NCBI GenBank assembly: GCA_009773455.1
Contig: WSXU01000008.1
Coordinates: 1 to 64,000 of the forward strand
DNA length: 64,000 nt
Origin: Bacteroidota bacterium
Lineage (GTDB): Bacteria; Bacteroidota; Bacteroidia; Bacteroidales; Lentimicrobiaceae
Direction of reading: 5' to 3'
The translations under genes and the position numbers were made by a program. Below are positions 1-64,000 of the stretch, piece after piece. The notes beneath the pieces are model-generated. The model was not told the DNA's origin, did no database searches, and saw only the letters and a list, made by a program, of their open reading frames with translations. Position 1 is the first letter of the stretch. The number at the start of each line of letters is the position of its first letter.

Positions 1-999
1 GTGCTGTTTCCACAGTCGTCGGTTGCAGTCCAGCTGCGGGTCAGGGTGTAATTGTTCGGACAGTTTCCGTCGGTGCGGACCTGACCATTATATACGATGG
101 TTACATTGCTGCTGCAGTTGTCTATGGCTGTTGGGGTACCTGGTGCAGGTACACCGCTGCATTCGCGGGTCATATTTGCAGGTACATAGGTAAAGACCGG
201 TCCTGTGACATCGGCAATGGCAAAAGTTGCACTGGTCGTTGCTGAGTTTCCACATTCGTCGGTTGCTGTCCATGTTACAAGGGCTGAGCCGGTTAAACCG
301 CAAAGGTCGCTCAGGCTCTGGAAGTTGTTGGTGATGGTAACCATGCCACAGAGATCACTGGCAGCTACATTGTTCAGCCAGTTTTCAAGAGCAGCGGTGT
401 TGCCGTTGCCGTCACATTCTACGGTAAGGTCAGAAGGTACGGTGGTGAATACCGGAGCATTGCTGTCAACGATGGTGAAAGTAGCTGAAGTTGTTTTAAT
501 ATTGCCACATCCATCATCTGCTGTGAAGACTACAGTTGCTGAACCGGTTAGTCCGCAGTTGTCGCTCAGTGATATAAAATTGTTGCTCCAGCTGATCTCT
601 CCGCAGTTATCGGTAGCAATTGCTCCGCCATTGGACGAAAGCCATGCATTCAGGTCAGCGCTGTTGCCCGATCCGTCACATTCAACGGTGAGGTTAGCTG
701 CAGGTACTGCAAGATGCGGTGCCTTGGTGTCTTTTACTGTAATCAACTGGCTGGCAACAGTGCTGTTTCCACAGTCGTCGGTTGCAGTCCAGCTGCGGGT
801 CAGGGTGTAATTGTTCGGGCAGTTTCCGTCAGTGCGGACCTGACCGTTATATACGATGGTTACATTGCTGCTGCAGTTATCTACGGCTGTTGGGGTACCT
901 GGAGCAGGCACACCGCTGCATTCGCGGGTGATATCTGCAGGTACAAAAGTGAATCCGGGAGCAACAGTATCTGAAACTATGATCGCATGTGAACACTGT
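1..999 (-). repeat. 759-bp higher-order coding repeat (second copy cut by window edge)
   Basis: The first about 215 bp of the window match 760-974 with few differences, an offset of 759 bp (253 codons). In protein order the units run A (about 999-760), B (about 745-500), B-like (about 485-245) and A again (about 230-1). A carries TRECSGVPAPGTPTA and TATDDCGNS; the B units carry VECDGxGN and LSDxCGLTGSA. The pattern suggests that more A-B-B blocks continue to the left of the window. Confidence 0.85.
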
Positions 1000-3900
1000 G
1001 AAGCATTTCCGATGTTATCAGAGATGGAATAAACCCTGGTAATGGTCTGTGAACAGCTGTTACCATCAGTGTTCTCACTGATCATGGTGAAACTTTCGGG
1101 ATTAATTCCGTTGCCGTCATCTACAGATCCACCTGCATTGATGAAAGCGGCATAGTCAGCAAACGGAGCCGGTACCTCAACTGTACAATTTACATTTACA
1201 GCCGGAGGACAATTGATTACCGGAGGTTCTGCATCAACAACAGTAACTGTCTGAATGCAGGATGAAGTATTCCCTGCGAGATCGGTGACAGTCCAGGTAA
1301 CATCGGTTGTTCCTGTATTGAAGGTCTCAGGCGCATCATTGGTAATATTTCCTACCTGGCAATTGTCAGAAACCTGGGGAAGTCCAAGATCAACATTTGA
1401 AGCGGTATTGCTTCCTGCATCAGGATTTACCACAATACCGGCCGGACATATGATTGATGGATTTGTTACATCATTTACTACTACAAGCTGAATGGAGGAA
1501 CTGCTGTTGCCGTTACCATCGTTAAAATTCCAGGTGATGGTATAGTTTCCCTGGGCGTTGTATGTTAAAGGATCTGAAGTAGTTCCTGTGATTGAACCTG
1601 CGCAGTTGTCTTCTGCTACCGGGGCAGCCACACTTGCTGAACATTCACCGGTTACATCGGCAAGAACCGGAGCAACCGGAGCGGTTACGTCGTCTACAAC
1701 TACAGTCTGCTGGGCAGTGCTGCTGTTGCCATTGCCATCATTAAAAGTCCAGTTAATGGTATAGCTTCCCTGAGCGTTGTATGTTAAAGGATCTGAAGTA
1801 GTTCCGGTGATGGAACCTGCGCAGTTGTCTTCTGCTACCGGGGCAGCTACACTTGCTGAACATTCACCGGTTACATCGGCAAGAACCGGAGCAACAGGAG
1901 CGGTTACGTCGTCTACAATGACAGTCTGCTGTGCAGTGCTGCTGTTGCCATTACCATCGTTAAAAATCCAGTTAATGGTATAGCTTCCCTGAGCATTGTA
2001 TGTTAAAGGATCTGAAGTTGTTCCTGTGATTGAACCTGTGCAGTTGTCTTCTGCTACCGGGGCAGTTACACCGGCAGAACATTCACCGGTTACATCGGCA
2101 AGAACCGGAGCAACAGGAGCGGTTACATCGTCTACAGTGACTGTCTGCTGTGCAGTGCTGCTGTTGCCATTGCCATCGTTAAAAGTCCAGGTGATGGTAT
2201 AGTTTCCCTGAGCGTTGTATGTTAAAGGATCTGAAGTAGTTCCGGTGATGGAACCAGCACAGTTGTCTTCTGCTACCGGGGCAGCTACACTTGCTGAACA
2301 TTCACCGGTTACATCGGCAAGAACCGGAGCAACCGGAGCGGTTACGTCGTCTACAATTACAGACTGCTGGGCAGTGCTGCTGTTGCCATTACCATCATCA
2401 AAAATCCACGTGATGGTATAGTTACCCTGTGCATTATAGGATAAAGGATCAGAAGTGGTTCCTGTAATTGTACCTGAGCAGTTATCTGTGGCTGTAGGAG
2501 CTGATAAAACAGCTGCCAGACATTCACCTGTTATTTCAGGTAAAGTTGTAACATCAGGCACAGGAGCGAGGATGTCATTGATCGTAGCCACAGTGAATGA
2601 TTGGGTTAAAGTGCAATCACTATCATCTGTAATCACTACCTGATAATTTCCGGCTACAATATTCTGGAGATCCTCATCATTGCTTGAATAACCATTCGGA
2701 CCCGTCCAGCTGTATGTGAAAGGAGCTGTTCCTCCGTCTGTGGTGATGTTAATTGAACCATCAGGGGTGCTCTGGCATGAATTATTCCCTGTAATACCGC
2801 TGACCGATAATCCTTCAGCGACAGTTATGGTCATTTCATCCGTAGATGAACATCCGTTTGTACCACTTACGGTTAAGGTATAAGTAAAAGTACCACTGTT
2901 TACCGGGGTGAATACAGGATTGGAAATGTCAGGATTACTCAGACCTGAAGCAGGACTCCATGAATAGGACAATGGTTCGCCCGATCCGGATGCTGAAGCC
3001 GAGCCCTGAAGCTGAAATGTTCCACATAATCCGATGGAAGCATCAGCACCTGCATTAACTGCTGATGGCACAGGCATTACAATTACGGTAGCTGTGGCAA
3101 CACCGGTGCAACCATTCAAAGCTGTTCCGGTTACGGTGTATGAAGAATTGGACACCGGAGAAACTGAAATTGACGAAGAAACGGCTCCACCCGGATTCCA
3201 TACATAGTTGTCGGCTCCGGAAGCAACCAGTGTAGTTTCAGTACCACGGCAAATCTCTGTTTCTGTCGGGCTAACCTGTACCTCAGGAGATGGTTTTACA
3301 GTCACCACAACCTGATCTGTTGAAGAACACTGACCGGAAGCATTGGTTACGGTAAGGGTATAAGTGGTTGTGACATCCGGGCTGGCAATCGGATTGGCTA
3401 TGCCTGCATTGTTAAGGCCTGTTGCCGGACTCCATGAATAGAGCACACCGCCTGAACCGTTCAACTGAGTGGTTAATCCTGAACAAATGGCAACATCGGC
3501 TCCGGCATTTGCAACCAGCGGTGTTGGGCTGCCAATGGTAGCAGATGCAGAAGCCGGATCATTGCAGCTTTCGGGGTCACGGACCAATATAGTATAATTC
3601 CCGGCTGAAAGTCCTGTGAAGGTGTTGGATGTCTGCCAGTTGTTTCCGTTATTCCTTGAATATTCATAACTGCCGCTGCCACCGGTAGCATTTACAGTGA
3701 TTACTCCGTTGTTCTGGCCATTGCACTGGACATTTTGTGCTGTAACAGAGGCTATGGTCAACTGCTCGTATATATTGATCACTTTTTCTACATAAACAAT
3801 GTTTTCATCACAGGGACAGGAGTTTCTGACCCTGACGATGAAGGTTTCTCCATTGTCAGCCAGTCCGTCACTTACAGCATAGTAAGGGATTACATAAGAG

Positions 3901-5138
3901 GCCTGTCCGGCAGGAATGGTCACCTGGGCCGGGAAAGGCTGTCCGTCCGTGGTCAGAATATCAGAACCGTTAACGGCTGACCCTGAGATCAGGATATCAA
4001 CTGTATAATCCTGGGTGAGATCTGTTGTCTGGCGGGTGATGGTGAGGCTGTTATTGAGGCAACCTTCAAAAATATTGTTGTTGTTCGGAATGTTGTTACC
4101 GATCTGGTTTAATGCAATCTGCTCTGATGAGAAGCTGTTTCCTTCAAGGAAAATACCCGAATCCCATTTACGGTCGGATACATCTGCGATGGCAAGTTTA
4201 ATATGATAGGTCTGACAAGGTGTTACCTGGTGAAATGCAGTGAGAACAACGGTACATCCGTCGTATTCCATATAAATGCCACCGCCGTTACCACCACTGC
4301 TGGTTGTACCGTCACCGTTATCTATATAATAAGCGGCATTCTGTGCCGGGCAATTCGGGTTGGGACCCCAGTTCCTGTTATGACTGGATGGTGAATACCT
4401 GCCCTGTGCATGTATATTATTGATTGTAACCGGCGTAACACCGTCGGGCAGTTTGGCGATATTCTTGCCGGTCAGACCAGGGTCGTTTGTTATACCGGGG
4501 CCTGATAACAGGAATGCAAAAACATCATTAAACTGTGAACAGGTCCATTCAAGATATTCTTCTGAAGCAAAAACATACCGGAACTCGACTACATTGCCAG
4601 CGGGTACAAAATCGAATTCAAGTACTGCTGCATCATAGGTATTGTAACCTGCAATAGAAGTGAGGTCTGCATCACCCGAAGTGCCGACTTCCCTGGTCGT
4701 GCTGTAACTTTCATTGGGTCCTTCTGCATCGGCTATATATCCGGTTGATAAAATAAGTCCTTCTTCAATGGGAAAATTGGAGTTCCCCCTGTTGAAATAA
4801 CCCAGCCCGCGCTGTTCAGGATTGGAATTGTTCCAAAGCCCGGCATAGGTTACATTTGAAGCCTGCAGGCAGCCCTGAACCAGGAGATTCTGCACCAGAC
4901 CAGCTGCATTATATGCTGCGTATGTGCTGTTTTCATTTACTGCAATGGATCCGGATGGAGCCATTGGTGCAACACCGCCCTGTGCTTCTTTAAGACCTGG
5001 CTTTTTTACTTCAGGAGTCCTTTCAGGAAGGATATCATGATTGGTTCCCAACTGGGCTTTAACACCGGCAACTGCTATAATTGCCAAAAAAGCCGTAAGG
5101 ATAAACCTGGCTCTGATGCTCACAGTAATTGTTTTCAT
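1..5138 (-). CDS. Giant secreted choice-of-anchor L / PKD / HYR repeat protein, 3' end outside window
   Basis: The frame is open from an ATG at 5138 to the window edge, giving 1,712 residues without a stop, so the C-terminus is missing. Residues 1-28 form a signal peptide ending VKA before Gln29. Residues about 75-335 match the choice-of-anchor L domain (FASEEY motif, then an IADVSDRKWDSG segment). About 340-455 is a Calx-beta-like segment, about 460-540 a SprB-like repeat (NGVITVNATGGSG), about 540-830 PKD/SprB-type repeats (VNAGADASI, YSWSPASGL), about 830-1215 near-identical 73-residue units (PVLADVTGECSA, ITWTFNDGNGN), and about 1215-1712 HYR-like units with TATDDCGNS motifs. Proteins of this build in Bacteroidota are usually exported by T9SS and act as adhesins or gliding-type surface proteins; the sorting domain would lie outside the window, so that role is inference. 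It is transcribed away from the rluB-like gene. Confidence 0.9.
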   Translation of the reverse strand, partial: MKTITVSIRARFILTAFLAIIAVAGVKAQLGTNHDILPERTPEVKKPGLKEAQGGVAPMAPSGSIAVNENSTYAAYNAAGLVQNLLVQGCLQASNVTYAGLWNNSNPEQRGLGYFNRGNSNFPIEEGLILSTGYIADAEGPNESYSTTREVGTSGDADLTSIAGYNTYDAAVLEFDFVPAGNVVEFRYVFASEEYLEWTCSQFNDVFAFLLSGPGITNDPGLTGKNIAKLPDGVTPVTINNIHAQGRYSPSSHNRNWGPNPNCPAQNAAYYIDNGDGTTSSGGNGGGIYMEYDGCTVVLTAFHQVTPCQTYHIKLAIADVSDRKWDSGIFLEGNSFSSEQIALNQIGNNIPNNNNIFEGCLNNSLTITRQTTDLTQDYTVDILISGSAVNGSDILTTDGQPFPAQVTIPAGQASYVIPYYAVSDGLADNGETFIVRVRNSCPCDENIVYVEKVINIYEQLTIASVTAQNVQCNGQNNGVITVNATGGSGSYEYSRNNGNNWQTSNTFTGLSAGNYTILVRDPESCNDPASASATIGSPTPLVANAGADVAICSGLTTQLNGSGGVLYSWSPATGLNNAGIANPIASPDVTTTYTLTVTNASGQCSSTDQVVVTVKPSPEVQVSPTETEICRGTETTLVASGADNYVWNPGGAVSSSISVSPVSNSSYTVTGTALNGCTGVATATVIVMPVPSAVNAGADASIGLCGTFQLQGSASASGSGEPLSYSWSPASGLSNPDISNPVFTPVNSGTFTYTLTVSGTNGCSSTDEMTITVAEGLSVSGITGNNSCQSTPDGSINITTDGGTAPFTYSWTGPNGYSSNDEDLQNIVAGNYQVVITDDSDCTLTQSFTVATINDILAPVPDVTTLPEITGECLAAVLSAPTATDNCSGTITGTTSDPLSYNAQGNYTITWIFDDGNGNSSTAQQSVIVDDVTAPVAPVLADVTGECSASVAAPVAEDNCAGSITGTTSDPLTYNAQGNYTITWTFNDGNGNSSTAQQTVTVDDVTAPVAPVLADVTGECSAGVTAPVAEDNCTGSITGTTSDPLTYNAQGSYTINWIFNDGNGNSSTAQQTVIVDDVTAPVAPVLADVTGECSASVAAPVAEDNCAGSITGTTSDPLTYNAQGSYTINWTFNDGNGNSSTAQQTVVVDDVTAPVAPVLADVTGECSASVAAPVAEDNCAGSITGTTSDPLTYNAQGNYTITWNFNDGNGNSSSSIQLVVVNDVTNPSIICPAGIVVNPDAGSNTASNVDLGLPQVSDNCQVGNITNDAPETFNTGTTDVTWTVTDLAGNTSSCIQTVTVVDAEPPVINCPPAVNVNCTVEVPAPFADYAAFINAGGSVDDGNGINPESFTMISENTDGNSCSQTITRVYSISDNIGNASQCSHAIIVSDTVAPGFTFVPADITRECSGVPAPGTPTAVDNCSSNVTIVYNGQVRTDGNCPNNYTLTRSWTATDDCGNSTVASQLITVKDTKAPHLAVPAANLTVECDGSGNSADLNAWLSSNGGAIATDNCGEISWSNNFISLSDNCGLTGSATVVFTADDGCGNIKTTSATFTIVDSNAPVFTTVPSDLTVECDGNGNTAALENWLNNVAASDLCGMVTITNNFQSLSDLCGLTGSALVTWTATDECGNSATTSATFAIADVTGPVFTYVPANMTRECSGVPAPGTPTAIDNCSSNVTIVYNGQVRTDGNCPNNYTLTRSWTATDDCGNS
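1500..2560 (-). repeat. 219-bp tandem coding repeats, about five units
   Basis: Inside the giant surface gene, the same segment recurs at 1558, 1777, 1996 and 2215, exactly 219 bp (73 codons) apart, with a divergent copy starting near 2434. The four inner copies differ by only a few bases. Each encodes one Ig-like unit with the order DDVTAPVAPVLADVTGECS, AEDNCAG, TTSDPLTYNAQGNYT, ITWTFNDGNGN. Near-identity at the DNA level points to recent expansion or ongoing homogenisation. Confidence 0.95.
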
Positions 5139-5587
5139 AACTTTATATTTAACTATCAATTTGTTTTCCGTTTTTCTGCCGGGCGGCAGTAAAATTTTCC
5201 ACTTCTCTGCAATCTCACTTATGCTTCTTCCCCCGAATTAGCTTAAGAAACAAGAACTTTACAAATCAAGCCTTTTCAAGATTTCAATACCGCTGAAACT
5301 GATTCTTTGATATTGCAGGCTAATTGCATAATGACAAGGAAAATATCGATACAAATTTATAGCGGTATGGAGGGGAGCGCAATACGGTTTAATACCCCTT
5401 TTGCTTCGGAACCACTTGATATCAGATAGGTAGGATTACCCACCAATAAGTATTTATACTCATTCGTGGATGATTATCTTCATATGTCTGTCTAATAATT
5501 ATATATTACTCCCCTATATGTATGATATGAAACAAAAAAAAACTGCCTTTCAGCAGTTTTACTTGTATTCCTGAGTTATTTTCAATT
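5139..5587. other. Intergenic region between the giant surface gene and the rluB-like gene
   Basis: An AT-rich stretch of 449 bp. It must hold the promoter of the giant gene (minus strand), but I see no clear TAnnTTTG element with a -33 partner. A short GC-rich hairpin (CTGCC/GGCAG, 5176-5189) lies in the presumed leader. The rluB-like terminator is at its right end. No convincing small gene is seen. Confidence 0.6.
5530..5560 (-). terminator. Rho-independent terminator of the rluB-like gene
   Basis: Read on the minus strand, AAAACTGC and GCAGTTTT form a perfect 8-bp stem (5560-5553 with 5546-5539) around a 6-nt loop, followed by a run of T. It lies 28 bp after the stop of the rluB-like gene. 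Confidence 0.8.
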
Positions 5588-7429
5588 TCAGATCATCATC
5601 ATCATATTGATTTCATTCTGATCCAGAAAACGCCACCTTCCCCTGGGAAGATCCTTTTTTGTAAGGTTGGCAAATGCAACACGGTCGAGCTTAACTATTT
5701 CGTATTCAAGTGCTTCGAAAAGCCGCCTGACTACCCTGTTTTTCCCGGAATGGATGACCACACCAATGCTTTTCTTATCATTGGCTGTTCCGGTGTAGGC
5801 TATCTCATCCACCGCCATCAGACCGTCCTCAAGTTCTACACCTTCCGAGAGTTGAATCATATCGGCCTTGGAGAGCGCTTTGTCCAGTTCAACATGATAC
5901 ACTTTCCGCACCTTGTGACCCGGATGGGTGAGTTTTTTGGCCATTTCTCCATCGTTGGTGAACAGCAGTAACCCTGATGTATTCCGGTCGAGACGTCCGA
6001 CAGGGTAAACCCTCTCCCGGCAGGCATCTTTAATCAGCATCATCACCGTATTTCTTTCCTGTGGATCATCCACCGTGGTGATGTAACCTTTGGGCTTGTT
6101 CAGCAACAGGTAAACCTTCTTTTCAATATTGAGGGTTTCACCTCCAAACTGTACCTTATCTTCCCGCGTAACTTTGGTGCCCAGTTCTGTCACTATTTTA
6201 CCGTTGACGGATACTGCTCCTGATTCTATCAGGGTATCAGCCTCCCTGCGTGAGCATATGCCGGAATTCGAAATATATTTATTCAGACGGATGGTTCCAT
6301 CGTTGGCATAACCCTTTTTACCTCCCTGTTTTTTAGGTTCGGGTGATTTATCACGACTGAAGGTGCCAGACCTGCGGGGTTCATCCTTATCGGCAAACCT
6401 GCTTTTGGGCCTGATATCACCTTCGTCTGTCTTTATCCTGGTCCTGGGTTCAGAGGGGGTTCTTTCCGAAAATTTGCTGGCATGTGTCCTGGCAGGCTTA
6501 TCCTCCCTGCCGCCTCTGTATGAGCCGGATGACCCTGTTTCCCTCTCCTTTTCATCTGCAGGCTTTCTGCCCTTGTATGCACGGTCACCGGCGGGTTTAT
6601 TGTCCGAAAAGCGCCTTTCGCGCGGTGCTCCGGACTCTTCGCTGCGCTTCCATGGCCGTTCAGGTTTCTCATCCCTGCTTCCCTTATAGGTGCGCGGTGA
6701 ATCAGTACTTCCCGGAGAATCATCGGTTGCTCTGCGGCTTTTATATGGGCGATCGCCCGATGGTTTGTCCGAATATCTCCTTTCCCTGGGGGCTCCGGAT
6801 TCATCATCGCGTTTCCAGGGGCGGGCTGGTTTATCGTCACGGTTGCTTCGGTAGGTTCCCGCTGAATCTTTTCCCTCCGGGGATTCTCCGGATGGTCTGC
6901 GGCTTTTATATGGACGGTCATCCGATGGTTTGCTGCCGGCATAGCGTTTTTCCCGTGGAGCACCTGAATTTTCATCACGTTTCCAGGGACCGGATGGTTT
7001 GTCTTCCAGGTTACCTTTGTAAGGCCTGGGCTTATAAGTTCCTTCTTCCCTTCCTTCAACAGGTCTGCGGCTTTTATACGGACGATCTCCTTCCTGTTTG
7101 TTCTCTGTAAAGCGTCTTTCCCTGGGTGCACCGGATGTTTCATCGCGTTTCCATGGCGCGGAAGGTTTCTCATCCCTTTTCCCCCTGTATGATGGCCGCG
7201 GGGTATCGGAACTTTCTGCTTTCCCGTAAGGTTTCCGGCCTTTAAAGGGCCTGTCAGCTCCCGAAGGAGTTCCTGCTTCGCTTTCTTTTGGTTTGTAACT
7301 ACGGGGGGCCCTTTCTGATGGTTTCCCATCCGGCCTGCCCTTACCGGCGCGCCTTTTATCGGGGGCTCCATCGGGCTTTCTTCTTTTCTCCGGACTTCCT
7401 TCTCCGGTGAATTTTCTCATTGCATTCAT
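5588..7429 (-). CDS. rluB: RluB-family 23S rRNA pseudouridine synthase with long basic repeat extension
   Basis: The C-terminal part is a complete RsuA/RluB-type pseudouridine synthase: an S4 RNA-binding domain at about 379-430 (RLNKYISNSGICSRREAD), the synthase domain from about 438, and the catalytic Asp481 in GRLDRNTSGLLLF. Such enzymes isomerise uridine in rRNA (RluB: the peptidyl transferase region of 23S rRNA). About 375 residues precede this and are low-complexity and rich in K, R, P, S, G, D and E, with 4.5 repeats of about 56 residues built on DRPYKSRRP, RDEKPxxPWKRDE and SGAPRERR. Bacteroidota RluB homologues often carry basic N-terminal extensions; the number and regularity here are notable. 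The protein ends in an odd NMMMMI tail. A second in-frame Met at residue 4 is an alternative start. RluB and related enzymes cannot be told apart with certainty by eye. Confidence 0.88.
   Translation of the reverse strand: MNAMRKFTGEGSPEKRRKPDGAPDKRRAGKGRPDGKPSERAPRSYKPKESEAGTPSGADRPFKGRKPYGKAESSDTPRPSYRGKRDEKPSAPWKRDETSGAPRERRFTENKQEGDRPYKSRRPVEGREEGTYKPRPYKGNLEDKPSGPWKRDENSGAPREKRYAGSKPSDDRPYKSRRPSGESPEGKDSAGTYRSNRDDKPARPWKRDDESGAPRERRYSDKPSGDRPYKSRRATDDSPGSTDSPRTYKGSRDEKPERPWKRSEESGAPRERRFSDNKPAGDRAYKGRKPADEKERETGSSGSYRGGREDKPARTHASKFSERTPSEPRTRIKTDEGDIRPKSRFADKDEPRRSGTFSRDKSPEPKKQGGKKGYANDGTIRLNKYISNSGICSRREADTLIESGAVSVNGKIVTELGTKVTREDKVQFGGETLNIEKKVYLLLNKPKGYITTVDDPQERNTVMMLIKDACRERVYPVGRLDRNTSGLLLFTNDGEMAKKLTHPGHKVRKVYHVELDKALSKADMIQLSEGVELEDGLMAVDEIAYTGTANDKKSIGVVIHSGKNRVVRRLFEALEYEIVKLDRVAFANLTKKDLPRGRWRFLDQNEINMMMMI
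6490..7255 (-). repeat. About 170-bp tandem coding repeats in the rluB-like gene
   Basis: Encodes residues about 59-315 of the pseudouridine synthase. Four full units and one partial unit begin near residues 59, 114, 171, 225 and 281. Each has the order DRPYKSRRP, a variable acidic or serine-rich spacer, KPxRPWKR, SGAPRERR. Spacer lengths differ, so the units are not exact DNA copies, unlike the 219-bp repeats in the neighbouring surface gene. Confidence 0.9.
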
Positions 7430-7663
7430 TTATAACCAGTTTAGCCTGCAAAGGTAGCGAAGATTCTCACATTGCTTCCACAATTCTCAGAATACTGAAA
7501 ATCAAATATTTTCATATATCAATATCGTTACTATTTATAAAAGTCGCTCCTGTTGCGAATCTTTTTGCCGAAACACGCGGTAAACGGCTAATTTTTTCGT
7601 ATATTCGTAGTACTTTCAGGCATATCAGCTATCCCGTTCTTTGTTCACGAAAAAATTACAGCT

Positions 7664-8794
7664 ATGGATACTTCAGATGAAAAAGTAATTGTAATCGCCC
7701 GATATTCCAATTCAAGGGCTTTGCTTCTGAAATCGAGACTCGAAGCAGAAGGGATCGATTGTTTTCTGGCCCACCAGAACATACTTCAGGCCGCTGTTTC
7801 AGGAGGTGTTGAAATAAAAGTCAGAAGATCGGATGTCGAAAAAGCCCTCAGGGTCATTGAGTCATCAAAGGAAGAACATGGCAAACAAAAGGAAGACTCG
7901 GTAAAATCACTCCGCAGTGTCAGGAAGATCCTCGTCCCGGTCGACTTCTCAGATGCTTCATTCAGGGCATGCAGCTTTGCCCTTGGACTTGCCGGTAAAC
8001 TAAAAGCAGAAATCAAGCTCCTCCATGTTTATTATAATCCGGTTCTCGACATCGCCCCCTTTGATACCAGCCACGCCTACCAGATCAACCTGGTAAATTA
8101 CCTGCATGAATCAGAACAGAATGCCCGTCACCAGCTGGTTAAACTTGCGAAGGACCTGAAACAACAGGTAAAGGGTTCAAATCCGGATCTCAAAATTTCC
8201 ACCAGCCTTTCCAATGGACTTGCCGCGGAAGAAATTGCGCTGGCAGCCAATCGGTTCAGACCCGGGCTGATTATTCTCGGTACCCGGGGCATCGGAAACC
8301 AGACAGGCGGATTTCTCGGAAGTGTCACCGCAAAAGTGATTGAAAAAACCAAAACACCTGTGCTGGCCATTCCGGAAAACAGCCGCTTTACCAGCCTTGA
8401 AAAGATCAAACACGTGATGTATGCCACGGATTTTGATCAGTCTGACCATCTGGCCATCAGCCGGCTGATCGGATTGCTGCATCCGTTTAACGTAAGCCTG
8501 CACTGTGTGCACATCAGTGTCGGAGTCAAGAAATCGTGGGATAAGGTGAAAATGGAAGGGTTGAGTGCATTTCTCACAAAAGAGTATAAGAAATACCCGG
8601 TTAAATGTGAAATCATCGTCAGTAATGATGTCATCAACGGCATGGAAACCTACATCCGCGACAATGGCATCGATGTGATCGCCCTCACCAACCACAACCG
8701 CAGCCTGCTTTCCAGTTTCTTCACCCCGAGTATTACCAAAAAGGTGCTGAACAGGATTTCGAAGCCACTCTTTATCTTTAAAGCCATAGAATAA
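7664..8794 (+). CDS. DUF2007 plus double universal stress protein (UspA) domain protein
   Basis: Three modules are visible. Residues about 8-68 resemble DUF2007, a small signal-transducing domain (VIVIARYSNSRALLLKSRLEAEGI). Residues about 86-237 form a UspA domain with a complete ATP-binding signature G-2x-G-9x-G-S (Gly206 to Ser220, GTRGIGNQTGGFLGS). Residues about 247-374 form a second Usp domain where the matching segment (LTNHNRSLLSSFFTPS) lacks the glycines, so only the first domain is expected to bind ATP. Usp proteins are cytoplasmic stress-response factors. The gene is divergent from the rluB-like gene and convergent with yraN, 3 bp away. Confidence 0.9.
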   Translation: MDTSDEKVIVIARYSNSRALLLKSRLEAEGIDCFLAHQNILQAAVSGGVEIKVRRSDVEKALRVIESSKEEHGKQKEDSVKSLRSVRKILVPVDFSDASFRACSFALGLAGKLKAEIKLLHVYYNPVLDIAPFDTSHAYQINLVNYLHESEQNARHQLVKLAKDLKQQVKGSNPDLKISTSLSNGLAAEEIALAANRFRPGLIILGTRGIGNQTGGFLGSVTAKVIEKTKTPVLAIPENSRFTSLEKIKHVMYATDFDQSDHLAISRLIGLLHPFNVSLHCVHISVGVKKSWDKVKMEGLSAFLTKEYKKYPVKCEIIVSNDVINGMETYIRDNGIDVIALTNHNRSLLSSFFTPSITKKVLNRISKPLFIFKAIE

Positions 8795-8797
8795 GCG

Positions 8798-9160
8798 TCA
8801 GAGCACCGGATAAAAGGCGTCCTCGATGTGCTTCACCTCTTTTGTGGTGGAGTTCAGGATAATTGACACGACATCAAAACGGACTTCGAGTGCGATATCA
8901 TTCTTCTCAATGTAAGCCTGCGCAGCCCTTACAAGGAAACGTTGCTTGCCTGCATTGACAAACACTTCCGGCTCACCGAAAAATGCGGACCGGCGGGTTT
9001 TAACTTCAACAATAACCAGGTATTTGTCCTTCTCAGCGATGATGTCGATCTCATCCTTACCAAAACGCCAGTTGGTGTTACGGATGGTGAAGCCTTTTTC
9101 ACGGAGATGTTTCAACGCAACTTCCTCTCCCAGGCGGCCAAGGTCATTGTGTTCAGCCAT
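8798..9160 (-). CDS. YraN family (UPF0102) endonuclease-like protein
   Basis: At 120 residues this matches the usual YraN length. The restriction-endonuclease-like core is intact: LGRLGEEVALKHL near the N-terminus, then Asp39 in DEIDIIA, and Glu52 and Lys54 in VIVEVKTR, giving the D...ExK pattern. The family is often found near rnhB and has been linked to recombination and repair, but its substrate is not settled. It lies 5 bp downstream of the LD-carboxypeptidase gene on the same strand and is probably co-transcribed. Confidence 0.92.
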   Translation of the reverse strand: MAEHNDLGRLGEEVALKHLREKGFTIRNTNWRFGKDEIDIIAEKDKYLVIVEVKTRRSAFFGEPEVFVNAGKQRFLVRAAQAYIEKNDIALEVRFDVVSIILNSTTKEVKHIEDAFYPVL

Positions 9161-9165
9161 ATTGA

Positions 9166-10182
9166 TCAGAGATTACCGGTTAATAATGCATATAAAAGGT
9201 ATAACAATCCATAGAATCCTGCAATGTATGCCAGGGGTTTAAGCTGAAACTGTGTCCTACCCCGTGTATTTGTTTTCTTACTGAACGACAGGCCCCCTGT
9301 CTGCCCGGAAACTTCCAGGGTAGCTTCCCGTCCAAGGAGAAGGGGCATGTTCTCAGCCTGATGGCCGGCCGGAAAGCCAAACAATACCGGGTATTTGTAC
9401 TCTTTCACCACATCAGCGATGATCTCTTCCGCTGTTTTCCCAAACGGCACGGAATTGTCACGCATCTGGGTCATTCCTCCGACCACCAGACCGGCAAGCC
9501 TTTCAAGTTTGCCACAGCGCTTCAGGTTCATCATCATCCGGTCGATGTGATACAGGTATTCGTCGAGGTCTTCAATAAACAGGATCTTCCCCTCAGTTTC
9601 AACATCCGACGGACTTCCACACAGGCTATACAGGATGGACAGGTTCCCCCCGGTAACCAGACCCCTTGCATTTCCATCCTTTGAAGATGGGCCGGCAGTA
9701 ATCCGGTATTCAGGCGCTTCACCAAAGAGGCATTTCCTCAGCGCTTCAGCAGCCGGCGAAGTGCTGCCATCAGACGGGAAATTCAGGGGCATGGTGGCAT
9801 GTATGGTTTCAATCCCCAGATGACGGTGAATGTGTGAATGCAGCACCGTAATATCGCTGTAACCGGCGATCCACTTGGGTTTTTTTTCAAATTCAGAAAA
9901 ATCAAGCCTGTCGATGATCCTTACCGTTCCGTACCCGCCCCGCGCGCAGATGATCGCTTTGATCTCAGGATCATCAAGCATCTGCTGCAAATCAAAGGTT
10001 CGCTGTTCGTCGGAGCCGGCATACTGGTTGTCTTCTTCAAAAAGATATTTCCCCAACCTTACCTCCAGCCCCCAGGATCCGATCGCCTGAATGGCCGGTT
10101 TCATCTCTTCCGGTGAAACTTTCCTTGCAGTGGCCACGATGCCGATTTGATCACCTGGCTTCAGATAGGGAGGAGTAATCAT
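9166..10182 (-). CDS. LD-carboxypeptidase (peptidase family S66) with C-terminal membrane segment
   Basis: Family S66 LdcA-type enzymes cleave the terminal D-Ala from muropeptide tetrapeptides during murein recycling. The expected catalytic set is visible: Ser109 in GYSDIT, Glu204 in LFIEDLDE and His274 in FPAGH; the ARGGYGT motif is at 80-86. After the catalytic domain, a basic linker leads to a hydrophobic stretch at about 316-335, followed by four residues. Typical LdcA proteins lack this and are soluble, so this one may be anchored to the inner membrane. It starts the two-gene unit with yraN. Confidence 0.92.
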   Translation of the reverse strand: MITPPYLKPGDQIGIVATARKVSPEEMKPAIQAIGSWGLEVRLGKYLFEEDNQYAGSDEQRTFDLQQMLDDPEIKAIICARGGYGTVRIIDRLDFSEFEKKPKWIAGYSDITVLHSHIHRHLGIETIHATMPLNFPSDGSTSPAAEALRKCLFGEAPEYRITAGPSSKDGNARGLVTGGNLSILYSLCGSPSDVETEGKILFIEDLDEYLYHIDRMMMNLKRCGKLERLAGLVVGGMTQMRDNSVPFGKTAEEIIADVVKEYKYPVLFGFPAGHQAENMPLLLGREATLEVSGQTGGLSFSKKTNTRGRTQFQLKPLAYIAGFYGLLYLLYALLTGNL

Positions 10183-10541
10183 ATTTTACAGATTGAATGA
10201 TCAAAGATACATCATTCCTTCTATTCATTGCCGGCGATTGATGTACCATTCCACCTTAAAAGTTACATCAACTGCTCGCCTTACAATATCTAATTTAGAA
10301 TGATTCTATTGCCCTTATTGCCTTTGATTAATGCCAGCTTGAGTATTTTTGTTAAAAACTCGGCCATGAATGATTGGAGTGATTTTGAGAAGGTTGAAAT
10401 ATATACCAGCACCATTCTGAAGGCTGAAAATTTTCCGGAGGCCCGAAAACCGGCTTACAAACTAACCATTGTCCCAACCATCTTAGGTTTGACCATCCGA
10501 TAGAAAAACACGCAGACATACCAACCATAAAATCAAAAAAC
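10183..10541. other. Intergenic region upstream of rubrerythrin
   Basis: This 359-bp region separates two divergent genes, so it should contain both promoters. A plus-strand open frame of 45-67 codons (10300 or 10366 to 10503) begins [20 protein letters not shown], faintly like the start of DUF2007-type proteins, but it loses similarity quickly. I do not call it a gene. No clear operator or riboswitch is seen. Confidence 0.5.
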
Positions 10542-11120
10542 ATGGAAAAAACCATCAAAGGAAGTCAAACCGAAAAGAACCTGCTGAAAGCCTTCGCAGG
10601 AGAATCACAGGCAGCGCGGCGTTACCGCCTTTTTGCCGCAAAGGCACGCGAAGACGGATACGAACAGGTTGCGGCCTTTTTCGAAGAAACCGCCAACCAG
10701 GAAGATTCTCATTCACGGATGTTCTTTAAGTATCTTGAAGGGGGCATGCTTGAAATTACCGCTACTTATCCCGCAGGAATGGTAGGCAGCACTGCAGAAA
10801 ATCTGCATGCTTCAGCCGAAGGTGAAAATGAAGAGTGGACCCTGCTTTATCCTGAGTTTGCAAAGATTGCCGAAGAGGAGGGATTCAAAAGGGTGGCGAG
10901 TACCTTTAAACTGATTGCCGGCATTGAGCTGGAACACGAAAAACGTTACCTGAAACTGCTTGAAAACCTGAACAAAAACAAGGTGTTCGAGAAAGACGAA
11001 GAGATCATCTGGGTCTGCCGCCACTGCGGGTATCACTACAAAGGCAAAAAAGCCCTTAAAAACTGCCCGGCATGCGAACATCCCCAGGCGTTTTTTGAGC
11101 AGAAACAGGAGAATTATTAA
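10542..11120 (+). CDS. Rubrerythrin
   Basis: Rubrerythrins reduce hydrogen peroxide in the cytoplasm, mostly of anaerobes. At 192 residues it is full length. The ferritin-like diiron domain (1-145) has Glu21, the Glu54-x-x-His57 pair and the Glu129-x-x-His132 pair. The C-terminal rubredoxin-like domain binds one iron through Cys159, Cys162, Cys175 and Cys178. It stands alone, with a strong terminator after it. Control by a peroxide or iron regulator is plausible, but I see no operator. Confidence 0.95.
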   Translation: MEKTIKGSQTEKNLLKAFAGESQAARRYRLFAAKAREDGYEQVAAFFEETANQEDSHSRMFFKYLEGGMLEITATYPAGMVGSTAENLHASAEGENEEWTLLYPEFAKIAEEEGFKRVASTFKLIAGIELEHEKRYLKLLENLNKNKVFEKDEEIIWVCRHCGYHYKGKKALKNCPACEHPQAFFEQKQENY

Positions 11121-11138
11121 ACAGCTTCACTCCTGGTT

Positions 11139-11184
11139 AAATATAGCAGGGACAAGACATGTTTTGTTCCTGCTATATTTTTAA
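11139..11184 (+). terminator. Strong terminator downstream of rubrerythrin
   Basis: A 17-bp stem (11139-11155 with 11164-11180, one G-T pair) closes an 8-nt loop; the right arm runs into TTTTTAAAT. The stop of rubrerythrin is 18 bp upstream. The arms carry A and T runs on both sides, so it could stop transcription in either direction. Confidence 0.85.
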
Positions 11185-11402
11185 ATGTCTGGAACGCATC
11201 TTCTCCACCAAAGGATGGGAACCCTTCTGACGCACACCCTCCCTATCATCGCTTTATTTTGAAATTTAGCGGCTATTTGGTGTTTCATAATATCTGATTA
11301 CCTGACCTGCTTCATGTCGGACAAATTGGGGTTATTTGTTTCAGACAGGATTTACAGGATTATTTTTGATTTTTCACCTTGCTTAACGGATGATCCCCGC
11401 TC

Positions 11403-11521
11403 CGCCCGACCACAGGGTTTAGGATCGTGATCACCAGAAAATGAATGTCTGTTTCATTATCAGGTACGTGAACAGAGCCGAAGGCACCTGATAAAAGGTG
11501 GTCGGGCGTAGTCGAGACCAC
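11403..11521. repeat. Inverted-repeat element with GCGTAGTCGA stem-loop
   Basis: CGCCCGACCAC at 11403-11413 is repeated in reverse complement at 11498-11508. Shorter nested complements (CAGGT...ACCTG, CACCT...AGGTG) lie between. At the right end GTGGTC (11498-11503) also pairs with GACCAC (11516-11521) around the loop GGGCGTAGTCGA, so two alternative structures compete for the same bases. It resembles the stem-loop at 34785. Confidence 0.6.
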
Positions 11522-11694
11522 ATAATAACGTAGCTGAGCTCCCCTCATTCAACCACAAATCCCGTTATTCAGGCCGGAATATGTTATGTATTGTTACTGC
11601 CTGCTTCACATGATTAACTTTGTTTAATGTACATAATGTAAGCACCATTGGAAATTAGAAATCAGATATTGGAAATTCCACACACTCTATTCCT

Positions 11695-11702
11695 TATCTT
11701 TG
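11695..11702 (+). promoter_or_regulatory. metG promoter -7 element
   Basis: TATCTTTG fits the Bacteroidota -7 consensus TAnnTTTG exactly. A TTGG at 11669 is a possible -33 element, but the 23-bp spacing is long. The element overlaps a TTG at 11700 that opens the reading frame, which rules that codon out and supports the ATG at 11727. Confidence 0.6.
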
Positions 11703-11726
11703 CACCCTGTTTCAAAACCTTATGCA

Positions 11727-13790
11727 ATGTCCGATTCTGCCGCCAAAGCCTTTAAACGTTACACCGTAACTTCAGCCCTTCCTTATGCCAATGGCCCCAT
11801 CCACATCGGTCACCTGGCAGGGGTGTATGTGCCGGCCGATATCTATGTGCGCTATCTGCGCTCAAAAGGCGAAGATGTCGTTTTTATAGGTGGCTCTGAC
11901 GAACACGGAGTGCCCATCACCATCAAAGCCAGAAAAGAAGGCATTACCCCGCAGGAGGTGGTTGACAAGTATCACGGCATTATTAAGAAGTCCTTTGAGG
12001 ACTTTGGTGTTTCGTTCGATATCTATTCACGCACATCCAATGCCATCCACCACCGGACAGCCTCGGAATTCTTCACCAACCTTTATGACAAGGGGGAGTT
12101 TATCGAAAAATTCTCGCAGCAATACTATGATGAGGAACACCAGACTTTTCTGGCCGACCGTTACATTACCGGCACCTGCCCTCATTGCGGTTTTGAAAGG
12201 GCCTATGGTGACCAGTGTGAAAACTGCGGTACTTCGCTGAACGCAACCGACCTGATTAACCCCAAATCGGCGCTCAGCGGCAGTGTTCCGATGATGCGCG
12301 ATACCAAACACTGGTTTCTGCCCCTCGATAAATACGAGCCCTGGCTGCGTGAGTGGATTCTCGAAAGCCATAAGGACGACTGGAAAACCAATGTTTATGG
12401 ACAGTGTAAATCGTGGCTCGATCATGGCCTGCAACCCCGTGCCGTCACCCGCGACCTCGACTGGGGTGTGAAGGTGCCGCTGAAAGAGGCGGAAGGCAAG
12501 GTGCTGTATGTGTGGTTTGACGCGCCCATCGGCTATATTTCGGCAACCCGTGAATGGGGGGAGCAAACCGGTAAAAACTGGGAATCCTACTGGAAATCGG
12601 CTGATACCAAACTGGTCCATTTTATCGGCAAGGACAACATCGTTTTTCATTGCATCGTGTTTCCCGGCATGCTGAAGGCCGAAGGTTCCTTTATACTTCC
12701 GGAAAATGTTCCGGCCAATGAGTTCCTGAACCTCGAGAGTGACAAGATCTCCACCTCACGCAACTGGGCGGTATGGCTGCACGAATACCTGGAGGATTTC
12801 CCCGGAAAACAGGATGTACTTCGTTATGTTTTGACAGCCAATGCCCCTGAAACCAAGGACAACGACTTTACCTGGCGCGATTTCCAGGCACGCAACAACA
12901 GTGAATTGCTGGCGGTCTTCGGCAACTTTGTAAACCGTACGCTGGTGCTTACGCAGAAATATTTCGAAGGCAAAGTCCCGGCCTTGGGACCTGTGGACGA
13001 TTACGACAGGCAGGTGCTGGCCGAGATGGCCGGTTACCCTGAAAAAATCGCCCAGAGCATCGAACTTTACCGGTTCAGGGAGGCCCTGAACGAACTGATG
13101 AACCTGGCGAGGCTGGGAAACAAGTACCTGACCGAAACCGAGCCCTGGAAAACATTTAAGACAAACCCTGAGCGCGTTCAGACCAACCTCAACATCTGCC
13201 TTCAGATCTGCGCCAACCTGGCCATTTTATGTGAGCCATTCCTGCCCTTCAGCGCGGTGAAGCTCAACAAAATGCTCAATCTCAGCACTTCGAAATGGAG
13301 CAAGGCCGGGAGCGCTGCCCTGCTCCCCGATGGTCACCTGCTGGGTGAGCCGGAGTTGTTGTTTGAGCGGATTGAAGATGCCGCCATTGAAGCCCAGGTG
13401 CAAAAGCTGCTCGACACCAAAAAGGCCAACGAGGCTGAGAATGCCACAGCCAATCCGGTCAAAGCGGTGGTTGAATTTGACGATTTCGGCAAAATTGACC
13501 TGCGTATCGGCACGATCATCGCTGCCGAAAAAGTAGCGAAAACCAAGAAACTACTGAAACTCACCATCGATACAGGTATTGACAAACGGACTGTCGTCTC
13601 AGGCATTGCCGAATATTACGAACCCGAAAACATCATCGGCCAACAGGTGACCATTCTGGTAAACCTGGCTCCGAGAAATCTCAAAGGCATTGACTCCCAG
13701 GGCATGATCCTGATGGCTGAAGACCACGATGGAAGGCTGGGCTTTGTGGCCCCCACCGCGGCCATGAAGAATGGAAGTGAAGTCAGGTAG
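11727..13790 (+). CDS. metG: Methionyl-tRNA synthetase with C-terminal tRNA-binding domain
   Basis: MetRS charges tRNA-Met. The HIGH motif is in PIHIGHLAG near the N-terminus. The zinc-binding insert has CPHC and CENC pairs. The second signature appears as KISTS in [14 protein letters not shown], a natural variant of KMSKS. The anticodon-binding helical domain follows, and about 110 C-terminal residues form an EMAPII-like tRNA-binding domain ([17 protein letters not shown]), as in many dimeric bacterial MetRS. From the ATG at 11727 the protein has 687 residues. It appears to be transcribed alone. Confidence 0.97.
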
Positions 13791-13927
13791 GCATTGTCTA
13801 TTTCGGATTTCAGATTTCGGATTTCAGATTTCGGATTGCGCTTATTATAAGCATATTAGATGATTGGAGGCATACGTTATTCCATTATTCCATCATTCCA
13901 TTATTCCATTATTCCAAAAAATCCCCT

Positions 13928-14003
13928 GATGGCGCGCATCGTACCCGACAGAAGCGGGCAGGCCTTCTGATGCGGGCTTTCAAGAGCCGGTCTGCGATAG
14001 CGG
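13928..14003. repeat. Dispersed intergenic repeat, copy 1
   Basis: Shares GGCGCGCATC at its left and CAAGAGCCGGTYTGCGATAGC at its right with 15957-16012. The middle differs in length; both middles carry CCCG...CGGG complementary pieces that could form a hairpin. Confidence 0.75.
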
Positions 14004-14148
14004 TTAACGTTCCATTTTTTCGTATATTCCCTCGTTGAAGGTGGTGGCATTTCTGATCTGCCCTGATTTCCTTTCCTGTAATGATTTCCTTTTTATATTT
14101 TTAATGACCATGCGTTTATACTACGTAATTAAAAAAATGTCTTTTCGG

Positions 14149-14178
14149 TTGATTTCCCGGAAATACGTATTAACTTTG
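14149..14178 (+). promoter_or_regulatory. Bacteroidota-type promoter of the T9SS cargo gene
   Basis: TTG at 14149-14151, a 19-bp spacer, then TAACTTTG at 14171-14178. Both the -7 sequence and the spacing fit the phylum consensus. Transcription would start near 14185, about 95 bp before the ATG. Confidence 0.7.
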
Positions 14179-14280
14179 ATAACGGATCACAATTATTAAC
14201 AAATGTAATTTATTGGTATAATAGAAAAATATCATTAATGTTAATTATCAACAATAATAACCTATAAACATGAATTAAGT

Positions 14281-15885
14281 ATGAAAACCCGGATTCGGAA
14301 TAATATTCATAAAGCAACCCGTTTTATATTTATTATCCCTTTGCTGGTTCTGGTGATAAACATTTCTACAAAAGCTCAAAGAGTTGATTATAAGTGGATT
14401 TGTTCTGTTGATAGCTCATTCAATATTGTTTCAATAATTGATAAAGAAGATAACCTTATTGTTGCCTCCAAGAGCGGCAATATGAAGAAATTTGACCTTG
14501 ATGGAAATCCGATATGGTCAATTGCTGACACATTACAGGATATAGTTGGGATTGCTGTTGATAATGAAAATAACTTTTACATTACTGGTACCAACACCAG
14601 ATTCACTTACCAGGGCCAGTTTAATTTCACATTAGTCTCATTTGTCTATATCGCCAAATACGACAAATCAGGTAATAAAATCTGGATATCGAAAACCAAC
14701 ACTCAAACACTGGTCAATGATTCACCGGGAAACTTTTCAACATCCATAACCTGTGACCTGAATAACGCCATATACATTACTGGAAGTTATACCAATTCTA
14801 TTGAATTTGACAATTATCAATTGACTGATAATAACAGCTCAGCAATTTTTATCGCGAAGTATGACACAGCAGGAACTGCCATTTGGGCCCGGACTATTTC
14901 CGGAACCAATCAAGGTGATGAACTGACTTATGGACAAGGCAATGAAATTGTTATTGACCAGAATGATGATCTTTATATTACCGGGAGATTTCGCGGACCT
15001 TTCAATTTCGGAGGTACATATTTTCCATGTCTTGGCACCGGCGATATTTTCCTTACAAAACTTGATAGCAGCGGATTATTTCTTAATACCAAAACCATTG
15101 GCGGTGATTTACTTGATGGAGGTTTGAGATTGGTTACCGATCAGAACAATGATATTATATTGCTTGCAAAATTTAGTGGGGAGATTTACATAAACGGGAT
15201 TTTATATCAGGCAATCAATAACCAGAGCAATGCAATTATAATTAAACTTGTTAATGATAGCATTGTCTGGGCTACCCAGATAGGCGAATCAACCGGAATA
15301 GACGGGGATATTGTTTCGGATATCTGTGTAGATAAAGATCAAAACATTATTTATACAGGTGCAATAGCAAATCCTTATCCTTTTGATCCGATGATATATA
15401 AAATTAACAGCTCGGGAGAAATTGAAAATATATATTTCATGGCTGAAAGTTTGGCTGATAATTTTGGTTTTGGAACCTCAATCGTTTCCGATTCATCAGG
15501 CACCATTTATCTGGCTGGCTTCATCAATAATGCGGCATATTTCGGTGACAGTTTGTTATTGGTTCCTTCCGGCCAATCCTGTCAATCTTTTATCGGAGAA
15601 ATTGATATTAACAACATTATTTACAGTATTTCATCTCACGAAAATGTTATATCAATGCAGGTTTCCCCGACTATTAACCATGGTGATTTTACCATATTTT
15701 CCCAAACTGGAAATATAGAAGGCGGTGAATTATTGATGTATAATCTGTCGGGACAGCTTGTAAAGCAATTCAAAATCAATGCGAACAAATCAGTCATTCA
15801 TATCAATGAATTGAATTCGGGAATTTATATCGGAAAACTATTTAAGGCCGGTTTTAGGGGATCATTTAAAATCGTTAAATACTAA
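14281..15885 (+). CDS. T9SS-secreted SBBP beta-propeller repeat protein
   Basis: The 534-residue protein has a signal peptide at about 15-32 ending in TKAQ. The body consists of repeated blades of the SBBP type, with cores such as VDNENNFYITGT, CDLNNAIYITGSY and IDQNDDLYITGRF, each followed by a segment where a quantity is compared with a moving cargo (IAKYDxxGTxIWA). The last about 75 residues form a type A T9SS sorting domain (SPTINHGDFTI, LLMYNLSGQLVKQ, SGIYIGKLF). It is expected to be exported across the outer membrane. The ligand is unknown. The gene is visibly AT-richer than its neighbours, which may mean later acquisition or relaxed codon use. It seems monocistronic. Confidence 0.88.
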   Translation: MKTRIRNNIHKATRFIFIIPLLVLVINISTKAQRVDYKWICSVDSSFNIVSIIDKEDNLIVASKSGNMKKFDLDGNPIWSIADTLQDIVGIAVDNENNFYITGTNTRFTYQGQFNFTLVSFVYIAKYDKSGNKIWISKTNTQTLVNDSPGNFSTSITCDLNNAIYITGSYTNSIEFDNYQLTDNNSSAIFIAKYDTAGTAIWARTISGTNQGDELTYGQGNEIVIDQNDDLYITGRFRGPFNFGGTYFPCLGTGDIFLTKLDSSGLFLNTKTIGGDLLDGGLRLVTDQNNDIILLAKFSGEIYINGILYQAINNQSNAIIIKLVNDSIVWATQIGESTGIDGDIVSDICVDKDQNIIYTGAIANPYPFDPMIYKINSSGEIENIYFMAESLADNFGFGTSIVSDSSGTIYLAGFINNAAYFGDSLLLVPSGQSCQSFIGEIDINNIIYSISSHENVISMQVSPTINHGDFTIFSQTGNIEGGELLMYNLSGQLVKQFKINANKSVIHINELNSGIYIGKLFKAGFRGSFKIVKY

Positions 15886-15956
15886 CTGGTTATAAAACTG
15901 TTCAAGACTCAGACAATGCATTAAGCCGGATTGCTATGCCCGGTTAGCGTCCTCCA

Positions 15957-16012
15957 TTGGCGCGCATCTTTCCCGCCAAAGGCGGGCTTACAAGAGCCGG
16001 TTTGCGATAGCT
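15957..16012. repeat. Dispersed intergenic repeat, copy 2
   Basis: Shorter relative of 13928-14003, with GGCGCGCATC, a perfect hairpin CCCGCC-AAA-GGCGGG, and the shared right end CAAGAGCCGGTTTGCGATAGC after a short gap. It is followed by low-complexity ATTCCAACATTCC units (about 16030-16062). Confidence 0.75.
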
Positions 16013-16073
16013 TTCAAAATTCAATATCCCAACATTCCAACATTCCAACATCCCAATATCCCAAAAATTATCC

Positions 16074-16094
16074 CATATTTGCAACATTGTTGCA
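16074..16094 (+). promoter_or_regulatory. fur promoter with overlapping inverted-repeat operator
   Basis: CATATTTG (16074-16081) matches seven of eight positions of TAnnTTTG. It abuts a perfect 7-1-7 inverted repeat, TGCAACA-T-TGTTGCA (16080-16094), where transcription would start. Fur-family boxes commonly have this size and symmetry, so autoregulation is likely. Which metal is sensed cannot be read from the site alone. Confidence 0.65.
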
Positions 16095-16129
16095 TTTGGA
16101 ACGTTAATGCATCTGAAACCGGAATTTTT

Positions 16130-16537
16130 ATGCAGGCTTTGGAAATTTTACAACAGCATAACTTAAAGAAAACCTCTCCGAGGCTGGCTATTATTGAGGC
16201 TTTGCAATCATCGGGTGAGCCGCTTGCCGAAGCTGAGATCAGTGTAACAATGGGAAGTCATTACGACCGTACCACTTTTTACCGGAGTATGCTAACCCTG
16301 GAAGAAGCCGGAATTTTGCACAGGATCATTGTGGACAAACAGCTTGTGAAATATGCCCTGAACCCTGCCGGACCAAACGTAAAAAGCCAGACCGATCACG
16401 CTCATTTTTATTGCAACAGCTGTAAAAAACTGGTTTGTCTTGAAGAAATACATCCCGGGCCCTATCGCTTGCCAGCCGGATTTCAAACCAGCGAATCGGA
16501 AGTGATCATTAAGGGATTGTGCAACAAATGCAGTTAA
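16130..16537 (+). CDS. Fur-family metalloregulator
   Basis: The 135-residue protein has the winged-helix DNA-binding half (LKKTSPRLAIIEALQSSG, DRTTFYRSMLTLEEAGIL) and the metal-binding dimerisation half. Cysteines in HFYCNSCKK and at the C-terminus (LCNKCS) form the two CxxC pairs of the structural zinc site. Fur, Zur and PerR cannot be separated with confidence by eye. The reading frame is open from a TTG at 16079, but that codon lies inside the promoter and operator, so the ATG at 16130 is chosen. It heads a cluster with a small exported protein and a TonB receptor, which suggests regulation of metal uptake. Confidence 0.9.
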   Translation: MQALEILQQHNLKKTSPRLAIIEALQSSGEPLAEAEISVTMGSHYDRTTFYRSMLTLEEAGILHRIIVDKQLVKYALNPAGPNVKSQTDHAHFYCNSCKKLVCLEEIHPGPYRLPAGFQTSESEVIIKGLCNKCS

Positions 16538-16572
16538 AATACTGATTTTCATTAAACTAATACTTTTTACAT

Positions 16573-16590
16573 GTCTGCCGACAGGCAGAC
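16573..16590 (+). terminator. Hairpin between fur and the small exported protein
   Basis: GTCTGCC-GACA-GGCAGAC forms a perfect 7-bp stem followed by T-rich sequence of TTTTAACTTTTAAC type. It could end or attenuate fur transcription before the next gene. The same sequence may also be an intergenic repeat. Confidence 0.5.
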
Positions 16591-16624
16591 TTTTAACTTT
16601 TAACTTTTTACTTTTTACTTAACA

Positions 16625-16948
16625 ATGTCTCCCCGGTTCAAACCCGCATTTTCAATCCTGCTGATCCTGTTGCTGCTTAACCCGATGCTGGTCAGGTCGC
16701 TACACAGGCACAGCAATAGGCTCTCTGCCTGCGGAACAGAAAATGCGCCAGGGGTTAATCCATTATGTAAGCACCAGGGGTATTGCGAAATCTGTAGTTA
16801 TGATTACGTAATTGCTTTCATTGAAGAAGTTAATGACAACGGGGTATTCAGGGCCGTTATCGGTGAATCGCAGTGCGCAGCCACTGTTTCAGCCCCTTCC
16901 TCAAACGCTTATTTCTCTCCCCTTCGTGCACCGCCCACCATCATCTGA
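16625..16948 (+). CDS. Small exported Cys/His-rich protein, DUF2946-like
   Basis: 107 residues with an N-terminal hydrophobic signal or anchor (FSILLILLLLNPML), then HRHS, several cysteines including a CEICSY motif, and a C-terminal LRAPP. Small exported proteins with CxxC-type motifs and an RAPP-like tail lie next to TonB receptors in many bacteria (DUF2946 and similar families); the family match here rests on that layout only. It sits between a Fur-family gene and a TonB receptor on the same strand. A metal-binding or receptor-partner role is inference. Confidence 0.6.
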   Translation: MSPRFKPAFSILLILLLLNPMLVRSLHRHSNRLSACGTENAPGVNPLCKHQGYCEICSYDYVIAFIEEVNDNGVFRAVIGESQCAATVSAPSSNAYFSPLRAPPTII

Positions 16949-17202
16949 AATAATTTTCCGATCATCAGCCATCTGCCGTGACGGCAAAGTTTTGTAAGAC
17001 AGTAGAGGATGAATGATTCCGCTGCGGATTTCTGAATGCCCGAACGGGTTACTGATTCAGCCGCCGGGAGGTTCCGTTTCCGGAACGACTGGTCTGAATG
17101 CAAAATGAACATTGCGGTAGAAATATCAGCTGTATTTAATTCATTGTGCTGATCAGAAAACAATTCCGAGAAATCTTTAAAAATCCATTAATTCAATGCA
17201 AA

Positions 17203-19455
17203 ATGAAAAAAATATTTGTTTCAGGCGCCCTGCTGCTTGCCTTTTTTTGTGCGGGTGCGCAACACAGGATATCGGGAAGAATTACCAACCAGGACAACGA
17301 TCCCTTACCGGGAGCCACGGTATTCATCTCCGAACTGAGCAAGGGAACCGTTTCTGACAACCATGGCAACTATGAATTACAGAATCTTCCCGACGGAAAA
17401 ATCAGAATTCAGTTTTCCTTTATCGGCTATACAAGCCGCATTGAGACTGTAGATTCAGGGTCAGGAAACACAACACTCAATATTACACTGAAGCAGACGG
17501 CCATTGAAGCCGACGAAATCGTGATTTCGGGAGGTTACAACACCACACAGCATGAGAACGCAGTGAAAATCGATGTACTGAATCTCACTGACAACCGGTC
17601 GTCAGGCATTCCTGATTTTACACGTGTTTTAACCAGTGTTCCCGGTGTGGATATGATTTCAAAAGGCAATGGGATTTCCAGGCCGGTAATCCGCGGATTG
17701 TCGCTGAACGACATCCTTGTTCTGAGTAATGGTGTACGTTTTGAAAATTACCAGTTCTCCGATCATCATCCGCTCGGCATTGAAGAATTCGGGATTGAAA
17801 CGGTTGAAATAATCAAAGGTCCGGCTTCACTCCTGTATGGCTCAGATGCCATCGGCGGAGTCATCAATTTCATTAAAGAAAAACCGGCACCAGTGGGGCA
17901 GGTTGAAGGTGATTATAACCTGCAACTGTTTTCGAATTCACAGGGGATTGTAAATAATCTGGGAATCAAGGGTTCAACAGGCAATTTTTACGGGGGAATC
18001 AGGTTTGGCAACAAGAGTCACAAAGATTACCTTCAGGGTAGAGGCACTTTTGTTCCGAACACCCGTTTCAACGGAAATTCATTTCTGGCAAACGCAGGAT
18101 ATCACAACAGGAAAATGTCGCTGAACCTCTTCTACGACTACAGCCGTTATAAGGTTGGTATCGCAGAGGAAGATGCCATTGACACGATCAATGCGCTGGG
18201 GCGCGGCCGGAAGCCCGAAATTTTTTACATGCTCATCAACAACAATCTTATCTCGGCGCGTAACAACTTTTTCCTGGACAGGTTCAGGCTCGAGGTAAAT
18301 TCAGCCTGGCAACAAGCCGGGTTGATGCATTTTGAAGGGCCCAGTGAGGTTTCTATTGAAATGGCTTTGCAAACCTTAACGTATGAAACCAGGTTGTATC
18401 TGCCTTCGGGAAAAGGATCGGAGTATATCATCGGTTTCCAGGGAAGCGGTCAGCGCAACACCAACAGCAACAACCGTGAAACAATCCTGCTGCCTGATGC
18501 ACAAATCATTAATTCCTCTGCATTCGGATTACTGCAACAAACTTTTTTTAACAAGCTGAAATTGCAGGCCGGGGTGAGGTACGATTACAGGCAAATGAAG
18601 TCTGATCCGGTAAGCCATCCCGGAGATCCGGCATTCCGGCCTTCACTGGAGAAGAACTACGGCAGTTTCAGTGGTTCGCTGGGTGCTACTTTCAATGAAT
18701 CTGAAAAAATACTTTTCAGGTTCAATGTTGCTTCTGCCTATCGTACCCCAAATCTGCCCGAACTTACAGCCAATGGCCTTCATGAAGAGCGCTATGAAGT
18801 TGGGGATGCCGGCCTTAAACCAACCAAATCAGTTGAATCGGACGTTAGTATTCATTACCATACCGACAATATAAGCTTTGATGTGGCGGCCTATTATAAC
18901 ATCCTGAATAAATACATCTACATTTCACCCGGATCGGACACCACTGACGGTGGTAGCAGGATTTACAGGTATTCGCAGTCGGATGCCAGGCTTTACGGGT
19001 TCGAAGCCGGCATTCATTTCCATCCGAAACACCACGAATGGTTACACTTTGAAACGACCCTCTCAAATGTTACCGGGGAAAAAGCCAATGGTGAAAATCT
19101 GCCTTTCATTCCTGCCAGCAAAGTACTGACCGATCTCCGGTTAGAAAAGGAGAAACTGGCATTTCTTCGTAAGTCATACGTCAGCATGAATGTACAGATG
19201 ACCTTTGATCAGAACAGGCCATCACCGCAGGAGGAAAAAACAAGCGGATACACGCTGGTTGATCTTGGAATTGGCGGTCGGATCAGGGCATCCCGACAGA
19301 TGATCTCGATCGGAATCAGAGTCAGCAATCTGTTTGATGTAAAATACACCGATCATTTGTCGACACTCAGGGAGGTAAATTATTTCAATCCGGGGCGGAA
19401 CCTTTCGCTTGACCTGAAAATACCATTTGGTCTGTCAAAAACAAACCGGGACTAA
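17203..19455 (+). CDS. TonB-dependent outer-membrane receptor
   Basis: A 750-residue receptor that should import a metal, metallophore or similar ligand using TonB energy. The start at 17203 gives a clean signal peptide (KKIFVSGALLLAFFCAGA); the upstream frame from 17146 would bury it. Then come a carboxypeptidase-regulatory-like domain at about 20-105 (RISGRITNQDNDPLPGATV), a plug at about 110-225 (SRPVIRGLSLNDILVLSNGV, EIIKGPASLLYGSDAIGG), and a 22-strand-type barrel to the end. The plug contains DHHPL. It has no SusD partner, which argues against a glycan system. Placement after a Fur-family gene and a small Cys/His-rich protein points to metal uptake. Confidence 0.92.
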   Translation: MKKIFVSGALLLAFFCAGAQHRISGRITNQDNDPLPGATVFISELSKGTVSDNHGNYELQNLPDGKIRIQFSFIGYTSRIETVDSGSGNTTLNITLKQTAIEADEIVISGGYNTTQHENAVKIDVLNLTDNRSSGIPDFTRVLTSVPGVDMISKGNGISRPVIRGLSLNDILVLSNGVRFENYQFSDHHPLGIEEFGIETVEIIKGPASLLYGSDAIGGVINFIKEKPAPVGQVEGDYNLQLFSNSQGIVNNLGIKGSTGNFYGGIRFGNKSHKDYLQGRGTFVPNTRFNGNSFLANAGYHNRKMSLNLFYDYSRYKVGIAEEDAIDTINALGRGRKPEIFYMLINNNLISARNNFFLDRFRLEVNSAWQQAGLMHFEGPSEVSIEMALQTLTYETRLYLPSGKGSEYIIGFQGSGQRNTNSNNRETILLPDAQIINSSAFGLLQQTFFNKLKLQAGVRYDYRQMKSDPVSHPGDPAFRPSLEKNYGSFSGSLGATFNESEKILFRFNVASAYRTPNLPELTANGLHEERYEVGDAGLKPTKSVESDVSIHYHTDNISFDVAAYYNILNKYIYISPGSDTTDGGSRIYRYSQSDARLYGFEAGIHFHPKHHEWLHFETTLSNVTGEKANGENLPFIPASKVLTDLRLEKEKLAFLRKSYVSMNVQMTFDQNRPSPQEEKTSGYTLVDLGIGGRIRASRQMISIGIRVSNLFDVKYTDHLSTLREVNYFNPGRNLSLDLKIPFGLSKTNRD

Positions 19456-19482
19456 TTACCGTCTTTGTAATGACAATGGCAA

Positions 19483-21018
19483 CTATTTCCGCAATATAAT
19501 CCTGAAGGTGGTGCCTTTGCCGGGAATGGAAGATTTTACGAAGATCTTTCCGTCATGATTCTCACGGATGATGCGTTGGGCCAGTGAAAGTCCCAGCCCC
19601 CAGCCCCTTTGTTTACTTGTAAATCCGGGGTTGAAGATGGTTCGCTGCATCTTTTTCGGGATACCTTTCCCGGTATCGGAAACATCAATAACCACGAACC
19701 TGTCCTCCTCCTGAATATCGATGGTGATGGAGCCCTTGCCGGCCATGGCATCCACGGCGTTCTTCACCAGGTTTTCAATAACCCAGTCGAAAAGCTGAAA
19801 ATTTAGCTGTGTAAGGACAATGGCGCCCTGTGGTGGGGAGATACTGAAACTGACTTTGTTGGACGTTCTGGTTTTAAGGTATGCTATTGAATTATAGACC
19901 ACCTCCACAACGTTCTCTGTTTTCAGATTGGCAGCAGAACCGATCTTGGAGAACCTTTCGGTGATGGTATTCAGCCGGTTGACATCCTTTTGCAGCTCAT
20001 CAATGGTATCGCTGCCAACATCTTTGGTCTTGAGGTATTCCACCCACGCCATCATTGAGGATAGTGGTGTGCCGAGCTGATGCGCAGTTTCTTTGGCCAG
20101 CCCGACCCATACCTGGTTCTGTTCGGAACGACGTGCAACGCTGAAAAGCAGGTAGGATATCAGAAGAAATATACTGATGATGGCCAGCTGAATGTAGGGG
20201 TAGAACCTCAGTTGGGTAAGCAAAAAGGAATCCTGATAATAAATAAAATGCTTGCTCCCTGTAATTTCAATTTCTATTGGTTCATTACCCGAAGCCATAT
20301 CTTCGACCATAGAGGCAATGTATGCTGTATCATTAACCCTCGTTGAATCGAGCTTTCCCCAGGCCACCACTTCGTGGCGGGTGCTGTCGGTGATGATTAC
20401 GGGCACCGAAGCAGAATTATTCACCACCTCCATAAAGAACGACTGAACAAGGTCATCAAGCACCACTTTCAGTTCCGAAAACAGGTGGGAGTCCTTATAA
20501 TAAAAATAGATCAGGTTTCCGCTGTAGTAGTCGAGAACGATGGGCAGATATACCGAAAACTCCTTCAACAGTTCAGGCGTCAGTTTTTTAACGGTATCGG
20601 TGCTGAAACCAACGTTCTTTGCCTCATTGATGTTACCCTCTGCATCGGTGAGGATAACCGGTATGGAGGTATTGTTGGAGATGATCTTCAGGTAAAAACT
20701 GATGTCTTCATTGTCGCCTGCTTCAACCATTTTAACGGTGGCTTCAGCCAGGAGTTCAACCCTGTCGCGCTCCTCGTTGCGGATTGAATCGAAAAACTGA
20801 CCGGTATAGTTGACGAGATTGGCCCGCTGCTGGATGGCGTTGGCCCAGGTTGTGATCTTGTTCCGTTCATCCCTCGCAATATTTTTCACCAGTGTATTGG
20901 TGTACCAGAGAGAAACCCCGACGATAACCAGCGCAATAAGAAAAAGCCATCTTTTCCAGGTTTTTTTCTGCTGGTAGATATTGGTAACGCGCGGCCTGAT
21001 CAGTTTACGGATATTCAT
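19483..21018 (-). CDS. Membrane sensor histidine kinase with duplicated periplasmic segment
   Basis: 511 residues. Transmembrane helices lie at about 24-42 and 285-303, with a periplasmic sensor between. The kinase core has the H-box with His323 (AHQLGTPLSS), an N-box (ENLVKNAVDAM), G1 (DVSDTGKGIP) and G2 (GWGLGLSLA). The sensor holds two related halves: NTSIPVILTDAEGNI with LIYFYYKDSHLFSELK, and SASVPVIITDSTRHE with FIYYQDSFLLTQLR, so it probably arose by duplication. No response regulator lies next to it, and no HAMP domain is evident. Input signal and partner are unknown. It is convergent with the TonB receptor, 27 bp away. Confidence 0.92.
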   Translation of the reverse strand: MNIRKLIRPRVTNIYQQKKTWKRWLFLIALVIVGVSLWYTNTLVKNIARDERNKITTWANAIQQRANLVNYTGQFFDSIRNEERDRVELLAEATVKMVEAGDNEDISFYLKIISNNTSIPVILTDAEGNINEAKNVGFSTDTVKKLTPELLKEFSVYLPIVLDYYSGNLIYFYYKDSHLFSELKVVLDDLVQSFFMEVVNNSASVPVIITDSTRHEVVAWGKLDSTRVNDTAYIASMVEDMASGNEPIEIEITGSKHFIYYQDSFLLTQLRFYPYIQLAIISIFLLISYLLFSVARRSEQNQVWVGLAKETAHQLGTPLSSMMAWVEYLKTKDVGSDTIDELQKDVNRLNTITERFSKIGSAANLKTENVVEVVYNSIAYLKTRTSNKVSFSISPPQGAIVLTQLNFQLFDWVIENLVKNAVDAMAGKGSITIDIQEEDRFVVIDVSDTGKGIPKKMQRTIFNPGFTSKQRGWGLGLSLAQRIIRENHDGKIFVKSSIPGKGTTFRIILRK

Positions 21019-21204
21019 ATTCGCTTGGCAAGACTATACAAAGATCGGTTTTTTCGTTTACGATTAACGCTTTTTGATTTTAATGTCCGTTGACGAACCC
21101 CGGATAAGATACTATTTGCCTGAAGATTTGTTCTTCCGGATAACCAACCGGCAAATGCAAATCACTCAGCCACCTTTTACTTTTTTTATTCTTCTGAAGA
21201 TTGA

Positions 21205-21276
21205 AATCTCCCCTTGTCTCCAGTTCCCCTTGTCCCCAACTCTCCTTGTCTCCCTTCCCCTTGTCTCCCTCTATCT
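21205..21276. repeat. Low-complexity CCTTGTCTCC-type tract
   Basis: Short imperfect units of CCCCTTGTCTCC fill the gap between the AsmA-like gene and the kinase. The reverse complement (GGGGACAAGGGG) recurs near 59640-59672, also between genes. Confidence 0.7.
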
Positions 21277-21278
21277 TC

Positions 21279-23795
21279 TTACTTATCCTCGTCCCATTCG
21301 ATCTCAAACTGCGTGGATGATTTTGCTTTGGCTGGTTCCTCCTGTGTCTTGTTTTTCCCGAATTCCTTCCGGATGACATCCCTGAAAACCTTCTTCTCTG
21401 ATTTAAAATCGGTTGCTATTTTTTTTGCCACTGCCCTGTGATCGTAATTAAAAACCGGTTCATCTACCGTACCGGTCATATGCAGGAACAGCCGGGTGCG
21501 GCCAAGCCCGTCGTCTTCTACGGCTGTTGGCGGTGGGGGTGTTTTCCGGCGTTTGTTTTTCCGGAGCTCAGAAGTCAGTACACTGAAATGATAATCTATT
21601 TCATTGCCAAAGGTATGTGAACCATAGCCTTTCACATTCAGGGCCGAAGTCTGGATTTCCATTTCAGGGATGACCACCGTTTTCCGGGCGATTTCGATCC
21701 GGTTGCGCATGGTCGAAAATTTCACATTTTTAAGCTCATCTTCATCCAGGAAACGCGACATTTCCTGGAAAGGCTCAAATTTTATAAGCTCGCCGTTTCG
21801 TATTTCAACATCGGCTACGGCGGTTACAGAACCTTCATCCGTTTCGAAACGGTTGTTTATTGTCGAGGCGTATTGCACCGTAGCATCCCCGCGACCTTTC
21901 ATATGTCTGCTTTGAAGGCTCGTCTGACCAAAATCGTTAAATTCATAAAACAGGCGGGGAATATCCACATTCATCAAACGTGCATCACATACAATCTGGG
22001 CGTGACTGCCATAGCGACTGTTGATTAGTCCGGTTGCCGCAACTTTCCCATCCACGGCATTGAAAGCAAGTTCAGTGGCCCTCAGAACATTGTCTTCAAG
22101 CGACAACTTTCCCGTAGCAGATGTTGCCGAGAATTTTTTATAGGAAAACTTCCCGATGTTGAATCCGGCTGTAAAACTGAGCCGCTCCGGAAAAAGTGAC
22201 TGCCCGCCCACCGAATCATCCGATGATCCGGAAATATCGATAAAATCTTCCAGCCTGAAACTTGCAGAGCTAAGTTGTGCCTCGAAGTGCAGGGGTTGAT
22301 CCTCAAACAGCAGATATCCGATCAGATTGTCAAAGAAACCGTGCATTTTCAGGTCAGTTTCACCCACGTTACTACTGAGTTCATCAACGTAGATTCTGCC
22401 ATTTTTCAACTCAAACTGACCGTTGATGTTGCTGACCTCAACCCCGGATGTTTTGTTTTTAAACCCGACATTGCTGAGCCTGATAAGCCCGTTTGAAGTA
22501 ACCGCCATTTTTGCTCCGGCCATCCAGGCACCCCTGTAGGTAATATCTGCCACCAGTTTTCCGCTAAGGTCAGCGGCTTCTCGGGTCTTCAGAAGACCGT
22601 CGAGTTCGGCCAGGTCAAGATCAGCACTGAGGTTCAGATTTAACAATGGCTTTTTGAAATCCGACAACTGTATCCGGCCTTTAAAGCGCCCGTTGTGGGT
22701 TTCACCGCTGAAACTGCCAAGGCTGAGCACTTCAGGGGTTTTCCCCTGCTTCGATGTGTACTTTCCGCTGAGGACGATATTTCTGATTCTCGATCCACTT
22801 TCGCGGTGAGTAAAACTTCCGTCGGAAAGATCAAAGGTAGTCCTGATAACCGGTGAGGAGCGCTTGCCCCAGTTGCCAGTAATTTCAGTCTTCAAGGTCA
22901 GCTTTCCCGATGGTTCATATTCCCTGTAAGGTTTTGAAATGGCAAGTGGCAGTGCCCCAAGGACTTCTGATACGTCAGCCCCGGAGGTGCTGACACTCAG
23001 GTTGACCGGGTTATTGTTATTCCCATAGCCGAATGTACCTCTGATTCCGGCGGTAATACCGGCGAACTGCAGGTTTGCATCTGTTATTTCACATCTTTTC
23101 AGGGCATCATTTACCTGTATAACACCCCTGACACCAAGCAGGGATTTCGGGGTATAATTGTACTCCCCGAGAATAAGACGCTTTATCTCTAAATCACCCG
23201 AAACCTGAAGATCATAGCGCTGATCCGACATCTTCCCTTTCAGCAGGAAATGAGGGAAGCCGAAGGCCAGATCGGTTTTCTTGATCAGATTACGGTAATA
23301 TACCGAAGTATTCCGCAAAACCACCTGCTGCATATCGAAATTTACAGCAGACCCGGAGGTATTGTCCGTTTGTTTCCAGATATGAAAATTATCACGTCCG
23401 TTTTCGCCTACCCACAGTGTTGCCGATGCTTCATCAATAATCAGGCTCCTGATCTTATAATTGCCGGTAACTATACTGAATAGTCCTATCCGGAGAGAAA
23501 CCGATTTTGCATGCAGCAACCCGGGAGCATCACCAATTCCGGCGGGTGGTTTTATGGCCACATTCCTGAAAACCACCGAGGCATCCGGAAAATTTCTGAA
23601 TAGAGTAAAATCAACCTGTGCCACTTCAACCGGGACCATAAGACGGCTGTTTATCTCTCTTACAACCAGCTCTTTAACCTTATCGCCATAAACGAAACTT
23701 ATGACAAACAGCGCTGCCACCATTACAAGCAACAATCCTGCGAAAGCGGCAGAGATCTTGAATAAAAGTTTCCGGGAAGGTGAAATAACTCGCAT
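21279..23795 (-). CDS. AsmA-like family protein
   Basis: An 838-residue protein with one N-terminal transmembrane helix (about 11-33) and a long periplasmic part beginning KVKELVVREINSRLMVPVEV, typical of AsmA-like proteins. The body is rich in alternating beta segments. The C-terminal portion includes the LKNVKFSTMRNRIEIARKTV segment found in the AsmA C-terminal domain. AsmA-like proteins form long lipid-conducting bridges or affect outer-membrane assembly; the exact function here is not known. The C-terminus is charged. It is followed by the sensor kinase after 260 bp on the same strand. Confidence 0.88.
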   Translation of the reverse strand: MRVISPSRKLLFKISAAFAGLLLVMVAALFVISFVYGDKVKELVVREINSRLMVPVEVAQVDFTLFRNFPDASVVFRNVAIKPPAGIGDAPGLLHAKSVSLRIGLFSIVTGNYKIRSLIIDEASATLWVGENGRDNFHIWKQTDNTSGSAVNFDMQQVVLRNTSVYYRNLIKKTDLAFGFPHFLLKGKMSDQRYDLQVSGDLEIKRLILGEYNYTPKSLLGVRGVIQVNDALKRCEITDANLQFAGITAGIRGTFGYGNNNNPVNLSVSTSGADVSEVLGALPLAISKPYREYEPSGKLTLKTEITGNWGKRSSPVIRTTFDLSDGSFTHRESGSRIRNIVLSGKYTSKQGKTPEVLSLGSFSGETHNGRFKGRIQLSDFKKPLLNLNLSADLDLAELDGLLKTREAADLSGKLVADITYRGAWMAGAKMAVTSNGLIRLSNVGFKNKTSGVEVSNINGQFELKNGRIYVDELSSNVGETDLKMHGFFDNLIGYLLFEDQPLHFEAQLSSASFRLEDFIDISGSSDDSVGGQSLFPERLSFTAGFNIGKFSYKKFSATSATGKLSLEDNVLRATELAFNAVDGKVAATGLINSRYGSHAQIVCDARLMNVDIPRLFYEFNDFGQTSLQSRHMKGRGDATVQYASTINNRFETDEGSVTAVADVEIRNGELIKFEPFQEMSRFLDEDELKNVKFSTMRNRIEIARKTVVIPEMEIQTSALNVKGYGSHTFGNEIDYHFSVLTSELRKNKRRKTPPPPTAVEDDGLGRTRLFLHMTGTVDEPVFNYDHRAVAKKIATDFKSEKKVFRDVIRKEFGKNKTQEEPAKAKSSTQFEIEWDEDK

Positions 23796-23941
23796 TTCGT
23801 TTGTTCAACAATACTTTTTACTGTGAATTAACGGATTAACAGGCAATTCATTGCACCTGTCCAGTCAGATCTGGAGCTTTTATGAACCTGCTGTAAAATA
23901 TATCTGTCTCACGTCAGCGATAACGCGGTACATATAAGCTT

Positions 23942-25849
23942 TTACTTTACCGGAATATGAAGTGATCTCACAGATTTCACAATTCCATAGGTATCAAATC
24001 CGCATTCCGCATACAATTCCTCAGGTTTACCGGAAGTAACGAAACGGTCGGGAATCCCCAGACGCTTCACCGGTGCCTGATATCCATGATCGGCCATAAA
24101 TTCCAGTACGGCGCTGCCCAATCCACCGTTGATGGTGCCATCTTCGACGGTAATCACCGCCTTATAATTTGTAAAGACCCCATGCAGAATATCTTCATCC
24201 AGCGGCTTCAGAAAACGCATATCGAAATGCCCGGCTGAGATGCCTTCGCTCTGCAGAATTTCACAGGCTTCCACAACAAAATTACCCGGATGTCCTATGC
24301 TGAGGACGGCAACCTTTTCACCATCCCTGATTTTCCGGCCGGTTCCGGTAATAATTTCTACAAATGGGGTTTTCCAGTTGGTTGACATACCTCTGCCGCG
24401 CGGGTATCGGATTACAAACGGGCCTTTATTCTCCAGTTGTGCGGTGTACATCAGGTTACGTAACTCAACTTCATTCATAGGAGAAGAAATGGTAAGGCCT
24501 GGAATCGCCCGAAAATAAGCCAGATCATAAGCGCCATGATGCGTAGGGCCATCTTCACCCACCAGTCCGCCCCGGTCGAGGCAGAAAACTACGTTTAATC
24601 CCTGCAGTGCAACATCGTGGATTACCTGATCGTAAGCCCGCTGCATAAAGGATGAATAGATGTTACAGAAAGGCATCAGCCCCCGTGCAGCCATCCCGGC
24701 CGAGAAGGTAACAGCGTGTTGTTCCGCTATACCAACATCAAAAGCCCGGTCGGGCATCACACTCATCATCATATTCAACGAACAGCCTGAAGGCATGGCC
24801 GGGGTTACTCCCACTATTTTGTCGTTTTTTTCCGCCAGTTCGATGATGGTTTTACCGAAAACATGCTGGTATTTGGGCGGCAGGCTCTTGCAGGGCTTTT
24901 CGATGATCTCGCCGGTGGTTTTGTCAAATATGCCCGGTGAGTGGTAAAGGATCTGGTCCTGTTCTGCTTTTTCAAACCCTTTGCCTTTAACGGTTACCAC
25001 ATGCAACAATTTCGGGCCGGGTATTTTCTTCAGGTCATGCATCAGCTTGGCCAGACGGATTACATCGTGACCATCAACCGGTCCGAAATACCTGAAATTA
25101 AAGGCTTCGAAAAGATTACTCTTGTTCAGGATGGTTGATTTCAGGGCATTCCCTATCTGCTTCACAACTGCCCGTGAATTCTTTCCATACCGGGTATTGC
25201 CGCCCATCAGCTTCCAGACCTTGTCCTTCAGTTTATTGTATGCACGTGAGGTAACGATATCGAGCAGGTATTCGCGCATGGCGCCCACATTCTTGTCGAT
25301 GGCAATACCATTATCGTTCAGGATGACCAGCAGGTTCGACTTTGCCACACCGGCATTGTTCAGCGCTTCCATGGCCATACCTCCGGTCATGGAACCATCG
25401 CCGATCACAGCCACATGTTTTTCACCGGTATTGTTCTGAAGCCGGGCTGCAATGGCCATACCCAGCGCCGCTGAAATGGAGGTGGATGAATGTCCGACCC
25501 CGAAGGCATCATATTCGCTTTCACTCATTTTCGGGAACCCGCTGATACCATGATAGATCCGGTTGGTATAAAACAGATCGCGCCGGCCGGTAATTATTTT
25601 ATGCGCATAAGCCTGATGACCGACATCCCAGATAAGTTTATCGTTGGGTGTGTCATAGGCATAATGGATGGCTACGGCAAGCTCCACCGCTCCCAGGCTG
25701 GCCCCGAGATGACCCGGATTGGCCGAAATCACATCAATGATAAACTGCCTGATTTCGGCACACAGCAGGGGAAGCTCCTCTTCGCTCAGCTTACGCAGGT
25801 CGGAAGGGCTGTTTATCTGTGTGAGTAATTTACCGGGAACGGGCGACAT
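23942..25849 (-). CDS. dxs: 1-deoxy-D-xylulose-5-phosphate synthase
   Basis: DXS condenses pyruvate and glyceraldehyde-3-phosphate in the first step of the MEP isoprenoid pathway, using thiamine diphosphate. The 635-residue protein has the N-terminal GHLGASLGAVELAVA segment, the ThDP motif beginning GDGSMTGGMAMEALNNAG, and the transketolase-like central domain (YDQVIHDVALQGLNV, DRGGLVGEDGPTHHG) with the C-terminal domain. An upstream extension is open to 25909, but a -7 element at 25871-25878 lies inside it, so the ATG at 25849 is used. It appears to be a single gene. Confidence 0.97.
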   Translation of the reverse strand: MSPVPGKLLTQINSPSDLRKLSEEELPLLCAEIRQFIIDVISANPGHLGASLGAVELAVAIHYAYDTPNDKLIWDVGHQAYAHKIITGRRDLFYTNRIYHGISGFPKMSESEYDAFGVGHSSTSISAALGMAIAARLQNNTGEKHVAVIGDGSMTGGMAMEALNNAGVAKSNLLVILNDNGIAIDKNVGAMREYLLDIVTSRAYNKLKDKVWKLMGGNTRYGKNSRAVVKQIGNALKSTILNKSNLFEAFNFRYFGPVDGHDVIRLAKLMHDLKKIPGPKLLHVVTVKGKGFEKAEQDQILYHSPGIFDKTTGEIIEKPCKSLPPKYQHVFGKTIIELAEKNDKIVGVTPAMPSGCSLNMMMSVMPDRAFDVGIAEQHAVTFSAGMAARGLMPFCNIYSSFMQRAYDQVIHDVALQGLNVVFCLDRGGLVGEDGPTHHGAYDLAYFRAIPGLTISSPMNEVELRNLMYTAQLENKGPFVIRYPRGRGMSTNWKTPFVEIITGTGRKIRDGEKVAVLSIGHPGNFVVEACEILQSEGISAGHFDMRFLKPLDEDILHGVFTNYKAVITVEDGTINGGLGSAVLEFMADHGYQAPVKRLGIPDRFVTSGKPEELYAECGFDTYGIVKSVRSLHIPVK

Positions 25850-25870
25850 GAAGTGAGGATTTTCGATTTG

Positions 25871-25878
25871 CAAAGGTA
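25871..25878 (-). promoter_or_regulatory. dxs promoter -7 element
   Basis: TACCTTTG on the minus strand matches TAnnTTTG exactly. A TTTG lies 16 bp further upstream as a weak -33 candidate. The leader to the chosen ATG would be about 15 nt. Confidence 0.55.
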
Positions 25879-26011
25879 AGCATTCAGGCCATTCCAAAAT
25901 ATAAAGCAACCCCGATAAAGCCCGGAATTACCCACAAACGTCAGTGATCTGATTTTCATTTCACTTGAAGATGGTTTTTAACAATTTTTCACATCAGGCA
26001 TTGAAATGTGT

Positions 26012-26019
26012 TACATTTG
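26012..26019 (+). promoter_or_regulatory. trkA promoter -7 element
   Basis: TACATTTG fits TAnnTTTG. It overlaps the extended reading frame that begins with GTG at 26008, so it supports the ATG at 26047. Confidence 0.55.
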
Positions 26020-26046
26020 CGGGCTGTATTCCAATCAGGAGATAAA

Positions 26047-27387
26047 ATGAACATAATCATAGCCGGGGATGGTGAAGTGGGATTTCACCTGGCCAAGATG
26101 CTATCCGGTGAAAACCACAATATTACCATTGTTGACCCACATCAGGAACTGCTGAAACTGATCGAATCGCATTCCGACCTGATGACCATCACGGGAGACT
26201 CAACTTCCATCAGCGTACTTGAACAGGCCAATATCCGGCGTGCCGACCTGCTGATTTCGGTGGTACATGACGAGAAAATCAATATAACCACCTGTGTTCT
26301 AGGTAAGAAGCTGGGAGCAAAGCGTACGATTGCCCGCATCAACAACACCGAATACATGACGGTTGAAAACCGTGAGATCATGCGTACCCTTGGCATTGAT
26401 GCCATGGTTTGCCCTGAGCGTATTGCCTCGAAGGAAATCGTCAGGTTATTGAGTCAGACCGCAGCCACAGAAATTTTTGACTTTTCTGAAGGCCGGCTCT
26501 CCCTATTCCTGATAAAGCTGGATGAACATGCCCTGGTACTGAACAAGTCGCTCACCCAGATTGCCAGAGAGAATCCAAAACTGGACTTCAGGGCCATTGC
26601 CATACACCGCAACAATAAAACCATCATACCCAAAGGCGATGATGCCTTCAAACTGGGCGATCTCGCCTATGTGATTACCAAGCCCGACGGCATTGATGAC
26701 CTGCTGAGGCTGGGTGGCAAACAGAAGCAGGAAATCCGTAATGTGATGATTGTAGGCGGGGGCCGCATCGGTCGAAAGACTGCCCGGCGGCTTGAACGGG
26801 ATATGAATGTGAAGCTCATCGAAATAAACAAGGAGAGATGCCTTAACCTGATCGACCAGCTCGAACACACCCTGATCATCAATGCCGACGCCCGCGACAT
26901 CGAACTCCTTGAGGATGAGGGCATCCGTAATATGGACGCCTTTATTTCGGTAACAAACGACTACGAAACCAACATCCTGACCTGTTTGCTTGCCCAGCGT
27001 TACGGGGTAAAGAAAGTAATCCCCCTGGTCGAAAACATCGATTACATAGGCATTTCGCAAAGTATCGGCATCGAAACCATCATCAACAAAAAACTGATTA
27101 CAGCTTCTTATATTGTCCGGTTTACTATGGATGCGGAAGTAACCTCCATCAAGTGCCTGAGTGGAATAGATGCCGAGGTGCTCGAGTTCGTGGTTAAACC
27201 GGGGGCCCTGGTAACCCGGAAGCCAATAAAAAGTATAGATATTCCAAAAGGCAGCATTATCGGTGGCATCGTTCGTGGGTTGCAAAGCTATATCGCGATC
27301 GGCGATTTCCAGATACAGGAAGGCGACAAGGTGGTAATATTTGCTTTGCCTGAAGCCATCAACAAAGTACAGGCTTTATTCAACTAA
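26047..27387 (+). CDS. trkA: Trk potassium-uptake regulatory subunit TrkA
   Basis: 446 residues with the duplicated RCK layout: NAD-binding Rossmann core 1 (NIIIAGDGEVGFHLAKML), TrkA-C 1, core 2 from about 233 (NVMIVGGGRIGRKTARRL), TrkA-C 2. The cytoplasmic ring gates the TrkH channel in response to nucleotide. The start at 26047 is preceded by an AGGAG ribosome-binding site 7 nt upstream, unusual for this window. Two trkH genes follow on the same strand with gaps of 40 and 36 bp, so the three are probably one operon. Confidence 0.96.
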   Translation: MNIIIAGDGEVGFHLAKMLSGENHNITIVDPHQELLKLIESHSDLMTITGDSTSISVLEQANIRRADLLISVVHDEKINITTCVLGKKLGAKRTIARINNTEYMTVENREIMRTLGIDAMVCPERIASKEIVRLLSQTAATEIFDFSEGRLSLFLIKLDEHALVLNKSLTQIARENPKLDFRAIAIHRNNKTIIPKGDDAFKLGDLAYVITKPDGIDDLLRLGGKQKQEIRNVMIVGGGRIGRKTARRLERDMNVKLIEINKERCLNLIDQLEHTLIINADARDIELLEDEGIRNMDAFISVTNDYETNILTCLLAQRYGVKKVIPLVENIDYIGISQSIGIETIINKKLITASYIVRFTMDAEVTSIKCLSGIDAEVLEFVVKPGALVTRKPIKSIDIPKGSIIGGIVRGLQSYIAIGDFQIQEGDKVVIFALPEAINKVQALFN

Positions 27388-27427
27388 TTTTCTGTTTTCT
27401 TAAGGGGTAAAATATTCCGCAAAGCAA

Positions 27428-28927
27428 ATGGCCGGTCCAAACAGGGTAAACCTGAGTGTAATACTGAAAGTCACGGGCATGCTGCTGGTGATCGAAGGCT
27501 TTCTGATGCTTGGCTGCCTGGGATTCTCTGCCTGGTACGATCCCTATTCGATGATCGATTATGGTCTGTTCAATCCGAAGCATGATTTTCTGCCATTGTT
27601 CGTTTCCGGCATTATAACTTCGACCCTTGGACTGTTTCTGTGGGTTTCGAATCGTCAGCCCTTCCGCAATGCCATCGGAAAAAGAGAGGGATATCTGATC
27701 TTCACCATTTCCTGGCTTTCCATTTCGCTTTTCGGGGCGCTTCCCTACCTGCTAAGCGGTGTGGCGCAAAACCTTACAGATGCCTTTTTCGAATCCATGT
27801 CGGGCTTCACCACCACCGGGGCAACCATATTCTCCAATGTTGAATCCATCCCGAACGGCTTGCTTTTCTGGAGGGCAACTACCCAGTGGCTCGGCGGAAT
27901 GGCCATCATTGTCCTTCCGATCACCGTTCTTCCATTCCTGGGAATTGGTGGAATGCAGCTCTTTATCTCCGAAGCGCCCGGTTTTTCACCCGAAAAACTT
28001 CACCCACGGATAACCGAAACCATCAAAAAGTTATGGTTTATCTACCTGGCAATAACCATGATACTGACATTGTTGCTTGTTGCCGGTGACATGACTTTTT
28101 TTGACGCCCTGTGCCACGCATTCAGCACCGTGTCAACCGGTGGCTTTTCGACCAGGAACGATTCTATAACCGGGTATTCGGAATACGTCAGATATGTCAT
28201 CGCGTTCTTTATGCTTTTGGCCGGGATCGGTTCCACTGTTCTATTTTTTATTTTCACCGGTCAGTGGCGGAAGGCCTTTGCCAATGAAGAATTGCGCTAT
28301 TACCTTTCTTTGATGCTTTTTTGCATCATTGTGTGCACCATTGCACTTTCATTCCTGGTACACGATACTTTTCGTCCCGCCCTTGGGGAGTCAGTTTTTC
28401 AGGTGATTTCAATCATTTCTACGACAGGATTTATCACAGCTGACTATCAGCAATGGCCTTCATTTCTCTGGGCATTCTTCTTTCTGCTGATGTTTACCGG
28501 TGCGTGTGCGGGGTCTACAGGTGGTGGAGTTAAAATGGTCAGGATTTTGTTGCTTCTGAAAAACAGCACCCATGAACTCAAGAGGCTGGTCCACCCACAG
28601 GCCATTATTCCCGTAAGGCTCAACGGCAGATATGTCAGTGAAGATACAATTTTCAATATTCTGGCATTTTTCCTGATTTATATCATGGTCTTTGCAGGTG
28701 GTTCATTCGTGATGTCGCTGATGGGGCTTGAATTCTATACCGCCATCGGAACAACCGCAGCCTGTATTGGTAACATTGGTCCCGGACTCGGATCCGTAGG
28801 CCCGATGCACTCCTATGCTGCCATTCCTGACGGGGCAAAATGGATACTTTCATTCCTGATGCTGATCGGAAGGCTTGAATTTCTGACTGTTTTTATACTT
28901 TTCTCGCGTACTTTCTGGAAAAAATAG
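27428..28927 (+). CDS. trkH: TrkH-family potassium channel subunit, copy 1
   Basis: A 499-residue membrane protein of the SKT superfamily with four pore loops: MSGFTTTGATIF, FSTVSTGGFST, ISIISTTGFIT and GTTAACIGNIGPGLG, each with the glycine that lines the selectivity filter. It also has the GSTGGGVKMVR segment between pore domains 3 and 4. TrkH imports potassium when gated by TrkA. It differs clearly from the next gene, so the pair is an old duplication rather than a recent copy. Confidence 0.95.
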   Translation: MAGPNRVNLSVILKVTGMLLVIEGFLMLGCLGFSAWYDPYSMIDYGLFNPKHDFLPLFVSGIITSTLGLFLWVSNRQPFRNAIGKREGYLIFTISWLSISLFGALPYLLSGVAQNLTDAFFESMSGFTTTGATIFSNVESIPNGLLFWRATTQWLGGMAIIVLPITVLPFLGIGGMQLFISEAPGFSPEKLHPRITETIKKLWFIYLAITMILTLLLVAGDMTFFDALCHAFSTVSTGGFSTRNDSITGYSEYVRYVIAFFMLLAGIGSTVLFFIFTGQWRKAFANEELRYYLSLMLFCIIVCTIALSFLVHDTFRPALGESVFQVISIISTTGFITADYQQWPSFLWAFFFLLMFTGACAGSTGGGVKMVRILLLLKNSTHELKRLVHPQAIIPVRLNGRYVSEDTIFNILAFFLIYIMVFAGGSFVMSLMGLEFYTAIGTTAACIGNIGPGLGSVGPMHSYAAIPDGAKWILSFLMLIGRLEFLTVFILFSRTFWKK

Positions 28928-28963
28928 ACAAATACCATAACAAAACCTTTCGGGAAACCTGAT

Positions 28964-30418
28964 ATGTATCCTTTCCGCATAAAAGCACTTGTAAAAATAA
29001 TTGGTCTGATGCTGGTATTTGAAGGCCTCTTTATGCTTACCTGTGTGCCCTTTTCAATCTATTACGGAGGAACGGATCTGAACCCGATTCTGATTTCAGC
29101 CGGTATCACCATCGGCACCGGAGGATTGATGTGGTTTGCACGACGGAAGTACGACGAACATGAAATCGGGAAAAGGGAAGGTTACCTCATTGTAAGCCTC
29201 ACCTGGATCATTATTTCCTTCTTCGGTGCATTGCCTTTCTATATCAGTGGCGCCATTCCTTCGTTTACCGATGCCTATTTCGAAACCATGTCAGGGTTCT
29301 CCACAACCGGTGCTTCGATTCTCCGTGACATAGAAATTATTCCGAAAGGACTCCTGTTCTGGCGAAGTATGACACACTGGATCGGTGGAATGGGAATCAT
29401 TGTCCTCTCGATAGCTATCCTGCCCTTTCTCGGCTTTGGGGGTATGTCGCTCTTCTGGGCAGAAGTTCCGGGTCCGGAAAAAGAAAAACTACATCCGAGA
29501 ATTGCCGTTACGGCCCAGCGCCTGTGGGGTATTTATGCCATGCTTACACTGGCAATGGTCATCATGCTGATGCTCGGAGGAATGAATCTGTTTGAATCCC
29601 TGTGCCATGCTTTCGGAGCATTGTCGTCGGGTGGATTTTCACCCAAAAACACGAGCCTGGCAAGCTATTCACCCTACATTCAATATGTTGCAACGCTTTT
29701 TATGTTTCTTGCAGGCACGAACTTTACCCTGCATTACCTGATGCTGCGCGGTAAATTCCTGAAAGCAATCAGCGGTCTTGAATTCAGGACTTACCTGCTG
29801 GTATTGATCATCCCTTCAATAGTTATTGCCATTGCCCTGATATTTCAGAGAGATTATGGCATCGAACAGGCATGGCGTGCCGGACTTTTCAATGTAGTAA
29901 GTATTGTCACCTGCACCGGCTTTGCCAATGAAGATTATATGCTCTGGCCAAACTATGCCTGGTTTTTGATCTTCCTGTTGATGTTTGCAGGAGGAATGGC
30001 CGGATCAACATCAGGAGGTATCAAGATTGTGCGGCATGTGTTGCTTTTCAAGAATGTTTCGATGATTTTAAAGAAACTCCGGCACAAATCGGCCGTTATC
30101 CCGATCCGACTTGACAACAGACCGGTCAGTCCGATGATCATTCATAATGTGCTGGCTATTTTCTTTCTGTATATGATCACATTTGGCATCGGCTCATTTT
30201 TACTCACTGTCACCGGCCTGGATGTCATTTCTTCGATGGGTTCTGTAGTAACCTGTATGGGCGGAATAGGTCCGGGACTGGCTACAACAGGCCCTGTCGC
30301 CAACTATGCCCATCTTCATGATTTTGCCAAGTGGGTACTCTCCTTTATGATGCTCCTTGGCCGCCTTGAGCTCTTTACCCTCTTTATCATCTTCCACCCG
30401 GCCTTCTGGCGACGATAG
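28964..30418 (+). CDS. trkH: TrkH-family potassium channel subunit, copy 2
   Basis: 484 residues with the same architecture: pore loops MSGFSTTGASIL, FGALSSGGFSP, VSIVTCTGFAN and GSVVTCMGGIGPGLA, and GSTSGGIKIVR before the last domain. Loop 3 has TCTG where copy 1 has STTG, and loop 4 has CMGGIG where copy 1 has CIGNIG. Two TrkH proteins behind one TrkA may differ in affinity or ion preference. This is inference from pore residues. Confidence 0.94.
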   Translation: MYPFRIKALVKIIGLMLVFEGLFMLTCVPFSIYYGGTDLNPILISAGITIGTGGLMWFARRKYDEHEIGKREGYLIVSLTWIIISFFGALPFYISGAIPSFTDAYFETMSGFSTTGASILRDIEIIPKGLLFWRSMTHWIGGMGIIVLSIAILPFLGFGGMSLFWAEVPGPEKEKLHPRIAVTAQRLWGIYAMLTLAMVIMLMLGGMNLFESLCHAFGALSSGGFSPKNTSLASYSPYIQYVATLFMFLAGTNFTLHYLMLRGKFLKAISGLEFRTYLLVLIIPSIVIAIALIFQRDYGIEQAWRAGLFNVVSIVTCTGFANEDYMLWPNYAWFLIFLLMFAGGMAGSTSGGIKIVRHVLLFKNVSMILKKLRHKSAVIPIRLDNRPVSPMIIHNVLAIFFLYMITFGIGSFLLTVTGLDVISSMGSVVTCMGGIGPGLATTGPVANYAHLHDFAKWVLSFMMLLGRLELFTLFIIFHPAFWRR

Positions 30419-30541
30419 GCCACCCGACATCTTATTGTCTGAAGCCTGATGTTCATACCGGATTATCAAACAGCAAACCGGATACGATAAAAGAGTAGTC
30501 AATGTTTTGCCACTGGCAGAAACCGGCATTCTGAATTATTC

Positions 30542-30549
30542 TAACTTTG
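30542..30549 (+). promoter_or_regulatory. Promoter -7 element of the MATE gene
   Basis: TAACTTTG fits TAnnTTTG. The chosen ATG begins 9 nt after it, so the transcript would be leaderless or nearly so. No -33 element at the usual distance. Confidence 0.5.
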
Positions 30550-30558
30550 CAGCGAAAT

Positions 30559-31896
30559 ATGACCCTCAGTACTGTACCTTCATACCGCCGCATTTGGGAA
30601 ATATCACTCCCGATTATACTCAGCCTGCTGGCTCAGAATATCGTCAATGTAACCGACACCGCTTTTCTTGGTCGTGTCGGGGAGGTTGAACTCGGGGCTT
30701 CTGCTATTGGCGGGCTTTTCTATATCTCCCTCTTCATGCTTGGCTTCGGGTTTGGTATTGGCGGGCAAATATTGATTGCCCGGCGGAATGGTGAAAGGAA
30801 TTATCATGAAATCGGTAAAATCACCGACAACAGCCTCTATTTCTTAATGGGAATGGGGCTGGTACTTTTCCTGCTGATAAAATTCCTATCGCCGGCAATG
30901 CTCAGGCCACTCATTTCGTCCGATGCCGTTTATCAGGCCAGCACAGATTTCCTTCAGTATCGCATTTACGGTATTTTCTTTGCTTTCGGCAATGTACTGC
31001 TCAGGGCCTTTTACATAGGTACAACAAGTACACGGGTATTGATCTACAACGCGATCATTATGGCAGGCACCAACGTATTGTTGGGCTATGCCCTTATTTT
31101 CGGGAATTTCGGGATGCCTGAAATGGGAATACGGGGGGCTGGCCTCGCTTCTTCAATATCCGAAGCAGTTTCGGCACTCTTTTTCTTCACGTACACCTTT
31201 AAAATGGTTGATCTGAAGAAATACAACCTCTTCCGGTTTGCCAGCTTTGACTGGGGAATCGTGCGTAAAACACTTGAGATTTCCATTTTCGTGATGCTCC
31301 AGTACTTTATTTCACTGGCGGCCTGGTTTATCTTCTTTATGATTATAGAAAAAATGGGGGAACGTTCGCTGGCCATCTCAAACATCATCCGGAGTGCATA
31401 CATCGTTCTGATGATCCCTATATTTGCATTTGGGTCTACCACCAACTCCCTGGTCAGTAATGTAATAGGAATGGGGAAAGCCGACCAGGTAATTCCTGTG
31501 ATTAAGAAGGTTGCCCTGCTTAACTTTTTATTGATCGGCGGAATTGTCGCCGTATCAGCATTTATTCCCCACCTGCTGATCTCCGTTTATACTTCTGATC
31601 AGAGTCTGGTGAATGAGACCATTCCTTCCTTTTATGTAATCATGTCGGCTCTGCTACTCTTTTCTTTCTCGAGCATCCTTTTCAACGGGGTTTCGGGAAC
31701 AGCCAATACCGCCATCGCACTCACCATAGAAGTAGTCACCATCGGAGTTTACCTGATCGTTGCCTGGTTCCTGGCTGTGCACCTGGAACTGAGCATTGAA
31801 CAGGTGTGGACCAGCGAATATGTTTACTTCCTGATGCTTGGCCTGCTGTCATACATCTACCTCAGATCGGGCAAATGGAGAAAAAAACAGGTTTGA
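30559..31896 (+). CDS. MATE family efflux transporter
   Basis: About 445 residues with twelve predicted membrane helices in two related halves. The first opens with YRRIWEISLPIILSLLAQNIVNVTDTAFLG and the second with VRKTLEISIFVMLQYFISLAAWFIFF, as in MATE antiporters, which export cationic drugs or metabolites using sodium or proton gradients. It belongs to the DinF/NorM-like group, but the substrate is not predictable. The frame is open from a TTG at 30547 inside the promoter, so ATG 30559 is used. The gene follows trkH after 140 bp with its own promoter. Confidence 0.92.
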   Translation: MTLSTVPSYRRIWEISLPIILSLLAQNIVNVTDTAFLGRVGEVELGASAIGGLFYISLFMLGFGFGIGGQILIARRNGERNYHEIGKITDNSLYFLMGMGLVLFLLIKFLSPAMLRPLISSDAVYQASTDFLQYRIYGIFFAFGNVLLRAFYIGTTSTRVLIYNAIIMAGTNVLLGYALIFGNFGMPEMGIRGAGLASSISEAVSALFFFTYTFKMVDLKKYNLFRFASFDWGIVRKTLEISIFVMLQYFISLAAWFIFFMIIEKMGERSLAISNIIRSAYIVLMIPIFAFGSTTNSLVSNVIGMGKADQVIPVIKKVALLNFLLIGGIVAVSAFIPHLLISVYTSDQSLVNETIPSFYVIMSALLLFSFSSILFNGVSGTANTAIALTIEVVTIGVYLIVAWFLAVHLELSIEQVWTSEYVYFLMLGLLSYIYLRSGKWRKKQV

Positions 31897-31975
31897 TTTC
31901 GGTGTCCGGGGAATAAATCATTTATCGGCAACTTAAAAAAGGCCCGATCTTAACTGCTTATCATACACCTCTGAT

Positions 31976-31983
31976 TATCTTTG
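31976..31983 (+). promoter_or_regulatory. Promoter -7 element of the glycosyltransferase pair
   Basis: TATCTTTG fits TAnnTTTG. It overlaps a TTG at 31981 that opens the longer frame, so the start moves to the ATG at 32002. Confidence 0.5.
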
Positions 31984-32001
31984 CAGATTACTCCTGTTGA
32001 C

Positions 32002-32775
32002 ATGACGCATTTATCGGTTGTTATCATCACCCTTAACGAAGAACGGAACATTGGCCGTTGTCTTCAGTCTATAGCAGGCGTTGCCGATGATGTTGTGGTT
32101 GTCGACAGTGGTTCAACCGATCGCACTGCCGACATTTGCCGGGAACATGGGGCAAGGTTTATTTCCCACCCCTGGCTGGGCTTTGCCGAAACCAAGAATT
32201 TCGCCAATGCGCAGGCAAAATACCCCCTGATCCTTTCGCTTGATGCCGACGAAGCACTGTCAGAGCAGTTGATTGCATCCATCAAAACGGTGAAGGAAAC
32301 GGAATCATCTGCAGCCTTCAGCATGAACAGACTGACCAACTATTGCGGCCAGTGGATCAGGCATTGCGGCTGGTATCCCGATCGGAAGATCAGATTATTT
32401 AACCGCAACAATTCCCGGTGGACAGGATTGATCATTCACGAAACCCTTTCTGTTGATCAAGGAGTCACTGTTCACCACCTCGAAGGGGATATCTTACATT
32501 ATTCCTATTACTCTGTCGCCGGGCACATCAGTCAGGCCAACCGTTTTACCGATCTTACCGCAGAGGAGGCATTCAGCAAAGGGGAAAATGGAACGCTTGC
32601 AAAGATCCTTTTTAAACCTCCGGTACGTTTCGTGAGGGATTACTTTTTCAGACTTGGCATTCTCGATGGATATTTTGGTTATCTCATCTGCAGGATCTCT
32701 GCACAGGCGACGTTCTTCAAATACATCAAGCTCAGGCAGCTGAATTCAGCTTCCCGCTTAAACCTTAAAAAATGA
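32002..32775 (+). CDS. Family 2 glycosyltransferase, WaaE/KdtX-like
   Basis: 257 residues with the GT-A fold start LSVVIITLNEERNIGRCLQSI, an acidic pair at VVDSGSTDRTADI, and DADE (divalent-metal and donor sites). The central part (CGWYPDRKIRLFNRNNSRW, VHHLEGDILHYSY) resembles WaaE/KdtX-type proteins that add a sugar to lipopolysaccharide core. It overlaps the next gene by four bases (ATGA), a sign of translational coupling. Likely role: inner-core LPS or other surface glycan assembly. Confidence 0.88.
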   Translation: MTHLSVVIITLNEERNIGRCLQSIAGVADDVVVVDSGSTDRTADICREHGARFISHPWLGFAETKNFANAQAKYPLILSLDADEALSEQLIASIKTVKETESSAAFSMNRLTNYCGQWIRHCGWYPDRKIRLFNRNNSRWTGLIIHETLSVDQGVTVHHLEGDILHYSYYSVAGHISQANRFTDLTAEEAFSKGENGTLAKILFKPPVRFVRDYFFRLGILDGYFGYLICRISAQATFFKYIKLRQLNSASRLNLKK

Positions 32776-33797
32776 CACCTCGCCATATCATCATCAGTCG
32801 TACCGACAGTATCGGGGACGTAATCCTTACCTTTCCGTTGCTGGGTTTGCTAAAAAAGCAATTCCCAGATGTTAAAATAACTTTTCTTGGTCAGAACTAT
32901 ACCCGCCCGGTGATTCTGGCCTGCAGTCATGTCGATTTCTTCCTTGACTGGAGCGAAATGCAGGGCCATTCCATGGAAACCAGGATTACCCTGCTCAGGA
33001 GTATGGAAGCCGATGTTATCCTGCATGTTTTCCCCCGTAAGGAAATCGCCCGGCTTGCCCACAAAGCCGGAATCCCGGTAAGAATGGGGACTACCGGCAG
33101 GATATATCACTGGCTGCACTGCAACCATCTGATTAAACTTTCACGGAAAAACTCCCCGTTACATGAGGCCTTTTTAAACATTCTGCTGGCAGAAAAACTG
33201 ATTGGCAGACCAGAGATCTCCGACGGTGATATTCCCGGGCTTTATGGATTTGACCGGATTGCAAAACTGCCCGAAGAATTTGCCGCGTTGATTGACCCTG
33301 TAAGGTTTAACCTGATCCTGCATCCAAAATCAAAAGGCAGTGCACGGGAATGGGGCACCGATAATTTTGCCACCCTTTCGGCCCTGCTTCCAAGGAATAT
33401 GTACAAGATATTTGTAACCGGCACCAAAGCTGAAGGTGACCTGTTGATTCAGGAAGGGTTTTTCGATAAGGCAGGTGATTTTACTGACCTGACCGGGAAA
33501 ATGAGCCTTGAGAAGATGATTTCCTTTATTTTGGCTGCCGATGGTCTGATTGCCGCCAGCACCGGGCCTTTGCATATTGCAGCGGCTTTGGGAAAAACGA
33601 CACTGGGCATTTATCCGCCAATAAGGCCGATGCATCCGGGCAGGTGGGCCCCGATCGGGAAAAGGGCATCGTTCCTGGTAAGTGAAAAGGAATGCAGCGA
33701 TTGTGCTGAAGGTGGTCCCTGCCGGTGCATGCTGGATATCAGCCCGAAACAGGTTCAACAAAAGCTTTTCTCAATGGTTAATTCTGACCTGATTTAA
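32772..33797 (+). CDS. Family 9 glycosyltransferase (heptosyltransferase-like)
   Basis: 341 residues. RTDSIGDVILTFPLLGLLKKQFP at the N-terminus and the TKAEGDLL and AASTGPLHIAAALGKTTLGIYPP segments near the C-terminus are typical of GT9 enzymes such as WaaC and WaaF, which add heptose to LPS core. The C-terminal region has a Cys cluster (CSDCAEGGPCRC), seen in some GT9 proteins. It follows the GT2 gene with a four-base overlap, so the two probably act on one glycan. The donor sugar cannot be told. Confidence 0.9.
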   Translation: MTPRHIIISRTDSIGDVILTFPLLGLLKKQFPDVKITFLGQNYTRPVILACSHVDFFLDWSEMQGHSMETRITLLRSMEADVILHVFPRKEIARLAHKAGIPVRMGTTGRIYHWLHCNHLIKLSRKNSPLHEAFLNILLAEKLIGRPEISDGDIPGLYGFDRIAKLPEEFAALIDPVRFNLILHPKSKGSAREWGTDNFATLSALLPRNMYKIFVTGTKAEGDLLIQEGFFDKAGDFTDLTGKMSLEKMISFILAADGLIAASTGPLHIAAALGKTTLGIYPPIRPMHPGRWAPIGKRASFLVSEKECSDCAEGGPCRCMLDISPKQVQQKLFSMVNSDLI

Positions 33798-33806
33798 CAT
33801 TAGCCT

Positions 33807-34739
33807 ATGGATTTAAACGGAGAATGGTTTGTTATAGTAAATCCCAACGCCGGCAGGCGAAAGGGAGAGAAAGACTGGCTTGAAATAGCTGCCCTGCTCA
33901 ACGAAGCAGGCATCAGGTTTACCAATGTATTTACCGAACATCCGAACCATGCGGTTAAACTTGCCAGGAAGTACATTGAAACGGGTTACCGGCAGATCAT
34001 TGTGGTCGGAGGTGACGGAACCCTGAATGAAGTGGTAAATGGGGTTTATACCCAGAAAAAATACCCGCCCCGGGAGATCACCCTCGCGATGATTCCGGTC
34101 GGAACAGGCAACGATTGGGGTCGTTCATTCAATATTCCGGCTGGTTACCGTGAAGCCATTCAGGTCATCAGCCGTCATTCAACACGGTTACAGGACATCG
34201 GACGGGTCAGCTACATGCACAACGACCTGCCGAAACAACGCCATTTTATCAATATGGCCGGGCTGGGTTTCGATGCCATGGTGGCCAAAAGAACAAACAA
34301 AGTCAAGGAAAGCGGTAAGAGCGGGCCATTTTCCTACCTGATCAGCCTTTTCACCAGTCTGATTTCGTACAAACCCATCGTCTGCCAGGTTAAAGTTGAC
34401 GGGCAGGAAATTGATGCCGATGTTTTCAGTATGAGCGTGGCTATATGCCGGTTTAATGGCGGAGGTATGATGCAGGCACCCGATGCCATTCCCGATGATG
34501 GCCTCTTTGATGTAACAATCATTACAAGGGTGAGCCGCTTTGTGGTAATCAGGAGTGTTAAGAAACTCTATGATGGTTCATTTCTCAGCATGCCGCAGGT
34601 AAAAACCTTCAGGGGTGCCAACGTTGAAATTGAGTCAAATCCGAACCTCTATCTTGAAACCGACGGTGAATCACTGGGCCACACACCCATGCAGTTTGAA
34701 GTCATCCCCCTGGGCATCCGCGTTGTTACCGGCACATAA
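33807..34739 (+). CDS. Diacylglycerol/sphingosine kinase family lipid kinase
   Basis: 310 residues. The N-terminal catalytic domain has FVIVNPNAGRRKGEKDW and the nucleotide-binding VVGGDGTLNEVVNGVY; the second domain holds PVGTGNDWGRSFNIP and a beta-rich C-terminal half with ETDGE. The family (YegS, DgkB) phosphorylates diacylglycerol or related lipids. In Bacteroidota, which make sphingolipids, a sphingoid substrate is possible, but this is inference. It starts 9 bp after the GT9 gene and probably belongs to the same operon. Confidence 0.92.
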   Translation: MDLNGEWFVIVNPNAGRRKGEKDWLEIAALLNEAGIRFTNVFTEHPNHAVKLARKYIETGYRQIIVVGGDGTLNEVVNGVYTQKKYPPREITLAMIPVGTGNDWGRSFNIPAGYREAIQVISRHSTRLQDIGRVSYMHNDLPKQRHFINMAGLGFDAMVAKRTNKVKESGKSGPFSYLISLFTSLISYKPIVCQVKVDGQEIDADVFSMSVAICRFNGGGMMQAPDAIPDDGLFDVTIITRVSRFVVIRSVKKLYDGSFLSMPQVKTFRGANVEIESNPNLYLETDGESLGHTPMQFEVIPLGIRVVTGT

Positions 34740-34784
34740 CCTTTTCCTACTCCCTACTCCTTACTTACAATTCACAATTTGTCA

Positions 34785-34804
34785 CCCTGAGCGTAGTCGA
34801 AGGG
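34785..34804. repeat. GCGTAGTCGA stem-loop repeat
   Basis: CCCT-GAGCGTAGTCGA-AGGG. Bases 34785-34788 pair with 34801-34804 around the 12-nt loop. The loop is nearly the same as at 11504-11515 where the stem has changed in both arms. If read as protein in one frame it gives HPERSRR, a motif common in wrongly extended genes; that explains a false long upstream frame for hemW here. Confidence 0.75.
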
Positions 34805-34824
34805 CACAACTCACACCCAATCCC

Positions 34825-35958
34825 ATGGCAGGCATATACATCCACATCCCCTTTTGCCGGCAGAAATGCCACTACTGTAATTTCTTTTCCTTAGCCTCAC
34901 GGAAAGAGATGCCGGCAGTGGTTCATGCGATTTGCAGGGAAGCGGAACTTCAGCAATCCTATCTTGAAGGCAAAACCATCGAAACCATCTACTTCGGAGG
35001 TGGTACACCATCGATGCTTGAACCGGAATTTCTCACCCTGCTGCTTGAAACAATCCGCAGGTATTATCCCATTCACGCACAGGCGGAAATCACCCTCGAA
35101 GCCAATCCGGATGACATTACCGAACAAAATCTTCAGCGCTGGAAAAAATCGGGGATCAACCGGTTAAGCATCGGCATACAATCTTTCCGCGACGAGGATC
35201 TCCTCTATCTGAACCGGGTTCACAATGCCGGAAAAGCCAGGCAATGCCTTATCCAGGCCAGAGATGCGGGCTTCGACAACTTAACACTGGATCTTATTTT
35301 CGGGATACCGACCCTGAGTGATGAAGGCTGGATTGAAAACATCAATACCGCCTGCGAAACGGGCATACCTCATATATCAGCCTACGCACTTACGGTTGAG
35401 CCAAAAACCGCCCTTGACGTCATGATCCGCAAAGGCAAGGCTGCCCCAGTTGACGAACACCGCACCGCACGGCAATTCGAAATGCTGATGAACGCCATGG
35501 AGGAAAAAGGTTTTCTGCATTATGAAATATCAAATTATTGCAGGCCGGGACACTTTGCCCGGCACAATACCGCCTACTGGCAGGGTACATCCTATCTCGG
35601 TCTGGGCCCCTCAGCACACTCATACAACGGACAAACCCGTCAATGGAATGTCTCAGGCATCAGGGAATATCTTGATTCAATCAACAGAAACTCCTTCCCT
35701 GAAGGATCTGAGGAGCTCACTCCCGGTCAAAAATACGATGAATATGTCATGACCGGGTTACGCACCATGTGGGGATGCAAATCCGGCGAAATCACCGGGA
35801 GATTCGGCCGGAAATATTCAGATAACTTCATTGGAAACGCCAGATCGTGGATTGAAAAAGGATGCATGGAACAAAACGGCGATCAATATACGCTTACGAC
35901 CAGAGGAAAATTGCTCGCCGATGGTATTGCTTCGGATCTGTTTTTCGGTGAAGATTAA
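34825..35958 (+). CDS. hemW: Radical SAM heme chaperone HemW
   Basis: 377 residues from the ATG at 34825. It opens with GIYIHIPFCRQKCHYCNFF, which places the CxxxCxxC cluster ligands as in HemN/HemW proteins. FGGGTPSMLE and the TLEANPDDIT strand follow. The C-terminal HemN-like domain is shorter than in true HemN. HemW binds heme and delivers it to haem enzymes such as cytochromes. The frame is open from 34615, overlapping the lipid kinase gene, but the extension carries the HPERSRR repeat artefact and is rejected. Confidence 0.94.
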   Translation: MAGIYIHIPFCRQKCHYCNFFSLASRKEMPAVVHAICREAELQQSYLEGKTIETIYFGGGTPSMLEPEFLTLLLETIRRYYPIHAQAEITLEANPDDITEQNLQRWKKSGINRLSIGIQSFRDEDLLYLNRVHNAGKARQCLIQARDAGFDNLTLDLIFGIPTLSDEGWIENINTACETGIPHISAYALTVEPKTALDVMIRKGKAAPVDEHRTARQFEMLMNAMEEKGFLHYEISNYCRPGHFARHNTAYWQGTSYLGLGPSAHSYNGQTRQWNVSGIREYLDSINRNSFPEGSEELTPGQKYDEYVMTGLRTMWGCKSGEITGRFGRKYSDNFIGNARSWIEKGCMEQNGDQYTLTTRGKLLADGIASDLFFGED

Positions 35959-35973
35959 AGATTCCTGACCAGC

Positions 35974-36507
35974 TTAAACCCACTTATTCCAGATCAGTTT
36001 TCCGGGATTCCATTTATCTTTCGGCTTATCAATGTTGTCGGGGAAACCGATGGGTAATACATTAAGCGGGATAATATGGTCGGGCAGATTCAGCGACCTG
36101 CGTACAATTTCTATCCTGTCCTTCGCGGGATAAACCGCTGTCCACACCGATCCCAGGCCGATGGCTTCAGCCGCGATCAGGATGTTTTCGGTTGCTGCTG
36201 AGCAATCCTGAATCCAGAATTCCTGCTGCCATTCATCCGGGGCTTTTTTCATATCCCCGCACACCACAATCGCAGCATTGGTTTTCAGCAACATCCGTGC
36301 ATAGGGAAGCCGGCTCCCCAATTCATCCAGCGTTTGTCGTTCATCGATGGCAATAAATACCCAGGGTTGCCTGTTAACTGCTGATGGTGCTGACATTCCG
36401 GCCCTGACCAGGGTTTCAAGTATTTCCCGCGAAACAGTCTGTTCAGTGTAATGCCTGACACTTTTTCTGGAATGGATAACATTGAGTACCGTTTTATCTG
36501 TGTCCAT
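35974..36507 (-). CDS. Nitroreductase family FMN-dependent oxidoreductase
   Basis: 177 residues. VIHSRKSVRHYTEQTV and VRAGMSAPSAVNRQPWVF form the FMN-binding N-terminus; AAEAIGLGSVWTAVYP is the typical second segment; LPIGFPDNIDKPKDKW closes it. Such flavoproteins reduce nitroaromatics, quinones or enones with NAD(P)H; the natural substrate is not known. It lies 33 bp downstream of the EEP hydrolase on the same strand and convergent with hemW, 15 bp away. Confidence 0.94.
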   Translation of the reverse strand: MDTDKTVLNVIHSRKSVRHYTEQTVSREILETLVRAGMSAPSAVNRQPWVFIAIDERQTLDELGSRLPYARMLLKTNAAIVVCGDMKKAPDEWQQEFWIQDCSAATENILIAAEAIGLGSVWTAVYPAKDRIEIVRRSLNLPDHIIPLNVLPIGFPDNIDKPKDKWNPGKLIWNKWV

Positions 36508-36540
36508 TATGCTTCTGAATTGTTGGGATTGATGATGGTT

Positions 36541-37608
36541 TTACTTTTTCAGGAAAACTTTTACCGAAACCGGCTGGTGATCTGATTCCTTAAATCCGGT
36601 AGGCGTGGTTGTCGCAGATACCAGTCCGACATTGGGTGAAAGAACGAAAAAATCGATCAGGGTGGTCTTTGTCCTGCCTTCCTGGTAAGGAATATCAACA
36701 TCACGGTTTGTCGGATGAAGAGGATCCCAGGCATATTGCCAGCCCTCCGGAAGGAAATCGGCGGGAACCGGAGGTCTGATGCTCTTTACCAGGTAATTAT
36801 CCTGCACCGCCGTGCTGTCAAAAATGGCAGGGTTCTGATTCCAGTCGCCGCCGATGATCACATAATTACCTTTTGCATATTCGGTAGTCATCATCTCTTT
36901 TAACTGGGACAGCTCCTTGCCCCGTATTTCAGCAGCATCACCAAAGGCTGAATTATGTGTATTCACCAGCACCAGTTGTTTGCCGTTGCCTGTGTTATAC
37001 CTTGTCAGCAAATAACAACGCTTCAGCATAAACAGGCTCATTGGCCAGGAATATCCTGAATTAAAGGCATATCTCACAGCATCGGCCGGAATGGCTTTTC
37101 CGATGGTAACAATTCCTGCCCTGACCTTACCCATGGGCTGCATCACGGGCATAGGGACCCAGGCTTTGTAATTCATTGCAAAAAACGTTTGATGACCGGT
37201 AAATTTATTACGGATAAGTCGGAACTGATTGGCATACCAGCTTCGTTTGGCCATGGTATCCACCTCCTGCAGCAGGATAAAATCTGACCCGCTGAAATTA
37301 TCAAGCCGCTGCATAACTTCACCAAGATACCGGTCGTACAACTCTTTTTCCGGCCTGACCATGGTTCCCCCCTCATAGAAAAAATCCATTTCAGCACCCA
37401 GTCCGCAATACCCGATATTATAGGTAGTCAGGGTAAGCGTGTCCTTCAACTCCGTAGCGTTTCCAATAATTTCCAGTTCACTGGCAGGATCCGGATCAAA
37501 TTCAGTTATGGTTTGCCAGATGAAAAAAGACAATAATCCGGCAATCAGTAAAATGATCACCCTGAGTACCATCTTCAGAATTTTCCCTGCAACACTTGTT
37601 TTAAGCAT
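36541..37608 (-). CDS. Membrane-anchored endonuclease/exonuclease/phosphatase family protein
   Basis: 355 residues with one N-terminal transmembrane segment (about 9-33), then the EEP fold: TLTTYNIGYCGLGAEM, LLQEVDT (catalytic Glu), NTHNSAF, GGDWNQNP and SDHQPVSV (catalytic His). The family includes DNase I-like nucleases, sphingomyelinases and inositol-phosphate phosphatases. Its membrane anchor puts the catalytic part outside the cytoplasm, so a phosphodiester lipid or extracellular nucleic acid is a plausible substrate. Probably co-transcribed with the nitroreductase gene. Confidence 0.9.
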   Translation of the reverse strand: MLKTSVAGKILKMVLRVIILLIAGLLSFFIWQTITEFDPDPASELEIIGNATELKDTLTLTTYNIGYCGLGAEMDFFYEGGTMVRPEKELYDRYLGEVMQRLDNFSGSDFILLQEVDTMAKRSWYANQFRLIRNKFTGHQTFFAMNYKAWVPMPVMQPMGKVRAGIVTIGKAIPADAVRYAFNSGYSWPMSLFMLKRCYLLTRYNTGNGKQLVLVNTHNSAFGDAAEIRGKELSQLKEMMTTEYAKGNYVIIGGDWNQNPAIFDSTAVQDNYLVKSIRPPVPADFLPEGWQYAWDPLHPTNRDVDIPYQEGRTKTTLIDFFVLSPNVGLVSATTTPTGFKESDHQPVSVKVFLKK

Positions 37609-37944
37609 AATACTTGATTCTTTATCGTTGATACAACTTCAATACATCCGAATACCTTTGCCAGAAAGGCAATTTACAGAAATATGCCATGTTTTTTCGG
37701 CTTATCACTGAGGCAGAATTGACTGACTTATCCGGATCTGAATTGATTGAATTCCTGTTTTGAATCGGACTGAAACATAAATATTATTAAAGATTCTGTG
37801 CTGTGTAATTAAAACCCTGCCGAAGCGTCAAAATACGTGCTGTAGCATAAGGTCTGGCTGATTGGCCGGTTTTAGTTTAATAAAAATACAAAAAATCACT
37901 AATTTTACCACCTGTAAAGGGACTAATAACCAAAATTACTAAAA
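37609..37944. other. Intergenic region between the EEP gene and the GH3 gene
   Basis: 336 bp between divergent genes. It should carry both promoters. TAATTTTA near 37898 is a seven-of-eight match to TAnnTTTG. I see no small gene, repeat or structured RNA in it. Confidence 0.45.
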
Positions 37945-39498
37945 ATGCCATTGCTCGGATCTATTATTAAAAGCGCCATCGAACTGCCCGGTAAAATCCC
38001 TCTTGAAAAAATCAGGCGGGCAAACCCGGCGAAGCAACAGGCTGCCACCTTAAAAAAACTCCTTCGCAGTGCCCAGTACACTTCATTTGGGGAGGCATAT
38101 GATTTTGGCGGGATACTCAAAAACAAAAATGCTGTCAAAGCCTTCAGGCAACAGGTTCCCATCCATGACTACAATTCCATTCATCAGCGCTGGTGGTACC
38201 GCACCCTTAACGGGGAAGCCTTTGTAAGCTGGCCGGGTAAAATCAAGTACTTCGCACTGAGTTCGGGAACCAGTGAGGCTTCCAGCAAGTACATTCCGGT
38301 TACAGCAGATATGCTTAAGGCCATCAAGAAAACAAGTATCAAGCAGCTGTTCACGCTGGCAAAATATGATCTTCCCCGTGATTTTTATGAAAGGGGCATC
38401 CTGATGCTTGGCGGAAGTACCCACCTTCATTTCAACGGCACCTATTATGAAGGTGACCTATCGGGCATCACAGCCGGAAATATCCCTTTCTGGTTTCAGC
38501 ATTTTTACAAACCGGGTAAACGCATCTCTAAAGAGCGCGACTGGACCACCAAACTCGATGAGATCGTAAAAAATGCCAGGGACTGGGATATCGGGGTTGT
38601 ATCAGGGGTACCTGCCTGGATCCAGATCATGATGGAACGCATCATCAAACATTACAATGTAAAAACCATCCACGATATCTGGCCAAATCTATCCATTTAC
38701 GTACACGGGGGAGTATCTTTTGCTCCATATGCAAAAACCTTTGAAAAGCTGCTTTCGAAACCTCTGATTTACATTGAAACCTACCTGGCATCGGAAGGAT
38801 TTATCGCTTTTCAGGCCCGGAAAGATACCATTGCGATGCAGTTGGTACTCGACAACGGACTGTTTTTTGAATTCGTACCATTTAATGAAGAAAACTTTGA
38901 TCCTGACGGACAAATCAGGGTTGAAGCAACTTCCTGCACAATTGAAAATGTTGAAGAAGGCAAAGAATATGCCCTGCTGCTGAGTTCCTGTGCCGGCGCC
39001 TGGCGTTACCTGATTGGTGATACCATCAAATTCACATCAAAAGCACTGTCAGAAATTGTTATTACCGGAAGAACAAAACACTTCCTGAATTTGTGCGGAG
39101 AACACCTCTCGCAGGAAAACATGAACAGGGCCATCCAGCTGCTTGAGGAACAGATGAATATACCTGTTCCTGAATTTACGGTTGCCGGCATCGAACACGA
39201 CAGCATGTTTGCACACAAATGGTACCTGGGAACAACCAGCGACCCGGCAACCATTGATGTTCAGGCCATACGTGAACGCATCGACCAGAATCTGAAAGAT
39301 TTGAACGACGACTACCGTGTGGAAAGGATCGCTGCCATCAGGGAAGTGATTGTTGAAGTGCTGCCTCTCCGGCATTTTTATGATTATATGAAACTCCGGG
39401 GCAAAGAGGGCGGTCAGAATAAGTTCCCAAGGGTCATCAGAAATGAAAAACTAACCGATTGGGAGGCCTATCTCAACAACAATGTGAGGAATAAATAA
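37945..39498 (+). CDS. GH3 auxin-responsive promoter family acyl-adenylating enzyme
   Basis: 517 residues of the GH3 family, known from plants where members adenylate a carboxylic acid and join it to an amino acid. The three ATP-binding motifs are present: FALSSGTSEASSKYIPVT (about 103-120), YIETYLASEGFIAF, and WRYLIGDTIKFTS with the C-terminal TGRTKHFLNLCGEHLS segment. Bacterial GH3 proteins are common in Bacteroidota, but their substrates are poorly known. A LysE-family exporter starts 8 bp after its stop, so an exported amino-acid conjugate is possible. This link is inference. Confidence 0.92.
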   Translation: MPLLGSIIKSAIELPGKIPLEKIRRANPAKQQAATLKKLLRSAQYTSFGEAYDFGGILKNKNAVKAFRQQVPIHDYNSIHQRWWYRTLNGEAFVSWPGKIKYFALSSGTSEASSKYIPVTADMLKAIKKTSIKQLFTLAKYDLPRDFYERGILMLGGSTHLHFNGTYYEGDLSGITAGNIPFWFQHFYKPGKRISKERDWTTKLDEIVKNARDWDIGVVSGVPAWIQIMMERIIKHYNVKTIHDIWPNLSIYVHGGVSFAPYAKTFEKLLSKPLIYIETYLASEGFIAFQARKDTIAMQLVLDNGLFFEFVPFNEENFDPDGQIRVEATSCTIENVEEGKEYALLLSSCAGAWRYLIGDTIKFTSKALSEIVITGRTKHFLNLCGEHLSQENMNRAIQLLEEQMNIPVPEFTVAGIEHDSMFAHKWYLGTTSDPATIDVQAIRERIDQNLKDLNDDYRVERIAAIREVIVEVLPLRHFYDYMKLRGKEGGQNKFPRVIRNEKLTDWEAYLNNNVRNK

Positions 39499-39505
39499 CC
39501 AACAT

Positions 39506-40129
39506 ATGCACCCTCTGCTGGAAGGAATGATTCTGGGTTTTACCCTGGCCATTATGCTGGGGCCGGCGATGTTTTCGCTCATCCAGACCAGCATTCACCG
39601 TGGATTATACCGCGGTATTCTGCTTGCAGGTGGAATCTTTCTCAGCGATCTTGCCCTTGTAGTGCTTTGCTACCTTGGCGCTGTACAGGTAATCGGAAAC
39701 GACCGGAATTATCTGATGTTCGGAATTATCGGGGGTCTTGTGCTGGTGGTTTTCGGCGTGGTCACATTCCTGCGCAAAGTGCAGGTAACCGACGACAACA
39801 ACCTCATTAATGTTAAAATGCCCGGGCCCCTTACATATATCTTTAAAGGGTTTTTCCTGAATTTCGCCAACCCTTTCGTCTGGATTTTCTGGGTTTCTGT
39901 CATGGTTACCGTCAGTTCGAGCTACAGTACCGACTCCTGGTCGATAAAAACATTTTTCGCCGGCAGCCTGCTCACCATCTTCACCACAGATATACTGAAA
40001 GTGGTCATCGCGAGTAAACTCAAACGGTACCTGAAACCACGCATCCTGATCATGATCAATCATGCGGTTGGAATACTTCTGGTTCTGTTCGGTATTTACC
40101 TGGTCGTCAGGACTTTTCTGAATTTCTGA
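39506..40129 (+). CDS. LysE family amino-acid exporter-like protein
   Basis: 207 residues with six predicted membrane helices. The LysE/RhtB start MLGPAMFSLIQTSIHRGL and the central NFANPFVWIFWVSV segment are clear. The family exports basic or neutral amino acids and homoserine lactones. The gene starts 8 bp after the GH3 stop and is followed by an inverted-repeat element that may act as terminator. Substrate unknown. Confidence 0.9.
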   Translation: MHPLLEGMILGFTLAIMLGPAMFSLIQTSIHRGLYRGILLAGGIFLSDLALVVLCYLGAVQVIGNDRNYLMFGIIGGLVLVVFGVVTFLRKVQVTDDNNLINVKMPGPLTYIFKGFFLNFANPFVWIFWVSVMVTVSSSYSTDSWSIKTFFAGSLLTIFTTDILKVVIASKLKRYLKPRILIMINHAVGILLVLFGIYLVVRTFLNF

Positions 40130-40149
40130 ATCGCTTTTGTCATTTATAT

Positions 40150-40314
40150 AAACACTGGAGGCTGTCTCATAAGTTAGTATAGGCTTCGTTCCGATAGCTA
40201 TCGGAATCGCTCAGCCTGACATCTGATAATCAATCTATTGTCATATTGAGTCCCGATAGCTATCGGGATCGAAATATAGACAATTCCTGGGTTATGAGAC
40301 AGCCTCTTGTGTTT
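40150..40314. mobile_element. 165-bp MITE-like inverted-repeat element
   Basis: Outer arms AAACAC (40150-40155) and GTGTTT (40309-40314), then perfect 15-bp terminal inverted repeats GAGGCTGTCTCATAA (40158-40172) and its complement (40292-40306). Inside are two nearly identical palindromes, CCGATAGCTATCGG (40191-40204) and CCCGATAGCTATCGGG (40252-40267). No ORF is present. The terminal repeats resemble those of DDE-type insertion sequences. It lies between convergent lysE-like and recJ genes and could also end transcription from both sides. Confidence 0.6.
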
Positions 40315-40336
40315 ATCAAAGTGTGAAATTTCCTGC

Positions 40337-42136
40337 CTATTCAGATGGGCTAATCTTTATATCCTTGATATTCAGTTGAATATCCTTCTTGCCATTCCAC
40401 TCGTTTTCTTCAATGTGATAACATATATTGAATGGTCTGCCACTGCTGATGTAGGGGAAATGATCGCCCTGCTGGAAGGCAATGGCAGGAAAAGGTGCAG
40501 AAGCAATTTCAGGATGTCCGATGGTCAGTTTCAGATGATTTTTACCGACAACCCGGCCATAACCATTGTCAATAACCCCGTTGGTCTGGAAAACAGGCGA
40601 CATATTGCCCGGGCCGAAAGGAGCAAACTGTTTCAGCACCCGCATAAATTTCTGGTTGATCTCATTCAGTTTGATGTCCAGGTCTATTTCAACTTCCGGG
40701 GTGAGCATATCTTCGCTGATCATGCGGGTGGCCACCGTTTCGAATTTCTCAATAAAGGCATCCAGATTCTCTGGTTTCATTGATAAACCGGCGGCATATT
40801 TATGTCCGCCAAAATGCTCAAGCAGATCGCTGCATTCATCGATCGCATCGTAAATGTCGAAATCCTTGATCGACCTTGCTGAACCGGTGATCAGGCCATT
40901 TGACTGGGTAAGCACAATTGTGGGCCGGTAATAGGATTCTATCAGCCGGGAAGCAACGATGCCGATCACCCCTTTGTGCCAGTCGGGGTTATAAACCACG
41001 GTGGAGCGGGCACTCCGGAGACGTGGTACAGTCTTGATGGCATCCATGGCCATATCGGTGGTGGTTGAATCAAGGTCGCGGCGGGTGGTGTTGAAGTCGT
41101 TGATCTGTTGGCCAATGCGCTCAGCCTTTTCGTCATCTTCACAAATCAGCAGCTCTACCGAGTTCCTTCCGCTTTCGATGCGGCCGGCGGCATTGATGCG
41201 CGGCCCCAGCAGAAAAACCAGATCGGAAATGGTTAATTCACGGCTGAAAATAAATTCTTCCGGATCTCCTTCATTCCCATTGACCAGTCCATTGGCCTCG
41301 GTGACAGCATTAACCGGTTTGCGGTTAACGTTTGAAAATTTCAGGATGGCTTCGAATCCGGGTCTGGGGCTTTGGTTGAGCAGTTTCAGCCCGTAATAGG
41401 CCAGTATCCGGTTTTCGCCGGTGATCGGTACTATGTCGGAAGCAATGCTGACGACGACCAGATCAAGGTATTTGTTCAGTGTTGAAAAAGGCATTCCCCT
41501 GGTCGAAGCCAGTGCCTGGATCAATTTGAACCCAACGCCGCACCCCGATAATTCTTTGAACGGGTAAGAGCAATCCAGCCTTTTGGCATCGAGTACCGCC
41601 ACCGCTTCGGGCAGAAATTCGCCCGGCCGGTGATGATCGCAGATGATAAAATCAATACCCTTCTCTTTTCCCCTGGCCACTTTTTCAATGGCTTTGATGC
41701 CGCAATCCAGCGCAATGACCAGGCTGAAACCGTTGTCAGCGGCAAAATCCACACTCTGGAAAGATATCCCGTAACCTTCGGCATACCTGTCAGGAATATA
41801 AAAATCAATCTTATTGTGTCCGAGTTCTCTCAGGAAGGTATAAACCAGGGCTACGGCCGTGGTTCCATCCACATCATAATCGCCGTACACCAGGATTTTT
41901 TCACCTGTTTCAATCGCTTTAATGATCCTTTCAACGGCCTTGTCCATATCCTTCATCAGGAAGGGGTCGTGAAGGTTGCTGAGTTCCGGTCTGAAAAATG
42001 CACGCGCCTCCGCAAAGGTATTCACATCCCTTTGTACCAACAGTTCGGCCAATGCCGGCGCCACACCCAACGCTGCAGCCAGGTGAGTAACCTTTTCAGG
42101 ATCTCCGCCCGGTTTCAATACCCATCGCTTATGCAT
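40337..42136 (-). CDS. recJ: Single-stranded-DNA exonuclease RecJ
   Basis: RecJ degrades 5' single-stranded DNA in recombination and mismatch repair. The 599-residue protein has motifs of the DHH family: YGDYDVDGTTA near residue 84, ALDCG, and CDHHRPGEFLP; the DHHA1 domain follows with GGHKYAAGLSM near residue 450, and a C-terminal OB-type region. It appears to be complete and monocistronic. Confidence 0.96.
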   Translation of the reverse strand: MHKRWVLKPGGDPEKVTHLAAALGVAPALAELLVQRDVNTFAEARAFFRPELSNLHDPFLMKDMDKAVERIIKAIETGEKILVYGDYDVDGTTAVALVYTFLRELGHNKIDFYIPDRYAEGYGISFQSVDFAADNGFSLVIALDCGIKAIEKVARGKEKGIDFIICDHHRPGEFLPEAVAVLDAKRLDCSYPFKELSGCGVGFKLIQALASTRGMPFSTLNKYLDLVVVSIASDIVPITGENRILAYYGLKLLNQSPRPGFEAILKFSNVNRKPVNAVTEANGLVNGNEGDPEEFIFSRELTISDLVFLLGPRINAAGRIESGRNSVELLICEDDEKAERIGQQINDFNTTRRDLDSTTTDMAMDAIKTVPRLRSARSTVVYNPDWHKGVIGIVASRLIESYYRPTIVLTQSNGLITGSARSIKDFDIYDAIDECSDLLEHFGGHKYAAGLSMKPENLDAFIEKFETVATRMISEDMLTPEVEIDLDIKLNEINQKFMRVLKQFAPFGPGNMSPVFQTNGVIDNGYGRVVGKNHLKLTIGHPEIASAPFPAIAFQQGDHFPYISSGRPFNICYHIEENEWNGKKDIQLNIKDIKISPSE

Positions 42137-42395
42137 TATCAGAATTTTTCAAAGGGTAAAAATAGGGAATTCATGGCAGATTCAGGAATAAAAATCTACG
42201 ATCAGCAATTGAATTTGTAAAAATAACGAATATGCAATTTTCCCGCTTCACGGAATCGGCAGTAAATGAACTGAAAAATAAGCTGCCGCTATTTCGAATT
42301 CTTACAACAAAAATGAAAAAGGCCGGTCTCTTTCATTGCGGGGTATTTTATTCATTTACACTGAAATTCCCGTAAAAACTCACAATTTGAACGGA

Positions 42396-43214
42396 TTAAA
42401 TGGTTTTCAAATCCTCAGGAAACGGATTCGGGCTGTATTGCCTTTTCAGCCAGCTACTCAGTCCGTCAAGACCCGGGAACAATACCCTTTCGGTGATGTT
42501 GGCCTGATCGAGCTTATCGCGGATTTCCCATTTCAGCTTTGCAGGAATAACAATCCGGTAAAACAGGTCCGGATGATCGCTGAGCCAGCGGTTCATCACC
42601 AGGGTAGCATTCGACATCAGCGAAAACAGGGCGTGCTGGTTCACGATGCGTTCGTCCATCGACGGCGGCTCAAGGAACAGCACAAACCGGTGGTCAGACA
42701 TCGCTTCCAGTTTTTTCAGCGAATTACATTCCAGCTCCAGCATCTGGGGTGTAAACACATTGGAGCCTTCTTCCCTGATGATCTCATGGAGCCCTTTGGG
42801 GAGGAAACTGTTGGATTTAACATAATTCAGGCACCAGATCACGCCGTCGATATCAAATTTCAGAATATTTGCCGTGGCAAAATGCAGGGCGACATAGGGC
42901 GAATAGGTCCAGTCGAGCAGGCGGGTAGGTAGTCCGTGGTGCTGGGCAATGGCCAGCAGGTTCCAGAGCGATTCTCCGGAAACGGTGTTGCGGTGGGCAT
43001 ATTTTCTGAAATTCCGGAGCAGGTGACGTTCCAGTTCGTGGTAAGGTCCGCCGATGCGCATCAGGCTGGTTTTCAATTCATACGATGCATCCGACAAACC
43101 CCGGTAAACATATGGTGACCTGAATCTTCCGAGGTTCCCGTCCCATGAATCGCGGAACAGCATCTCCTGCAGTTCGCTCCAGTTTGAAATTCTGATATCC
43201 GTTGGTGATTTCAT
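42396..43214 (-). CDS. FRG domain-containing protein
   Basis: 272 residues. The signature F/Y-R-G motif is Tyr37-Arg38-Gly39 (YRGLSDASYEL), and the conserved block QHHGLPTRLLDWTYSPYVAL lies at 91-110. The FRG domain is named after this motif; it has no settled biochemical activity and recurs near phage-defence and toxin genes, though many copies are isolated as here. Its neighbours do not hint at a defence island. No signal peptide or membrane helix. I do not infer a function. Confidence 0.88.
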   Translation of the reverse strand: MKSPTDIRISNWSELQEMLFRDSWDGNLGRFRSPYVYRGLSDASYELKTSLMRIGGPYHELERHLLRNFRKYAHRNTVSGESLWNLLAIAQHHGLPTRLLDWTYSPYVALHFATANILKFDIDGVIWCLNYVKSNSFLPKGLHEIIREEGSNVFTPQMLELECNSLKKLEAMSDHRFVLFLEPPSMDERIVNQHALFSLMSNATLVMNRWLSDHPDLFYRIVIPAKLKWEIRDKLDQANITERVLFPGLDGLSSWLKRQYSPNPFPEDLKTI

Positions 43215-43539
43215 GGCTTGATTCCAATGCAGGGCGTGAATGAGGGTGAGTTATAAGTTATAAGCTCAAAGTAAAAAGTTCAAAGCTCAAAGTTTAAAGC
43301 TCAACCAACTTTGGATGGTTCAAAGCTCAAAGTAAAAAGTTTACCCGCCTTTCGAGGGTTCAAAGTTTACCACCTTCGGCAGACTATAAGTCTGAACTGC
43401 TAAGTACAGAGTTGTTCTCCATTTATTCGTCATTTTTACCCCGGGCCCGCCTGTCAAAGCATTCGTGCAGGCGCAGTCGAAGTGCGTCATTCGTCACTAC
43501 ATTTCACTCGCCCGTTTCAAAACTAAAAACTCAAATTTC
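43215..43539. other. Repetitive intergenic region between the FRG gene and the ABC permease gene
   Basis: 325 bp made mainly of short imperfect units of AAGCTCAAAGTAAAAAGTTC type (43255-43345). A divergent relative of the GCGTAGTCGA stem-loop lies at about 43466-43486. The permease terminator, if any, is not clear. No gene is seen. Confidence 0.7.
43255..43345. repeat. AAAGCTCAAAGT low-complexity tract
   Basis: At least five imperfect units of 10-20 bp built from AGCTCAAAGT and AAAAAGTT. A reverse-complement relative (AACTTTTAACTTTTTAC) is at 16590-16620 between fur and the small exported gene. Confidence 0.7.
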
Positions 43540-44799
43540 TCAAAAAGTCGACCGCATCGCTTCAACCGGATCAAGACGCGATGCCGACCATGCCGGAATA
43601 AAGCCTGAAACCAGGCCGATAACACCTGAAACCGTTACCCCGAGCGCAATGTTACCGAAAGTGAGGACAAGATTCATATCTGAAAAAGCAGAAATAAGCT
43701 GTGTAATGATAAAAATGATCAGCAGTCCGACCACGCCTCCGAAAATGGACAGGAAAACGGCTTCAAATAAAAACTGCTGAAGAATAAAGTAGTTCTTGGC
43801 GCCCATTGATTTCTGGATACCGATCTGCGCTGTACGTTCCTTCACCGAAACAAACATGATGTTGGCAATGCCGAATCCTCCCACAAGCAGTGAAAAACCA
43901 CCGATGATCCATCCGACAATGGCGACTACATTGAACAACTGGTCGAATCCCTGTGTAATAACGCTGGTTTCATTAATTGAAAAATCGTCTTCAACACCCG
44001 GTTTAAGTTTGCGCACCGAACGCATAATTCCGGTCAGTTCATCGGTCAGTTCCTCATTCGAAACCATGGGTTTTGCCCTGACCATGATCGCGGCACCTAT
44101 GTTATCCCCCTTCAGGTCGATGAAGTTTCGTCCGAAATTGACGGGAATCAGCACCTGATTATCATTTGAATTACCGAAACTTTTCTCACCCTCTTTTTTC
44201 AGCAGGCCGATCACTTCTATCTGCTGGCCAAATACCTTTATCCGTTTCCCCAGGGGTTCAGCATTCTCGAAAAGTGTGCGGGATATTTCATCTCCGATGA
44301 TGGCAACCGGCCTGCCCCCTGCCGATTCTTCAGGCGTAAAATAGCGCCCATCGGCAAACTCAATTGAATTTACCACGTTATAATCATGCGACACCGCAAC
44401 CACTGAAGCATTGTCGACCGAAGAGCCTGCATACTTAATCGTACGATTCATCTGTACCAGGTATGTACTTGCCTCGGCAGCCTGGCTTCTCCGCTGTATT
44501 TCCTGCAGATCGGCCATGGTTGGTTCCGGTCGTTTCATGTATTTCCACCAGGGATAGTCACCACCGAAAGCCCAGGGCCACTTCTGTACAAACAACACAT
44601 TGCTTCCAAGGGTGTTTATACTATCGCGAAGGGTACGCTCGATGGAATCGAAAACTGTGAATACTGAAATAATTGAAAAGATACCGATGGTAATTCCCAA
44701 CAATGACAAAATTGTTCTTACCTTGTTCACCACTATGGCACTGAGCGCAAACAAATAGCTTTCGCGCAGTAACCTGATAAAAATAATTGATTGTTTCAT
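43540..44799 (-). CDS. MacB-like ABC transporter permease (FtsX domain)
   Basis: 419 residues. One transmembrane helix near 18-45, then a periplasmic MacB_PCD domain (about 45-290), then an FtsX domain with three helices in the last 130 residues (GFGIANIMFVSVKERTAQIG, GVVGLLIIFIITQLISAF, GLVSGFIPAWSASRLDPVEA). The sequence SVKERTAQIGIQKSMGAK is typical of MacB-type permeases. Such permeases work with a cytoplasmic ATPase and drive lipoprotein release, peptide or antibiotic export by mechanotransmission. No ATPase gene is adjacent in the window, so the partner must be encoded elsewhere. Confidence 0.92.
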   Translation of the reverse strand: MKQSIIFIRLLRESYLFALSAIVVNKVRTILSLLGITIGIFSIISVFTVFDSIERTLRDSINTLGSNVLFVQKWPWAFGGDYPWWKYMKRPEPTMADLQEIQRRSQAAEASTYLVQMNRTIKYAGSSVDNASVVAVSHDYNVVNSIEFADGRYFTPEESAGGRPVAIIGDEISRTLFENAEPLGKRIKVFGQQIEVIGLLKKEGEKSFGNSNDNQVLIPVNFGRNFIDLKGDNIGAAIMVRAKPMVSNEELTDELTGIMRSVRKLKPGVEDDFSINETSVITQGFDQLFNVVAIVGWIIGGFSLLVGGFGIANIMFVSVKERTAQIGIQKSMGAKNYFILQQFLFEAVFLSIFGGVVGLLIIFIITQLISAFSDMNLVLTFGNIALGVTVSGVIGLVSGFIPAWSASRLDPVEAMRSTF

Positions 44800-45020
44800 C
44801 GGCGTTGGTTTATCCCGATGTAAAAATAATCATTTACTGCCATCTGACTGAAACTAATTCTTGTTCTTTGCCCCGATTTTTAATAAACTTGCACAAGTTT
44901 ATCATTTCCGGTAAAAAAATATTTCAGATTTGTAACGGACTGCCATTCAAACAGTAAAGAATGGGCCGGCCCGGGATGATAATTATATTAAAGTTACATT
45001 CACTTCCAGATTAGCAGAAA

Positions 45021-46547
45021 ATGAACGAAGAAAGAAAAATAAGATCCGCACTTATCTCCGTTTTCAACAAGGATGGTCTGGAATCCCTGGTGAGGTTGCT
45101 CGATAAACAGGGTATAAGCATCTATTCGACCGGAGGTACCTTTGATTTCATCGAAACACTCGGAATTAAAGCGATTACCGTAGAATCCCTGACTGATTAT
45201 CCTTCCATTCTGGGTGGCCGGGTTAAAACACTTCATCCAAAGGTATTCGGAGGAATCCTCGGACGCCGCGGGCTGGAATCCGATCAGAAAGAAATGGGGC
45301 AGTACGGCATTCCTTCCATCGATCTGGTGATTGTGGATTTGTACCCTTTTGAGTCAACCCTTGCATCCGGGGCCGCACATGAAGCGGTGATTGAAAAAAT
45401 CGACATCGGCGGTATTTCCCTTATCCGCGCCGCAGCAAAGAATTACCAGGATGTTGTTGTCGTGCCTTCGTCAAAACATTACACTGAACTTGAAAACATC
45501 CTCACCAAAGGTCATGGGTCAACATCACTTGAAGACAGACTCAGGTTTGCAGCGTATGCCTTTGCAGAATCGTCGCGCTATGATTCAGCCATTTTCGGTT
45601 ATCTGGGCGAAAAAGCCGGATACCAGGAGTTTCGTGGCATTTCCGGAAAGTCAAATAAATTGCGGTATGGCGAAAACCCACATCAAAGCGGTGCGTTTTT
45701 TGGCAACCTGGGTGATGCCTTTACGCAGATACACGGGAAAGAACTGTCATACAACAACCTGCTCGATCTGGATGCCGCCGTGGCGCTGATCAGTGAATTC
45801 GAAGAAACCACCTTTGCCATTTTAAAACATAACAATGCCTGTGGCGTTGCATCACGACCAAGACTGACCGATGCCTGGAAAGCGGCACTCGCCGGTGACC
45901 CGGTTTCAGCCTATGGCGGGGTTCTGATCACCAACAGGGAAGTCGATGCCGAAGTTGCGGCTGAAATTAACCTTTTGTTCTTTGAGATCATCCTTGCACC
46001 CGGTTATGAAAAAAATGCACTGGAACTGCTCAAAAGCAAGAAAAATAGAATAATTTTGCAGGCTAAATCGTTTGATTTTCAGCCAAAACAGTTTCGGACC
46101 GTTTTAAACGGCGTTTTGCAGCAGGACAGGGACCTGAAAACGGAATCATCTGAAAATTTCAGGGTAGTAACCAGGGTAGCTCCTGACATTGCCCAGGAAA
46201 GGGATCTGATGTTTGCCAACATCATTGTCAAGCACAGCAAATCGAATGCAATTGTTCTGGCAAGGGGGAAACAGATGCTGGGAAGCGGGGCGGGACAAAC
46301 ATCCCGGGTGGATGCGCTGAAACATGCCATTGAAAAAGCCAATGCTTTCGGGCTTGATCTGAAGGGGGCGGTAATGTCATCCGATGCATTCTTCCCGTTT
46401 GCTGATTCTGTCGAGATCGCGCACAGGGCCGGCATCGTGTCCGTTGTTCAGCCGGGCGGATCGGTGAGGGATGAAGATACGATTGAATATTGCAACGATC
46501 ATGGCCTGAGTATGGTTTTTACCGGCGTCAGGCATTTTAAGCATTGA
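45021..46547 (+). CDS. purH: Bifunctional AICAR transformylase / IMP cyclohydrolase
   Basis: PurH carries out the last two steps of de novo purine synthesis. The cyclohydrolase half (about 1-190) starts RSALISVFNKDGLESL and has YSTGGTFDFIE and GGRVKTLHPKVFGGIL; the transformylase half has RYGENPHQSGAFF, KHNNACGVA and SDAFFPFADSVE. Length (508) is typical. mreB begins 53 bp downstream and may be co-transcribed. Confidence 0.97.
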   Translation: MNEERKIRSALISVFNKDGLESLVRLLDKQGISIYSTGGTFDFIETLGIKAITVESLTDYPSILGGRVKTLHPKVFGGILGRRGLESDQKEMGQYGIPSIDLVIVDLYPFESTLASGAAHEAVIEKIDIGGISLIRAAAKNYQDVVVVPSSKHYTELENILTKGHGSTSLEDRLRFAAYAFAESSRYDSAIFGYLGEKAGYQEFRGISGKSNKLRYGENPHQSGAFFGNLGDAFTQIHGKELSYNNLLDLDAAVALISEFEETTFAILKHNNACGVASRPRLTDAWKAALAGDPVSAYGGVLITNREVDAEVAAEINLLFFEIILAPGYEKNALELLKSKKNRIILQAKSFDFQPKQFRTVLNGVLQQDRDLKTESSENFRVVTRVAPDIAQERDLMFANIIVKHSKSNAIVLARGKQMLGSGAGQTSRVDALKHAIEKANAFGLDLKGAVMSSDAFFPFADSVEIAHRAGIVSVVQPGGSVRDEDTIEYCNDHGLSMVFTGVRHFKH

Positions 46548-46599
46548 ACCCGGAATATCCGGCGAATAGCAAGTTAAGAAATTAAGAAACTGAAATAAA

Positions 46600-47622
46600 A
46601 TGGGACTTTTCTCCTTCATGACCAAAGAGATTGCTATGGATCTCGGTACTGCCAACACGATTATTATATATAATGATAAGGTGGTGGTGGATGAGCCCTC
46701 AATCATAGCCATTGAGCGTAATACCGGAAAAATCATAGCTGTTGGTAAGCGAGCCATGATGATGCATGGGAAGACCCATGAGAATATCAAGACCATCAGG
46801 CCTCTGCGCGATGGTGTGATCGCTGATTTTCAATCGGCCGAATACATGATCCGCGAACTGATCAAGATGACCGGTCCAACCCGAAGCCTCTTCCCGCCTG
46901 CACTCAAGATGGTAATCTGCATCCCTTCAGGTATTACCGAAGTTGAAGAACGTGCGGTTAAAGATTCGGCTGAGCAGGCCGGTGCCAAGGAAGTCAGACT
47001 GATTCATGAGCCGATGGCTGCCGCCATCGGAATCGGGATCGACGTACTGGAACCTACCGGAAATATGATCATTGACATCGGGGGAGGTACCAGTGAAATC
47101 GCTGTTATTGCCCTGGGTGGAATTGTAAATAACAAAAGCATCCGTATTGCCGGTGATGATTTCAACAGCGACATTGAAGAATACATGCGCAAACAGCACA
47201 ACATCAACATTGGTGAACGTACGGCTGAAGCCATAAAAATCAATGTGGGCGCTGCCATGACCGAAATAGACAACCCACCGCCCGATTATCCGGTACACGG
47301 ACGCGATATGCTTACCGGTATCCCGAAAGAGATCTATGTAAATTATTCGGAAATAGCCCACTGCCTCGACAAGTCCATCGCCAAGATTGAAGCCGCGGTG
47401 CTGAATGCCCTCGAAATGACACCCCCGGAACTGTCAGCCGATATTTTCAGAACGGGTATCTATCTGGCCGGTGGGGGTTCGATGTTGCGCGGACTCGACA
47501 AACGCCTTCACCTGAAGACAAAACTTCCGGTTCATGTTGCTGAAGACCCGTTGCGTGCTGTAGCCAGGGGAACCGGCATTGCACTGAAAAATTTCAACAA
47601 GTTTACATTCCTTATCAAGTAA
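46600..47622 (+). CDS. mreB: Rod shape-determining actin-like protein MreB
   Basis: 340 residues of the bacterial actin fold: phosphate-1 motif MDLGTANTIIIY, connect and phosphate-2 motifs IDIGGGTSEIAVIALGG, and adenosine motif AGGGSMLRGLD. MreB filaments guide lateral wall synthesis on the cytoplasmic face. The order mreB-mreC-mreD is the standard cluster. In this phylum rodA/pbp2 genes often follow; here a TlpA-like gene follows instead. Confidence 0.97.
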   Translation: MGLFSFMTKEIAMDLGTANTIIIYNDKVVVDEPSIIAIERNTGKIIAVGKRAMMMHGKTHENIKTIRPLRDGVIADFQSAEYMIRELIKMTGPTRSLFPPALKMVICIPSGITEVEERAVKDSAEQAGAKEVRLIHEPMAAAIGIGIDVLEPTGNMIIDIGGGTSEIAVIALGGIVNNKSIRIAGDDFNSDIEEYMRKQHNINIGERTAEAIKINVGAAMTEIDNPPPDYPVHGRDMLTGIPKEIYVNYSEIAHCLDKSIAKIEAAVLNALEMTPPELSADIFRTGIYLAGGGSMLRGLDKRLHLKTKLPVHVAEDPLRAVARGTGIALKNFNKFTFLIK

Positions 47623-47669
47623 TAAGCCGGGGTTGACACAGGCCGGTCAATCTTTTGCAATGAACGCCT

Positions 47670-48500
47670 ATGCGATATATTCTGGCTTTCATCTGGAGAT
47701 ACAGGTTCTTTTTCCTTTTCCTGGTTCTTGAAGTTGTATCCGTCGTTCTCATAGCCAACAAGAGCTATTACCAGCGGTCTGTCATCACCAACGCAACCGA
47801 CGGGTTTACCGGCGGTATTTTTTCTGCCTGGTCCGATTTTACCTCTTATTTCAAACTGAAGCAGGAAAACGAACGCCTGGCCAATGAAAATGCCAGGTTG
47901 TGGCAACGGCTGACCGAAAGTCAGGTTACCAACGACACCCTCACCTCTCACGTGGATGATACCCTGCGAGGACAACAATATACCTATGCGGTGGCCAGGG
48001 TCATCAGCAATTCAACCACACTCCGGAACAATTACATCATGCTTAACAAGGGGAAAAGGCATGGCATAACCCGTGACATGGCCGTATTCAACCCTTCAGG
48101 GATTGTTGGAACAGTAGTCAGTGTTTCTGATAATTTCTGCTGGGTAATGTCGATGCTGAACAAGCACACCAAAGTGAGTGCGCGTATAAACCGGTTAAAC
48201 CAGATGGGAACCATCGTCTGGAACGGTGGCAGCCCGGCCAGAGGCACCCTGCTCGACATTCCCGCCCACGTTAAAATCAAAGTTGGTGATACCATTTCAA
48301 CCAGTGGATTCAGTCACATTTTCCCCGAGGGAATCATGGTCGGAACCGTCGAGAAAATTTATGTGGAAAGCGGAGAGCATTTCTACACCATCGATTTCAG
48401 GTATTCTGCCGATCTCAATGCACTGCAATATGTCTATATAGTTAAAAATCTCCTCAGGAAAGAACAGGTTGACCTGAGCAACAGCATCAGCGATGAATAA
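47670..48500 (+). CDS. mreC: Rod shape-determining protein MreC
   Basis: 276 residues: a short cytoplasmic start, one transmembrane helix (about 10-30), a coiled coil near 60-85 (KLKQENERLANENARLWQRL), then the beta-rich domain with ARVISNSTTLRNNYIMLNKG and VSDNFCWVMSMLNKHTKVSAR. MreC links MreB to the wall synthesis machinery. Its last codons overlap mreD by eight bases, suggesting coupling. Confidence 0.94.
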   Translation: MRYILAFIWRYRFFFLFLVLEVVSVVLIANKSYYQRSVITNATDGFTGGIFSAWSDFTSYFKLKQENERLANENARLWQRLTESQVTNDTLTSHVDDTLRGQQYTYAVARVISNSTTLRNNYIMLNKGKRHGITRDMAVFNPSGIVGTVVSVSDNFCWVMSMLNKHTKVSARINRLNQMGTIVWNGGSPARGTLLDIPAHVKIKVGDTISTSGFSHIFPEGIMVGTVEKIYVESGEHFYTIDFRYSADLNALQYVYIVKNLLRKEQVDLSNSISDE

Positions 48501-49005
48501 CACATACGGAAAAGACATACTGCGTTTCTTTCTGCTGATAGCACTTCAGGTGCTGCTGCTCGATCATGTGAACCTCGGCGGCTATATCAACCCGAACCTC
48601 TATGTCTTTTTTATCCTGTTACTTCCTTTTGAGGTTCCGGGATGGCTGTTGTTGATTTCTTCCTTTATGATAGGGCTTGGGGTTGATCTTTTCAGTAATT
48701 CCACCGGGCTGCATGCCGCTGCTTCTGTCTTTATGGCCTATCTGAGACCCTGGGTTATCCGGAAAGCAGGAGCACCGGCCGATTATGAAGGAAATCTTAA
48801 ACCCGGCATTGCCGACATGGGCTTCCGCTGGTTCCTCTCTTATTCCGCCATTCTGATTCTGGCGCACCACCTGGTGCTGGCCCTGCTCGACGCTTTCCGT
48901 TTTGCCGAAGCCGGCATGATATTCATCCGTCTGATCATCAGTTCATCATTTACCCTGATGCTGGTTATCCTGTCAGAATATCTTTTTATGCGCCGCAGAA
49001 AATAA
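48493..49005 (+). CDS. mreD: Rod shape-determining protein MreD
   Basis: 170 residues with about five membrane helices. Assigned by position after mreC and by the hydrophobic pattern with YINPNLYVFFILLLPFEVPG and the GLGVDLFSNSTGLHAAASVF segment that recurs in MreD proteins. The start overlaps the 3' end of mreC by eight bases. Confidence 0.9.
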   Translation: MNNTYGKDILRFFLLIALQVLLLDHVNLGGYINPNLYVFFILLLPFEVPGWLLLISSFMIGLGVDLFSNSTGLHAAASVFMAYLRPWVIRKAGAPADYEGNLKPGIADMGFRWFLSYSAILILAHHLVLALLDAFRFAEAGMIFIRLIISSSFTLMLVILSEYLFMRRRK

Positions 49006-49049
49006 GCAGGCAGTCGCTGCGTTTTCTCCCTACTGTTTGAGTATTTGCT

Positions 49050-49057
49050 TATTTTTG
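49050..49057 (+). promoter_or_regulatory. Possible promoter -7 element of the TlpA-like gene
   Basis: TATTTTTG fits TAnnTTTG, 25 bp before the ATG. No -33 element at the usual distance is seen. Confidence 0.4.
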
Positions 49058-49082
49058 GCATCTGTTAATTAATCCGAAAACT

Positions 49083-50183
49083 ATGAGAAAACTATTGTAT
49101 TACGTTATGGCTGTGATTGTTATGGGTTCATGCACCGGCCGTAAAAGCAATGAATTTATTATCAATGGTGAAATAAAGGGTGAATTCACCGGGAATGTCT
49201 ACCTGCAGAAAAGCAGCGAAGGCCAGTTTCAGATCATTGATACAGCCAAAGTTGAAAAAGGAAAATTTACTTTCAAGGGAACCATTGAAAACCCTGATAT
49301 GTATTACATCGGGATCGATGAATCGAGGTTTGTCGGATTTTTCAACGAACCGGCCGATATCAGCATCAGTTTCCACATCGACAGCATCATGTCGCCAAAG
49401 GTTACCGGATCAGAATCCGATAAAGCCTATCGTGTTTACCTGACAAAGCAGGAAGAACAACGTTCGGAGGAAATCAGTATCTATACTGCTTATAATGAAG
49501 CGAGCCGTACGAATGATACTGCAAAAATGAGAGAAATTGAATCTTCCATCGAAGCTTTCGAAAACAAGCAAAAGGATGAGATCTTGTCCTACATCAAAGA
49601 AAATGCGGCTTCGTTTGTAGCACCTTACGTTGCCATGCGCCATTCATACCAGTTTGACCTTAAGGAGCTGGAAGATATGATGGCTTCTTTTGAAGGCAAG
49701 GTAAAGGAATCTTCATTTGCTACCATGCTGTCGGACAGGATTACTACCTTACAGAAAGTTGAACCCGGAAAACTGGCGCCTGATTTCACCATGAATGATC
49801 CTGCCGGGACACCGGTAACATTGTCACAACTTCGCGGCAAGGTGGTTCTCGTTGATTTCTGGGCTTCATGGTGCGGCCCCTGCCGTAAGGAAAACCCCAA
49901 TGTTGTTTCCGCTTATAACAAATTTAAAGACAAGGGATTCGATATACTTGGTGTCTCTTTTGATAAAGATAAAGTTTCATGGGAAACAGCCATCAGGGAT
50001 GATAAACTGACCTGGAACCACGTATCAGACCTGCAGTACTGGAACAATGCCGCCGGTAAAATTTACGGTATCATGTCAATTCCGGCCAATGTGCTGCTAG
50101 ATAAAGATGGCAAAATTATTGCCAAAGACCTCCGTGGTGAAGACCTGCATAATAAACTGGCTGAATTGCTGGGAGCGGTTTAA
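49083..50183 (+). CDS. TlpA-like thiol:disulfide oxidoreductase lipoprotein with DUF4369
   Basis: 366 residues with a lipobox (VMGSC, Cys17). Residues about 22-120 form a DUF4369-type beta domain (FIINGEIKGEFTGNVYLQ, KFTFKGTIENPDMYYIGI). A helical linker follows. Residues about 235-366 form an AhpC/TSA-TlpA thioredoxin fold with the active site WCGPC (Cys264, Cys267) and the cis-proline SIPANVLLD. This layout is common in Bacteroidota and acts in periplasmic disulfide reduction or cytochrome maturation. A bidirectional terminator follows. Confidence 0.93.
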   Translation: MRKLLYYVMAVIVMGSCTGRKSNEFIINGEIKGEFTGNVYLQKSSEGQFQIIDTAKVEKGKFTFKGTIENPDMYYIGIDESRFVGFFNEPADISISFHIDSIMSPKVTGSESDKAYRVYLTKQEEQRSEEISIYTAYNEASRTNDTAKMREIESSIEAFENKQKDEILSYIKENAASFVAPYVAMRHSYQFDLKELEDMMASFEGKVKESSFATMLSDRITTLQKVEPGKLAPDFTMNDPAGTPVTLSQLRGKVVLVDFWASWCGPCRKENPNVVSAYNKFKDKGFDILGVSFDKDKVSWETAIRDDKLTWNHVSDLQYWNNAAGKIYGIMSIPANVLLDKDGKIIAKDLRGEDLHNKLAELLGAV

Positions 50184-50207
50184 TGACTTATCACAAATTA
50201 AACATAT

Positions 50208-50237
50208 CAACGGGCAATGATTTTTCATTGCCCGTTG
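50208..50237. terminator. Bidirectional terminator between the TlpA-like and tadA genes
   Basis: CAACGGGCAATGA pairs with TCATTGCCCGTTG as a 13-bp stem around a TTTT loop, followed on the plus strand by a T-rich run. It lies between convergent genes, 25 bp after the TlpA-like stop and 21 bp past the tadA stop. Confidence 0.85.
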
Positions 50238-50257
50238 TTCTTTCATTCTAATCCCAT

Positions 50258-50704
50258 CTAACGCTTTTTCCTGAAGAATTCCGTCATCAGCAAGCCGCAC
50301 TCAGCTGCCAGCAAACCTCCCCTTATTTTTGTCTTTGGATGCAATAAACCTGAGCCTACAGTTGAATATCCCCTTTTCGGATCGGAGGCTCCATAGACAA
50401 TTTCACCCAGTTGCACCCAGAGGGAAGCTGCCGCACACATCGGGCAGGGTTCTAAGGTTACATATAAGGTGCAGTCTTTCAGGTATTTACCTCCAATATG
50501 ATTAGCGGCGGCAGTAAAAGCCTGCATTTCGGCATGGGCAGTGGCATCGTTCAGGGTTTCTGTCAGATTATGACACCGTGAAATGATCTGTCCGTTACTG
50601 ACGATAACAGCCCCCACAGGAACCTCGTCACGGTCAGCCGCCTTCTGCGCCTCAAGCAGGGCCTGTTTCATGTAAAATTCATCGTTTCGCAGGGTAATGG
50701 CCAT
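50258..50704 (-). CDS. tadA: tRNA-specific adenosine deaminase TadA
   Basis: TadA deaminates adenosine 34 in tRNA-Arg to inosine. From the ATG at 50704 the protein is 148 residues, the usual length. Zinc ligands and catalytic Glu are in place: His57 and Glu59 in TAHAEMQAF, Cys87 and Cys90 in EPCPMCAAA. The frame is open from a TTG at 50764, adding 20 residues that do not fit the family. A guanine-deaminase relative cannot be fully excluded. Confidence 0.92.
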   Translation of the reverse strand: MAITLRNDEFYMKQALLEAQKAADRDEVPVGAVIVSNGQIISRCHNLTETLNDATAHAEMQAFTAAANHIGGKYLKDCTLYVTLEPCPMCAAASLWVQLGEIVYGASDPKRGYSTVGSGLLHPKTKIRGGLLAAECGLLMTEFFRKKR

Positions 50705-51008
50705 TTTTATGTATTTGTTATACTCCGGATCCTCAAATAACCGGCATTCTCTCTGATCTTTCAAGTAAAATTCCTGAAAAATCAGCCTCGCTTAACAGGG
50801 TGTTCAAAATAACCGAAAAAAACATAAAATAAGTTAAACAAAACAACCCTGAGCGTGTTTATAACCGTGCCCCAAAATACACATTATTCATGTGTGTATA
50901 TTTCTGAGAATAGTTTATTTTCATCTATCGGGGATTTAAAGGCTAAAAATTGCTATAATTGCATCCTACAAAAGCATTCTTAAAAACAGCAGTGGATCCG
51001 GAAAACGC
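50705..51008. other. Divergent promoter region of tadA and the ATP synthase operon
   Basis: 304 bp. TATAATTG at 50954-50961 is a seven-of-eight match to TAnnTTTG and could serve the atp operon. No -33 element, repeat or gene is evident. The first 60 bp include the rejected upstream extension of tadA. Confidence 0.45.
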
Positions 51009-52440
<1,432 letters not shown>

Positions 52441-52518
52441 TGGTAAAACATCCTGCCGGGGTAACGGTTGGTTGCCCTGTCAGGATTATTTCATTAAAAA
52501 CTCATTAAACCCAGCAAT

Positions 52519-53013
52519 ATGGAATTAGTCAGTCCGGGAATTGGACTTATTTTTTGGATGACACTGGCCTTCGGGCTGCTTTTGTTTATCCTCGGAAAAT
52601 TTGTCTGGCCCCCGATCATGAGGGCGCTGAGTGAGAGGGAGCAGGCCATTGAACTTGCACTCCACGAAGCCGACAAAGCCCGCAAAGAAATGGAAGACCT
52701 CCGTTTCAGCAACGAGCAGTTGTTGCGCGAAGCCAAAGAAGAAAGGGATGGTATTCTGCGTGATGCCCGGAAAGTAAGGGAAAGCATCATCGAAGAGTCG
52801 AAGGTAAAAGCAACAGAAGAAGCCAACCGCATCCTTGAAAATGCAACCGAGCGTATTCATTTTGAGAAGATGGCAGCCATAACCGATCTTAAAAACCAGA
52901 TCGCCAACCTCTCGATCGAAATTGCTGAAAAAATACTCCGCCAGGAACTTTCAGATCCTGAAAAAGACAAGGCCATTGTCCGGAAATCAATCAGTGACAT
53001 TACCCTCAATTAG
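52519..53013 (+). CDS. atpF: F0F1 ATP synthase subunit b
   Basis: 164 residues: one N-terminal membrane helix (LIFWMTLAFGLLLFILGKFV) and a long charged helix with dense K/E/R pattern, ending in LSIEIAEKILRQELSDPEKD, the delta-binding end. Standard peripheral stalk subunit. Gap to atpH is 5 bp. Confidence 0.95.
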   Translation: MELVSPGIGLIFWMTLAFGLLLFILGKFVWPPIMRALSEREQAIELALHEADKARKEMEDLRFSNEQLLREAKEERDGILRDARKVRESIIEESKVKATEEANRILENATERIHFEKMAAITDLKNQIANLSIEIAEKILRQELSDPEKDKAIVRKSISDITLN

Positions 53014-53018
53014 CATTT

Positions 53019-53576
53019 ATGGACAATCCGAGGATAAATATACGGTATGCCAAAGCGCTTTTCGACCTTGCTGTTGAAAATAAAGCCCTTGATCAGGCTC
53101 ATGCCGATATGGCCTTACTTGCCCGGGTATGCCAGCAGAACCGTGAACTTCAGATAATGCTGAAGAGCCCGGTAATTATGGTCGACAAGAAAACGGCCAT
53201 CATGCGGGCAATTTTCAGTAAAGACATCGGAAAACTATCCATGGCTTTTATTGAGATTATCATCCGGAAAAGACGTGAAGCTCATTTGTTCAATATTGCC
53301 CTGAAGTTTGGTGATTTGTTCCGCGAGCACGGCAACATCAGAAAAGCAGTGGTTACAACTGTTTCACCGCTTTCTGAAGCGATGAGGAAACAGTTGATCG
53401 AAATCATGACAAAACAGACCGGTTCAACCATAGAACTTATGGAAGAGACTGATCCATCGATCATCGGTGGAATGATTGTGAAGCTCGACGGTATACAGTT
53501 TGACGACAGCATCCGCAAGAAACTTTTCAATCTGCGCAATGAATTTAATGTAAATACCTTTGTTAAAGACTTTTAA
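53019..53576 (+). CDS. atpH: F0F1 ATP synthase subunit delta
   Basis: 185 residues with the N-terminal helical bundle (RINIRYAKALFDLAVENKALD) that binds the alpha crown, and the C-terminal beta region (DPSIIGGMIVKLDGIQFDDS). It connects the peripheral stalk to F1. Spaced 14 bp from atpA. Confidence 0.94.
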   Translation: MDNPRINIRYAKALFDLAVENKALDQAHADMALLARVCQQNRELQIMLKSPVIMVDKKTAIMRAIFSKDIGKLSMAFIEIIIRKRREAHLFNIALKFGDLFREHGNIRKAVVTTVSPLSEAMRKQLIEIMTKQTGSTIELMEETDPSIIGGMIVKLDGIQFDDSIRKKLFNLRNEFNVNTFVKDF

Positions 53577-53590
53577 AACTGAATTAGCAC

Positions 53591-55174
53591 ATGGCAGAAA
53601 TTAAACCCGCTGAAGTATCGGCTATCTTAAGGCAGCAACTTGCCGGATTTACAACAGAAGCTGAGCTAGAAGAAACCGGATCTGTACTGCAGGTCGGGGA
53701 TGGAATAGCCAGGGTATATGGTCTCAACAGTGTTCAGGCCGGCGAATTGGTTGAATTTACCACCACTGGGGTAAAAGGAATTGTTCTCAACCTGGAAGAA
53801 GACAACGTCGGGGTGGTTATGCTGGGCGAAGGATCCGGTATCAATGAAGGCGACCTGGTGCGGCGCACCCGCCTGATTGCTTCTATTCCCGTGAGTGAAG
53901 GTATGCTGGGGAGGGTGATCAATACAATCGGGGAACCCATTGACGGCAAGGGCCCCATCCTGGGCGAGGTTTTCGAAATGCCGCTTGAGCGCAAAGCGCC
54001 CGGTGTTATTTTCAGGCAGCCGGTGAACGAACCACTGCAGACCGGTATCAAAGCCATCGATTCAATGATTCCGATCGGCCGCGGACAGCGCGAACTCATC
54101 ATTGGTGACCGCCAGACCGGAAAGACGGCCATTGCGATCGACACCATCATTAACCAGAAAGAATTTTTCGACAAAGGCGTTCCCGTTTACTGTATTTATG
54201 TCGCCATCGGACAGAAAGGCAGCACTGTTGCCAACATCGTTCAGACCCTCGAAGCCAAGGGCGCCATGCAATATACGGTAGTGGTCATGGCAACCGCCAG
54301 TGACCCTGCAGCCATGCAGTTTTATGCGCCGTTTGCCGGAGCATCCATCGGAGAGTATTTCCGCGACACAGGACGTCCAGCCCTCATCATTTACGATGAT
54401 CTTTCAAAACAGGCCGTTGCCTACCGTGAAGTTTCATTGTTGCTGAGGCGCCCGCCCGGACGCGAAGCCTATCCCGGCGACGTTTTCTACCTGCATTCAC
54501 GCCTGCTCGAAAGGGCTGCCAAGGTGATTGCCTCGGATGAAATCGCATCTAAAATGAACGACCTGCCGGCCTCCCTTAAGTCAAAAGTAAAAGGAGGCGG
54601 TTCACTTACCGCACTTCCCATCATTGAGACCCAGGCTGGTGACGTTTCCGCGTATATCCCGACCAATGTGATTTCAATTACCGATGGACAGATCTTCCTC
54701 GAAACCAATCTTTTCAACTCAGGTATCAGACCAGCCATCAATGTGGGTATTTCTGTATCGAGGGTGGGTGGTAATGCCCAGATTAAATCGATGAAGAAAG
54801 TGGCCGGTACACTGAAACTTGACCAGGCACAGTACCGTGAACTTGAAGCCTTTTCTAAATTCGGTTCTGACCTGGATGCTGTAACCAAATCCATTCTTGA
54901 CAAGGGTGCCCGTAATGTTGAAATCCTGAAACAGCCCCAGTACAGCCCGATGAGTGTTGAACACCAGGTGGCCATCATCTACTGCGGTGTAAAGGGAATG
55001 CTCCAGAAAATTCCTGTAAAGAGCGTTCATGATTTTGAAACGGAATTCCTGCACAGGTTGTCCGATACAAAACCCGAATTGCTCGAATCTATTCGCAAAG
55101 GATCGTACACTCCTGAAATTGAAAAGGAACTGGATGCCGTTGCCCTTGATCTGCTTAAGAAATACGAAGTATAA
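53591..55174 (+). CDS. atpA: F0F1 ATP synthase subunit alpha
   Basis: 527 residues with the beta-barrel N-domain, the Walker [16 protein letters not shown], the [20 protein letters not shown] segment, and the C-terminal helical domain. Alpha carries the non-catalytic nucleotide sites of F1. The sequence is normal for the family. Confidence 0.97.
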
Positions 55175-55192
55175 CGAATCAACCTTGCTGAA

Positions 55193-56077
55193 ATGCCAAG
55201 TCTGAAGGAAGTCAGAACCAGGATTGCATCGGTAAAATCAACCCAGCAGATAACCAGTGCCATGAAAATGGTGGCTGCATCGAAACTGCGCAAAGCCCAG
55301 ACAGGTATTCTGAAACTGAGGCCATTTGCACAAAAGCAAAAGCAGATGCTGCAGGAACTCAGTTCAGGGTCAGATGGCTCAGGATCAGGGAGCTATACAG
55401 CCAAAAGAGAAGGCAATCGCCTGCTTTTGGTGGTGCTTTCATCGAATAGAGGCTTGTGCGGCGCCTTCAATACCAATGTCATCAAGCAGGTAAATGCCAT
55501 TGCTGCTGAATATGGCAAGCCGGGAAAATCTGATCATCTCTCGATGATTACCATCGGCCGTAAAGCCACTGAGTATTTCAGCCGGTTGAATTACAGGATC
55601 ATCGAATCACATGATGATTTGTACAATAACCTCAGTTTTGGTAATGCCTCCCTGATAGCAGACAATCTCATTCAACTTTATATTGATGGCAAATACGATA
55701 AAATTCAATTTGTTTACCATCAGTTCCGGAATGCTGTTGTACAGAAACTGATTGTTGAACAGTTCCTTCCTGTTGAACCATCAGCACCGGATAAAGATGC
55801 ACCTGCTGTTGTGTCAGAGTTTATTTTTGATCCTTCGAAAGAGGAAATTCTTGAAGAACTGGTTCCTCAGATACTGAAAACCCAGTTCTACAAAGCCGTA
55901 TTAGACTCCTGGGCTTCGGAACTCGGGGCAAGGATGACTGCTATGTCGCAGGCAACCGATAACGCCCAGGAACTTTTGAAGGACCTGAAACTCACGTATA
56001 ATAAAGCACGTCAGGCATCCATCACGAAAGAGATCCTTGAAATTGTAAGTGGTGCCGAGGCACTTAAAAACACCTGA
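55193..56077 (+). CDS. atpG: F0F1 ATP synthase subunit gamma
   Basis: 294 residues. N-terminal helix with MPSLKEVRTRIASVKSTQQI and the KMVAASKLRKAQ segment, and the C-terminal helix with LSDTAQ-like residues (MTAMSQATDNAQELLKDLKL, YNKARQASITKEILEIVSGA). It is the rotating central shaft. The genes for beta and epsilon do not follow; ferritin does. In several Bacteroidota atpD and atpC lie elsewhere. Confidence 0.96.
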   Translation: MPSLKEVRTRIASVKSTQQITSAMKMVAASKLRKAQTGILKLRPFAQKQKQMLQELSSGSDGSGSGSYTAKREGNRLLLVVLSSNRGLCGAFNTNVIKQVNAIAAEYGKPGKSDHLSMITIGRKATEYFSRLNYRIIESHDDLYNNLSFGNASLIADNLIQLYIDGKYDKIQFVYHQFRNAVVQKLIVEQFLPVEPSAPDKDAPAVVSEFIFDPSKEEILEELVPQILKTQFYKAVLDSWASELGARMTAMSQATDNAQELLKDLKLTYNKARQASITKEILEIVSGAEALKNT

Positions 56078-56133
56078 TCCTGCAACTTTTAAGTAAAATC
56101 TTCGTTCATCTCATATCTAAAACATAAAGGATC

Positions 56134-56649
56134 ATGATCTCAAAAAAAGTTGAAGAAGCCATCAATGTCCAGATTAAGAATGAAGAACATTCTTCGAGAA
56201 TCTATATGGCCATGGCTTCATGGTGCGAAACAAAAGGTTACCGCGGTGCGGCAGATTTTCTTTACAAACAATCGGAAGAAGAACGCATGCACATGCTGAA
56301 GTTTATCAAACACCTCAACGACAGAGGTGGTTATTCGGTACTTTCGGCTCTCGAAGTTCCAGCCTCAAAGTACAAATCGTTGCTTGATGTTTTCAAGCAT
56401 GTTATGAGCCACGAGGAGTTTATTACCGACTCCATCAATAAACTTTATGAAGTCTCCCTCAAGGAAAAGGATTACACCACGGGTAATTTCCTTCAGTGGT
56501 ACATTAACGAGCAGATTGAGGAAGAAAGCACTGTTCACGGGATTCTCGACAAAATGAATCTTGTTGGCGAGGATAAGGCCGGCATGTTTCACATCGACAA
56601 GGAACTGCAGACCATGGCTGCGGCAAAAACGATTGCCCCCATCGCTTAA
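56134..56649 (+). CDS. Ferritin
   Basis: 171 residues with the four-helix ferritin fold. Diiron ligands visible as Glu17-Glu18 in NEEHSSRIYMAM, the Glu50-x-x-His53 pair in EEERMHMLKF, and EEESTVHGIL near residue 130. Stores iron in a protein shell and limits Fenton chemistry. It follows the atp cluster after 56 bp but has its own terminator, so it may be a separate unit. Confidence 0.93.
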   Translation: MISKKVEEAINVQIKNEEHSSRIYMAMASWCETKGYRGAADFLYKQSEEERMHMLKFIKHLNDRGGYSVLSALEVPASKYKSLLDVFKHVMSHEEFITDSINKLYEVSLKEKDYTTGNFLQWYINEQIEEESTVHGILDKMNLVGEDKAGMFHIDKELQTMAAAKTIAPIA

Positions 56650-56666
56650 ACACGATTTCCAATGTT

Positions 56667-56713
56667 AAAACAAGAAAGGGACACTCCATAGGTTGTGCCC
56701 CTTTCTTGTTTTA
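56667..56713. terminator. Terminator between ferritin and the DUF3109 gene
   Basis: AAAACAAGAAAGGGACAC pairs with GTGCCCCTTTCTTGTTTT except for one position, around a TCCATAGGTT loop. Flanking A and T runs suit both strands; the neighbouring genes converge. Confidence 0.8.
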
Positions 56714-56754
56714 TTGTCTCATTCAATATTATGCTCTTCCCATGGGATACCTTG

Positions 56755-57330
56755 TCAGGACGGATTGTCTGAATTTTCGATTGATCTGCGCAATTTTTCA
56801 TACCACTTCTCACCATATTTTCTGATCAGGGAATCCTTCAGAAACACATAAAGCGGAACATTCAGTTTCTTACCCAATTCAAGGGCCGGCCGGCAAATGT
56901 GCCACTGGTGATAATTCACTGCATCAAAATCGTTGTACCGGCTGATCCTTACCGGGTAAAGATGACAGGATACCGGTTTCCTGAATTTTGATTTCCCGGC
57001 TTCCCAGGCCTGCTCGATGGCACAGCCTGCAATCCCTTCTTCATTGAAAACCACAAAGGCACATTCAATCCCGTTGACCAGCGGGGTAACGTAATGACCA
57101 TAGGAATCGTAATCAAAAACACCGGTTTGCTCAATCACATCGATTCCCGCCTGATTCATAAATGGCTTTATGTAATCGAGATTATCTTCAAGTTCGGAGA
57201 TTTCCTGTTCATCAAGGGGGGCACCTGCATCACCCTCAACACAACAGGCACCTTTGCAGATTCCGAGATTGCAAACAAAGCAGACTTTGCCCAGATCGTC
57301 GGAATTGATGGTATCGTCAATTGCTATCAT
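56755..57330 (-). CDS. DUF3109 family protein
   Basis: 191 residues with a Cys-rich N-terminus (VCFVCNLGICKGACCVEGDA) and further cysteines at GIAGCAIEQAW, KPVSCHLYPVRI and HICRPALEL, eight in the region that fits DUF3109 and Fe-S-type CxxC folds. The biochemical role is not known. It stands alone, divergent from the START-like gene and convergent with ferritin. Confidence 0.9.
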   Translation of the reverse strand: MIAIDDTINSDDLGKVCFVCNLGICKGACCVEGDAGAPLDEQEISELEDNLDYIKPFMNQAGIDVIEQTGVFDYDSYGHYVTPLVNGIECAFVVFNEEGIAGCAIEQAWEAGKSKFRKPVSCHLYPVRISRYNDFDAVNYHQWHICRPALELGKKLNVPLYVFLKDSLIRKYGEKWYEKLRRSIENSDNPS

Positions 57331-57487
57331 AGGGCAAAAGTATGGAATTGTGGGTTACAGGACTATAGGATTTCAGTGCCTCACGGCAGGAGGATTATTC
57401 ACCCTGAAGGCCGGCGTTGAGCAAAGAAAGAGGATGTGAACGGTTACTCAGTGTTTTTAACGGAAACTAAAAAATATATGCAAATTA

Positions 57488-57517
57488 TTGTTTATGAAAA
57501 CAGCTTTTATATCTTTG
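57488..57517 (+). promoter_or_regulatory. Bacteroidota-type promoter of the START-like gene
   Basis: TTG at 57488-57490, a 19-bp spacer, then TATCTTTG at 57510-57517. Matches consensus in both elements and spacing. The leader to the ATG at 57536 would be about 12 nt. Confidence 0.7.
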
Positions 57518-57535
57518 TCATTATAAACAGTTTAC

Positions 57536-58219
57536 ATGATTTATACATCAGGCATTCAGATTGTTTCCAGATGGATTCTGTTTTCATTGCTGATGTTTAT
57601 TTCCCTTTCCGCAACCTATGACGATTCCGTTGTATTGCCTCCCGGCAATGAGTCTTCATGGGAGCTGATTGAGAATTCGGAAGGAGTAAAGATTTATCTC
57701 CGCTGGGTTGAGCTTTCCGATAAAATAAAGATCCGTGAAAGGAAAGCAGAAATCATGGTCCATACCACCCTGGATAAAACAATCAAAGCCATTACCGATG
57801 CTGCTGAGATACCGAACTGGATGTCGGGTGTTAAAAAAGTAACTTTGTTACATCGCGAAAGCCCGTCGAAATGGTTTGCTTATACACTCTACGGACTGCC
57901 ATGGCCGTTTAACGACCGGGAAATGATTACCATGTGCACCCTATCGTACAGTTCAGGTAAGGACAAGGCCTATTTAAATATGCGCAGCAGTGATGAAGGC
58001 TATCCTCCCGCCAGGGGGGTTGAGCGACTGACCCACTATAAAGCCAGCTGGGAACTTTTTGAAGTTAAATCCGGGCTTATCCGGATGACATTCATCGCAC
58101 GTTCAGATGACCCTCCTGCCTTTCCACGATGCATTCAGGATCCTGTAATTAAAAAAGTCTTTCACAAAAACATGGTTAACCTCAAAGTGATGCTTGATGG
58201 TAACCGGTCAGGGCATTGA
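57536..58219 (+). CDS. START-like (SRPBCC) lipid-binding domain protein
   Basis: 227 residues with a hydrophobic segment near the start (WILFSLLMFISLSA), perhaps a signal peptide. The rest reads as an SRPBCC/START fold: WELIENSEGVKIYLRW, TTLDKTIKAITDAAEIPNWM, YTLYGLPWPFNDREMI, HYKASWELFEV. START domains bind lipids or sterol-like compounds. Location and ligand are unknown. Convergent with the PLP-enzyme gene. Confidence 0.82.
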   Translation: MIYTSGIQIVSRWILFSLLMFISLSATYDDSVVLPPGNESSWELIENSEGVKIYLRWVELSDKIKIRERKAEIMVHTTLDKTIKAITDAAEIPNWMSGVKKVTLLHRESPSKWFAYTLYGLPWPFNDREMITMCTLSYSSGKDKAYLNMRSSDEGYPPARGVERLTHYKASWELFEVKSGLIRMTFIARSDDPPAFPRCIQDPVIKKVFHKNMVNLKVMLDGNRSGH

Positions 58220-58267
58220 TGCTCTTTTTTTAGGAGCGAACCGGAATCAGTATTCCAGTGTCTGATG

Positions 58268-59566
58268 TTATTTCCACTGCAGTGTATCCAATCCTTCCCT
58301 GACCTCCTGCAGCGAAGGCGTGATCCCAAACAGGAGCGAAGGTTCCAGGAAATACAACTCATGGCTTCGTTTAAACAATTCTTCTCCACCTCCGGTAATG
58401 TTCAACATAATCAGGGCATCTTTTTCTACCAGCCCCTCTTCAACTGCATTCTTCAGAGAAGCTGTAGCTATGGCAGAGGCCGCATAGATGTCGATACCCT
58501 CTTTTTCAAAAAACAATTCTTTTGCATGTCTGGCTTCCAGATTGGTGGCTTTCAGCACATCGCCACCGGCATCGCACATGGCATCGTAAAGCCCACCTGT
58601 GATGGGATACGGAGGTTTCCTGTTCGACAACACCTTGGCATCGATTTCGGATACATGTTCACGGGCAAGGTCATCATTGTAAGGCAACATGGCGCGGGAA
58701 CCTGCTTTCCAGGCCTCGTATATCGGCAGGAACGGGGCATTCTGTGAAACCATCAGTTTCATTTTATTATCACCAAACCGCCCGTCATCAATCAGCCGGA
58801 GGTTGGCCTCCCAGGCTGCGATGGCTCCGGTTCCGCTGCCAACTGCCTGGAAGTAATAATCGGGAATCCGTCCGATGGTGGTAACCGCGGATAAGGTCGT
58901 GGTACCCATCCCATCGCGGCGGGCAACATTCTTTGCACCTCCCTCAGCCAGATAGCCTTCGCATTGTGTCACAAGGTTTGAAAGGTGAATGGCATCGAAA
59001 TAATCACTGCCAAAGGCGGTTACGGCAAGTTTCACACAATCATTCAGGGGTGCATCGAACCACAGGGCATTGATATAGTCGTGCGGAACACAAAGCAGCA
59101 GGGGGATATTGTTATCGGAACAAACCTTTGCAAATGCCCGGGCAGTATTGCCGGCCGAAGCCACCACCAAAACCTGTTTCCGTTCAGGATCAAGCCGGCC
59201 ACACACTGAGTAGGCTTCTGTTTCCTTAAAAGAGCAGGTGTTCATGTTAACCCCCTTCTCAGGCCACCAGCCGCTGAAGGTAATCCACAGATTGCTTAAC
59301 CCCAATGCACTGGCCAGCCCTTCGCTTTTATAAGTTACCGGTGCTGAAGATCCTTTTAATATCCGGCGGATGGGGAGCCAGTCGGCAAAACGATAAAAAC
59401 CCATTGACTCATCCCTGAGTTGTAACAGCTTATTTGCATAGATCGCCCTGATCAATGCTGGTTTCTCTTCACCCGGTGCATCAAGCATCCAACCGGTATC
59501 GTCGAATATTCTTCCTGTTGCCTGAGATTGAAGTCTGTATTTTGTTGGGATGAATGTTTCTTCCAT
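58268..59566 (-). CDS. Cysteate synthase-like PLP enzyme (threonine synthase fold)
   Basis: 432 residues of fold-type II. The PLP lysine is Lys114 in TCSFKETEAYSVCGR; a phosphate-binding GSGTGAIAAW and the C-terminal NITGGGEELF segment are present. The overall sequence (GWWPEKGVNMNT before the lysine) looks closer to methanogen cysteate synthase than to threonine synthase, and Bacteroidota that make sulfonolipids need cysteate. Threonine synthase cannot be ruled out by eye. The frame is open from 59725, but that part spans repeat DNA and a promoter element. Confidence 0.7.
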   Translation of the reverse strand: MEETFIPTKYRLQSQATGRIFDDTGWMLDAPGEEKPALIRAIYANKLLQLRDESMGFYRFADWLPIRRILKGSSAPVTYKSEGLASALGLSNLWITFSGWWPEKGVNMNTCSFKETEAYSVCGRLDPERKQVLVVASAGNTARAFAKVCSDNNIPLLLCVPHDYINALWFDAPLNDCVKLAVTAFGSDYFDAIHLSNLVTQCEGYLAEGGAKNVARRDGMGTTTLSAVTTIGRIPDYYFQAVGSGTGAIAAWEANLRLIDDGRFGDNKMKLMVSQNAPFLPIYEAWKAGSRAMLPYNDDLAREHVSEIDAKVLSNRKPPYPITGGLYDAMCDAGGDVLKATNLEARHAKELFFEKEGIDIYAASAIATASLKNAVEEGLVEKDALIMLNITGGGEELFKRSHELYFLEPSLLFGITPSLQEVREGLDTLQWK

Positions 59567-59898
59567 TGGCCATGAGTGATTGGGATGGGCAAATTTAAGG
59601 AAAACCCTGCGATTGCGGATTGCGGATTTGAAGAAAGAGACCCGGGGACAAGGGGAAATGGGGACTCGGGGAAACTTCAGATTGTGGATTGTGGATTTCT
59701 GATTCAGGAATTTGAATCGAAACACAAAGTAGTTTCTTACTCCTTAACCGCCATAGGCGGGCAAGCTCCTTATTGCCAAATGCATACTGAATAGTGCCGA
59801 CTTCCGACATCTGACATCTGACTTCTAACCTCTGACATCTGACTTCCAAAATAGACTTAACTTCATTTCACATATCTTTACCTCACAAAATAAACCAG
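59567..59898. other. Repetitive intergenic region between the PLP-enzyme and S4 genes
   Basis: 332 bp between divergent genes. Holds the PLP-enzyme promoter, low-complexity tracts (GATTGCGGATT and GGGGACAAGGGG types at about 59608-59700, TCTGACATCTGA type at about 59805-59850) and a seven-of-eight -7 match TATCTTTA (59872-59879) before the S4 gene. Confidence 0.65.
59590..59597 (-). promoter_or_regulatory. Promoter -7 element of the PLP-enzyme gene
   Basis: TAAATTTG on the minus strand fits TAnnTTTG. It lies inside the extended frame, so it supports the ATG at 59566. Confidence 0.55.
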
Positions 59899-60126
59899 AT
59901 GAAAGAATTCACCCTTGAAGCCCCCCACGAATACATCCAGTTAAATCAGTTGCTCAAACTTTTAAACCTGGTCGAAACAGGTGGAGAGGCCAACCAGAGT
60001 ATTACCGAAGGACTGGTTAAAGTAAATGGAGCAACAGAATTGCAGAAGCGTAAGAAGCTCAGGCCGGGTGACCGGATTGTTTTTGAAGAACAAACCATTC
60101 TTATAAAAGCTGAAGCACAGCAATGA
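59899..60126 (+). CDS. Small S4 RNA-binding domain protein (YbcJ/RqcP-like)
   Basis: 75 residues, nearly all one S4 domain: IQLNQLLKLLNLVETGGEA, ITEGLVKVNGATELQKRKKLRPGDRIVF. Single S4 proteins of this size bind rRNA or stalled 50S-peptidyl-tRNA complexes; the exact group is not settled from sequence alone. Monocistronic or in a short unit with the BASS gene. Confidence 0.85.
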   Translation: MKEFTLEAPHEYIQLNQLLKLLNLVETGGEANQSITEGLVKVNGATELQKRKKLRPGDRIVFEEQTILIKAEAQQ

Positions 60127-60141
60127 CCGTTCTTCCCTGTT

Positions 60142-60174
60142 TTGTTAATTCTTCACTGATTATTGTTATTTTTG
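60142..60174 (+). promoter_or_regulatory. Possible promoter of the BASS transporter gene
   Basis: TTG at 60142-60144, a 22-bp spacer, then TATTTTTG at 60167-60174, a fit to TAnnTTTG. Spacing is slightly long. Confidence 0.45.
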
Positions 60175-60260
60175 AATGCTGATCCGGGTTGCAGGGACAC
60201 GTCAGGCATTATCCTGTAAAAGTAAACTAATGCACCCGGACCAGTATTGATAAGTCTTCT

Positions 60261-61208
60261 ATGCACGATGATCTGCTTTTACTTGATTCCATCCGGCTGA
60301 ATTTCAGTCAGGCCAGCCTGCACCTGATGAATATCTCTATCGGGTTCATTATGTTTGGTGTTGCCCTTGGTATAAAATGGGAGAACTTTAAAAGCATTTT
60401 CCTGAGCCCGCGAACCGTGATCATCGGGCTCAGCAGCCAGTTCCTCGCCTTGCCCGCGGTTACTTTCATTGCAGTTTGGTTACTGGGTAGTTACATCACC
60501 CCCTCGGTCGCTTTCGGCATGTTGCTGGTGGCTTCCTGCCCCGGAGGCAATATATCAAATTTTATTTCCAGTGTTGCCAGGGCCAATGTCGCTCTTTCGG
60601 TAAGCCTTACGGCCATTGGCACAGTGCTGGCCGTGATTTTCACCCCCCTGAATTTCGCCTTCTGGGGCGGACTTTATTCAACCACCTCTCCCCTGCTGAG
60701 GCCCATACACATCGATCCGTTTGAGATGTTCCAGACGGTGGTGATTTTATTGGGAATACCGGTAGCTGCAGGCATTATTTTTTCACAGAAACTTCCCGGA
60801 ATCACCCGCGTAATTCAGAAACCAATTGAAAAATTATCCATTCTTGTTTTTGCAGCATTTGTATTTCTGGCCTTCAGGAATAATTACGAATATTTTATCC
60901 GCTACATCAATTGGATTCTGATTATTGTCTTCATACACAATGCACTCGCGCTGGCAACCGGTTACTATTTTGCCGGAGCCTTTGGCCTCAACCGCAGCGA
61001 CCGCCGCACCATTTCCATCGAAACGGGCATACAGAATTCGGGTCTTGGCCTTGTGCTGCTTTTTAACCCGAAAATTTTTCCTCCGGAACTAAATATGGGT
61101 GGTATGGCTTTTATTGCAGCCTGGCGGGGGATCTGGCACATAATTTCCGGCCTCAGCCTTGCCACATTATGGTCGTTCAGACGTTCAGACCAAAAAGTTA
61201 CCGGATAG
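60261..61208 (+). CDS. Bile acid:sodium symporter (BASS) family protein
   Basis: 315 residues with nine to ten hydrophobic segments. MLLVASCPGGNISNFISSVA and the later GIQNSGLGLVLLF are characteristic of BASS carriers, which move organic anions with sodium. The substrate of bacterial members is usually unclear. It ends 10 bp before the acyltransferase gene, so the two are likely co-transcribed. Confidence 0.9.
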   Translation: MHDDLLLLDSIRLNFSQASLHLMNISIGFIMFGVALGIKWENFKSIFLSPRTVIIGLSSQFLALPAVTFIAVWLLGSYITPSVAFGMLLVASCPGGNISNFISSVARANVALSVSLTAIGTVLAVIFTPLNFAFWGGLYSTTSPLLRPIHIDPFEMFQTVVILLGIPVAAGIIFSQKLPGITRVIQKPIEKLSILVFAAFVFLAFRNNYEYFIRYINWILIIVFIHNALALATGYYFAGAFGLNRSDRRTISIETGIQNSGLGLVLLFNPKIFPPELNMGGMAFIAAWRGIWHIISGLSLATLWSFRRSDQKVTG

Positions 61209-61218
61209 CCATCCTGCC

Positions 61219-62553
61219 ATGCGAGACGTAGAAAAACCATCACTCCGTTACACCCTGCTCTTCAGACTGGTCAGGTTTTATTTCTACATTTTCTTTAAAA
61301 AAATTACCCTAACGGGTAATAATCACATCCCGGCAGATACACCGGTTATTTTTGCCTCCAACCATCAGAATGCCCTGATGGATGCCCTGGCCATGCTTTT
61401 TACGGTTAACCGGCCGGTTGTCTTTCTGGCAAGGGCCGATATTTTTAAAAACGAGAGAATAGCCAGGCTCCTGAATTTCCTGAAAATACTACCGGTGTAC
61501 CGCATCCGCGACGGGATTGAATCCATGGGAAATAATTCGCAGACTTTCGATAAAACGGTGCAGGTGCTTCAATCCGGAACACCCATTGGCATCCTTCCCG
61601 AAGGATCACATACCCACATCAAGCGATTACAACAACTGAAAAAGGGAATTTGCCGCATTGCCTTTCAGGCTGCCGAAAGCAGTGATTTCAAACTCAACAT
61701 CCAACTAGTCCCGGTAGGTCTCGACTACACCAACTATCAGAATGCAGGAACCCATCTGCTGGTTAACTTCGGCACACCGATACCCGTTTCCGGATATTAT
61801 GACCTGTACCGGGAAAACCCTCAGAAAGCCATTGCTCTACTGCGTGATGACCTGGCCGATGCTTTGAAAAAGGTGATGATCCATGTTGAAAACGAGCTGT
61901 ATTATCATACCATTCAGTCGCTGACCGGGATGCTTGAAACTGATTACATCAGAAACCGGGGGTTGGCCGACAAACGGGAAAACCGTTTTTCCGCTTCCCG
62001 TGAAATCATCAGGCAGATAGAAACGGCTGCCTCTGAAAACAGACTGGATCTGAGTGAAGTAGAAACCGGATTGGAATCCTATAAGAAAATACTTGACCGG
62101 CATCACTTAAAAGACCGCCTTTTTCAATCTCCTCCGTCTTCAGCATGGTCGCTGGCAGTATCCGTGCTGATCTCAGTGTTGTTGCTCCCTGTTCATTTGT
62201 ACGGCTTCATAACCAACTATCTGCCCTACAAAATCCCTGTCGTGATTTCGGCTAAAATGAAAGATTCCCAGTTTATCAGTTCGGTAAATTTCGGGTTAAG
62301 TTTCTTCCTGTTCCCTGTCTGGTATTTTATCCTGTTGTTTTTTCTGCAGATTATCCCAATCCCGTATTACCTTGATCTGCTGATCCTGATTTCATGGCCG
62401 GTTACCGGGCTGTTTACTTTCTACCACTACGTGTATTTCCGCAGGTTGACAGGCAGCATCAGGTTATGGTGGCTGAAGCTCCGGCATCCTGAACAATACA
62501 ATAGCCTGGTTGAACTGAGGGAAAAAATTGCCGGAAAAATAAATCTGATATAA
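61219..62553 (+). CDS. PlsC-like acyltransferase with C-terminal membrane helices
   Basis: 444 residues. The acyltransferase core has FASNHQNALMDALAML (catalytic His in the NHxNxxxD variant), VFLARADIFKN, and ILPEGSHTHIKRL as the substrate-binding block. The C-terminal third has two to three hydrophobic helices. Bacteroidota carry several related enzymes, probably acylating lysophospholipid or similar. The frame is open upstream to 61159, overlapping the BASS gene; the ATG at 61219 is chosen. Confidence 0.88.
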   Translation: MRDVEKPSLRYTLLFRLVRFYFYIFFKKITLTGNNHIPADTPVIFASNHQNALMDALAMLFTVNRPVVFLARADIFKNERIARLLNFLKILPVYRIRDGIESMGNNSQTFDKTVQVLQSGTPIGILPEGSHTHIKRLQQLKKGICRIAFQAAESSDFKLNIQLVPVGLDYTNYQNAGTHLLVNFGTPIPVSGYYDLYRENPQKAIALLRDDLADALKKVMIHVENELYYHTIQSLTGMLETDYIRNRGLADKRENRFSASREIIRQIETAASENRLDLSEVETGLESYKKILDRHHLKDRLFQSPPSSAWSLAVSVLISVLLLPVHLYGFITNYLPYKIPVVISAKMKDSQFISSVNFGLSFFLFPVWYFILLFFLQIIPIPYYLDLLILISWPVTGLFTFYHYVYFRRLTGSIRLWWLKLRHPEQYNSLVELREKIAGKINLI

Positions 62554-62610
62554 AGTGATTTCACCTTCCGGGTAAGCACACGCTATAATTATCTCGTCAA
62601 AAGGGTTTAA

Positions 62611-63984
62611 CTACCGGCCGAATTTGTACATAATACCGAACCCCAGACCATATTCAGGTCCCCCTGATTTGTAAAAGAGTTCTTTTACCCTGGGCCTGAT
62701 GAATGGTTGTACCTGGAAGACCATTCCTTTCCATTGCTTTTCCAGCCCGATAGAGAAAACAAGGTTGTTGAACAGGACTGCATCGCCTTTGGCCCTGAAA
62801 TCCTCGCGACGGGGAGGTCCCAGTGAATCTGGCCCGTGATCAAACCCCATGCGCTGGTTCAGCAGAAGGTCCAGATCTGTTCCCACAGATAAGCCGACTC
62901 CGAAATTCCGTGGAAGCGGGAATGTATAACCCAACGCAACAGGCAGCTGAATAAGGTTGCTCTGAATATCAATGCCTGTCGCATGATCATGGCCGTTAAG
63001 ATGTTCTTCAATAGGATGATTTTTTCTGTGATGATCATGCCGGTCAAAATCATCCTTAGTATCGAAATGCTCTGTCTTCAGATCAGCATACTTCAGACCA
63101 ATGGTCAGGCCAAGCCTGTTTTCAAAACTTATATTGCCCTTTAACCCGGCACCATAGCTCTTCCCGGTATACTCAAATCCTGCCCCGGCACCCAAACCGG
63201 AAACGCTGAAAAATGAACCTTTTTCTGCTTTGGATTTCCCGATTTGTGCCTTTCCGTTTGGTTCCTGAACCACCGGATTGGCAGTTCCGTCCGGTTCGGC
63301 CGCTTCAGGAACTATAATGGCCGGTTCGGCCGGCAGCATCTTTTCGTCGGTTTTCTTCACGGATTCCTGTTCAATGCTGTCTTTTACAGTGAGCACCTTC
63401 AGATCTATCCACTGCCCGGGTAATTCTGACGGAGGGGTGACGCGAAAAGTATCGCTGACAACGCTCACAGTATCAGGAAATATAACAGGCTCTGCCGGTA
63501 CGACTGTCTTCATGTTTTTGTCGCTGATGTCGCTGACAGGCAAATTAACCGGAACGATTCCTGACGGGCTTACAAAGGAATCCTTTTCGCCGGGGGTATA
63601 ATCCTTTTGAATATTTGTAATGCCGTTTCCGGCAAGTAAAACGGGTTTTGATGATGAGCTTTCTTTTGCGATATCTCTCAGAGAGTCAGTTGTTGAAATG
63701 TCTTTCTGAATAACAGGAGTAACGGTTTGCATTTCAGGAACCGACATCTGCTTCTTTTCAACCAATGAATCGCCGTTGTTTCTGAATGCATACCAAAGAA
63801 GCATTCCCGCAGATGCTGCTGCAGCAAGGGTGAGGATCATGTACGGACCTCTGAATCCGTTACGCGGCCACAGATGGTTCCTCTTTACATGCTGAACCAC
63901 CTTGTCAATGTCTTGCTCTGTGTACTTTTGATCCAGTCCCTCCAGTTTTTTCCGGATGGCGTCATCAAAATCTTCAGTTTTCAT
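62611..63984 (-). CDS. Outer-membrane beta-barrel protein with anti-sigma-like N-terminus
   Basis: 457 residues. A cytoplasmic start (MKTEDFDDAIRKKLEGLD) resembles the N-end of anti-sigma factors and is followed by one membrane helix at about 46-65. A long low-complexity Ser/Pro/Val linker (about 70-255) follows. The last about 200 residues look like a PorT-type outer membrane beta-barrel (ISFENRLGLTIGLKYADLKT, ends in FGIMYKFGR). The start overlaps an upstream stop TGA by one base (63986-63984), consistent with an upstream sigma-factor gene off the window edge. Function: probable envelope stress signalling, inferred. Confidence 0.75.
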   Translation of the reverse strand: MKTEDFDDAIRKKLEGLDQKYTEQDIDKVVQHVKRNHLWPRNGFRGPYMILTLAAAASAGMLLWYAFRNNGDSLVEKKQMSVPEMQTVTPVIQKDISTTDSLRDIAKESSSSKPVLLAGNGITNIQKDYTPGEKDSFVSPSGIVPVNLPVSDISDKNMKTVVPAEPVIFPDTVSVVSDTFRVTPPSELPGQWIDLKVLTVKDSIEQESVKKTDEKMLPAEPAIIVPEAAEPDGTANPVVQEPNGKAQIGKSKAEKGSFFSVSGLGAGAGFEYTGKSYGAGLKGNISFENRLGLTIGLKYADLKTEHFDTKDDFDRHDHHRKNHPIEEHLNGHDHATGIDIQSNLIQLPVALGYTFPLPRNFGVGLSVGTDLDLLLNQRMGFDHGPDSLGPPRREDFRAKGDAVLFNNLVFSIGLEKQWKGMVFQVQPFIRPRVKELFYKSGGPEYGLGFGIMYKFGR

Positions 63985-64000
63985 CAGCGGGTAATGTTTT

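Follow-up and report, generated by a model that had tools for sequence, protein, structure and literature searches.

T9SS cargoes of type B depend on cognate PorP/SprF-like shuttles, to which they are thought to stay bound, and it has been proposed that a porE-like gene is absent beside moving cargoes, whereas PorE links the static ones to the wall (the parts consulted of PMC12618676 and PMC9143113). For Flavobacterium johnsoniae SprF, a Cys-X-Cys tail is described as required for gliding (consulted part of PMC12635249). Proteins of the kind described here are already known, and the giant gene at the left edge of our window (64,000 bp, positions 1-64000 of the 204,603-bp contig C20) is a further example. 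In the literature searched, the phrase "choice-of-anchor L" was not found, and among the papers listed none was recognisable as dealing with this protein. The source genome, hereafter G000, is a 4.8-Mb draft of 159 contigs; the comparison covered 19 genomes of its genus, labelled Lentimicrobium-like on the strength of five named relatives, two called Lentimicrobium sp. and three Bacteroidales.

An open reading frame scan of the minus strand places an ATG at 5138 and a frame (3-5138) that stays open to the edge for 1,712 codons; with independent bases at 46.6% GC, an opening of this length in a given frame has a chance of about 1e-40. A TTG at 5159 is an in-frame alternative start. As the first-pass annotation had it, the open stretch of 5,138 bp is cut at the window edge, and it is cut there because the contig itself starts at window base 1. 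Window 3-5138 encodes the N-terminal part of a giant repeat-rich protein, probably held on the cell surface, the features of which are collected in Table 1.

Table 1. Features of the N-terminal half of the giant protein, in window coordinates
Feature	Position	Strand	Basis or remark
Giant protein, N-terminal part, 1,712 codons	3..5138	-	open to contig end
Putative signal peptide, residues 1-28	5055..5138	-	translation, judged by eye
Choice-of-anchor L domain, residues 61-345	4104..4958	-	NF038133
Calx-beta-like beta-sandwich, residues 346-462	3753..4103	-	predicted structure and Foldseek; placement inferred
SprB repeat 1	3525..3764	-	PF13573
Three PKD-like domains	2811..3524	-	third: PF18911 and PF22352; first two: mutual similarity only
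SprB repeat 2	2598..2810	-	PF13573, two stretches in all
Class A73 array of 73-residue HYR_4C-like units, five in all with a diverged first unit	1464..2552	-	
Single HYR domain	1227..1460	-	PF02494 at residues 1230-1307
First 253-residue block, complete, made up of the HYR-like units C1, C3 and C3	204..962	-	
Second 253-residue block, first 66 residues, cut by contig end	3..200	-	

Profile searches bore out the choice-of-anchor L domain and the PKD/SprB modules that had been read from the letters: NF038133 scored 232 bits against a cut-off of 27, and the matches in the window part of the gene comprised PF13573 (two stretches), PKD_4, HYR_4C (PF23237, seven stretches) and HYR (PF02494). These searches recognised no known adhesive domain in the giant protein; Ig-like repeat domains are present. 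The 253-residue blocks of HYR-like units are real as well, with a spacing of 759 bp and 94% identity over 194 nt, the window holding only one whole copy and 66 residues of the next. The structural model of the head was poor (mean pLDDT 49.5) and better in its Calx-like part (blocks at pLDDT 68-88, one block at 47); its interpretation was limited to the last ~120 residues, which probably form a Calx-beta-like sandwich, as suggested by the Foldseek match of this part to NCX1 CBD1 (2dpk, TMt 0.65; domain placement inferred). The Epf adhesin domain, which was the top-ranked Foldseek match of the head, as well as HAP2 and pilus chaperones, was dropped for low TM-scores. PDB sequence searches gave no match at E 0.01 with the head profile and none at 0.001 with PorP; the C-terminal part matched a single entry, an RTX protein, weakly and within a Big_9-type stretch. 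A model of two A73 units (mean pLDDT 34) was left unused.

A counterpart of the cut gene was found at the right end of contig C98 (385,537 bp) of the same genome. In a DNA search at E 0.001, window 1-1500 matched two places in its own genome, itself and C98:385160-385536 (79%), and the latter match reaches the end of the contig. At the protein level, the 252/253-residue block gave 26 matches, with 65-100% identity at the C20 and C98 ends, 35-42% at other places in C20 (the giant gene itself) and at most 37% on other contigs. The right end of C98 carries a frame of 850 residues, open at the contig end and in the orientation that fits the C20 half, which encodes in order a partial block, a whole block, four HYR, two Big_9-type domains and a type B sorting domain (TIGR04131, 58.3 bits, cut-off 35; PF13585, 83.6, cut-off 27), followed by the stop. 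A porP/sprF gene lies directly downstream (TIGR03519, 266.9 bits, cut-off 90.55), and beyond it, in opposite orientation, stand tonB, vanZ, gcvH and a partial sprA, whose C-terminal region scores 792.9 bits against positions 1458-2318 of the profile. Of the T9SS machinery, the genome also encodes a GldM/PorM homologue (389.9 bits against 180). There is no exact overlap between the C98 and C20 ends, the junction lying outside the sequenced contigs. We nevertheless take the two halves as one gene with a repeat gap between them, because the genome G001 (4.5 Mb, two contigs) has an uninterrupted gene of 4,204 aa between the same sets of neighbours; the assignment as a type B cargo depends on this joining. 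The residues read in both halves amount to 2,562, and the smallest size would be ~2,690 if the block register is kept. The first-pass annotation had predicted a T9SS sorting domain beyond the edge and let its reading hang on it: one is present on C98 in the protein so extended, it is of type B, and porP/sprF adjoins it. The annotation was right about the kind of protein, and nothing that it had named as a refutation turned up.

The intact gene of G001 lies on a 3.1-Mb contig, flanked by the window's neighbours on one side and by porP, a porE-like gene, tonB, vanZ, gcvH and sprA on the other, the gene labels of C98 being carried over by likeness. In G018 a gene of 2,023 aa lies between the pseudouridine-synthase gene and porP. 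Of the loci fetched, these are the two with both flanks on one contig, and both have a single gene there. In the nine relatives compared, the last 240 residues of the pseudouridine synthase are 82-90% identical, and five further window neighbours keep their order next to the G001 gene, with identities of 65-90%, one being a universal-stress gene by profile and the other four presumably yraN, LD-carboxypeptidase, rubrerythrin and metG. Of the 18 loci fetched from relatives, 17 have the gene running into the contig end or stopping within 100 bases of it. The pseudouridine synthase (window 5588-7429) has a long, charged, repetitive N-terminal extension, and its length ranges from 360 to 613 aa in ten genomes. 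Short-period tandem repeats (7-40 bp) occur in the window at 13800-13916, 16015-16066, 16589-16620, 21209-21268, 43275-43365, 59799-59849 and 60130-60168. An open frame of 546 aa carries, at 15676-15879, a TIGR04183 T9SS sorting domain (37.1 bits against a cut-off of 23), and the genome has at least 150 TIGR04183 matches (150 of 228 candidates scored).

Heads and tails were compared as 21 sequences, with G001 as one row for both. Eleven of the 19 genus genomes have a head that reaches at least 58% identity, a count that leaves out weaker matches and a 69-residue fragment at 64% in G007; a tail reaching at least 55% is likewise present in 11 of the 19, again leaving out weaker matches. As far as each contig reaches, the head reads anchor L, Calx-like, SprB, PKD, PKD, PKD, SprB, the third PKD of G011 being of another type. 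The tail consists of six HYR, Big_9, Big_9b and the sorting domain in 10 of 11 cases; G000 has four HYR. In G018 (L137 8464-14535) the tail and the locus are kept with a different head that lacks choice-of-anchor L, the original head apparently having been replaced. The middle of the stalk holds A73 units in G000 (five), G012 (three) and G017 (one, partial), B79 units in G001 (30), G010 (16, on two contigs) and G018 (six), with lone or incomplete copies in G013, G005 and G016, and C-type or HYR units in others. Across the genus, the tail and mostly the head are kept, whereas the middle is swapped and re-amplified.

The 219-bp units at 1501-2487 are present in 4.5 copies with 90% matches. The 73-residue units had been called near-identical: the units stand, but units 2-5 share 85.4-94.1% of their DNA in pairwise comparison and unit 1 is more diverged. 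Synonymous differences are 0.17-0.32 among units 2-5 and 0.46-0.59 for unit 1; between the A73 units of G000 and those of G012 the median is 0.71. In the A73 tree, unit 1 of G000 pairs with the first unit of G017 (0.93) and the G012 units form their own group (1.00), the grouping within G000 units 2-5 being weakly supported. The tree and the synonymous differences together support an amplification or homogenisation of the A73 array within the lineage, which for units 2-5 took place once G012 had split off. The expansion postulated from the letters is thus upheld as lineage-specific turnover; calling it continuing was an overstatement for this copy, as the units differ at 17-32% of synonymous positions and the fresh duplication is found in another genome, G001. 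The gene there contains exact repeats of 533 bp and 467 bp, a sign of recent duplication not seen in the G000 copy. Among the B79 arrays the pattern of lineage-specific turnover is not uniform: synonymous differences within the genome have a median of 0.53 (minimum 0.00) in G001 and 0.42 in G010, whereas the units within G018 (median 0.72, minimum 0.04) are no closer than those between genomes (0.61-0.71). Matches of the G001 array to the Pfam families Toxin-deaminase, L_protein_N and DUF1416, and one PHROG match, were rejected as repeat-driven, no stretch passing alone.

The head of G000 is 80-81% identical to heads at another locus in G011 and G004 (L121 11724-14000 and L122 2-2104, respectively), beside genes that we take to be NarL-type regulators, and 58% identical to that of G017 at the same locus. 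The best tail matches in G011 and G004 are 40% and 35%, and the best PorP match is 49%. The idea that these two are the nearest relatives of G000 was dropped, G017 being as near or nearer by two marker proteins: it is closer by the C132-type PorP (91% vs 86%), and it is among the nearest by pseudouridine synthase (90%), a comparison that G011 and G004 fall outside. On these two marker proteins only, the sequences hint at head exchange between loci.

A PorP-like gene lies 3' of the tail in 11/11 loci, that of G017 being broken by N, and at every locus but that of G000 (10 of 11) it is followed by a porE-like gene. The porE-like genes of nine other loci are 52-78% identical to that of G001, the one tested for domains, which has OmpA, PD40 and TPR. 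A tblastn search revealed no porE-like remnant in the 1.4 kb between porP and tonB on C98 (L020 4522-5912), the best hit (E 0.25) lying elsewhere. Two porE-like genes exist elsewhere in G000, 43% and 40% identical to that of G001, in the paired operons of contig C132 (G000:C132:1-32773; L021, L022), which are adjacent and each comprise a giant type B cargo, a porP-like and a porE-like gene, the cargo open frames measuring 6,898 aa and, for the one truncated where the contig begins, 1,567 aa. At the C-terminus, a Cys-X-Cys motif is absent from all ten PorP-like proteins aligned (the broken one of G017 left out). Other PorP-like proteins of G000 have cysteines near the C-terminus, two each on C122 and C49 and one on C65. 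The C49 gene adjoins a gene whose type B domain stays below its cut-off, and the C122 gene stands directly before the GldJ homologue (G000:C122:40476-42989, L148), which makes it a possible gliding-track partner in the genus. This GldJ homologue scores 468.7 bits, just over the cut-off of 458.2; two of 14 control genomes match the profile, none of them over the cut-off. Cultured Lentimicrobium is not known to be motile. Three features of this locus are less expected, namely that its ends are kept while the middle is swapped, that the porE-like gene is missing, and that the G000 head is closer to heads at another locus than to that of G017. One could see in them a cassette that retains its tail for export and anchoring, with the stalk classes swapped, the head replaced (G018) or exchanged with a copy at another locus (G000) and porE lost (G000), a system that would change its reach and binding and whose G000 adhesin would be cut loose from the cell wall, a scenario that we regard as unlikely.

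We are confident that the giant protein is a fibrillar surface adhesin exported as a T9SS type B cargo, more likely static than gliding. Its domains, its two halves, the synteny and the repeat turnover are read from sequence; we infer export, anchoring, stalk, adhesion and the static rather than moving state. The signal peptide would direct Sec export and the C-terminal type B domain on C98 passage through the SprA translocon, encoded a few genes away. The product of the adjoining downstream gene, a PorP/SprF-like barrel, would collect the protein and keep it at the outer membrane, where the chain of HYR, PKD and SprB modules would act as a stalk projecting the choice-of-anchor L and Calx-beta-like head from the cell, variable in length and repeat class in its middle, with head and tail mostly kept. 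The adhesin would more likely be fixed than carried along a gliding track; we prefer the static reading because the PorP tails lack Cys-X-Cys, and leave room for gliding because a GldJ homologue is present in G000. A gliding adhesin like SprB would be moved by its SprF-like barrel on a GldJ/GldK track, pulling the cell. The SprB repeats, the type B sorting domain, the sprF-like neighbour and the GldM and GldJ homologues all fit such a role, and the missing porE-like gene at the G000 locus would, under the published proposal, be the pattern of a moving adhesin and count against a static one. However, the tail needed by F. johnsoniae SprF (consulted part of PMC12635249) is absent in 10/10 PorP-like proteins, a porE-like gene is present at 10/11 loci, and the PorP-like proteins of C122 and C49, with their C-terminal cysteines, look like better gliding candidates than that of the window locus; gliding is therefore decidedly unlikely in our judgement.

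That C20 carries the start of one adhesin gene and C98 the end of another would fit the lack of exact overlap between their ends, and G000 does have several repeat genes of giant size, with frames of 6,898 and 7,156 aa. Against this, the orientation fits, the repeat classes are common to both ends, the flanks are joined in G001 and G018, and a close copy of the block is on no other contig, which makes two genes very improbable. The repeat number and the break could also be assembly artefacts of a draft in 159 contigs, the real protein being much shorter and ordinary, and at 17/18 loci fetched from relatives the gene likewise runs into a contig end or stops within 100 bases of one. Yet the longest exact repeat in the window part of the gene is 74 bp, which usual read lengths should resolve, and the G001 gene is longer still (4,204 aa) on its 3.1-Mb contig; we thus give an artefact almost no credence.

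With the adhesin reading preferred, one genus presents the mostly fixed parts of a giant T9SS adhesin (head, sorting tail, shuttle) beside a turned-over stalk. Breaks in draft assemblies tend to fall inside genes of this sort or close to them, and gene size is thereby lost. In addition, the loci with and without porE would make the static-versus-moving proposal testable outside Flavobacterium.

Among known systems, fibrillar adhesins share with the window protein a variable tandem Ig-like stalk that links a head at the N-terminus to an anchor at the C-terminus, as far as the consulted part of PMC8286594 describes them; they differ from it in that no domain of proven adhesive function was recognised in the window protein. 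SprB-SprF of F. johnsoniae is alike in the giant size, the type B sorting domain and the sprF-like gene downstream (consulted parts of PMC9143113 and PMC12618676), and the SprB-repeat family PF13573 is over its cut-off in the window protein; in contrast, and with SprB compared by description, the PorP-like protein of the window locus is without Cys-X-Cys in its C-tail and a porE-like gene is the neighbour in relatives. F. johnsoniae Fjoh_3952/3951/3950 and Porphyromonas gingivalis PG1035-PorP-PorE, likened here by description and not by sequence, differ in that the protein at our locus is giant, with a choice-of-anchor L head and HYR arrays, and that the genome of the window has no porE-like gene at this locus. 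What these two systems have in common with our locus is the sorting-domain family, the porP/sprF gene directly downstream and, at 10/11 genus loci, the porE-like gene that comes next.
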